Shown in pieces: positions 1-38,811 of a DNA stretch of 38,811 nucleotides (positions are counted from its first letter, which is position 1; each line of letters starts with the position of its first letter). Origin of the DNA: Hyphomicrobiales bacterium (lineage in GTDB: Bacteria; Pseudomonadota; Alphaproteobacteria; Rhizobiales; Methyloligellaceae); assembly GCA_021775575.1 (NCBI GenBank), contig JAJFHO010000020.1, positions 1 to 38,811 of the forward strand, in the 5' to 3' direction. A program made the position numbers and the translations under genes. The notes beneath the pieces are model-generated. The model saw nothing but the letters and a program-made list of their open reading frames with translations, was not told where the DNA came from and did no database searches.

Positions 1-1107
1 CTTGGCTATACTCTGCACCGGACGGTAATTCGTGCCCGTATAATATTCGGTGATGACAATAATCAGGGTGGTCACCACGAGACCAACGAGTGCGCACCAG
101 AACAAGTCCAGTCCGGTGAACGATGCCGATGACGTTGTGAATGTGGTCCCAAGACCAATCAGACCCTCCGTCACCCCAAGCACCGCAATCAGCGACAATA
201 TGCCGGCGGCGATGAAGCCCTTGTAAAGCGCACCCATGATCGACTGGCTGGGCCCGAGCTTTACAAAGAAGGTCCCGATGATCGAAGTCACGACACAGGC
301 GCCGCCGATCGCCAGCGGAAACAGCATCATTTTTTCAGCAACTGCCGGGTCGGTGAAAAAGATCGATGCCAGCACCATCGTCGCGACAATCGTGACCGCG
401 TAGGTCTCGAAAAGGTCAGCCGCCATGCCGGCGCAGTCGCCGACATTGTCGCCGACATTATCCGCGATGGTTGCCGGATTGCGCGGATCATCCTCCGGAA
501 TGCCTGCTTCGATCTTGCCGACAAGATCGCCGCCCACATCCGCGCCCTTGGTGAAGATGCCACCGCCGAGCCGGGCGAAGATCGAGATCAGCGAGGCGCC
601 GAAACCGAGCGCGACCAAAGCGTCGACAACGGTCCGGTCGGCAACGCTCAGGCCCATTCCAACGGTGAGCACGCTGTAATAGACGGTGACCGAGAGCAGT
701 GCCAGGCCGGCAACAAGCATGCCGGTCACGGCGCCGGCGCGAAACGCTATTTCAAGTCCCGCGCCAAGACTCTTGCTGGCTGCCTGTGTGGTGCGGACAT
801 TGGCCCGCACCGAGACGAGCATGCCGATGAAGCCGGCCGCGCCCGACAAAATGGCGCCAATCGCGAAACCGATGGCCACCGTCACCGACAGAAGCCAGGC
901 AAGGATGGCGAAAATTACCACGCCTGCAATAGCAATTGTCGTGTATTGCCGGGTCAGATAGGCCTGAGCACCTTCCTGAATTGCCCCCGCGATTTCCTGC
1001 ATCCGTTTGTTGCCTGCATCTGCCGCCATAACCGACTGGGCGGCCCAGATGCCATAGACGAGCGAAAGCGCGCCACAGGCGATGATCAGGTAAAGAACCG
1101 TGTTCAT
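1..1107 (-). CDS. hppA: Membrane-bound proton-translocating pyrophosphatase, 5' part (runs off left edge)
   Basis: An integral membrane ion pump that couples pyrophosphate hydrolysis to proton export. The first 369 codons are present and the C-terminus lies outside the window. Hydrophobic helices are visible from residue 3 onward. The family's catalytic loop is complete: [18 protein letters not shown] at about residues 181-198, then [20 protein letters not shown] at about 205-224, which holds the Asp residues that bind Mg-PPi. The ATG at 1107 gives the usual N-terminus ([12 protein letters not shown]) and has AGGGA 8 bases upstream. The residues that separate K+-dependent from K+-independent pumps lie in the missing part, so the subtype cannot be called. 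Family assignment is essentially certain. Confidence 0.97.
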
Positions 1108-1180
1108 GATAAACGTCCCTGTTCTTGAATAGATTTTTCGGCCGTGGGTGTGATGGTTTCCCCAAGCCCCCCTTACAGCA

Positions 1181-1200
1181 GCTATAACGCGCTATAACGC
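1181..1200. repeat. Perfect 10-bp tandem duplication upstream of hppA
   Basis: GCTATAACGC occurs twice with no spacer. On the hppA strand each unit contains TTATAG, a weak -10-like word, 75-95 bases upstream of the hppA start. A promoter role is only a guess. Confidence 0.6.
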
Positions 1201-1269
1201 ATTGCCGCCGGCCCGTACCGAAGCGGGCGGACCATGCCAAAATTGATGCCGCAAAGCAACAAAAGACCG

Positions 1270-1312
1270 CGAAACTTTGGCTGAATACCTTCGAAACTTT
1301 GGCTGAATACCT
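1270..1312. repeat. 22-bp-period direct repeat just after the MFS gene
   Basis: CGAAACTTTGGCTGAATACCT is present at 1270-1290 and again, identical, at 1292-1312, with one base between. It begins directly downstream of the MFS stop codon (1316-1318, minus strand). It has no inverted symmetry, so it does not look like a terminator. A recent slippage duplication is the simplest reading. Confidence 0.8.
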
Positions 1313-1315
1313 CTG

Positions 1316-2548
1316 TTATCGCGCCCCTTCAACACCCCATTTGGCGCCACGGAGCAGCAGCAGCAGGATGAGACCCGCCGCCAGCGCGACAAAGGGCAGA
1401 TAAGCCACTGTTACCATGTTCCATCCGGCGATATGTAACACCTTGCCCGACGAAAAGGACGCCACCGCGACAAGGCCGAAAACCATGAACTCGTTGACCG
1501 CCTGAATCTTGTTGCGTTCTTCTGGCCTGTGGCAATCTGTCACCATGGTTGTCGAGCCGATATAGCCAAAATTCCAGCCCAGACCCAAAAGAACCATCGC
1601 CAGATTGAATTGCCAGAGCGCAAGCCCGGTCATGGCGGCAAGGCCGGAGGAGGCGAGAAGAAGAAGCCCGGTCAGCACGATTCTCTCCCGGCCGAACCGG
1701 TTGATCAGATGCCCTGTAACAAAGCTCGGGGCGAACATCGCGAAGACGTGCCACTGAATCGCGTGCGCCGCCGATTCGACCGAATGGTTGCACCCGACCA
1801 TGGCCAGAGGCGTGGCCGTCATGACAAAATTCATCGAACCGTAGCTGACCATGCCGGTCAGGATCGCCACGCGCAGTTTCGGCTGACGCAATATTTCGCC
1901 CAGAGCCCGTGGCTGCTTGCCCGGCGTCCCCTGTGCCGATGGGCGCGGAATATCAACAAAACACAGGACGAACATCGCCAGGACGGCGGTGGTCGCCGAG
2001 GCAACGAAGCTGCCCGCATAAAAGACCGGCGCGAAAATATCCTTGGTCAAAATGACCAGCTGCGGCCCGACGACCGCGGCGACAAGGCCACCGGCCATGA
2101 CCCAGGAGATCGCTTTCGGCTTAAAGGCCTCGCTGGCCGTGTCGGCCGCGGCGAAGCGGTAATATTGGGCGAATGCCTGATAAACCCCGGCGAGAGTGGT
2201 CGCCATGCAGTACAGCCAGAAGGACCTCTCGAAAATCGCAAAAATGGCGAGGCTCGCGCTCATCAAAGCGAATAACGCGCCGAGTTGAAAACCGGCACGG
2301 CGCCCGACCCGGCGCATCAAAAGAGAAGCGGGTACGGTCGATGCGAGCGTGCCAAGCACATAGGTCGTGACCGGCAGCGTCGCAAGCGACTTGTCGTCGG
2401 CGATCATATGACCGACCAGACCATTCACGGTTAGCAGAATGGTCGCCCCGACCAAATAAAGCACCTGCGCACTCGCCAAAATGGCCACGTTCCGCCGTGC
2501 GCGGCGATCACCGTCATCTGCTTTTGTGCTTGCGCTCTCGGCGCTCAT
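1316..2548 (-). CDS. MFS transporter, substrate unknown
   Basis: A major facilitator superfamily permease of 410 residues with about 12 hydrophobic segments, expected in the inner membrane. The N-terminal half has a helix followed by a short basic loop, LLMRRVGRRAGFQ, which matches the family's loop between helices 2 and 3. The pseudo-repeat loop in the second half (LINRFGRERIV) is also visible. The ATG at 2548 is used here; an in-frame GTG at 2587 would add 13 residues, and neither has a strong Shine-Dalgarno sequence. The gene is divergent from the TSUP permease gene. Nothing in the sequence or neighbours identifies the cargo, so the call stays at family level. Confidence 0.85.
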   Translation of the reverse strand: MSAESASTKADDGDRRARRNVAILASAQVLYLVGATILLTVNGLVGHMIADDKSLATLPVTTYVLGTLASTVPASLLMRRVGRRAGFQLGALFALMSASLAIFAIFERSFWLYCMATTLAGVYQAFAQYYRFAAADTASEAFKPKAISWVMAGGLVAAVVGPQLVILTKDIFAPVFYAGSFVASATTAVLAMFVLCFVDIPRPSAQGTPGKQPRALGEILRQPKLRVAILTGMVSYGSMNFVMTATPLAMVGCNHSVESAAHAIQWHVFAMFAPSFVTGHLINRFGRERIVLTGLLLLASSGLAAMTGLALWQFNLAMVLLGLGWNFGYIGSTTMVTDCHRPEERNKIQAVNEFMVFGLVAVASFSSGKVLHIAGWNMVTVAYLPFVALAAGLILLLLLRGAKWGVEGAR

Positions 2549-2782
2549 TACTCGTTCTGCCAGCTTCGCATCATGCGCCGGAGACACCGGCTTGTAGCGT
2601 TGGAGATATTAAGGGATAGGCCGCGACGCGGAACATTCGCACGAGCCATGGGCCGGTGCCAAGGCGCAAATCAGCGCCCCTCCCGCACCCGGGAAATGTC
2701 CGCTACGCGACAACCGGATTGCCGATTAGCGTGTATATCTGCATCCCTATCCACCGGCGCGGAGTCTTGGGGAGCGCATCTC

Positions 2783-3688
2783 ATGGATTTTACCCTGTAC
2801 TGGTTCATGTTTCCCGTCTCCATCTGCATCGCGACAACAGCCATGCTGACGGGAATTGGCGGTGCGGCCTATTTCATGCCGGTCTTCCTGATCATTTTTC
2901 CAATGCTTGGTCCGGAGTATATTCTGGCGAGCCCGGTAGCAGCGATCGGCGTATCGCTGCTTACCGAAACATTCGGCTTTTCATCCGGTTTCGTCGGTTA
3001 CTTTATAAAGCATCTCATCGATTTCCGGGTCGCCATGGCGCTGATCCTGTTTTCCGTGCCGGCAGGCATAGCCGGCGCTTTGCTGTCCCATCTTGCCAAC
3101 CCCGATCACCTGAAGTTCGGCTATGGCGCCCTCATGCTTCTGCTTTCGGTCATTCTGCTAAAGGGACATGGGCCGGAGGAAGCCGAAACAGGACAGCCGA
3201 CCAGCGGCTTTTGGGCCAAGTGGCTGGGTACCTCGCATTACCAGGTGGAAAACCGCCAGCTTACGGACCGGGCCGGAAACACTTACAGCTACGAATTCCA
3301 CCGTCCCAAAAAGGGGTCGGTGCCGCTGGGCTTGGGTGGCTTTCTGACCGGCCTTCTCTCGGTCGGCATCGGCGAAGTTGTCATGCCGCTTTTGATCAAG
3401 CGCTACCGCTTTCCAGTCCCCGTGGCGGCCGCGACTTCCATTCTCGTCGTGATCGTTACGGTAATGTCGGCGTCATTCACGCATATTTCGACCCTGATCG
3501 CGGAAGGCGGGCTGTCGGCGGTGCCGTGGAATCTCGTCTGTTACACAATCCCGGCCGTGATTATTGGCGGCCAGATCGGGCCCCGGCTTCAAGGCAAGGT
3601 CTCATCTCACGCCATGGAGAAAGTCATCGCGGCGCTATTCGCCCTCATTGGCATTGCCATGTTGTTGACCGTCTTCAAGCCTGCCTAG
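2783..3688 (+). CDS. TSUP/TauE-SafE family membrane permease
   Basis: A 301-residue inner-membrane protein of the TSUP family, whose members export sulfite, sulfoacetate and related organic anions. It has about eight hydrophobic segments in two halves. The first half starts with TAMLTGIGGAAYFMPVF, and the second carries the matching GFLTGLLSVGIGEVVMPLL, the Gly-rich re-entrant motif of the family. A hydrophilic loop of about 50 residues separates the halves. The ATG at 2783 is chosen because GGGGAG lies about 9 bases upstream and the first helix follows at once; the reading frame stays open upstream to 2573 but that extension is not hydrophobic. It converges on thiL with a 14-base gap. The substrate cannot be inferred. 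Confidence 0.88.
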   Translation: MDFTLYWFMFPVSICIATTAMLTGIGGAAYFMPVFLIIFPMLGPEYILASPVAAIGVSLLTETFGFSSGFVGYFIKHLIDFRVAMALILFSVPAGIAGALLSHLANPDHLKFGYGALMLLLSVILLKGHGPEEAETGQPTSGFWAKWLGTSHYQVENRQLTDRAGNTYSYEFHRPKKGSVPLGLGGFLTGLLSVGIGEVVMPLLIKRYRFPVPVAAATSILVVIVTVMSASFTHISTLIAEGGLSAVPWNLVCYTIPAVIIGGQIGPRLQGKVSSHAMEKVIAALFALIGIAMLLTVFKPA

Positions 3689-3702
3689 ATCAGGTTCAGA
3701 CA

Positions 3703-4725
3703 TTATTGAAAATGATCGTAAGCCGCATGAGAGAGGTCGAGAGGCGCGCCATCCAGCCCCAGTATGAGAACGTCATGTTCGGTCAGGATCTCGCCGATAT
3801 CGGTCGCCTGGCAACCAGCGCCTTGAAGCGCTTTTTCAAACGACCCGGTCTTGCCCGGTGCTATCGCGGCCAGCACTTCATAGTCATCGCCGCCGCAAAG
3901 CAGTTCTTCCAGGGAAACGAATCCCGCCCGAAGCAGAGATTTAGCCGCGCCGGAAAGCGGCACCCTGCCCGCGCTGATCGACCCGCCGCACCGCGACGCC
4001 TTGCATAATTTCTCAAAGTCGCCGGCCAGTCCGTCGGATATATCCATCGCTCCACTGGCGTGATCCCGCAAGATCGGCGCGAGCGCCCGGTTGGGCCGGG
4101 GCCGCCAATAGCGTGATCCGAGATATCCGGCACCGTCGCACGTAAGGAATGATTGCGGTTTCTCATCGCCTGCCCGCAGCCATTTCAGCCCCGCCACCGC
4201 GTCGCCGATCGTGCCGGTGACGTAAACCCTGTCACCGGGCCGGGCACCCGAGCGTTTGACTATTTTTCCCTCTGGTATGCGGCCCAGAGCGGTGATCGAA
4301 ATGCACAGCGGTCCCGGCGTCGAGACCGTATCGCCCCCGGCAAGGAGGCAACCGAATGCCGCCTGCGCGTCGGCCAGCCCATCGGCAAATCCGCCCAGCC
4401 AAGCCCGGTCAGGCTTTCCAGGCAGCGCGAGCGTCAACAGATAGATTTCCGGGTCCGCGCCTTTTGCCACAAGATCGGAAATATTCACCGCAAGCGCCTT
4501 ATAGGCGGCGTCCGCCGGGGACGCGTTGGCAAGAAAATGAACGCCGGCGACCAGCATATCCGCGGTGAGGACAATTTCCTCGCCAGGCGCCGGTGTCAGC
4601 AGGGCGGCATCGTCAACGAGCCCGAAAGCGCCCTCATAGCCGCGCGCGAGCGGTGCGAATATGCTCTGGATAAGGTCTGTTTCTCCCCGAAAGGAGGCCA
4701 CTCGGCGTGCCTCTTTCTCACCCAT
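3703..4725 (-). CDS. thiL: Thiamine-monophosphate kinase
   Basis: Phosphorylates thiamine monophosphate with ATP to give thiamine diphosphate, the active cofactor. The product is 340 residues, typical for ThiL. It shows the PurM-like fold signatures: GLVDDAALL near residue 35, LTADMLVAGVHF near 53 with metal-binding Asp, NISDLVAKGADP near 81, GGDTV, a SGAMDISDGLAGD block and CGGDDYEVLA towards the C-terminus. The ATG at 4725 overlaps the end of nusB by 8 bases (ATGGGTGA), which suggests translational coupling; upstream in-frame ATGs at 4746 and 4761 lie within nusB. It is the last gene of the glyA-nrdR-rib-nusB-thiL operon. Confidence 0.95.
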   Translation of the reverse strand: MGEKEARRVASFRGETDLIQSIFAPLARGYEGAFGLVDDAALLTPAPGEEIVLTADMLVAGVHFLANASPADAAYKALAVNISDLVAKGADPEIYLLTLALPGKPDRAWLGGFADGLADAQAAFGCLLAGGDTVSTPGPLCISITALGRIPEGKIVKRSGARPGDRVYVTGTIGDAVAGLKWLRAGDEKPQSFLTCDGAGYLGSRYWRPRPNRALAPILRDHASGAMDISDGLAGDFEKLCKASRCGGSISAGRVPLSGAAKSLLRAGFVSLEELLCGGDDYEVLAAIAPGKTGSFEKALQGAGCQATDIGEILTEHDVLILGLDGAPLDLSHAAYDHFQ

Positions 4726-5227
4726 CGGCACTGTTCTGAAATTCATCCGCCCGCTGCGCATGGGCCAGCGCGTCCAGAATTCCGTTCACCACCCTGGGTT
4801 CGTCTTTCTCGAAAAAGGCATGGGCGACGTCGACATATTCGTTGATCACGACACGGGCGGGAACATCGGGTCGTTGCAGCAGTTCGAAGGCCGCCGAGCG
4901 AAGAATAGCCCGCAATATGCTGTCGATCCGCGAAAGCCGCCAGCCATCGGCGAGCTGCGCATTCAAAATCGGGTCTATCCGGCGTTGCTCCGCCACAACG
5001 CCCTTCACGATGTCGGAAAAAAACTCCGGGTCGGCATCCTGGCAGGAAGAAGAGTCGGTCAAATCGCCCAGCCTGTGCTCGCAAAATTCGGCAAGCACGT
5101 CATTGACGTCCGTTGCGGCCATATCCATCTGGTAGAGCGCTTGTACCGCCGCCAGCCTTGCCGCGCTTAGCGGTGTTGAGCGATTGGCACCGACGCGCTT
5201 ATTCGGCCTGCCGGCGGCCGGGGTCAT
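4718..5227 (-). CDS. nusB: Transcription antitermination factor NusB
   Basis: An all-helical RNA-binding factor that pairs with NusE (ribosomal protein S10) on boxA RNA and supports antitermination of rRNA operons. At 169 residues it is of normal length, with a basic N-terminal tail before SAARLAAVQALYQMDM. The conserved helices LSRIDSILRAILRSAAFEL and VVINEYVDVAHAF are present, as is the closing VNGILDALA. Its ATG overlaps the ribH stop as ATGA, and its own stop overlaps thiL, so all three are probably coupled. The ribH-nusB-thiL order is widespread in alphaproteobacteria. Confidence 0.96.
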   Translation of the reverse strand: MTPAAGRPNKRVGANRSTPLSAARLAAVQALYQMDMAATDVNDVLAEFCEHRLGDLTDSSSCQDADPEFFSDIVKGVVAEQRRIDPILNAQLADGWRLSRIDSILRAILRSAAFELLQRPDVPARVVINEYVDVAHAFFEKDEPRVVNGILDALAHAQRADEFQNSADG

Positions 5228-5691
5228 TTTATCTGGCCCGATAACGGGCCCGCCTGAAGCACCATCAGGGACACGCAGGCGGCGGCGGCGTCACGGCCCT
5301 TGTTTTTCCCATCGACACGCGCCCGGACCCAGGCCTGGTCACGGGTATCCACCGTCAGGATGCCGTTGCCGACCGCGATACCGTGCGCAAGCGACAAATC
5401 GAGCAGCCCCCGCGCCGATTCACTGGCGACGATATCATAGTGAGAAGTCTCGCCGCGGATGACGCAACCCAACGCCACGCAGCCGCCATGACGCCCTTTC
5501 GCACCGAGCGCGTTGTTGGCAATCGCAATAGCCAGCGCCGGCGCTATTTCAAGCGCGCCGGGAACCGCAACCCGCTCATAGGCGATCCCGGCCCCCTCGA
5601 GTTCGGCCACTGCGCCACGCGCAAGCTCATTCGCGATGTCGTCGTAAAATCGCGCTTCGATTATCAATACAGATTGCGGAATTGTGGCCAT
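5224..5691 (-). CDS. ribH: 6,7-dimethyl-8-ribityllumazine synthase
   Basis: Condenses 3,4-dihydroxy-2-butanone 4-phosphate with 5-amino-6-ribitylaminouracil to make lumazine, the penultimate riboflavin step. The product has 155 residues, as expected. Family blocks are clear: IEARFYDDIANELARGA, VPGALEIAPAL, VALGCVIRGETSHYD with the phosphate-binding residues and GNGILTVDTRDQAW. The ATG at 5691 is picked over the longer open frame to 5919 because it starts exactly at the family N-terminus and leaves only 8 bases after the ribBA stop. It overlaps nusB by 4 bases. Confidence 0.96.
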   Translation of the reverse strand: MATIPQSVLIIEARFYDDIANELARGAVAELEGAGIAYERVAVPGALEIAPALAIAIANNALGAKGRHGGCVALGCVIRGETSHYDIVASESARGLLDLSLAHGIAVGNGILTVDTRDQAWVRARVDGKNKGRDAAAACVSLMVLQAGPLSGQIK

Positions 5692-5699
5692 AACGATTG

Positions 5700-6845
5700 C
5701 TAGTCCATCCGCCGGTAGTCGACGATATGCAACCCATACCCTTCCAGGCCGACGACCTTGCGTTGCGGCGAGTTGCTCAGCAAAACCATGTCCCGCACGC
5801 CCAGATCGTGCAGTATCTGCGAGCCGATGCCGATTTCGAGCACCCGGTCTTCCGATCCGGCGATCTCCTGTATTTCCGGATCTTTGCCCTGCAGGCTCTC
5901 CGTCACCGCCGCCGGCCACACCTCGCGAATAAGGACGAGGGCACCGCGCCCTTCCTCGGCGATGACCTCCATCGCCTTTTGGATAAGAGTGCGCCTGTGG
6001 CCCTCGCCGCTGACGCCGAGGACGTCGCCCAGCGTGTTGACGGCATGGACCCGGACGAGTACGGGTCCGCCTTGCGACAGATCGCCCCTGATCAGCGCGA
6101 TATGTTCCTGAGCAGGCTCGACGGTGGTCCGATAGACCCGCAAATCGAAGCTTCCGCCGAATACGCTCTCGACTTTGCTCTCGGACAGCAGCTTTACGAC
6201 ACTGTCATGCTTGCGCCGATAGGCGATCAGATCGGCGATTGTCGCGATCTTCAGATTGTGCAGCTGGGCGAAGGCGACCAGATCGTTCATTCGCGCCATG
6301 GTGCCGTCGTCATTCATGATCTCGCAGATAACACCCGCCGGATTGAGACCGGCGAGACGCGCCAGATCGACCGCCGCCTCGGTATGGCCGGCGCGAATGA
6401 GAACGCCGCCTTCCCGCGCGATCAGCGGAAACACATGACCCGGCGTGGCGACGTCGTCGGGACCCTTGGTCGGATCGATCGCAACCGAAATCGTCCGTGC
6501 GCGGTCATGGGCGGAAATGCCCGTGCTGACGCCTTCGCGCGATTCAATGGAAACGGTGAAGGCGGTCTGCTGCCGGGATTGATTATTGTGGCGCGCCATG
6601 AGGTCGAGCCTGAGCTGATCGGCCCTGTGCTCGGTCATCGCGAGACAGACCAGCCCGCGCCCATGCTTGGCCATGAAGTTGATGGCGTCGGGCGTCGCCA
6701 TCTGGGCCGGGATGACGAGATCGCCTTCATTCTCGCGGTCCTCGGCATCGACAAGAATGAACATCCGCCCGTTGCGGGCGTCGTCGATCACTTCCTCTAT
6801 GGGCGACAGGAAATCCTGATCACTGTTATTTTCGGCGATGCTCAA
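5700..6845 (-). CDS. ribBA: RibBA-type protein: active DHBP synthase with a degenerate GTP cyclohydrolase II domain
   Basis: The N-terminal domain (about 1-212) is 3,4-dihydroxy-2-butanone 4-phosphate synthase, which converts ribulose 5-phosphate to the four-carbon riboflavin precursor and formate. Its metal and active-site motifs are intact: [12 protein letters not shown] at 33-44, ATPGHVFPL around 133-141 and [12 protein letters not shown] around 151-162. The C-terminal domain (about 226-381) keeps the GTP cyclohydrolase II fold ([18 protein letters not shown]) but lacks the three zinc cysteines: the first position is Asn near 270 and the RCDCG motif is replaced by SGEGH. The catalytic RQEGR-type segment reads REVWP. 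I infer that only the RibB activity remains and the second domain is structural. Fusions with decayed RibA halves are known in alphaproteobacteria. It sits 15 bases after ribE and 8 before ribH. Confidence 0.93.
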
Positions 6846-6860
6846 TTTACGATTCCCCGG

Positions 6861-7460
6861 TCACTGACGCTGCATATCGGTGATCCTTGCCACATAGCGT
6901 GCCAAAAGGTCCACTTCCATATTCAATGCCGCGCCAGCCTGTTTGTCCGCCCAGTTCGTCTCCTGCAACGTATGAGGGACCAGATTTACGCCGAATTTGG
7001 CGCCGCTTACCGCGTTTACCGTCAACGAGACGCCATTCAGCGCGACCGAACCCTTTTCCGCGACAAACTGCGCCAGATTGTCCGGACATTCCATTTCGAA
7101 CCTTACAGAAGCGCCATCGTCGGTGCGCGACAATATCCTTGCGACCGCGTCTACATGGCCGCTGACTATATGCCCGCCGAGTTCATCGCGCAGCGTCAAA
7201 GCTCGCTCCAGGTTTATCCGCCGCCCGACCGCCCAATCGCCAAGCGTCGTGCAGGCAAGTGTCTCATTGGAGACATCGACACCAAATTGGCATCCGCCGT
7301 CGGCCGCGGGAGCCAGCTCAGTAACGGTAAGACAACAACCATCGCAAGCAATTGACGCGCCGGGTAAAATCTCGCTGGCCGGGTAGCGGCTGGCAATCGT
7401 GAACCGGCCGCCGTCTGTGCCGGCGACCACGCCGATATCGGTAATAATTCCTGTAAACAT
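6861..7460 (-). CDS. ribE: Riboflavin synthase, alpha chain
   Basis: Dismutates two lumazine molecules into riboflavin and 5-amino-6-ribitylaminouracil. The 199-residue product has the two tandem lumazine-binding barrels of the family. The first opens with MFTGIITDIGVV and contains GASIACDGCCLTVTEL; the second contains GGHIVSGHVDAVARI and GSVALNGVSLTVNAV. The N-terminal MFTGI is nearly invariant and fixes the start at 7460. Gaps are 10 bases to ribD and 15 to ribBA, in keeping with one transcript. Confidence 0.97.
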   Translation of the reverse strand: MFTGIITDIGVVAGTDGGRFTIASRYPASEILPGASIACDGCCLTVTELAPAADGGCQFGVDVSNETLACTTLGDWAVGRRINLERALTLRDELGGHIVSGHVDAVARILSRTDDGASVRFEMECPDNLAQFVAEKGSVALNGVSLTVNAVSGAKFGVNLVPHTLQETNWADKQAGAALNMEVDLLARYVARITDMQRQ

Positions 7461-7470
7461 AGCCTGCCAA

Positions 7471-8592
7471 CTAATTGGTTTGGTGTTTTTTCTCGTAGAT
7501 TACGACCTGATCTTCACCGACCTTCTGCACTTCTATTTCTTCAAATTCTTCCGCGTTTTCTATGACTTCCAAGCCATTGTTAACAAACGGTGCGAGACCG
7601 CTTTTGCCCACCGGGGCTGGTCCGCGGAATATCGCGACGCAGTCGATAACGCCTGCGTCGAGAAAAGACCGAGCCACGTGCGGACCCCCTTCGATCAAAA
7701 GACGCGTAATGCCCCTTTGCGCCAACACGCCGCATACCGCAACAGGGTCGGGGCGTGCGTCAATGCCTTTGTGTACGGCAAGCACTACCGCGCCCTTACT
7801 CTCAAACAGCTGTTGGCGCCGCGACATCCCGTCCTCCGCGCATATAATCCAGACCGGCGCGTGACTTGCGCGGTTCAGTAACCCGGCCTGATCATTCAGC
7901 CGAAGATGAGTGTCCAGCACCACCCGCACGGGCGAGCGCCCGCTCATGCCCGGCAGACGGCATGTCAGCTCGGGGTTATCCGCCATGACGGTGCCACGTC
8001 CAACCAGAATTGCGTCGGAGCGTGCCCGCATCAAATGACCGCGCGCGCGGGCTAATTCGCCCGTCACCCAAACCGGCGCGCCATCGCCAGGAGCAATCAG
8101 GCCGTCCGACCCGACCGCAAGCTTCAGGGTAACTTCCGGACGCTGCTCGCCTACACGCAGCAGATGGCCCCTTGTAAGCATATGCGCCTGTTCCGCCAGA
8201 ATGCCGCTATCGACAAGAATGCCGGCATCCCTCAGCCGCTCCAGTCCTTTACCCGAAACACGCGGGTCGGGATCGCCGAGCGCACAAACCACGCGCGCAA
8301 CACCGGCCGCGATAATGGCATCAGCACAAGGTGGCGTCTTGCCATGATGCGCGCATGGCTCGAGCGAGACGTAAAGGGTGGCGCCACGGGCGCGTTCCCC
8401 TGCCCGCTCCAGTGCGACAGTTTCGGCATGCGGCCGCCCGCCGGGCATTGTCCAGCCCCGCGAGAGAATCTCCGGCTCTTCTCCCGGCGCCACAAGCACG
8501 GCACCGACCGCCGGATTGGGCCATACGCGCCCGAGACCTCGGCGCGCCACCGCGAGCGCGGCGCTCATGAAGACTTCGTCATGCGACGCCAT
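7471..8592 (-). CDS. ribD: Bifunctional riboflavin biosynthesis deaminase/reductase
   Basis: Deaminates and then reduces the pyrimidine intermediate made from GTP. At 373 residues it is the usual two-domain form. The N-terminal deaminase (about 1-145) has its zinc site: HAE at 55-57, PCAHHGKTPPC at 79-89. The C-terminal reductase, with a dihydrofolate reductase-like fold (about 150-365), shows VTLKLAVGSDGLIA, SDAILVGRGTVMADNP and the nucleotide-binding LLIEGGPHVARSFL. The start at 8592 gives the standard MASHDEVFMSAALAVA opening. It follows nrdR by 33 bases, too short for an FMN riboswitch. Confidence 0.96.
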   Translation of the reverse strand: MASHDEVFMSAALAVARRGLGRVWPNPAVGAVLVAPGEEPEILSRGWTMPGGRPHAETVALERAGERARGATLYVSLEPCAHHGKTPPCADAIIAAGVARVVCALGDPDPRVSGKGLERLRDAGILVDSGILAEQAHMLTRGHLLRVGEQRPEVTLKLAVGSDGLIAPGDGAPVWVTGELARARGHLMRARSDAILVGRGTVMADNPELTCRLPGMSGRSPVRVVLDTHLRLNDQAGLLNRASHAPVWIICAEDGMSRRQQLFESKGAVVLAVHKGIDARPDPVAVCGVLAQRGITRLLIEGGPHVARSFLDAGVIDCVAIFRGPAPVGKSGLAPFVNNGLEVIENAEEFEEIEVQKVGEDQVVIYEKKHQTN

Positions 8593-8625
8593 TGCGCAGG
8601 TCCCATAAAGAGGAGCGGCCCGAAG

Positions 8626-9117
8626 TCAGTCGGTTTCGTCGGCCGAAACGGGCTCATCGAGATCATCGGGGCCGGCGAGTTCGCCGAGCAGGGCTTCGAA
8701 ATCGCGCGCCTCTCGGAAATTTTTGTAGACAGAGGCGAAACGTACATAAGCCACGTCATCGAGTCCTTTGAGCCCCTCCATGACCAGCTTGCCGATCGTT
8801 TGGGACTTGATGTCGCCATCGCCTTTATTTTCAAGCCGCCTGACGATGCCGCTGACCATGCGTTCGACCCGTTCGGGATCGACGGCCCGCTTGCGCGTGG
8901 CGATCTGTATCGACCGCATCAGCTTGTCGCGATCGAAAGGAACCCGCCGGCCGGTTTTCTTGACAACCGTCAATTCCCGGAGCTGAACCCGCTCAAAGGT
9001 GGTGAAACGGCCGCTGCAGTCGGCGCAAATGCGCCGCCGCCGGATCGCCGTATGATCCTCCGAGGGCCGCGAATCCTTCACCTGGGTGTTGGTGCTCTGG
9101 CAGTAGGGGCACCGCAT
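8626..9117 (-). CDS. nrdR: Transcriptional repressor NrdR
   Basis: A nucleotide-sensing repressor of ribonucleotide reductase genes. Of its 163 residues, the first 45 form a zinc ribbon (C3, C6, C31, C34 in MRCPYC and ICADCSGRF), and about 49-140 form the ATP-cone ([19 protein letters not shown]) that binds ATP or dATP. The MRCPYC start is invariant in the family. It lies between glyA and ribD, the usual alphaproteobacterial position. The C-terminus is acidic. No ribonucleotide reductase gene lies in the window, so its targets are elsewhere. Confidence 0.97.
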
Positions 9118-9193
9118 GCGTCATACCCTCAAGCATTTTCCGGCAGGCAGCGGAATAACGCCGGACCGGCCGCCCCGGAAATAATTTCTCCAT

Positions 9194-10495
9194 TTAGCCG
9201 CCGTAAATCGGAAAGCGCCCCGTCAGATCGAGGACCTTCTTCTTGACCGCTGATTCGACGGATCCGTTTCCATCGGGCCCGTTCGCCGCCAGCCCGTCAA
9301 GCACCTCGTTGATCATTTCCCCGACTTGCTGGAATTCCGGCACGCCGAACCCGCGGCTGGTACAGGCCGGCGAACCGACCCGGATGCCCGACGTAATCAT
9401 CGGCTTCTCCGGGTCGAAGGGAACCCCGTTCTTGTTGCAGGTAATATTGGCGCGGCCCAGACTCGCTTCGGCGTCCCGGCCCGTCAGCCCCTTGGGCCGC
9501 AAGTCGACAAGCAGAAGATGCGTATCGGTTCCCCCCGACACGAGATCCAGACCGCCGGCGGAAAGCGTCGCGCCGAGCGTCCGCGCATTCTCCGCGACCG
9601 CCTGTGTATAGCGCTTGAATTCCGGCTGCAGCGCCTCATGGAAGGCGACCGCCTTCGCGGCGATGATATGCATGAAGGGTCCGCCCTGGATGCCGGGAAA
9701 AATTGCGGAATTGATCTTTTTGCCGATCGCCTCGTCATTCGCCAAAATCATGCCGCCACGCGGTCCGCGCAGCGTTTTATGTGTGGTCGTCGTCGCAACA
9801 TGGGCGTGCGGAAACGGGCTCGGATGCTCGCCCGTCGCGACAAGGCCGGCAAAATGCGCCATGTCGACCATGAACAAGGCGCCGACCTCGTCGGCAATGG
9901 CGCGGAACCGGGCGAAATCGATCACTCTCGGATAGGCCGAACCGCCGGCAACGATGAGTACCGGCTTGTGCTCGCGCGCCAGACGCTCCACTTCGTCGAA
10001 GTCGATGAGCGAGTCTTCCCGGCGCACGCCATACTGGATGGCATTGAACCATTTGCCCGACTGGTTCGGCGGCGCTCCATGGGTCAGATGCCCGCCCGCG
10101 GCAAGGCTCATCCCGAGGATCGTGTCGCCCGGTTTCGCCAGCGCCATGAAGACGCCCTGGTTTGCCTGCGACCCCGAATGTGGCTGCACATTGACGAATG
10201 AGCAGCCGAACAGTTTTTGCGCGCGTTCGATCGCCAGATTCTCAACGACGTCGACATATTGGCAGCCGCCATAATAACGACGGCCCGAATAACCTTCGGC
10301 ATATTTGTTCGTCAGGACACTGCCCGCCGCCTCCAACACGGCACGCGACACGATGTTTTCCGACGCGATAAGCTCGATCTCATGCTGCTGGCGACCCAGT
10401 TCCGCTTCTATCGCATTCCAGACATCGGGATCTGATTCTGCAATCCTGCCTGTAAAGAACCCCGACTCCTCTGGTGCCACTGCAGCTATCGACAT
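9194..10495 (-). CDS. glyA: Serine hydroxymethyltransferase
   Basis: A PLP enzyme that interconverts serine plus tetrahydrofolate and glycine plus methylene-tetrahydrofolate; the main one-carbon source. The product has 433 residues, normal for bacterial SHMT. Visible motifs: [56 protein letters not shown] and the PLP-lysine site [14 protein letters not shown] (Lys near 240). The ATG at 10495 has a strong Shine-Dalgarno sequence, AAGGAG, 7 bases upstream. It heads the nrdR-rib-nusB-thiL group. Glycine made here is a substrate for the ALAS encoded just upstream. Confidence 0.98.
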
Positions 10496-10805
10496 AGTTC
10501 AACTCCTTGGGTTATTGCCCGATCGCGGGATCAATTGCCTGCAACAATTCCGATCTCGCGCAATCGGCGCGCTTGTATGCTTGGCCCACTTACCATATGC
10601 GGTTTTCCTCTGCCACCCATTGGCGACGCCAATCCTGCAAATGATTTTCGAATTGTCGGGGAACCGGAGCTGATTTCGACATGCCAGGCAGAGCGGCCCT
10701 GGAACCCGAAGCGCCCGGCCCGCATTGGAACGCAACAATCCGCGGCCGTGTGAAAGAGCGCTATCTGGGAGCTTAACGGGAATTCGCGCGGCGTGATTAC
10801 GCAAC
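10496..10805. other. Leader and promoter region of glyA (about 310 bp, no gene)
   Basis: The glyA Shine-Dalgarno sequence sits at its left end. I see no convincing protein gene: the only minus-strand open frame (to 10804) has no family resemblance and no ribosome site. I could not match a known riboswitch or a clear -35/-10 pair. The double-hairpin repeat borders it on the right and separates it from the hemA transcript. Confidence 0.6.
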
Positions 10806-10912
10806 CTAGAGCGCTTTCAGGAAAAGTGTGGGCGGTTTTCCACCCGGAAAGCGCGTTAAAATAAATAGATAGAGCATGATCGGCGATTCAGAAATCGTCG
10901 AACCTGCTCTAG
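10806..10912 (-). repeat. 107-bp double-hairpin intergenic repeat, copy A
   Basis: Bounded by CTAG at both ends. It is 103/107 identical to the reverse complement of 26907-27013. Read on the minus strand it begins with the stop codon of the DUF6898-type gene, forms a hairpin (arms 10903-10910 and 10871-10878, with one mismatch), continues through an AT-rich linker and forms a second hairpin around GGGCGG-TTTT-CCACCC inside the outer arms GCGCTTTC/GAAAGCGC. It resembles the small palindromic intergenic elements (RIME-like) of rhizobia. It lies between the hemA transcript and glyA. Confidence 0.88.
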
Positions 10913-11139
10913 TCGCCGGATTTGTCCATCTTGTTCTTCAGCTTTTTAAGAGCCAGTTTTTGCAGGTCCGTGCGCGCGGCCGAAGCCGGCCCCATGATGG
11001 AGACCTCTTCGCCGCTCGCGGCATCGACCGCCGTGACTTTGACAGCGTTGCCGACCTGCTGGAACTCAATGTAAATCTCGCCTGGGCGCGGCGCGGCGCC
11101 CGGCGCTTTGGCGCCTCTGGCTCCAGGCCTACGCGGCAC
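10909..11139 (-). CDS. Small DUF6898-like protein coupled to hemA
   Basis: A 76-residue protein with a Pro/Gly/Ala-rich basic N-terminus and a compact conserved-looking core, [20 protein letters not shown] followed by [13 protein letters not shown], then a Lys-rich helix [13 protein letters not shown]. From memory this matches a family of unknown function found in alphaproteobacteria (DUF6898). It starts with GTG at 11139 and overlaps the hemA stop by 11 bases, so translation is probably coupled to hemA. Its TAG stop lies within the adjacent repeat. The function is unknown; the position suggests a link to ALAS or simple co-expression. Confidence 0.75.
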
Positions 11140-12340
11140 GTTGCAGATTCATCTCACCCCACAGCGTATTCAATGCATCAACGAGATGTTCCATATCGTC
11201 ATCGGAGTGAAGCGGCCCCGGCGTCAGCCTTATTCGTTCGGTTCCACGCGGCACCGTCGGATAATTGATCGGCTGGACATATATCCCGAAGCGATCCATC
11301 AGCGTATCTGTCAGTTGCTTGCAGATCACCGGGTCTCCGACCATAACGGGCACAACATGACTGGGATTGTCCATGACCGGAAGCCCGGCCTCGATAAGTT
11401 TGCGCTTCAGCGCAATCGACCGCTCCTGATGCGCCTCGCGTTCGGACTGACTGGTCTTCAAATGCCGGACGCTCGCGACGGCGCCTGCAACGATAGCCGG
11501 CGCCAGTGATGTGGTAAAAATAAAACCCATGGCGTAGGAGCGTATCGCGTCGCAGATGTCCGCCGTGGCCGCGATATAGCCTCCCATCAAACCAAACCCT
11601 TTGGCGAGCGTCCCCTCGATTATATCGATACGGTGCATCGCCCCGTCGCGCTCCGCGACACCTCCGCCACGCTTGCCGTAAATGCCGACCGCATGGACTT
11701 CGTCGAGATAGGTCAGCGCATTATATTTCTCTGCCAGGTCGCAAATCCCATGAATCGGCGACATGTCCCCGTCCATCGAATAGACGGACTCGAAGGCAAT
11801 GATCTTGGGCGTATCCCGGTCATACTCCGCGAGCTGCGATTCCAGATCAGCCAGATCATTGTGCTTCCAAATCCGCTTCGGCCCGCCGCCATGGCGGATA
11901 CCTTCAATCATCGAGGCGTGATTCATGGCGTCGGACAAAATTACGCACTCGGGAAGCAGCCGGACGAGCGTGGAAAGAGATGCATCGTTGGCGATATAAC
12001 CCGACGTGAACAGCAAAGCCGCTTCCTTGCCGTGGAGGTCGGCCAGCTCCGCCTCCAATTCGACATGATAATGCGTCGTGCCGGAGATATTTCGTGTGCC
12101 ACCGGAACCCGCGCCAGCCTTATCGATCGCATCATGCATGGCGGCGATGACCAATTCGCTCTGACCCATGCCAAGATAATCGTTGCTGCACCACACCTTG
12201 ATATCGCGCTCACCGGACTCGGCATAATGGCGGGCATTCGGAAAATTCCCGCATTTTCTGCGGATATCGGCAAACTCCCTGTACCGGCCTTCCTGCTTGA
12301 CCGCATCCAGAGCCTCGGCGAACTTTCTCTTATAGTCCAT
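11129..12340 (-). CDS. hemA: 5-aminolevulinate synthase
   Basis: A PLP enzyme that condenses glycine with succinyl-CoA to make 5-aminolevulinate, the first step of haem synthesis by the C4 route typical of alphaproteobacteria. It has 403 residues. Motifs: [58 protein letters not shown] and the PLP-lysine site GTLAKGFG (Lys 247). The ATG at 12340 gives the family N-terminus ([14 protein letters not shown]), with GGAGGACG further upstream in the leader. A perfect FNR/FixK-type box lies about 180-193 bases upstream. HemB, the next enzyme of the pathway, is encoded 9 kb away at 21322. Confidence 0.98.
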
Positions 12341-12483
12341 GGCTTTGCGCTTTCGCGTCCTCCATACGCCGGTTGAAAAAAACCAACCGATACTTCCAGG
12401 CTCAATAGAGCGTGATACTATACAGATCTGTTTGCCGGAAAAATGTCGCTTTCCAGTGTGGCGCAGGTTTTCTGTAACATATC

Positions 12484-12517
12484 AAAAAAAATACCACCAT
12501 GAGACAGCCCATGGTGG
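12484..12517 (-). terminator. Intrinsic terminator of the L,D-transpeptidase gene
   Basis: On the minus strand CCACCATG, an 8-base loop and CATGGTGG form a perfect 8-bp stem, followed by TATTTTTTTT. It lies 35 bases after the ldt stop codon. It probably stops ldt transcription before hemA. Confidence 0.85.
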
Positions 12518-12519
12518 CA

Positions 12520-12533
12520 TTGATCAACATCAA
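12520..12533 (-). promoter_or_regulatory. FNR/FixK-type binding site upstream of hemA
   Basis: TTGATCAACATCAA matches the FNR/FixK consensus TTGAT-N4-ATCAA at all ten defined positions. It is between the ldt stop and its terminator, 180-193 bases upstream of the hemA ATG. A start site near 12481-12485 would put the box centre about 41-46 bases upstream of it, the usual spacing for class II activation; a weak TATTTT lies at 12493-12488. FNR/FixK control of hemA is established in Rhodobacter and Bradyrhizobium. The assignment to hemA is inferred. Confidence 0.6.
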
Positions 12534-12551
12534 ATGGTTTTGAATTCTGTG

Positions 12552-13847
12552 TCAATAAGCAGATGCCGTCGCCCCGACGCCATCGCGTCTGTACAGGTCC
12601 CTGCGGAAGTTGACGGTGCCGTCCCTTGTCGCCCACGCCGTCACATAGACGAAATATACCGGTATCCGCTTCTTCAGCCGCACATCCTTGCGTTCGCCGG
12701 TCTGTTTCATTTGCAGAACGCGCGAAACATTCCAGTCGCCGTTGGCCTGAAGCAGCCAGGAAACCAGTCCCTCGACCCCTTGAACACGAACGCAACCCGA
12801 ACTGTGGGCACGGAAATTACGTCCGAACAGGCTTTTTGACGGCGTATCGTGCATATAGACCGAATGTCCATTGGGAAAATTGATCTTCACAAATCCCATG
12901 GAATTGTCTTCCCAGGGCTGCTGCCGGTAGGAGTAGCCATAGACGGCTTTCGAATTCCAGTTGATCCTGGTCGGATCGAGCTTCCGGCCTTTGCCGTCAT
13001 AGGCATCGATCCGATAGATTGTCAGCACGTCCTTGCCGGCCCGCGCATATTGCCGGGCCTTGGGCACCAAATCCTTGCGAATGATACTGGCGGGCACATG
13101 CCAATAGGGATTGAAGTTGATTTCGTGAATTGAGCTCCGCAATACGGGTGACTGCCGGTCGGTTTTGCCGACAACCGCCGAATGGCGGGAGACAATTTCA
13201 TCCCGGTCAACCGCCTCGATCTGCGCCGCCGGAATATTGACAACCACATATTTCTTCGCCGCCGATACGGCCAGCGATTTGATCCGCGAAAGATTGATCC
13301 GCAGCTGCCGCAGGCGCGCGCTGGCCGGAACATTCAGCGCCAGCAACGTCGATTTGTCGATGACGCCTGTCGGCGTCAAGCCGTGGCGGGCCTGAAAATG
13401 CCTTACAGCCTGTTCGACGCTATAGTCAAAATGGTTTGCCCGACCGCTCGCCACCCGCAAGTCGCCGGTCATCGCCAGCCTCTCGCGAAGCCGCACTATA
13501 ACGCCGCTACGCGTGCCACCACGCATCTGGACCATCGGCAAGGGCTTCCAGCCACCCTTGGCGACGATGGCCGCATAACGCTTGATGGCAGCGTTCATGA
13601 AGGTGATATTCGCTTTGGAGAGCGTCGGATAGCCGGTCGGGGGATGGGTCTCCCAATTGCGCGCCGACGACCGGTCGTATGGCTGCCTCGCTTCAGCGCC
13701 GCGCTTCCATCCAAACAAACCCCACCGCTCTCCGGTGTCGGCTATCGCCTGCGAAGAGTGCAGCGCCAGACCCGCGCTCAGCGTCGTAATCGCCAAAGCA
13801 GCGGTAAGCAACCAGATCGATATTTTTCGAATTTTACGCGTAGACAT
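12552..13847 (-). CDS. L,D-transpeptidase (YkuD domain, YcbB-like)
   Basis: A periplasmic cell-wall enzyme that forms 3-3 peptide cross-links or attaches proteins to peptidoglycan. It has 431 residues. A basic N-terminus and hydrophobic segment (about 11-31) form a signal peptide or anchor. A peptidoglycan-binding domain lies at about 110-172 (VEQAVRHFQARHGLTPTGVID). The catalytic YkuD domain (about 198-370) has YMHDTPSKSLFGR and HSSGCVRV with the active Cys near 352. A promoter candidate lies about 70-100 bases upstream and a terminator follows. The neighbouring LdtR-type regulator is known to control such a gene in Liberibacter and related bacteria, so regulation by it is likely here. Confidence 0.94.
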   Translation of the reverse strand: MSTRKIRKISIWLLTAALAITTLSAGLALHSSQAIADTGERWGLFGWKRGAEARQPYDRSSARNWETHPPTGYPTLSKANITFMNAAIKRYAAIVAKGGWKPLPMVQMRGGTRSGVIVRLRERLAMTGDLRVASGRANHFDYSVEQAVRHFQARHGLTPTGVIDKSTLLALNVPASARLRQLRINLSRIKSLAVSAAKKYVVVNIPAAQIEAVDRDEIVSRHSAVVGKTDRQSPVLRSSIHEINFNPYWHVPASIIRKDLVPKARQYARAGKDVLTIYRIDAYDGKGRKLDPTRINWNSKAVYGYSYRQQPWEDNSMGFVKINFPNGHSVYMHDTPSKSLFGRNFRAHSSGCVRVQGVEGLVSWLLQANGDWNVSRVLQMKQTGERKDVRLKKRIPVYFVYVTAWATRDGTVNFRRDLYRRDGVGATASAY

Positions 13848-13917
13848 ACTCGGTGCCGCTCCCGTCCCCGAAAATTTTCGACCCCTTCGGATTACAGAAT
13901 CAATGTGTTGCGGATTT

Positions 13918-13945
13918 TTTATACTACCCTTGCCTTGGTTAACAA
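13918..13945 (-). promoter_or_regulatory. Candidate sigma-70 promoter of the L,D-transpeptidase gene
   Basis: On the minus strand TTGTTA (13945-13940) and TATAAA (13923-13918) are separated by 16 bases and lie about 70-98 bases before the ldt ATG. The region is AT-rich compared with its surroundings. The match is good but not tested. Confidence 0.45.
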
Positions 13946-14131
13946 AGAACGACCCGCTGTCTCACGATAACAATAAGTTGCCACAACCGTTATCGGATCG
14001 CCGCAACCCGCCTGCAAATCCCAGTCGATGTCCGGACAACAGCTTAGCCGTGCAATTCAGGCTTTTTTTGGGGAACGCCGCGACATCGCGATAAGTTCGT
14101 CACACGTTCACGCCACCGCCGGCAGAATTTC

Positions 14132-14164
14132 AAAAAATGGCCCCGGCCGTTAGCAGACCGGGGC
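14132..14164 (-). terminator. Intrinsic terminator of ldtR
   Basis: On the minus strand GCCCCGG (14164-14158) pairs with CCGGGGC (14146-14140) across an 11-base loop and is followed by CATTTTTTG. It lies about 30 bases after the ldtR stop. It separates ldtR from the downstream ldt gene. Confidence 0.8.
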
Positions 14165-14193
14165 ACCAATCACGCGCCGTTGCCGGCGCGGAC

Positions 14194-14697
14194 TTACAGC
14201 CGATAGCGAATCTGATCGGCCCAAAAGCGTTCCAGTCGGACAAGCGCCTGGTTCAAGTCGTCGAGATCGCCTTCGGCGAGCCCGCCAACCTGTCTGATCG
14301 AACCGAGCTGGCGCTCATACAGCGAGTCGACGATGTCGCAGACCTCTTTGCCCTTCTCGGTCAGGCTGACTCGAACCGAACGGCGGTCTGTCGACGAACG
14401 CTCATGATTGATATATCCCGCGTCGACGAGTTTCTTCAGATTGTAGGAAACGTTCGAACCGAGATAGTAACCCCGGCTCTTCAACTCGCCCGCTGTCAAT
14501 TCGGCTTCGCCGATATTGAATAACAGCAAGGCCTGGACGCTGTTTACGTCCGACCGGCCAAGCCGCTCGAACTCGTCCTTGATGACATCCAGAAGCAGAC
14601 GATGCAACAGCTCGACCATCCGCAAGGATTTGAGATAGTGCGCCTTCAGATCTTCGTCGGGCGCGCTATCCGGAGTCATATCCAGTGCTACGCTCAT
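14194..14697 (-). CDS. ldtR: MarR-family regulator, LdtR type
   Basis: A dimeric winged-helix transcription regulator of 167 residues. The core has the helix-turn-helix segment LTAGELKSRGYYLGSNVSYNLKKLVDAGYI and the wing SSTDRRSVRVSLTEKG. The pattern VIKDEFERLGRSDVNSVQALLLFNIG is characteristic of LdtR, described in Liberibacter and Sinorhizobium as a regulator of L,D-transpeptidase genes and stress tolerance; an ldt gene lies directly downstream here. The ATG at 14697 is chosen over the longer frame to 14754 because AGGA lies 3-6 bases upstream and the product then starts like its relatives. An array of TTAA words upstream may hold its own operator or a CtrA site. It has its own terminator. 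Confidence 0.9.
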   Translation of the reverse strand: MSVALDMTPDSAPDEDLKAHYLKSLRMVELLHRLLLDVIKDEFERLGRSDVNSVQALLLFNIGEAELTAGELKSRGYYLGSNVSYNLKKLVDAGYINHERSSTDRRSVRVSLTEKGKEVCDIVDSLYERQLGSIRQVGGLAEGDLDDLNQALVRLERFWADQIRYRL

Positions 14698-14768
14698 AGT
14701 CCTGCCCTTTGGTTTGACTTTTCCCTTTATTGTCCAAAGGAGACTAGCGGACACGAACTAAGATCGGC

Positions 14769-14797
14769 TTAAGCGAAAGGCTTAAAATTCACTTAAC
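14769..14797. promoter_or_regulatory. TTAA array upstream of ldtR: CtrA-like box or LdtR operator
   Basis: Three CTTAA words lie at 14768, 14781 and 14792. The last two form TTAA-N7-TTAAC (14782-14797), an exact match to the CtrA consensus of alphaproteobacteria. They lie about 70-100 bases upstream of the ldtR ATG. An autoregulatory MarR operator is the alternative reading. Confidence 0.45.
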
Positions 14798-14842
14798 GCA
14801 ATTGCGATAATTTTCCGAAAAATCAGGGGTTCCAAGAAAACA

Positions 14843-15907
14843 TCAGTTGAACGGATTGACCAGGTCGAGCCCGCCGCCGGCCAGGGGCTCGAAATAGGAA
14901 GCGACGAGTTCGTCGCTTACATCCTCAAGTGCCGCCGGCGACCATTTCGGCTTTTGATCCTTGTCTATGATTGCGGCCCTTATGCCTTCAAAAAATTCAC
15001 CGCTCTCCATGAAGCGCCGGGCGATCGCAAAGTCGAGCTTCAGTGCTTCATCCAGCCCGAGCGCAGGCCCGCGTTTCATTTGCTCGAAGGCGATTTTCAA
15101 TGATGTCGGCGATTTCTCGCGGATATCCGCGGCCGCCGCCTTTGCCCACACCGCGTTCTCGCCGGTTTCGCCGTCGAGCCGGGCAAGGACTTCCTCGACC
15201 GAACCGGCGTCGAATAACCGGCCGATCGCCGGCTGAAGCCTCTCGATTTCCGACGGCCCGGGTTCCTCGTGCAAATTATCGAGCAGCGGATCCACCGGCT
15301 CGGCCTCCGACAAGGCGTCACGGATCGCGCCAAAGGAGGGAGCATCGATACAATGGGTCGCCAAACCCAGATAATAAGCATCGGCGCGGTCGATCGCCCG
15401 GCCCGTAAGCGCCAGATAAAGCCCAGTCTTGCCTTGCAGGCGCGGCAGGAACCAGGTTGCGCCGACATCGGGGAAAAAACCGATGCCCACTTCCGGCATT
15501 GCGAATTTGTAGCGCTCGCCGGCAACGCGATGGGTGCCATAGAGCGACACGCCGACTCCGCCGCCCATGACAATCCCCTCGATCAACGCGACCTGGGGCT
15601 TGAGAAATCTGTCGAGCGTCCAATTGTGCTGATATTCGTTGCCGTAAAGCTGGAGGATGGTCTCGAGCCTGCCCTCATGCCACAGGTCGTAAAGCGCCCG
15701 GATATCGCCGCCGCTGCAAAATGCGCGTTCGCTGGAGGACTGAATAATGACGGCGTAAATATGCGGGTCGGCGGCCCATTTCAGATAATGCCCGTCCAGC
15801 GCCGCAAACATGTCGTAGCTGACCGCGTTCAGCGCTTTCGGCCGATTGAGAGTGATAACACCGCAACGGTTATTGTTTTCGAACAATATGTCCTTGTCTT
15901 CGCTCAT
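14843..15907 (-). CDS. 3-hydroxyisobutyryl-CoA hydrolase-like enzyme (enoyl-CoA hydratase/isomerase superfamily)
   Basis: A cytoplasmic crotonase-fold enzyme, probably the thioesterase that releases 3-hydroxyisobutyrate from its CoA ester in valine breakdown. It has 354 residues, the length of HIBCH rather than a simple enoyl-CoA hydratase (about 260). Motifs: ERAFCSGGDIRALYD near residue 59, IEGIVMGGGVGVSLYGTHRVAGE forming the oxyanion hole, and MPEVGIGFFPDVGATWFLPRL, where HIBCH proteins keep the catalytic Glu and Asp. The extra C-terminal region includes LKIAFEQMKRGPALGLDEAL and the FFEGIRAAIIDKDQKPKW segment typical of this subfamily. The ATG at 15907 (MSEDKDILFENN) is the natural start; the open frame to 16486 overlaps the divergent extensin gene. 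Substrate specificity is inferred. Confidence 0.88.
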   Translation of the reverse strand: MSEDKDILFENNNRCGVITLNRPKALNAVSYDMFAALDGHYLKWAADPHIYAVIIQSSSERAFCSGGDIRALYDLWHEGRLETILQLYGNEYQHNWTLDRFLKPQVALIEGIVMGGGVGVSLYGTHRVAGERYKFAMPEVGIGFFPDVGATWFLPRLQGKTGLYLALTGRAIDRADAYYLGLATHCIDAPSFGAIRDALSEAEPVDPLLDNLHEEPGPSEIERLQPAIGRLFDAGSVEEVLARLDGETGENAVWAKAAAADIREKSPTSLKIAFEQMKRGPALGLDEALKLDFAIARRFMESGEFFEGIRAAIIDKDQKPKWSPAALEDVSDELVASYFEPLAGGGLDLVNPFN

Positions 15908-16027
15908 GTTGTCGCCCCTGATACGGCCTGCCCTGTTCGATGATTGAAACGGCGGGATGCGAGCTATACATCCCTCTATCGGATTCACAAGGCATCTGTT
16001 GACCGAGCCAGGGGCACCGCGACGAAA

Positions 16028-17266
16028 ATGTTCATTCCGATACAAAAGCGGAAATCGGCCGCGGCGCGGCGTTTCGCCTGTGCGATGATCCTCGCGGCCC
16101 TGTTCGCTCCTGCCCAGGCGTCCGCGCAAGGACCGCGGCTGGAGTCGTTTTTCGACGACGCCCAGCGCTTCCTCGAAAAACAGGGCCGCGCCCTGGAGCG
16201 TGAGCTTCAAGACCTCTCCGGCCCCGAGCCGCCCAGACCCCGCGCCGATATTGCAGGCCCGCCATTGCCGCCGCGCAATCCGCTGAGGACGCCGGAGCCG
16301 GCGGCGCTCTCCACTGAAGGCATTCCGGCCAAGCCGCGCGAAACGATCACCACAATGCCTCAACCAGCGGCACCCGAACCTGTTCGCGAAGCGCCGGCGC
16401 GGCCGGTCGCGACGGCCCTCCCCCTGCCCGACAGGAATCCCCTGTTCACCACGCAGGAACAATCCGAGCCCGAGGCGCCGCCGCATCCGCGCGCAATTGA
16501 GGTGCCGGACTGGACACAGGAGCAGATTGAACAGGCGAAAGCGGAATGCGACGCCGCACTGAGCGGCCTTAGGGTCGAATACACCGCCCTCGCTTCAATC
16601 CGCGAGGGTCAGTGCGGCGCACCTTACCCGATAAAGCTCTCTTCGATCGGCGCGGCTCCGGCGGTTGCCATCGATCCGCCCGCGACACTGACCTGCGCCA
16701 TGACGGTGGAGCTGAACAGGTGGTTGAACGACATTGTGCAACCCGCTGCCCGCGAAACGCTCGGCTCGCCGGTGGTAGGGCTGCGCAACGTCGCCTCCTA
16801 TGTCTGCCGCAACCGCTACAATGCGCCCGGCAAACGCATCAGCGAACATGCCCTGGCAAACGCTCTGGACATCGCCGCCTTCACGACCGGGGCGGGCGAA
16901 ACGGTGACGCTGCTTCAGCACTGGACTCGCAATGAAGCGCCCGAAAATGGCGCTTCACCAGATGGGCCGGATTCACAACCGCCGGCCGCCTCGACCGGCG
17001 GCGACAGCAATGAGGCATCGAAGGGAGCCGAACAGAAAACCGTGCCGGGTGCCCAGCAAGCAGTGGAAAAGGCTGCGTCGGCCGAACCATCGCCGGAAAG
17101 CGAGCCACCTGCGCCGCCCGACCCGAAAGACCGGTTTCTACGCAGGCTTCACACCGGCGCCTGCGGGATATTCGGAACGGTCCTGGGACCGGAGGCCAAT
17201 GAATCCCACCACGACCATTTTCATCTGGACATGAAAGAGCGGCGCAACGGCGGCTATTGCGAGTGA
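16028..17266 (+). CDS. Extensin-like family protein, secreted
   Basis: A 412-residue protein with a basic N-terminus and hydrophobic segment ending ASAQ (about 14-34), so probably exported to the periplasm. Residues 65-155 are Pro-rich. The extensin-like C-terminal domain starts near 172 (ECDAALSGLRVEYT) and shows ISEHALANALDIAAF at 271-285 and SHHDHFHLDM at 393-402. This His/Asp pattern resembles D-Ala-D-Ala carboxypeptidase-type metallopeptidases, suggesting a cell-wall role. A low-complexity stretch rich in Pro, Ser, Glu and Ala (about 300-368) splits the two motifs. The ATG at 16028 is preferred to the frame opening at 15944 because the signal peptide begins there. The name does not imply a plant-type extensin. 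Confidence 0.85.
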   Translation: MFIPIQKRKSAAARRFACAMILAALFAPAQASAQGPRLESFFDDAQRFLEKQGRALERELQDLSGPEPPRPRADIAGPPLPPRNPLRTPEPAALSTEGIPAKPRETITTMPQPAAPEPVREAPARPVATALPLPDRNPLFTTQEQSEPEAPPHPRAIEVPDWTQEQIEQAKAECDAALSGLRVEYTALASIREGQCGAPYPIKLSSIGAAPAVAIDPPATLTCAMTVELNRWLNDIVQPAARETLGSPVVGLRNVASYVCRNRYNAPGKRISEHALANALDIAAFTTGAGETVTLLQHWTRNEAPENGASPDGPDSQPPAASTGGDSNEASKGAEQKTVPGAQQAVEKAASAEPSPESEPPAPPDPKDRFLRRLHTGACGIFGTVLGPEANESHHDHFHLDMKERRNGGYCE

Positions 17267-17293
17267 GCGGCGGCGCGGCAAGGCTTCCGCTCA
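17264..17293. terminator. Possible bidirectional hairpin between two convergent genes
   Basis: TGAGCGG (17264-17270) pairs perfectly with CCGCTCA (17287-17293). The outer three bases of each arm are the TGA stop codons of the extensin-like gene and the cupin gene. There is no T-tract on either side, so classical intrinsic termination is doubtful. Confidence 0.35.
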
Positions 17294-17851
17294 GCTCACC
17301 TTTACGATGAACTCTTTTTGCGTCCCCTCGTCGGGATCGAAAACCGAGCGTCCGGTGTGATTGATATGCCTGCCGTACGTATGAAGCGAGACCGTTATCG
17401 CATCGGAGTCGTTCCAGACCGCGTGAATCCCGCTGCTCCTGACGCAGACGAGTTCGCCGGGGCCAGCGGTATTTTCATCCTTGATCTCGAGATCCGCATG
17501 GCCCGGTTTTTTCCCGTCGTCGAGCCTCTTGTAGCGGACATTGCGTTCGTTGCCCTTGACGCCGGCAACGACGGCCCAGGTGCCGTGATCATGCGCCGGA
17601 GCGCCGCGCCCCGGCAGCCAGCAGATCACAAACACCGCCAGAGAATGATCGTCCTCCTCGTGCAACAGATGGACGCCGAACCCCTGCTCTTGATCCGCCT
17701 CGTGATGCTCCGGTTTCAACCAGTCCGTTTGTAACGCCAAACGGCTTGCCAACGGTCCGACACGTTCGAATATCTCGGCCTCGTCGCCCGCCTCTCCTGC
17801 GATGCGGCGCAGATCCTCGATATAGGTTTCCAGCGAATAACTATCGGACAT
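17291..17851 (-). CDS. Cysteine dioxygenase-family cupin (thiol dioxygenase-like)
   Basis: A 186-residue single-domain cupin. The iron-binding triad of thiol dioxygenases is visible: HDHGTWAVVAGVKGNERN (His 87 and 89) and GIHAVWN (His 143), followed by SLHTYG. Members oxidise cysteine or 3-mercaptopropionate with O2 to the sulfinic acid. The APAHDHGTW form is common in bacterial homologues annotated either as cysteine or as 3-mercaptopropionate dioxygenase, and sequence alone does not settle the substrate. It is 11 bases downstream of the icmF stop codon region and converges with the extensin-like gene. It is probably transcribed with icmF. Confidence 0.85.
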   Translation of the reverse strand: MSDSYSLETYIEDLRRIAGEAGDEAEIFERVGPLASRLALQTDWLKPEHHEADQEQGFGVHLLHEEDDHSLAVFVICWLPGRGAPAHDHGTWAVVAGVKGNERNVRYKRLDDGKKPGHADLEIKDENTAGPGELVCVRSSGIHAVWNDSDAITVSLHTYGRHINHTGRSVFDPDEGTQKEFIVKVS

Positions 17852-17862
17852 CTCTCACCTTT

Positions 17863-20800
17863 CTAAACATTCCGGCGGTATTGGCCGCCCGCTTCGAACA
17901 GCGCTTCGGTAATCTGACCGAGCGAACAGCAGCGCACCGCATCCATCAGGACCGCGAAGACATTGCCGTCCTCAAAGGCGGTTCTCTTGAGCTGTTCCAG
18001 CATCGGGGCGCATTCTTTCGCATTCCGTTTCTGGAAATCATGCAGCCGTTTTATCTGGCTCTGTTTCTCGTCTTCCGTCGAGCGCTGCAATTCGGGCGTC
18101 GGCTGTTCCTGCTCGCCTTCCGGGTCGATGAAGGTGTTGACGCCGATGATGGGCAGCGAACCGTCGTGCTTCTTATGCTCATAGTGGAGCGACTCATCCT
18201 GAATCTTGCCGCGCTGATAGCCGGTCTCCATCGCGCCGAGCACGCCGCCGCGCTCTGAAATGCGCTCGAACTCCTGCAGCACCGCCTCCTCGACGAGGTC
18301 GGTCAGCTCGTCGATGATAAACGAACCCTGGTTCGGGTTTTCATTCTTCGCCAGCCCCCATTCCCGGTTGATGATGTGCTGAATGGCGACCGCCCGGCGT
18401 ACCGAATCCCTGGTCGGCGTGGTGATGGCTTCGTCGAAGGCGTTGGTGTGCAGCGAATTCGTGTTGTCGTAAACCGCGATCAGCGCCTGCAGAGTGGTGC
18501 GGATATCGTTGAAATGCATCTCCTGGGCATGGAGCGACCGGCCCGATGTCTGGGTATGGTATTTCAACCGCTGCGAAAACTCGTTGGCGCCATATTTGAA
18601 GCGCATGGCGCTTGCCCAGATGCGCCGCGCCACACGGCCCATCACCGTATATTCCGGGTCCATGCCGTTGGAGAAGAAAAAGGACAGGTTCGGCGCGAAA
18701 TCGTCAATGTGCATGCCGCGCGCCAGATAGGCTTCCACATAGGTGAAGCCGTTGGCGAGGGTGAAGGCAAGCTGGGAGATCGGGTTCGCCCCGGCCTCGG
18801 CGATGTGATAGCCGGAGATCGACACCGAATAGAAATTCCGCACGTCGTGTTCGACGAAATATTGCTGGATATCGGCCATCATCCGAAGCGCGAATTCGGT
18901 TGAGAAGATGCAGGTATTCTGGCCCTGATCCTCTTTCAGGATATCCGCCTGAACGGTGCCGCGCGCCGTCGAAATAGTCCGTGCGCGGATCTCGGCCGCT
19001 TCCTGCTTCGACGCGGCGCGGCCCTGCTCGGCCTTGAATTTCCCGATCTGCTGGTCGATGGCGGTGTTGAAGAACATCGCCAATATCGTCGGCGCCGGGC
19101 CGTTGATCGTCATCGAAACAGAGGTCGCCGGCTCGCACAAATCGAAGCCGTCATAGAGCGCCTTCATGTCGTCGAGCGTGGCAATCGACACGCCGGAATT
19201 TCCGACCTTGCCGTAAATATCGGGGCGCTCGTCGGGGTCCCACCCATACAGCGTCACCGAGTCGAAGGCGGTCGACAGCCGTTTGGCTTGCGACTCTTTC
19301 GACAGATAGTGGAAACGCTTGTTGGTGCGGAAGGGGTCGCCCTCGCCCGCGAACATCCGCGTCGGGTCCTCATTGTCGCGTTTGAAACGGAACACGCCGC
19401 CCGTATAGGGGAAACGCCCCGGCACATTCTCCTTCAGCAGCCATTTGAGCAGCTCACCGTCATCCTCATAGGCCGGCAATGCGACCCGGCGAATCTTGTT
19501 CCCGGCAAGCGACTCGCGCGTAAGTGCAACCCGCTGTTCACGATCACGCACCGTGAACACATATTCGTCGCCGTCATAGGATGCGCGCACGTCGGGCCAT
19601 GTTTCCAGCAGGCGGCCCGCACGCTTGTCGATCTTGCGCTCGCGGCGTTCCATCTCGCGGGCAAGCGCGCCCGTGTCGTCGCCAGTCTCCGCCAGCATAC
19701 GCATGGCTTCACGCAACTGCTGACGCTCGCGCGCGATCGTGACCTGTTCGGCGATGATCTTGTGATAGCCGCGCACGCTCTCGGCGACTTCCGCCAGATA
19801 CCATTGCCGCGAGGGCGGAACGATTGCCGTTCCGGGCTCGCTGGAGCGGATGGCAAGCGGTTCCAGATCGCTGGGCGGCGCGGCAAAGCCCTTGCCGGCA
19901 AGCAGCGAAAGAAGCTTCTGATAAAGCACGGTTACGCCCGGATCGGCGAAACGCGATGCAATCGTTCCATAAACAGGCATCTCCTCATGGGGCTGTTCGA
20001 ACAGCTCATTGTTGCGCTGATACTGCTTGGAGACGTCCCTGAGCGCGTCGGCCGCGCCCTTGCGGTCGAATTTGTTGATGGCAACCGCATCGGCGAAATC
20101 GAGCATGTCGATTTTTTCAAGCTGGCTCTGGGCGCCGAACTCCGGCGTCATGACATAAAGCGAAAGATCCGAGTACGGCACGATGCCCGCGTCGCCCTGG
20201 CCGATGCCGGGCGTCTCGACCATGATCAGATCGAAACCGGCCGCCTTGCACACGGCGATGACGTCGGAGAGATAGTCGGGCACCTCGCCGACCGCGCCGC
20301 GGGTCGAGAGCGAGCGGAAATAAATATTCGGCGCACCGATCGCATTCATGCGGATACGGTCGCCGAGCAGCGCGCCGCCGGTCTTGCGCTTGGTCGGATC
20401 GATGGCGATGACGGCAATGCGCGGCTCGCCCGAATGCCGGCGGAAGCGGCGGATAAGTTCATCCGTCAAAGACGACTTGCCCGCGCCTCCCGTCCCGGTA
20501 ATGCCGAGAACGGGAATATGCGCTTCCCTTTCAGCGGCCTGGCGTATCTGTTTCAGCAGCGGCGACTTCAATCGCCTGGACTCGATCGCCGTGATGAACC
20601 GCGCCAGTTCCAGGCCTGTATCCTGGTTCAATTGTTCCAGATTTTTAGGAATGCTGGCGCACAGATCCTGAGTGGCTTGACCCGCCATATCGGCGATCAT
20701 GCCCTGCAATCCCATCTTCTGGCCGTCGGCGGGTGCATAAATCCGGGTTACGCCATAGGCGTGAAGGTCCTCGATCTCCTCGCGGACGATGACGCCGCCG

Positions 20801-21183
20801 CCGCCGCCGAAAACGCGGATATGCCTGGCGCCGCGTTCACGAAGAAGATCGAGCATATATTTGAAGAATTCGACATGGCCGCCCTGATAGGAACTGACCG
20901 CAATCGCGTGCGCGTCTTCCTGGACCGCGGCGGTGACGATATCTTCGACGGAACGGTTATGGCCAAGATGGATGACCTCGGCGCCTTGCGCCTGGAGAAT
21001 ACGCCGCATGATATTGATCGAGGCGTCATGGCCGTCAAACAGGCTGGCGGCGGTTATGAAACGCAGCGGCGCAGGCCGCGTCCCAGCGGCTTTTTTCACA
21101 GTGCGTTTCGAACCTGTCTTCGAACCGGTTGTTTCGGTTGCATCCTTGGCGATAATCGCGTCGCTCGACACAGACACCTCCAT
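17863..21183 (-). CDS. icmF: Fused isobutyryl-CoA mutase (B12 domain, G-protein chaperone and mutase)
   Basis: Adenosylcobalamin enzyme that interconverts isobutyryl-CoA and n-butyryl-CoA, with its own GTPase chaperone built in. It has 1106 residues, the usual IcmF length. Domains: B12-binding (about 40-170) with DGHDAS at 50-55; MeaB-like G-domain (about 205-430) with Walker [10 protein letters not shown] near 230, ETPGIGQGD near 323 and NKFD at 370; linker; mutase barrel (about 565-1090) with [16 protein letters not shown] and [13 protein letters not shown]. Phe 598 and Gln 755 occupy the positions that distinguish IcmF from methylmalonyl-CoA mutase (Tyr and Arg). The ATG at 21183 is listed, but GGAGG lies 5 bases before an in-frame GTG at 21171, which may be the real start. 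The gene is divergent from hemB. Confidence 0.95.
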
Positions 21184-21300
21184 TGCCCCGCATATTATGA
21201 CAGCCGGTATTCAATAGCAGATCATCGCGCCGGTAACCAACTCGCTCGTGGCACTGGCAAGGCTTGTTGGCTGATGGTAGCTTTGCACAGAGATCGATAA

Positions 21301-22410
<1,110 letters not shown>

Positions 22411-22427
22411 AGGCCGGACGCCGGTCC

Positions 22428-23681
22428 ATGATCGATAAATCGCCCTTTTCAGTGTCAATCGAGGACGTTTACCGCGCCGCGGAGTTGATTGAGGGTCAAG
22501 TTGTCCGCACGCCGCTGATCGCGGCCCCTAAACTGTCGGAACTGACCGGCGCGGACGTCTTCGTCAAATACGAGAATCTGCAATTCACCAATTCCTTCAA
22601 GGATCGCGGTGCGCTGGTGAAACTGCTGTCGCTGACGCCGGAGGAAGGCAAACGCGGCGTCATCGCCATGTCCGCCGGCAACCATGCGCAGGCGGTCGCC
22701 TATCATGCTTCGCGTCTCGGCATTCCCGCCACCATCGTCATGCCCGAACAAACGCCCTTCGTGAAAGTCGGCAATACCGAGGCGCTCGGCGCGGAGGTGG
22801 TTCTTTCGGGAGCCACGCTCAACGAGTCCCGGTTCCGCGCCGAAGAGATCGCGGAAGACAAACAGCTGACGCTCGTCCACCCTTACGACGACCCGCTTGT
22901 TATCGCAGGGCAAGGCACGGTCGGACTGGAGGTCATGGCCGACCGGCCCGACCTTGACATGCTGGTTATCCCGATTGGCGGCGGCGGGCTGATCGCCGGC
23001 AGCGCCCTGGTGGCGCAGGCGCATGCGCACCCGGTCGAAATCATCGGCGTTGAAGCCGCCCTGTTTCCTTCGATGTATAATGCGGTACGCGGGGCGGAGA
23101 TGGAAGCCGGCGGGCAAACCCTTGCTGAAGGCATCGCCGTCAAGGTCGCGGGCAGCCTTACGATACCCATAGTCAAGGAGCTGGTTTCCGACATCCTCCT
23201 GGTCGACGAGAATATGATCGAGGCGGCGATCTGTACTTATCTGTCAATTCAAAAAACGATGGCCGAGGGCGCCGGAGCGGCGGGGCTGGCGGCAATGTAC
23301 GCCGAGCCGGAACGTTTCAAAGGCAAGAAGGTAGGCGTCTATCTTTCGGGCGGAAATATCGACCCGCGCATTCTGGCGTCCATCATGGTCCGCGGCCTTT
23401 CGCGCGAGAAAAAAATCATATCGCTGCGCATTACCATTTCCGACAATCCCGGTGTTCTGGGCCGGATCGCGACTCTCCTTGGCGATGCCGGGGCCAACAT
23501 CCTGGAAGTCTCCCACCGGCGTCTGTTTCTCGACGTGCCGGCCAAAGGCGCCACGCTCGACATGATGATCGAGTGTAAAGACGCAAGGCATGCGAAAAAA
23601 ATTACCGCGAATCTGCAGGATGAAGGGTTCGACGTCTGCGAACTTGAAGCACCCGGAGGCGCGGAGACCGGGACGCATTGA
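22428..23681 (+). CDS. ilvA: Threonine ammonia-lyase with C-terminal ACT domain
   Basis: A PLP enzyme that deaminates threonine to 2-oxobutyrate, feeding isoleucine synthesis or threonine breakdown. It has 417 residues. The PLP domain (about 10-320) has the lysine site TNSFKDRGAL (Lys 58), SAGNHAQAVAYHA, the phosphate-binding IGGGGLIAGSAL and the serine-proximal GVYLSGGNID. One ACT domain (about 330-405) starts ISLRITISDNPGVLGRIATL and may bind a regulatory ligand. The single-ACT layout is of the shorter type, unlike the two-ACT E. coli IlvA, so a catabolic role is also possible. It directly follows hemB. Confidence 0.93.
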   Translation: MIDKSPFSVSIEDVYRAAELIEGQVVRTPLIAAPKLSELTGADVFVKYENLQFTNSFKDRGALVKLLSLTPEEGKRGVIAMSAGNHAQAVAYHASRLGIPATIVMPEQTPFVKVGNTEALGAEVVLSGATLNESRFRAEEIAEDKQLTLVHPYDDPLVIAGQGTVGLEVMADRPDLDMLVIPIGGGGLIAGSALVAQAHAHPVEIIGVEAALFPSMYNAVRGAEMEAGGQTLAEGIAVKVAGSLTIPIVKELVSDILLVDENMIEAAICTYLSIQKTMAEGAGAAGLAAMYAEPERFKGKKVGVYLSGGNIDPRILASIMVRGLSREKKIISLRITISDNPGVLGRIATLLGDAGANILEVSHRRLFLDVPAKGATLDMMIECKDARHAKKITANLQDEGFDVCELEAPGGAETGTH

Positions 23682-23767
23682 GCGCCCCTCCCGATTGGCG
23701 CGTCTTGCCTGTCCGTCGATTAATCCCCATATGATCGCTGCACTTCCCGTGACATGGAGGTTCCGCA

Positions 23768-24271
23768 ATGGCACGCTCAACAGCACACATATCGACTGAC
23801 CCCGACCACAGACCGCATGCTTATGATCCGATGGCCCGGCCGGACCTGTTCGAGGGCGTCCTCGGGCGCCGGATCACGGCCTTTTTTATCGACATTGCGA
23901 TCATATTCGCGCTCTGGCTGGCGGCGGTGGTCGTCCTTTTTTTTGCCGGAATTCTGACCCTGGGCCTCGCCTGGCTGCTCTATGGCGCGGTGTTCCCCAT
24001 CGTCGCGCTTGGCTACAATGCCTGGACGCTGAGCCGGCCCGTTTCAGCGACAGTGGGAATGCGGCTGATGAACCTCGAAATGCGCACCTGGTATGGCGAG
24101 CGGATGTATGCGTTGCTCGCGGCCTTTCACGCCCTGCTCTTCTATTTTACGGCGACCATGGCGACGCCGTTCATTCTGCTGATCGCCCCATTCAACTCCC
24201 GCAAACGCTGCCTGCATGATTTTCTGGCCGGGACCGTCGTCATCAATGCCGATGTGACGCCGCGGCCCTAA
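23768..24271 (+). CDS. RDD-family membrane protein
   Basis: A 167-residue inner-membrane protein. After a hydrophilic N-terminus of about 30 residues come RRITAFFIDIAIIFALWLA (the arginine and aspartate signature that names the RDD family) and three to four hydrophobic segments, ending with RKRCLHDFLAGTVVI, the usual family terminus with its HD pair. GGAGG lies 7 bases before the ATG. Some relatives act as sodium or proton antiporters, but most have no known role. It precedes an SLC13-type permease gene by 45 bases and bpt further on. Confidence 0.88.
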   Translation: MARSTAHISTDPDHRPHAYDPMARPDLFEGVLGRRITAFFIDIAIIFALWLAAVVVLFFAGILTLGLAWLLYGAVFPIVALGYNAWTLSRPVSATVGMRLMNLEMRTWYGERMYALLAAFHALLFYFTATMATPFILLIAPFNSRKRCLHDFLAGTVVINADVTPRP

Positions 24272-24316
24272 CTCGGAGCGCGACAGGCGGTGTGATTCGG
24301 CCCCATAATCGGGCCG

Positions 24317-26149
24317 ATGAACGCTGTCCTTGCCCAGAACATGCATGTCTGGATGACCTTTGCGGTCATTCTCGTGGCGATCGTCCTTTTCGCCATCGAT
24401 AGAATCCCGATCGAATTGTCGTCGATCGCCGTCGTCGCGGTTTTGCTGCTGCTGTTCCACCTGTTCCCGCTTAACGGCGCGGATGGCGCCCCGCTTCTGG
24501 ACGCAAGGGCGCTGCTTGCCGGCTTTGCCAATCCGGTCCTGTTCGCCATTCTGGCGCTACTCGTTGTCGGCCAGGGACTGTTCCATACAGGCGCGGTCGA
24601 AAAATCGACCGAGATCATCGGCCGGCTGCTTCATGTCGCGCCCAAATATGCGCTTGGCCTGACCCTCGTCGTGGCGGCGTCGATCAGCGCCTTCCTCAAC
24701 AACACGCCTGTCGTAATTATCTTCGTGCCCATTTTGAGCGCGCTGGCGACACGGCGCGGTTTGAGCGCGGGCAATGTTTTGATGCCGCTGAGCTTCATAA
24801 CCATTCTCGGCGGTATGACCACACTTATCGGATCGTCGGCGAATTTGATCGCCGCCGCCGCGGCCGAGGCAAGCGGCGGTCCGGCGATCGAGTTTTTCGA
24901 TTTTGCCGTGCCGGGTCTGTTTCTCGCCGGCATCGGCACATTCTATGTGCTGTTCATCATGCCGCTGCTGCTCAAAAGCCGGTCGCCGCGGCCCGGCGGC
25001 GCACGCGGCGTGAGCGGCAAGCAGTTCATCGCCCAGATAACCGTCACCCAGCGCGACCCTTGGCTCGGCAAGCAGTCCGTCGCCGGATTGTTCCCGGATC
25101 TGAAAAACATGACGGTCCGGATGGTCAAACGGGGCTTTGCGACCTACCTGCCGCCCTTCGAAAATCTTGTTTTGCAGAAAGACGATATCGTGATTATCGC
25201 CGCCACGCGCGACGTGCTGCTCGACACGATGACCCAGCACCAGGCCGTCATCGGCGTTGGCGGCGACAATGGCGGCGCCCAGCCGTTGCGCGAGCGATTG
25301 GTCATGACCGAAGCCGTGGTCGCTCCAGGCTCCCGGCTGATCCGCAAGAATGTCGAGCAAGCCCGGCTGAAAGCGGATACCGGATGCACCATTCTGGGTA
25401 TCGAGCGGCGCAGCCGCATGGTCCGTTCGCCCATGGAAGCAATTTATCTGGAGCCTGGCGACGTTCTCCTGCTGCTCGGTACGACCCAGCAGGTGCGGGC
25501 CCTTGGCGACAATCGCGATCTTCTGCTCTTGGCGCGTTCGAGAGCCGAACTCCCCCTCGCCCATCACGCCAAACGCTCCTTCGTGATATTCGCCGCCATG
25601 ATCCTGTCGGTCATTCTGGGCGTCCTGCCGATCGCCATCGCGGCGATTTCCGGCGCGGTGGCGATGATCCTGGGCGGATGTCTCAGCGTCCAGCAAGCGG
25701 CCCGCGCCTTCGACCGAAAGATATATCTGCTTGTCGGCACAGCGCTGGCGCTCGCGGCGGCGATGCAGCAAACCGGCGGCGCGCAACTTTTGGCGCATTG
25801 GGTCGTCGATGCCGTGGCCGGCCACGGTCCGGCCGTCCTGCTGTCGGCACTGTTCCTGCTGACAGCGATCCTTACCAATTTCCTGTCCAACCACGCGACG
25901 GCGGCGTTGGTCGCGCCGATCGCGGTAAGCGCCGCTGCAAAAATCGGCGCTGATCCCGCACCTTTCGTCTTTGGCCTGATCTTCGCGCTGAACTGCTCCT
26001 TCGCAACGCCGATCGCCTATCAAACCAATCTGATCGTGATGGGCCCCGGGCATTACAGGTTCAAGGATTTCATGATTGCGGGCGTGCCCTTGATCCTGCT
26101 GCTCTGGCTGGCATATTCTTTATTTGCGCCAGTTTATTTCGGGCTGTAA
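24317..26149 (+). CDS. SLC13/DASS-type anion permease with two RCK_C domains
   Basis: A 610-residue membrane transporter of the ion transporter superfamily. The N-terminal half (about 10-220) and C-terminal half (about 415-610) are hydrophobic and each carries a family motif: SISAFLNNTPVVIIFVP with GSSANLIAAA in the first, and TNFLSNHATAALVAPIA in the second. Between them lie two TrkA-C-like (RCK_C) domains, about 228-312 and 325-402, each ending in DDIVIIAAT or GDVLLLLGT. This layout is typical of bacterial SLC13 permeases thought to carry dicarboxylates, sulfate or other anions with sodium. The substrate is not evident. The ATG at 24317 has a weak ribosome site; an ATG nine codons later (24344) is an alternative. 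Confidence 0.88.
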   Translation: MNAVLAQNMHVWMTFAVILVAIVLFAIDRIPIELSSIAVVAVLLLLFHLFPLNGADGAPLLDARALLAGFANPVLFAILALLVVGQGLFHTGAVEKSTEIIGRLLHVAPKYALGLTLVVAASISAFLNNTPVVIIFVPILSALATRRGLSAGNVLMPLSFITILGGMTTLIGSSANLIAAAAAEASGGPAIEFFDFAVPGLFLAGIGTFYVLFIMPLLLKSRSPRPGGARGVSGKQFIAQITVTQRDPWLGKQSVAGLFPDLKNMTVRMVKRGFATYLPPFENLVLQKDDIVIIAATRDVLLDTMTQHQAVIGVGGDNGGAQPLRERLVMTEAVVAPGSRLIRKNVEQARLKADTGCTILGIERRSRMVRSPMEAIYLEPGDVLLLLGTTQQVRALGDNRDLLLLARSRAELPLAHHAKRSFVIFAAMILSVILGVLPIAIAAISGAVAMILGGCLSVQQAARAFDRKIYLLVGTALALAAAMQQTGGAQLLAHWVVDAVAGHGPAVLLSALFLLTAILTNFLSNHATAALVAPIAVSAAAKIGADPAPFVFGLIFALNCSFATPIAYQTNLIVMGPGHYRFKDFMIAGVPLILLLWLAYSLFAPVYFGL

Positions 26150-26160
26150 CAGGGACGCAC

Positions 26161-26910
26161 GTGACCGAGCACAAGACAGACTTTCCGCAATTCTATATCA
26201 CGGCGCCCCAGCCCTGCCCTTACCTGCCCGGCAGGCTGGAACGCAAACTGTTCACGCATCTTACGCGCAGCCGCTCGGGATCACTCATCGACAACCTGCT
26301 GAAAGGCGGCTTCCGCCGCAGCCAGAACATCGCCTATATGCCCTATTGCGAAACCTGTTCCGCATGCGTGCCGGTGCGCATACTTGTCGACGAGTTCGAA
26401 CCCAAACGCACGCTGAAGAAAATATGGCGGACAAATCTGGATATCCTGCGCCAACGGACCGGATCGGTTCCCACATCGGAACAATATTCGGTGTTCAGGG
26501 CCTATCTCGATGACCGTCACCGCGACGGCGGCATGGCCGATATGTCGGTTCTCGACTATGCGATGATGGTTGAGGACTCGGTCGTCAACACGCAACTGAC
26601 CGAATACCGCCTCCGGGGCGATTGCGAGGACGCGGGCGACGCCGGAGCGCAAAGAGAACCGCTTGTGGGCGTGGCGTTGTCAGACCGGCTCAGCGACGGG
26701 ATTTCGATGGTCTACAGCTTCTTCGATCCGGAGATGAAGGAGCGGAGCCTGGGCAGCTACATGATTATCGAGCATGTCGAATATGCCCGCTCGCTAGGCC
26801 TTCCATACGTCTATCTCGGTTACTGGATCGATGGCGCGCGCAAGATGGAATACAAGACCCGCTTCAGGCCGCAGGAGCAACTCACGCCGGAAGGATGGAT
26901 CAGGGCCTAG
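26161..26910 (+). CDS. bpt: Aspartate/glutamate leucyltransferase (bacterial N-end rule)
   Basis: Transfers leucine from Leu-tRNA to proteins with N-terminal Asp or Glu and so marks them for ClpAP degradation. It has 249 residues, normal for Bpt. Visible: PQFYITAPQPCPYLPGRLERK near the N-terminus, YMPYCETCSACVPVRI (Cys 63, 66, 69), SYMIIEHVEYARSLGLPYVYLGYW and the closing KMEYKTRFRPQEQL. The start is GTG at 26161 with GGGACG upstream, 11 bases after the SLC13-type gene. The TAG stop codon is formed by the first bases of the double-hairpin repeat, so the element sits directly against the coding end. Confidence 0.95.
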   Translation: MTEHKTDFPQFYITAPQPCPYLPGRLERKLFTHLTRSRSGSLIDNLLKGGFRRSQNIAYMPYCETCSACVPVRILVDEFEPKRTLKKIWRTNLDILRQRTGSVPTSEQYSVFRAYLDDRHRDGGMADMSVLDYAMMVEDSVVNTQLTEYRLRGDCEDAGDAGAQREPLVGVALSDRLSDGISMVYSFFDPEMKERSLGSYMIIEHVEYARSLGLPYVYLGYWIDGARKMEYKTRFRPQEQLTPEGWIRA

Positions 26911-27013
26911 AGCATGTTCGACGATTTCTGAATCGCCGATCATGCTCTATCTATTTGTTTTAACGCGCTTTCCGGGCGGAAAACCGCCCGCACTTTTCCT
27001 GAAAGCGCTCTAG
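26907..27013 (+). repeat. 107-bp double-hairpin intergenic repeat, copy B
   Basis: The reverse complement of copy A (10806-10912) with four differences. It starts with CTAG, which contains the bpt stop codon. The first hairpin has perfect arms AGAGCATG (26909-26916) and CATGCTCT (26941-26948) and further inner pairing, and is followed by ATCTATTTGTTTT, so it looks like an intrinsic terminator for bpt. The second hairpin contains GGGCGG-AAAA-CCGCCC within GCGCTTTC/GAAAGCGC arms. The parC gene ends 30 bases further on. Confidence 0.88.
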
Positions 27014-27043
27014 CGGTCAGCCATCAAAGGCGTCCCCGGCCGA

Positions 27044-29287
27044 TCAGAAGGCCGGGCCGAATTTATTGTTTTTCGGAAATCCCTTGGGCGGCAGCCGCCC
27101 CGCCTGGGCGCGCATACCGGTCCACTCGCGCAGCTCCGTGCAGCTATGGTTGCGCCCGGCCGAATCCGTCCAGGGCAGCCCGCCGGCCTTCGAAAACACC
27201 CGGGCGTCGGAAAGATGCCCGTCCTTGTAACGCTGCAGCCGGACCCCGCGCCCACGGGTCATTTCATTGAGTTCATCAAGCGGGAAACACAGCAGTTTCC
27301 GGTTCTCGCCGATGACCGCGACCATATCGCCGGCGGCGGGCGTACAGACGGTGGCTTCATCGGAAGCGCTGACATTGAGCACTTGCTTGCCCTTGCGCGT
27401 CATCGCGACAATATCGTCCTCGCCTACGATGAAACCGTTCCCCGCACTCGAGGCCACAAGCAGCTTGCGCCCCGGAACATGGACAAAGGCCTCGACGATA
27501 TCGTGATTTTCCTCCAGGTCGATCATCAGCCGCGCCGGTTCGCCATGGCCGCGCCCGCCCGGCAGCTTGTCGGCGCCGAGCGAGAAAAATTTCCCGTTTG
27601 TCGCGAACAGCACGATTGTATCGGTCGTCTGTGCCCGAACGGCGCGTTTCAGCGCATCGCCCTGCTTGAACTGGAGGCCGGACAAATCGTCGATATGGCC
27701 GCGCATGGACCGGATCCACCCCTTTTGCGACAGGATCACGGTGACGGGTTCTTTTTCGATCATCGCCGCGGCGAGATCGACGTCGACCATGGGAGCCTCG
27801 GCGAATCTGGTTCGGCGACGGCCGAGTTCGGTATCGGGACCCACCTTTTCGCGTATTTCCTTGATCTCGTCGCCGATCCGCCGCCATTGCGCCGCGTCGG
27901 ACTTGAGCAGCGCCATGACTTCCTTGCGCTCGCCCTCCAGCGCCTCATGCTCGCGCCTGATCTCCATTTCCTCGAGCTTGCGCAATGAGCGCAGGCGCAT
28001 GTTCAAAATGGCTTCCGCCTGCATGTCGGTCAGCTTGAAGGTGCTAATCAGCTCCTGCTTCGGCTTGTCTTCCTCGCGAATGATCCGGATCACTTCGTCG
28101 AGATTGAGATAGGCAATCAGATAGCCGCCCAGAACCTCCAGCCGGTTCTCGATTTTGTTCAGCCGGAACTCAGAGCGCCGCAGGAGCACTACCTTGCGGT
28201 GCTCCAGCCATTCGCGCAGCACCTCGCGCAGTCCGAGCACATTGGGTATCCTGCCCTGGCTCAGCACATTCATGTTGAGCGAAATGCGCGTCTCCAGATC
28301 GGTGGCCTGGAACAGCGACGCCATCAGGATATCGGGCTCGATGGATCGGGTTTTGGGCTCCAGCACCAACCGCACATCCTCCGTCGACTCATCGCGAATA
28401 TCGGCAAGCAGCGGCAGCTTTTTCTGCAGCATCAGGTCGGCGATCTTTTCGATGAGCCGCGCCTTTTGCACCTGATAGGGCATTTCGGTGATAACGATCT
28501 GGTAGGTGCCGCGCCCCAAATCCTCTTTTTCCCACCGCGCCCGCAGCCGGAATCCGCCCCGGCCCGTCTTGTATGCCTCGAGGATCGATTCCGCCGGCTC
28601 GACAATTATCCCGCCGGTCGGGAAATCGGGGCCCGGTACATATTCGACAAGCGTCTCGGTGCGGGCATTGGGAAATTTGATCAGATGAAGCGCCGCGTCG
28701 CACAGCTCTGCGGCATTATGCGGCGGGATACTGGTTGCCATGCCGACCGCGATGCCCGACGACCCGTTGGCGAGCAGGTTCGGAAAATTCGCCGGCAATA
28801 CGACGGGTTCCGATTCCTCCCCGTCATAGGTTTCGCGGAAATCGACGGTATCTTCGTCGATACCCTCAAGAAGCGCATTGGCGATCGCCGTCAGCCGCGC
28901 CTCGGTGTAGCGCATCGCGGCGGCATTATCGCCGTCGATATTGCCGAAATTTCCCTGACCATCGACCAGCGGAAAGCGCACCGCAAAATCCTGCGCCAGA
29001 CGGACCAGCGCATCGTAAACCGCCTGGTCGCCATGGGGGTGGAACTTGCCGATCACGTCGCCGACGACCCGGGCGCATTTCTTGAAGCCGCTTTCCGGAT
29101 CGAGCTTCAACAGCCGCATCGCATAAAGCAGCCGCCGGTGGACCGGCTTCAGCCCGTCGCGGACATCGGGAAGCGCGCGCTGCGTAATCGTGGACAGCGC
29201 ATAGGCGAGGTAGCGTTCCTCCAGCGCATCGCGGAGACTGACCGGCTCTACCGGACCGGATTCGGGAGGAATCGCTTTTTTGCTCAT
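27044..29287 (-). CDS. parC: DNA topoisomerase IV subunit A
   Basis: Breaks and rejoins DNA to unlink daughter chromosomes, working with ParE (not in the window). It has 747 residues. The breakage-reunion domain (about 25-480) shows [38 protein letters not shown] and the catalytic Tyr 127 in [10 protein letters not shown]. The C-terminal beta-pinwheel region (about 500-747) has repeats such as [14 protein letters not shown], which suits ParC rather than GyrA; the GyrA box QRRGG[KR]G is not seen. In the quinolone-binding helix the usual Ser is Gln 88. It is downstream of recO with a 31-base gap and ends against the repeat. Confidence 0.95.
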
Positions 29288-29318
29288 TATTCTGGCTTAG
29301 CCCATGGGCAGGGTCCGC

Positions 29319-30050
29319 TCAAGCCTCCCCTGCCGCCTGAAGCGCGGCGATCAACCGTCCTCGGGCTTCCGGCATGACCAGATTGCGGGGTTCGAAAACA
29401 TGCTTTTCGAAAAAAAAGCCGGTCAAGGCAAAGCCCGACAAGACATCCGGCAACCCGGGTCCGGTTGCCTGTTCCCTTGCCAGGAAGGCGGGAAGCGCCA
29501 GAAGCTTGGCTCTGTATGGCTCGCCCGCGGCGCGCGAAACCGCCCTCCCCGTCCTGGGCGACACATAGGCGAGATCGCCGCTTTCACCGGTTGCCGCACA
29601 GCTCGCCAGATCGAGCCCGAAACCCAGCTCGTTCAGCAATTCCAGCTCCCAGCGCACAAGCAGGCCAGGCCAGATTTCCACATCGCTTATATGACCGAGA
29701 ACAACAAGGCCTGCCTCATAGAGAGCCGCATGAGGATCGCGCTCGGGCAACAGCCGTGCAAGCGAGGTCAGCGTGTTCAGGCCGGCAAGCGCGATCCTGT
29801 CGTCAAGCGCCAGCGCCGCATAAGCGTTGCTCAACTCGACCATATAGGCGCCGAGATGTTCCGACAGCCGCGCCCGCCATTCCGCCTCCACAATGTTTCC
29901 CGGCTGCAGGACCGGGCGCTGGCGCCGCGATCGTCCTCCGCGCACCAGCCCCAGATGCCGGCCATGCTCGCGCGTAAACAGCTCCACCACCGCGCTGGTC
30001 TCGCCATGCGGCCGCACCGACAGAATTATGCCCTGATCGCGCCAGTCCAA
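29319..30050 (-). CDS. recO: DNA repair protein RecO
   Basis: Works with RecR to load RecA on SSB-coated gaps. It has 243 residues. The N-terminal OB fold opens MDWRDQGIILSVRPHGETSAVVELFT and continues HLGLVRGGRS; the helical C-terminal part has LNTLTSLARLLPERDPH and FFFEKHVFEPRN. The start is TTG at 30050, supported by a perfect GGAGG 5 bases upstream and by the family N-terminus; there is no nearby ATG or GTG. The four-cysteine zinc site of some RecO proteins is absent. It follows era by 21 bases. Confidence 0.94.
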   Translation of the reverse strand: MDWRDQGIILSVRPHGETSAVVELFTREHGRHLGLVRGGRSRRQRPVLQPGNIVEAEWRARLSEHLGAYMVELSNAYAALALDDRIALAGLNTLTSLARLLPERDPHAALYEAGLVVLGHISDVEIWPGLLVRWELELLNELGFGLDLASCAATGESGDLAYVSPRTGRAVSRAAGEPYRAKLLALPAFLAREQATGPGLPDVLSGFALTGFFFEKHVFEPRNLVMPEARGRLIAALQAAGEA

Positions 30051-30071
30051 TTGCGCCTCCGCCCGCCGGCA

Positions 30072-30989
30072 TTAGCCCTTGGGAAACTCCAGCCCCATCT
30101 CCCGGTAGCGTTCCGGATCGTCGCCCCATTTTGGCCTAACCTTGACGAACAGGAAAAGGTGAACCGGCACGCCCACCATCTCGGAGATTTGCTTGCGCGC
30201 CTCCATCGAGATCTTCTTGATCGTCTGGCCGCCCTTCCCGAGCACGATTTTACGCTGGCTCTGACGTTCCACAAAGATCGTCTGCTCTATCCGCACGCCC
30301 TTGTTTTTTACCTCTTTCCAATCCGTGGTCTCGACCGTCGAGACATAGGGAAGTTCCTGGTGCAGGCGCAAATACAGCTTCTCCCTGGTGATCTCCGCGG
30401 CGGCACTGCGCAGCGGCGCATCGGTTATCTGGTCTTCGGGAAACAGCCACGGTCCCGCCGGCGCGGTTTCCGCGAGATAGCGGCGCAGGGCGTCCACACC
30501 GTCGCCGGTGAGCGCCGACAGCATGAAGATTTGATCGAAGTCGGCAGCCGCGGAAGCCTCTTCGGCCAATGTCAGAAGCCTGTCCTTGCGGAGCTGATCG
30601 ATCTTATTGAGAACCAGGGCAAATTTACCGCGCGCGCCGCGAACCTTGTCGAGAATGCGCTCCTCCTCCTCACCGATTCCCTTGGCGGCGTCGATCAGAA
30701 CGAGAGTTACATCGGCGTCCGCCGCACCACCCCAGGCGGCGTCCACCATGGCCCTGTCGAGCCGGCGTTTCGGCGCGAATATCCCCGGCGTATCGACCAG
30801 GATCAGTTGCGACTTCCCTTCAATGGCAATAGCGCGAAGGCGGGCCCGGGTGGTCTGGACCTTGTGGGTCACGATCGCGACGTGCATCCCGACCAATTGA
30901 TTGAGCAAGGTCGACTTGCCTGCATTCGGGGCACCGATAAGCGCGACCACACCGCATCGCCGGCCATTATTTCGGTCGGGCTCAGCCAT
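30072..30989 (-). CDS. era: GTPase Era
   Basis: A GTPase that binds the 3' end of 16S rRNA and assists 30S maturation. It has 305 residues. G-domain motifs: G1 GAPNAGKST (about 19-27), G2 HKVQTTR, G3 DTPGIF, G4 NKID; the C-terminal KH domain has FVERQSQRKIVLGKGGQTIKKI. The ATG at 30989 overlaps the rnc stop by 8 bases (ATGGCTGA) and is chosen over the frame that stays open to 31334 inside rnc. The rnc-era-recO order is widely conserved and suggests shared expression. Confidence 0.97.
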   Translation of the reverse strand: MAEPDRNNGRRCGVVALIGAPNAGKSTLLNQLVGMHVAIVTHKVQTTRARLRAIAIEGKSQLILVDTPGIFAPKRRLDRAMVDAAWGGAADADVTLVLIDAAKGIGEEEERILDKVRGARGKFALVLNKIDQLRKDRLLTLAEEASAAADFDQIFMLSALTGDGVDALRRYLAETAPAGPWLFPEDQITDAPLRSAAAEITREKLYLRLHQELPYVSTVETTDWKEVKNKGVRIEQTIFVERQSQRKIVLGKGGQTIKKISMEARKQISEMVGVPVHLFLFVKVRPKWGDDPERYREMGLEFPKG

Positions 30990-31701
30990 TGCCTTGCGCG
31001 TGCTTCCAGATCCCCTCGCGGCGCAGCAACGCATCCGCCGCCGCCTGCTCGGCGATCTGTTTGCTTGGTCCCTCGCCCTGGGCTGGCTCCAGACCCTCCA
31101 CTTCAACCCGAATTGCGAAACTGGGTGCGTGATCAGGTCCCGCACGGTCCGATTCGACGTAGCGGGGCAAGGCAAGTCCGCGTCCCTGAGCCCATTGCTG
31201 GAGCGCGGTTTTTGCGTCCAGCGGGATCGTGTCGTCACCAAGCAGCCGTGGCCGCCAGAATCGGCCGATGACGTCGCGCGCCGCATCGAAGCCGCCATCC
31301 AGATAGATGGCGCCAAGCACTGCCTCGCAGGCATTTCCGAGGATTGTCATTTTCGCCCGGCCGCCACTCATATCCTCGCTGCCGCTCATAATCATGGACC
31401 CGCCGAGTTCCCAGTCGTCATCGGCGATGCTGGCGCACATTTCCTTTCGCACCAGCCTGTTCAGACGTGGTGCCAGCTCGCCTTCCGATGCCTCGGGATA
31501 TTCCTGCATCAGCATTTCGGCGACGCAAAGCCCGAGTACCCTGTCGCCAAGAAATTCGAGCTTTTCATTGTCCTTGGAAGTCCTCCCCTTGGTGCGCACA
31601 CTGGAATGCGTTAGCGCATGGCGCAGCAATCCGAGGTCGGAAAAAGTGTGGCCGATGCGGGCGGCCAGCGTTGCAAGCGTCTTCGCCGAGCCGGGCGCCA
31701 C
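30982..31701 (-). CDS. rnc: Ribonuclease III
   Basis: Cleaves double-stranded RNA, including the 30S rRNA precursor. It has 239 residues. The catalytic domain (about 8-150) shows the signature NEKLEFLGDRVLGL (about 45-58) and GNACEAVLGAIYLDGG with the second pair of acidic residues. The double-stranded RNA-binding domain (about 160-232) has DAKTALQQWAQGRGLALPRY and the closing KQIAEQAAADALLRR. The start is GTG at 31701, directly after the lepB stop with no gap. era overlaps its end by 8 bases. Confidence 0.96.
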   Translation of the reverse strand: MAPGSAKTLATLAARIGHTFSDLGLLRHALTHSSVRTKGRTSKDNEKLEFLGDRVLGLCVAEMLMQEYPEASEGELAPRLNRLVRKEMCASIADDDWELGGSMIMSGSEDMSGGRAKMTILGNACEAVLGAIYLDGGFDAARDVIGRFWRPRLLGDDTIPLDAKTALQQWAQGRGLALPRYVESDRAGPDHAPSFAIRVEVEGLEPAQGEGPSKQIAEQAAADALLRREGIWKHAQGNG

Positions 31702-32487
31702 CTAGTCCACCAGGTTGAAAAAGCGCGACCAGCGTGTCGACATCGGCCAGGTCCAGAATTGCCACAAGCTGGCATCCTCGTCGGCGGAGAAGAAGATGAT
31801 CTCGGCCCTGCCGACGAAATTCTCGAAGGGCACATATCCGACGGCGGAGAGCACTCTGCTGTCGGTGGAATTATCCCGGTTGTCGCCCATCATGAAATAG
31901 TGCCCCTCGGGAACCTTGTAGACATCGGTACGGTCGCCCGAGCCCGCCTTGACAATGTCGAGCACCGGATAGGAAACGCCGTTCGGCAGCGTCTCACGAT
32001 ATCGTGGAATACGGCGCGCATTGCCGTAACCGTCGCGGGTGACGAAATCGTCAATTTGCTCCTTGGGGATTGCCTTGCCATTAATATGGAGCACGCCGCC
32101 GACCATCTGGATCCTGTCGCCGGGAAGACCGATTACCCGCTTGATATAATCGGTCTCATTGTCGCGCGGCAATTTGAAAACCGCGACATCGCCACGCTCT
32201 GGTTCCGACGCCAGTATTCTTCCCGAAAAGACATTGGGGCTGTAGGGAAATGAGTGCTTCGAGTAGCCATAGCTGAATTTCGAAACGAACAAATAGTCGC
32301 CGACCAGAAGCGTGGGAATCATCGACCCCGAAGGAATATTGAAGGGCTGGTAGAAAAACACCCGCACGATCATCGCCAGAATAAGCGCATGAACGACAAT
32401 ACGGACCGTTTCGGACATGCTGCCGCGGCGCGACTTTTTGGTGTCAGCTTCAATGCTCACTTCTTCTGGCTCCCTGTCGGCGCGCAT
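31702..32487 (-). CDS. lepB: Signal peptidase I
   Basis: An inner-membrane serine protease that removes signal peptides from exported proteins. It has 261 residues. A single N-terminal membrane segment (about 27-46) is followed by box B IPSGSMIPTL with catalytic Ser 55 and box D DYIKRVIGLPGD with catalytic Lys 116; box E GDNRDNSTDSR is present near the C-terminus. The ATG at 32487 has AAGG 7 bases upstream. A GTG at 32460 with AGGGAG is a weaker alternative. It ends immediately before rnc. Confidence 0.95.
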   Translation of the reverse strand: MRADREPEEVSIEADTKKSRRGSMSETVRIVVHALILAMIVRVFFYQPFNIPSGSMIPTLLVGDYLFVSKFSYGYSKHSFPYSPNVFSGRILASEPERGDVAVFKLPRDNETDYIKRVIGLPGDRIQMVGGVLHINGKAIPKEQIDDFVTRDGYGNARRIPRYRETLPNGVSYPVLDIVKAGSGDRTDVYKVPEGHYFMMGDNRDNSTDSRVLSAVGYVPFENFVGRAEIIFFSADEDASLWQFWTWPMSTRWSRFFNLVD

Positions 32488-32586
32488 ATACGGACCTTAT
32501 CAGTGGGGGAAATGCTCCGCGCCCCTATATCGGTTCGCGGAGATCAACGCAAATGACCTTTCTCGACTGCCGGTGCTCTTGCGGCG

Positions 32587-32997
32587 TCAGCCAGTCATGG
32601 AAGACGGTACGGCGGAGATGATGACGATGGCCTGCGCCAGCGGAAAATCATCGGTTATGGTCAGGTCTATTCTGGTACCCAGACCCTCCGGCGTAATCTC
32701 TCCAAGCCGGAGTGCCGCGCCGCCGGTCAGCTGCATGGTGGGACGCCCGGAGGGCAGATTGACAACCCCCATGTCGCGCCAGAAAACGCCTTTACGGATA
32801 CCGGTTCCCAGCGCCTTCGCACAGGCTTCCTTGGCCGCGAAGCGTTTTGCATAGGATGCCGCGCGCAATCGCCGCCGATCGGATTTATTGCGCTCCACCT
32901 CGGTGAAAATGCGCACCAGAAACCGTTCGCCATAGCGCTCGATGGTTTCCTCGATACGGCGGATATCGATAATGTCGTTGCCGAGCCCGATGATCAT
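32587..32997 (-). CDS. acpS: Holo-[acyl-carrier-protein] synthase
   Basis: Transfers the phosphopantetheine arm of CoA to the serine of acyl carrier protein. It has 136 residues, typical for AcpS. The magnesium site is visible as [17 protein letters not shown] (Asp 8) and [19 protein letters not shown] (Glu 57). The ATG at 32997 starts exactly at the family N-terminus; the frame upstream to 33048 overlaps the end of pdxJ. It is 13 bases downstream of pdxJ, the common proteobacterial pair. Confidence 0.95.
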
Positions 32998-33010
32998 GGC
33001 GACGCCCGCC

Positions 33011-33796
33011 TCAGGCGCTCGCCGACCCGCTGGCGCTGGCTCTGGCATTGTCCATCAGCGCCCGCATCCTGCAAATCGTCGAATGCAGCCCGCCGAATAT
33101 CGCCTCGCCAACCAGAAAATGGCCGATATTGAGTTCGACGACCTGCGACAGCGCGGCGACGGGCCGCACGGTATCGAATGTCAGGCCGTGGCCGGCATGA
33201 ACCTCCAGGCCGAGTTCGCCGGCCTGACGCGCGGCGCGCGAGAGCTTTTCAAGCTCACCGCGCGCTCTGAGGTCCTCGCCATCAATGACCGCCTCGCAAT
33301 AGGCGCCGGTGTGAAGTTCGACGATATCCGCGCGCGCAGCCGCCGCCGCCTCGATTTGCTTGCTGTCGGGATCGATAAACAAGGAAATCCGGATGCCCGC
33401 GTCGCGCAGCGGTTCAGAAAATTTCGGCAATCTGTTGCTCGACTTGGCAACGTCCAGACCGCCTTCCGTCGTCAGCTCCTCGCGCTTTTCGGGAACCAGG
33501 CAACAGGCGTTCGGCTGCGCCTTGAGGGCGATGCCCAGCATTTCCTGCGTCATTGCCATTTCGAGATTGAGCGGGCGTTCAACCTCGGCCTTGAGCCGCT
33601 CGATGTCCTGGTCGGAAATATGCCGCCGGTCCTCGCGCAGATGCGCGGTAATCCCGTCGGCCCCGGCCTCGACGGCCAATTGCGCCGCGCGCACCGGATC
33701 GGGATGATCGCCGCCACGGGCATTCCTGATCGTCGCGACATGGTCGATATTCACGCCCAACCGAAGATAGGGCAAATCACTCGTCATACTCGCCAT
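33011..33796 (-). CDS. pdxJ: Pyridoxine 5'-phosphate synthase
   Basis: Joins 3-amino-2-oxopropyl phosphate and 1-deoxyxylulose 5-phosphate to give pyridoxine phosphate. It has 261 residues. Motifs: [19 protein letters not shown] at the N-terminus, [38 protein letters not shown]-type block ([16 protein letters not shown]), VELHTGAYC and [10 protein letters not shown], covering the TIM-barrel active site. The ATG at 33796 is preferred because GAGG lies 5 bases upstream; ATGs at 33811 and 33787 are in frame. The 160 bases to pyrE contain nothing I can identify. Confidence 0.95.
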
Positions 33797-33956
33797 TACA
33801 GCCTCACACATTGACGTCGTGTCTGGACGGGCGGGTACATCGCGCCGATGCGCCGCGCACGGATCATCGGACTGAAATGTAACAACCGCCTGCTCAATTG
33901 CAAGATATCTGATCGCGCCAACGCTAGCGCCCGGCGGAGCGCGCGCGCCCGCGATG

Positions 33957-34541
33957 TCATTTCAATCCCCGGCTGCCCGGCTTGACGGCGGGAATGGCGC
34001 TCAACGCCGCTGGAATTGCGTCCGCCGCATAGGTCGGAATATCCAGAGCGGTGAGTGAAATGAGCGGAACGCCGATATCGGCCTTGCCGCCAGACCGGTC
34101 GACCAGACAGCATCCGCCGACGACATCGGCGCCGGCCTTGCGCGCCGCGGCGATACATTCGCGCGACGACAGTCCCGTGGTCACGACGTCTTCAACCATG
34201 AGGCAGCGCGTCGCCGGTTCAATTTCGAATCCGCGCCGGAGAACAAACTCGCCATCGACCCGCTCGAAAAATATGGCCGGCACCTCAAGCTGGCGGCCCA
34301 TCTCATATCCAACGACGACCCCGCCCATCGCCGGCGAAAATACGAGATCCGTGGTTGCGCCCAGCTTGGTCTTGACCTTTTCCGCGAGCGCTCCGCAAAG
34401 GCGCTCCGCCCGATCCGCACTCATCAGCACCCGCGCGCATTGCAGGTAAGCGGCGCTGCGGCGCCCGGAAGACAGGATAAAATGCCCCTCAAGCAGGGCG
34501 CCGGCGGCGCGGAATTCGTTCAGAACTTCCTCTTCGCTCAT
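33957..34541 (-). CDS. pyrE: Orotate phosphoribosyltransferase
   Basis: Attaches phosphoribose from PRPP to orotate in pyrimidine synthesis. It has 194 residues. The PRPP-binding signature [14 protein letters not shown] is complete, and the family pieces [20 protein letters not shown] and [18 protein letters not shown] precede it. [17 protein letters not shown] matches the flexible loop. The ATG at 34541 ([21 protein letters not shown]) fits relatives better than the GTG at 34565. It is downstream of rel with a 60-base gap. Confidence 0.95.
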
Positions 34542-34601
34542 TATTTCATGTCCACCTGAGGGCACGGCAAACGTTGCCAGCGCCTGACATATCCCCTGTC
34601 A

Positions 34602-36833
34602 TCAATGCACGCGCGATACCGCGCTGACAACGGACTTGGCGCGCAAACCGGAAATGATTTCGTTCAGATGGGTGAGGTCCCAGACCTCAAGGTCGATCAG
34701 CATTTCCGTATAGTCAGCGAGCTGGCGCGACATCTTTATATTGTCGATATTGCCATCACCATCACTGATGATTTGCGCAATTTGCGCCAGCGTCCCGGGC
34801 TCGTTGATCGCGGTGACCGAGATTTGCGCCGGGAACCGGTCGGTGCTCGCCTCGTCAATGTCCCAGGTCACGTCGATCCAGCGTTCCGGCTCATCGTCGA
34901 ACTGCTTCAGCTCTTCGGCATGTATCGGGTAGATCGCGATCCCCTCGCCCGGCGTCAGGATGCCGACAATGCGGTCGCCGGGAACCGCGCCGCCCTGTGC
35001 GGTAAAATTCACCGGCAAGTCGCTCTTCTGGCCTCGAATCGGAATACCGGCCGCGGCGGCCCCATCCACTTTTGGCGCCAGTCCCGGCCAACGGAATTTC
35101 AATCCGATCGCCTTTCTGATTCCGAACCACCCTTCGCCCGCGCTGCGCGTAACACTGCGCCGTTTCGGCGGCGCCGGCGGAGCGAGTTTCGGGAATGCCG
35201 CTTTTATGACATCGGACGACGGCAACTCGCCACGACCGACCGCGGCCAAGACGTCGTCGACCGTCTTGTGGGAAAGCCTGGCGAGGGCGCGTTCAAGCAT
35301 CGATTTTCGGTATTGCTTGTCTACCCGATTGAAGGCGCGGCCAAGGATTTCCCGTCCCAGCTTGCAATATTGCTTGCGTACGGCCTCCCGCGTCGCGCGG
35401 CGGATCGCCGAGCGCGCCTTTCCGGTAACGGCGATGCCTTCCCAGGCCGGCGGCGGTGTGCGCGCCTCGGAACGCATGATCTCGACTTCGTCGCCATTCT
35501 TCAATTCGGTCACCAGTGGCAGATGACGCCCGTTGACCTTGCAGCCGACGCAGGAATTGCCGACATCGGTATGCACCGCGTAGGCAAAATCAATCGGCGT
35601 CGCCCCGCTTGGAAGCGCGATCAAAAGCCCCTTGGGCGTGAAGCAGAAAACCTGATCGTGGAAAAGTTCGAGCTTTGTGTGTTCCAGAAACTCTTCCGGA
35701 TTGTCCCCTTCGAGCAGCAGTTCGACAAGGTGGCGAAGCCATTGATAGGCATTGCTTTCATACGACCGCACCGAACCATTCGCGGCATCCGGCCCGTTGG
35801 CGGCATCTTTGTAAAGCGCATGGGCGGCAACGCCATATTCGGCCAGGTTATGCATTCGCTCCGAGCGTATCTGCAGCTCCACTCTCTGGTGGCGCGGACC
35901 GACAATCGTCGTATGAATCGACTGATAATCATTCTGCTTCGGATTCGAAACATAGTCCTTGAACCGTCCGGGCACCGCGCGCCATGTGGTGTGAATGACG
36001 CCAAGCACACGGTAGCAGTCGGCTGAATCCCCGGTGATCATCCGAAATCCGTAAATGTCGGAGAGCTGTTCCAGGGAAATCTGCTTGCGTTCCATCTTAC
36101 GCCAGATCGAGTAGGGGCGCTTCTCGCGGCTCGATACGTCGGCGTCGATGCCGTTCTCCTGAAGCTTGGCGTCCAGGGCCTGCCGGATATCCCGAATGAG
36201 GCCCTTGTTGCTCCCGCGCAGCGCTTTCAACCTGTCGGTCACCGTCTTATGGGCTTCCGGGTTCAGCCAGCGGAATGACAGATCCTCAAGCTCCTCGCGC
36301 AAACTCTGCATGCCCATGCGCCCCGCGAGCGGCGCGTAAATATCCATCGTTTCCTCGGCAATGCGTTTGCGCGTGCCCTCCTTCATATGCTCCAGCGTCC
36401 GCATATTGTGCAGCCGGTCAGCCAGCTTCACGAGCAGAACGCGGATATCGCTGGTGATCGCAACCAGAAGCTTGCGGAAATTTTCCGCCTGTTCAGCCTT
36501 CTTGGTGACGAGGTCGAGCTTGGCGATCTTCGTCAGCCCGTCGACCAGCCCGCCGATTTCCGTACCGAAAAGATCGTCGATCTCTTCGCGCGTCGTGTCG
36601 GTGTCCTCGATGGTGTCATGCAGCAGGGCGGCCGCGATGGTGGCGTCGTCGAGCTTGAGGTCGGCGAGAATTGCCGCGACTTCCAGCGGGTGCGAGAAAT
36701 AGGGGTCGCCGGAGGCGCGCTTCTGGTTTCCATGCGCCTGCATCGAAAAGACATAGGCCCGGTTGAGCAACGCTTCGTCCACGCCGGGATCATAGGCGCG
36801 CACCCGTTCGACCAACTGATACTGGCGCATCAT
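34602..36833 (-). CDS. rel: Bifunctional (p)ppGpp synthetase/hydrolase (Rel/SpoT type)
   Basis: Makes and destroys the starvation alarmone (p)ppGpp. It has 743 residues from the ATG at 36833, where GAGGG lies 5 bases upstream and the product begins MMRQYQLVERV as in rhizobial Rel. The hydrolase domain (about 20-195) is intact: YFSHPLEVA, LLHDTIEDT (HD at 72-73) and DRLHNMRT. The synthetase domain (about 220-380) has GRFKDYVSNPKQNDYQSIHT; the RFKD motif is the form found in bifunctional enzymes. A TGS domain (about 395-460) and a C-terminal ACT domain (about 660-740) follow. This is probably the only long RSH of the organism, but that cannot be checked here. Confidence 0.96.
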   Translation of the reverse strand: MMRQYQLVERVRAYDPGVDEALLNRAYVFSMQAHGNQKRASGDPYFSHPLEVAAILADLKLDDATIAAALLHDTIEDTDTTREEIDDLFGTEIGGLVDGLTKIAKLDLVTKKAEQAENFRKLLVAITSDIRVLLVKLADRLHNMRTLEHMKEGTRKRIAEETMDIYAPLAGRMGMQSLREELEDLSFRWLNPEAHKTVTDRLKALRGSNKGLIRDIRQALDAKLQENGIDADVSSREKRPYSIWRKMERKQISLEQLSDIYGFRMITGDSADCYRVLGVIHTTWRAVPGRFKDYVSNPKQNDYQSIHTTIVGPRHQRVELQIRSERMHNLAEYGVAAHALYKDAANGPDAANGSVRSYESNAYQWLRHLVELLLEGDNPEEFLEHTKLELFHDQVFCFTPKGLLIALPSGATPIDFAYAVHTDVGNSCVGCKVNGRHLPLVTELKNGDEVEIMRSEARTPPPAWEGIAVTGKARSAIRRATREAVRKQYCKLGREILGRAFNRVDKQYRKSMLERALARLSHKTVDDVLAAVGRGELPSSDVIKAAFPKLAPPAPPKRRSVTRSAGEGWFGIRKAIGLKFRWPGLAPKVDGAAAAGIPIRGQKSDLPVNFTAQGGAVPGDRIVGILTPGEGIAIYPIHAEELKQFDDEPERWIDVTWDIDEASTDRFPAQISVTAINEPGTLAQIAQIISDGDGNIDNIKMSRQLADYTEMLIDLEVWDLTHLNEIISGLRAKSVVSAVSRVH

Positions 36834-36944
36834 GAAGCCCTCTTCCCGCCGCAAGAATGCGCGCAGCGACAGCAGGCGATCAGATCAGGCGGTGATAGCG
36901 CGCGGCGCGCGTGTCCCCGCGGGCCATGCCGGAACGGCTTCAGC

Positions 36945-37355
36945 CTAGCGGGAGCGCGATCCTGCATTCGACGAATCGCTGGGAGCGATGCTCTCAAGCC
37001 CGCGCAGCAATTCCTCTTCCGTCATGCGGTCGATCATCGTATCGGCGGACGGGTCGTCCTGACCGATCACCGCGGCGCTGGTATCGGAGGACAGCGCGGG
37101 AACCTCTTCGGGCTCGGGTTCATCCACTTCGACATATTTCTGCATCGAGTGGATGAAGTCTTCTTTGATATCTTCAGGCGAAACCGTCTCATCGGCAATT
37201 TCGCGCAAGGCAATGACCGGATTTTTGTCGTTGTCGCGCTCGACCGTGATCGGAGCGCCGGCAGCGATTGTCCGCCCCCGGTGACCGGAAAGCAGAACCA
37301 GCTCGAAACGATTTTCCACCTTCTCGATGCAATCTTCGACGGTAACACGCGCCAT
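36945..37355 (-). CDS. rpoZ: DNA-directed RNA polymerase omega subunit
   Basis: A small subunit that stabilises the beta-prime subunit of RNA polymerase and in proteobacteria forms part of a ppGpp site. It has 136 residues with the core [28 protein letters not shown] and [14 protein letters not shown] at about 1-60, then a long acidic tail (about 75-136) common in alphaproteobacteria. GAGGAG lies 7 bases before the ATG. A promoter candidate lies 38-66 bases upstream. Its place directly before rel links the alarmone enzyme to one of its target subunits. Confidence 0.95.
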
Positions 37356-37392
37356 CTGGCACTCCTCGCAGAATCGGGATGATTATGCGCCC

Positions 37393-37421
37393 TATTTAGG
37401 CGGTCTCGAGCGTCAACGCAA
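37393..37421 (-). promoter_or_regulatory. Candidate sigma-70 promoter of rpoZ-rel
   Basis: On the minus strand TTGCGT (37421-37416) and TAAATA (37398-37393) are 17 bases apart and lie in the 97-base gap between folK and rpoZ. The match is moderate. It could serve rpoZ, rel and downstream genes. Confidence 0.4.
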
Positions 37422-37452
37422 GCATGCTGCGACACCAGGCCATGGCTCGGGC

Positions 37453-38001
37453 CTAACATGCTGAATCCAGCTTTCGCAATATCCGTCCCCGGTTATGCTC
37501 CGCCATCCTGTTCCAGAGCGTGCACGCCGACGTGCCGAGCACGGGATGGCGCCAATTCGGTGCGACTTCCGCAAGCGGCGCCAGCACAAAGGGCCGCAGA
37601 TGGAGCTGCGGATGCGGTATCGAAAGGCGGCGCTCACCGTGGCCCGCGCGCGTCATGTTCCCCTGTCGCGCCGGCCAGCCGATAACCCTGCCCTTGTAAG
37701 CCAATATGTCGATGTCGAGGCTGCGCGGCCCCCAGGGCATCGCGGAACGCCCGCCGGCGCGGCGCTCGATCCGTTTCAGGGCACGCAGCAGGGCGTCCGG
37801 CGCAAGATGGCTGTCCCCGGCGACGGCGGCGTTTACGAATACGCTGCTTCTGCCTGGTCCGACTCCGGCGGTTTCGTATAGGGACGACCACGCACTGATC
37901 GTGAAAACGTGCCCGGCAAGCTCCTGTCTGCACTGTTCAATCGTTTCCGCCGGAGAGCCCCAGGGTCCGCTTCTGCTTGAGCCCAGTCCAAGAATGATCA
38001 C
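37453..38001 (-). CDS. folK: 2-amino-4-hydroxy-6-hydroxymethyldihydropteridine pyrophosphokinase
   Basis: Transfers pyrophosphate from ATP to the pterin in folate synthesis. It has 182 residues, near the upper end of the family. Signatures: MIILGLGSS at the N-terminus, SSLYETAGVG, FVNAAVAGDS, the catalytic GPRSLDIDILAYKG with the magnesium-binding Asp pair and the closing IPHPQLHLRPFVLAPLAEVAP. The usual R-x-x-R before the DID motif appears as RSAMPWGPRSLDID. It is divergent from the NYN gene and 97 bases upstream of rpoZ. Confidence 0.94.
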   Translation of the reverse strand: MIILGLGSSRSGPWGSPAETIEQCRQELAGHVFTISAWSSLYETAGVGPGRSSVFVNAAVAGDSHLAPDALLRALKRIERRAGGRSAMPWGPRSLDIDILAYKGRVIGWPARQGNMTRAGHGERRLSIPHPQLHLRPFVLAPLAEVAPNWRHPVLGTSACTLWNRMAEHNRGRILRKLDSAC

Positions 38002-38136
38002 CGCTGCGCTCCGCCATCCAGATTTGCCAAGCCTTTGCCCTGCACCTATAAAGCAGGCTTGGGCGGTAATGGCTCGGCGAGCCTTGCTCTTATTTAATTC
38101 TTTTTATTAATAGTTGCTCATAAGGAATTGCAAAAT

Positions 38137-38760
38137 ATGGATTTTTACAAAACAGAACGTGTTGCACTTTTCATCGATGGCGCCAATTTGTACGCGACAT
38201 CGAAATCTCTCGGCTTCGATATCGACTATAAGCGTCTTTTAAAGCTGTTCGGCGCCCAGGGGCAACTGGTTCGGGCGCTTTATTATACGGCGATTGCCGA
38301 GGATCAGGAATATTCCTCGATCCGCCCTCTGGTCGACTGGCTCGACTATAACGGCTACACGATGGTGACCAAGCCGACCAAGGAGTTTACCGACGCCGCC
38401 GGCCGGCGAAAGATCAAGGGCAATATGGATATCGAACTCGCCGTCGACGCGATGGAACTGGCGGAGCATCTCGACCATATCGTATTGTTCTCCGGCGACG
38501 GCGACTTCCGCTCCCTCGTCGAGGCGCTGCAATATAAGGGAAAGCGCGTCAGTGTCGTATCAACCCTGACGACCCAGCCGCCGATGATAGCCGATGAACT
38601 GCGCCGCCAGGCCGATATGTTCATCGACATCGCCGATCTGGAACAGCAGATCGGCCGCCCGACCCCCGGCCGCTCGCAACGCGGCCATGACGCTCATGAT
38701 GATGGCGCCGACCCCGATCTGGATTATGACGATGCGGAGGAAGAGCCGGTAGAGGTCTAG
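38137..38760 (+). CDS. NYN-domain protein (LabA/DUF88 family), probable RNase-like
   Basis: A 207-residue soluble protein with a NYN (PIN-like) domain at about 5-160. Acidic active-site motifs are present: VALFIDGANLYA, KGNMDIELAVDAMEL and IVLFSGDGDFRSLVEAL, the pattern of metal-dependent RNA-cleaving folds. The C-terminus after about 170 is acidic and low in complexity (HDDGADPDLDYDDAEEEP). Relatives in alphaproteobacteria lie in the same place beside folK-rpoZ-rel; their targets are unknown. The ATG at 38137 has AAGGA 10 bases upstream; the in-frame TTG at 38128 would be too close to it. The upstream region is AT-rich with a possible TTGCTC/TTAATA promoter (38084-38112, spacing 17). Confidence 0.9.
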   Translation: MDFYKTERVALFIDGANLYATSKSLGFDIDYKRLLKLFGAQGQLVRALYYTAIAEDQEYSSIRPLVDWLDYNGYTMVTKPTKEFTDAAGRRKIKGNMDIELAVDAMELAEHLDHIVLFSGDGDFRSLVEALQYKGKRVSVVSTLTTQPPMIADELRRQADMFIDIADLEQQIGRPTPGRSQRGHDAHDDGADPDLDYDDAEEEPVEV

Positions 38761-38790
38761 GCTTTCTCGTTGCGCGATCATGGAACACCG

Positions 38791-38811
38791 ATGAACCAGG
38801 CGGCGGAACCC
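38791..38811 (+). CDS. Possible start of a downstream gene (cut by the window edge)
   Basis: ATG followed by six sense codons (MNQAAEP), 30 bases after the NYN gene, with GGAACA 5-10 bases upstream. Only seven codons are present, so no family can be named and the start may be accidental. Confidence 0.25.

Follow-up and report, generated by a model that had tools for sequence, protein, structure and literature searches.

A dispersed 107-nt double-hairpin repeat of a Hyphomicrobiales genome: TA target duplication in relatives, position on stop codons and a probable link to IS630-type elements

CcrM-associated intergenic repeats (CIR) were reportedly introduced by Chen and Shapiro in 2003, and Rhizobium-specific intergenic mosaic elements (RIME), attributed to Osteras in 1995, are said to be 108 bp long and to contain two palindromes. 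According to the accessible part of a 2008 review (PMC2229807), the CIR of Caulobacter and Brucella are about 110 bp long and are composed of two arms and a linker with a GANTC site at the terminal loop of one arm; the same part marks their terminal inverted repeats with '-' and their target duplication with '?', calls for more information on mobility and leaves the role of the conserved GANTC undetermined. Within the portions of the sources available, RIME is named as an annotated repeat of Sinorhizobium (PMC2573895), lengths of 103 and 106 bp are given for Bru-RS1 and Bru-RS2 at one locus of Brucella (PMC10800456), RUP of the pneumococcus is listed as a 107-bp miniature inverted-repeat transposable element (MITE) attributed to IS630-Spn1 (PMC2229807), and preferential insertion of Shigella IS630 at TA in CTAG is stated in a title cited in PMC2170065.

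The 107-nt unit analysed here occurs twice in the window, i.e. the whole analysed stretch of 38,811 nucleotides of a Hyphomicrobiales bacterium. The criteria of CIR, namely about 110 bp with two stem-loops and a linker, a conserved loop GANTC, TA termini with many copies outside gene interiors and an alphaproteobacterial host, were all found in the unit when compared by description, whereas TA duplication at empty sites of relatives and GAGC ends common to IS630-type elements set it apart from CIR as listed in the review. It resembles RIME in its size and its two palindromes, and homologous repeats are present on Rhizobium and Sinorhizobium plasmids. By description, it is also like Bru-RS in size and palindromic structure (accessible parts of PMC10800456 and PMC2266754), but Bru-RS differ in that IS711 is described as inserting into them (PMC2266754). 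As far as the review's listing goes, RUP is likewise a 107-bp MITE with a TA target, its IS630 partner being known and that of the unit being proposed here; RUP differs by terminal repeats that are highly shared with IS630-Spn1 and by having no GANTC motif listed. Shigella IS630, judged from the cited title, targets the TA in CTAG like the unit but is an autonomous insertion sequence. Thus, the kind of element is already described, and the TA duplication, the landing on stop codons and the shared position of GANTC are added here. Stop-codon landing, an IS630 link and target duplication were not named in the literature searched, which comprised titles, beginnings of abstracts and few subscription papers.

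The inverted pair and the dispersed family

The two window copies form an inverted pair of 107 nt with 96% identity and a spacing of 15,994 nt (Table 1), and the search of the window detected just one further inverted pair, of 33 nt and 73% identity. The original prediction of a near-identical inverted pair with four differences, bounded by CTAG and with two separate hairpins in each copy, was confirmed by the alignment, the ends and the folds of both copies. Both start with CTAGAGC and finish with GCTCTAG, and the terminal CTAG of each carries the stop codon of an adjoining gene; the DUF6898 gene at copy A was overlooked by the codon-usage gene caller and is supported by Pfam. The TA boundary of copy A was carried over from the empty sites of relatives described below. 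Promoter-like sites were found at neither copy, no Rfam family was detected anywhere in the window at the gathering threshold, and no phage sequence matched the unit.

Table 1. Positions of the features in the window, of the empty sites in Rhizobium plasmids and of copies of the second small repeat
Feature	Position or record	Strand	Remarks
Copy A, 107-nt unit	10806..10912	+	101-nt element 10809-10909 between TA 10807-10808 and TA 10910-10911, CTAG context
Copy B, inverted	26907..27013	-	103/107 identical to copy A
Left hairpin, copy A	10811..10854	+	Counterpart in copy B 26965-27008; outer stem covaries across the family
Right hairpin, copy A	10870..10911	+	Counterpart in copy B 26908-26949; read, by GANTC position, as counterpart of the transposase-upstream end of IS630
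GATTC (GANTC, CcrM-type site), copy A	10885..10889	+	Right loop; bp 21-25 inward from right end
GANTC site, copy B	26930..26934	-	Same place as in copy A
DUF6898 gene, 76 aa	10909..11139	-	TAG stop 10909-10911 within right end of copy A; Pfam match
Arginyl-tRNA-protein transferase gene (ATE_N, ATE_C)	26161..26910	+	TAG stop 26908-26910 within right end of copy B
Empty site 1	L175 vs L177/L178		Target TTAA
Empty site 2	L169 vs L179/L180		Target CTAG
Empty site 3	L176 vs L185		Target CTAA
Second repeat copies	L002 1605-1876; L021 1341-1505; L013 142-308		Seven more on other contigs

A BLAST search of the own genome (4.06 Mb in 281 contigs) revealed 28 matches, 25 of them full or near-full, with 93-100% identity to copy A, so that a chance resemblance of the two window copies is excluded. 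The 25 aligned copies share the ends CTAGAGC...GCTCTAG, point mutations aside. A model built from the own copies had matches in 11 of the 30 genomes of the bacterial family, the own one included (53 in G002 and 18 in G023), and BLAST found relatives on 29 plasmid records from Rhizobium (24), Sinorhizobium (3), Mesorhizobium (1) and Acuticoccus (1); the gene tables of the Rhizobium and Sinorhizobium plasmids list no repeats. With a second model, derived from 31 diverse copies, matches were obtained in 150 of 249 sampled genomes and in 74 of 112 genera of the order; scoring was limited to 15 candidates per genome, and the copy numbers are consequently lower bounds. The 107-nt unit represents a dispersed family rather than a single duplication event. 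The search of the genome and its relatives thus did not end with two copies only and none elsewhere, and the RIME-like dispersed family that had been proposed is supported by the 28 own matches, the covarying stems, the plasmid relatives and the order-wide matches.

In two own copies (L018 and L024) the right-end TA is mutated, and in L018 an adjoining allophanate-hydrolase-like ORF, whose stop was lost by mutation, appears to run into the element. The own genome also contains a second small repeat with inverted ends GGTTGAGRAC..., which spans 157-182 or 265-267 bp between TAs; most of the ten copies read have a CTAG context. In three instances it adjoins the CTAG end of a 107-nt unit, which may be compared with Bru-RS, reported in the accessible part of PMC2266754 as a preferred target of a YTAR-using insertion sequence.

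Target duplication and position on stop codons

For the analysis of natural empty sites, four annotated-region matches were picked because their coverage suggested a missing element, and a site was regarded as clean when both 20-nt flanks were at least 17/20 identical. Three clean sites were obtained, all in plasmids of Rhizobium relatives and thus not for the window copies themselves (Table 1). Each has one TA when empty and two TAs when filled, with a 100-nt element GAGC...GCTC between the duplicated TAs; a fourth site (L170, H9) is clean on the left side alone. At site 3 the left border of the filled locus is CTAG, its right border is CTAA and the empty state reads CTAA; therefore the duplicated unit is TA and not the 4-bp CTAG. 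The same left/right asymmetry was seen in L107 and L108 of G023. At site 1 the base after TA is A in the empty and G in the filled state, and the right flank of another filled copy at this site (L186) is shortened by a small deletion. Here the target coincides with the stop (TAA) of an annotated gene of 201 bp, and the coordinates of this gene are identical in an empty and a filled strain: TAA is changed to TAG because the element's own G comes after the TA, and an insertion that supplies TA and this G therefore spares the reading frame. Relatives were thus seen to differ from the empty sites by a duplicated TA within YTAR, the sites alone being compatible with either state as the older one. 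Empty sites were not found within the own genus, where the comparison covered the own genome alone. For the flanks of one copy, the corresponding sites in the genus of G009 were too diverged for reading a duplication, and a gene end near the stops of the relatives was recognized there by eye. In L176, on a Rhizobium anhuiense plasmid (~2101), the copy is inserted at the TA end of an apparent different family member; elements of the family may nest at each other's ends.

REP/RAYT elements, which are palindromic, dispersed and mostly intergenic like the unit and are moved by a Y1 (REP-associated) transposase, are not known to leave a target duplication. The unit has TA duplications and GAGC at both ends, and with about 105 nt and two arms it also departs from REP palindromes, described in the accessible part of PMC3733652 as short, 20-40 bp. 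Neither a short palindrome nor a missing target duplication was found, a REP/RAYT origin is extremely improbable, and the original label 'REP-like', taken as a way of moving, is not supported in view of the duplicated TA at the empty sites.

The position relative to genes was determined with a simple and crude gene caller of the codon-usage type trained on the own genome; the partial copies L026 and L028 were left out, and 41 of 103 copies from ten other genomes of the bacterial family were taken in. For the 67 copies evaluated, 70 distances from an element end to the closest gene stop reading inward were obtained; 46 of them place the stop exactly at the end TA, and no other stop-to-end distance was seen more than twice. 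A stop at an element end was present in 20 of 26 copies of the own genome (at both ends in five), in 10/21 copies of G002, 8/15 of G023 and 2/5 of G009. Thirty-five ORFs extend to an end of the element in frame with TAG, and 24 of the 30 that were given to Pfam match a family, the one at L018 with its lost stop being among them; the remaining five were left out (three in the second repeat, L023 right and L027 right). According to the deposited plasmid annotation, a stop lies at the end in three of six regions (H9, H24 and H27; not H5, H19 and H28), with H2 and H21 carrying no annotation at the element. In the order-wide sample with one copy per genome, a stop at an element end was recorded for 13 of 37 copies, and 14 of 37 distances equal zero; the 24 of 37 copies without a called stop at either end count against the preferred reading.

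The tetranucleotide CTAG is itself about ten-fold depleted, as 146 sites were counted versus 1,473 expected from base composition in a 420-kb sample consisting of the window and 20 own-genome stretches (L067-L086). Of the 114 CTAG sites that this sample has outside elements, 40 coincide with called stops, 28 fall inside genes and 46 are located elsewhere. The share of own copies at stops (20/26) was compared with all of these sites (40/114, P 0.00014) and with those outside gene interiors (40/86, P 0.007), and both comparisons favour a position of the element on stops beyond the frequency of stop-borne CTAG. The TA together with the first base of the element (G, sometimes A) gives TAG or TAA in both directions; a stop survives an insertion because this combination spells a stop codon, and since it is rebuilt in both directions, two convergent genes can share one element with both stops kept.

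Hairpins, GANTC position and the proposed IS630 link

Both window copies fold into two separate hairpins and a linker, with z values of -5.2 to -8.5 for the four folds against dinucleotide shuffles and none of 200 shuffles as stable in each case. The copies differ at unit positions 24, 37, 57 and 99; position 57 falls in the linker, and the one at position 99 makes the right hairpin of copy A less stable. It had been proposed that two of the differences are located in the stem of the second hairpin and keep it paired. Positions 24 and 37 indeed share one stem, which on the copy A strand is that of the first hairpin, and pairing is retained for one position per strand and lost for the other: in terms of the consensus pairs on the copy A strand, the change at position 24 stays paired (U-G versus C-G) and the change at position 37 results in a C/A mismatch, the roles of the two positions being reversed on the other strand.

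Among the 31 diverse copies, which have 12 different left arms, left pairing amounts to 7.81 of 8 on average versus 5.75 when arms are set against those of unlike copies, and the corresponding values for the right arm are 7.45 of 9 and 6.35. The stems of the element are thus shown to be preserved while their sequence changes (covariation). A column-wise consensus fold recovered just 13 pairs from these copies, as the position of the arms varies from subfamily to subfamily; the arms were therefore paired within each sequence. Covarying stems and strong hairpins on both strands would also be expected of a regulatory or 3'-end RNA element (bidirectional terminator or mRNA stabiliser) that is kept by the host, selected between genes and mobile only in the past, and a place directly at stops, sometimes of two convergent genes, is in line with such an element. 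Presence and absence with TA duplication between related Rhizobium strains and the 93-100% identity of the own copies to copy A argue in the opposite direction, as does the terminator scan, which was negative for copy A and yielded a single terminator-like site for copy B. As the sole explanation a host-kept RNA element is quite improbable; an RNA role and the MITE reading are not exclusive.

The GANTC site was found at the same place in 25/26 own copies, 16/21 copies of G002, 9/15 of G023 and 4/5 of G009, and in the order-wide sample in 22/37, being missing from the expected place in the other 15/37; since models R1 and R2 were built mostly from GANTC-bearing copies, its rate among the matches is biased upwards. 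A mixed set of small elements was restricted to the 63 of 68 copies that have both terminal TAs; counted inward from the right end, GANTC occupies bp 21-25 in 43/63 of them, and counted from the left end in 0/63. This geometry was compared with IS630-type elements (DDE_3 transposase), chosen regardless of GANTC: 106 loci were inspected, and ends were recognized at 54 of them and not at the other 52. Elements of the same order and class are 1,041-1,087 bp long and have GAGC or close variants as ends beside TA. Nineteen GAGC-type elements from 17 genomes (L265 and L334 being one kind from one genome) were evaluated; CTAG is present on both sides in 9/19, and most others have CTAG, TTAG or CTAA. 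GANTC occupies bp 21-25 of the transposase-upstream end in 16/19 and of the downstream end in 0/19, with an expectation by chance of 1 in 256 per end, and 0/24 IS630-type elements from other classes of the phylum have it there at either end. Among the ends of the GAGC-type elements, bp 5-20 are 35% alike on average and bp 21-25 are 90% alike. As a side observation, of 11 further IS630-type elements of the class that lack GAGC ends, seven have GANTC at bp 19-25 of one end (L274, L283, L344, L213, L219, L270 and L267), in two of them at the downstream end.

Over the first 11 bp, 32 of 126 small-element ends match an insertion sequence end at 10 or more positions, compared with 5.9 ends on average and 31 at most in 300 shuffled sets; this test is affected by the non-independence of related copies. 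The right end of copy B agrees with an IS630 end at 11/16 positions (22 of 1,000 shuffles as good) and that of copy A at 10/16 (100 of 1,000), and the left end of copy A is no better than chance. Beyond GAGC and GANTC, the window ends thus resemble an IS630 end modestly or not at all.

IS5-type elements of the IS427 group, such as Brucella IS711, also use YTAR targets with TA duplication and could have given rise to the unit as their MITE. IS711 duplicates the TA of YTAR and has a reported preference for Bru-RS repeats (accessible part of PMC2266754), the IS5-type elements L193, L196 and L191 are located at YTAR, L193 and L196 start with GAG, and GANTC occurs in both ends of L191, at bp 23 and bp 22, respectively. 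These ends weigh against the IS630 reading, and an IS5-type partner remains a rival. GANTC at exactly bp 21, however, was present in the 16/19 GAGC-type IS630 elements versus 0/8 ends of four IS5-type elements (DUF4096), a small sample from 20 loci in genomes of the bacterial family with ends found at four, L208 among them being doubtful; an IS5/IS427 origin is accordingly considered unlikely.

In the 281-contig assembly of the own genome, which can lose repeats, there were no matches to the DDE_3 (IS630) transposase and none to DUF4096 (IS5). No element ends were found for the single DDE_Tnp_1 match, nor did this genome yield an element in which the unit's ends enclose a transposase. Since a MITE can persist after the loss of its partner transposase, the missing resident DDE_3 lowers only the claim of a current partner. 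The IS630 partner may be extinct in the own genome, unassembled or present in other strains.

Proposed origin and meaning for the repeat family

Judged from the sequence comparisons, the unit is probably a MITE of IS630-type elements, of the CIR/RIME/Bru-RS type and moved in trans. It would descend from IS630-type (Tc1/mariner) elements with GAGC at both ends, the right hairpin representing the transposase-side end of the ancestor including GANTC at bp 21-25 and the left hairpin the other end. An IS630-type transposase would move it in trans, and the window copies would have been inserted in the same way as those of the Rhizobium relatives. Methylation of GANTC by CcrM may tune the use of the transposase-side end, which makes this site a candidate for CcrM control; Dam methylation tunes IS10 in this manner. 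A wider proposal has to be worded more tentatively: it is possible, albeit somewhat short of probable, that the whole CIR/RIME/Bru-RS superfamily consists of IS630-derived MITEs in which GANTC is a preserved methylation switch rather than a host cell-cycle landmark, CcrM would time transposition to the cell cycle as in the Dam/IS10 case, and the ends would rebuild stops both ways.

The TA duplication, the stop-sparing landing and the GANTC position of IS630 would together answer how these repeats move. Some annotated gene ends in these genomes are thereby located within element DNA. Moreover, the role of GANTC would become directly testable, as the question whether CcrM methylation controls IS630-type transposition in alphaproteobacteria.
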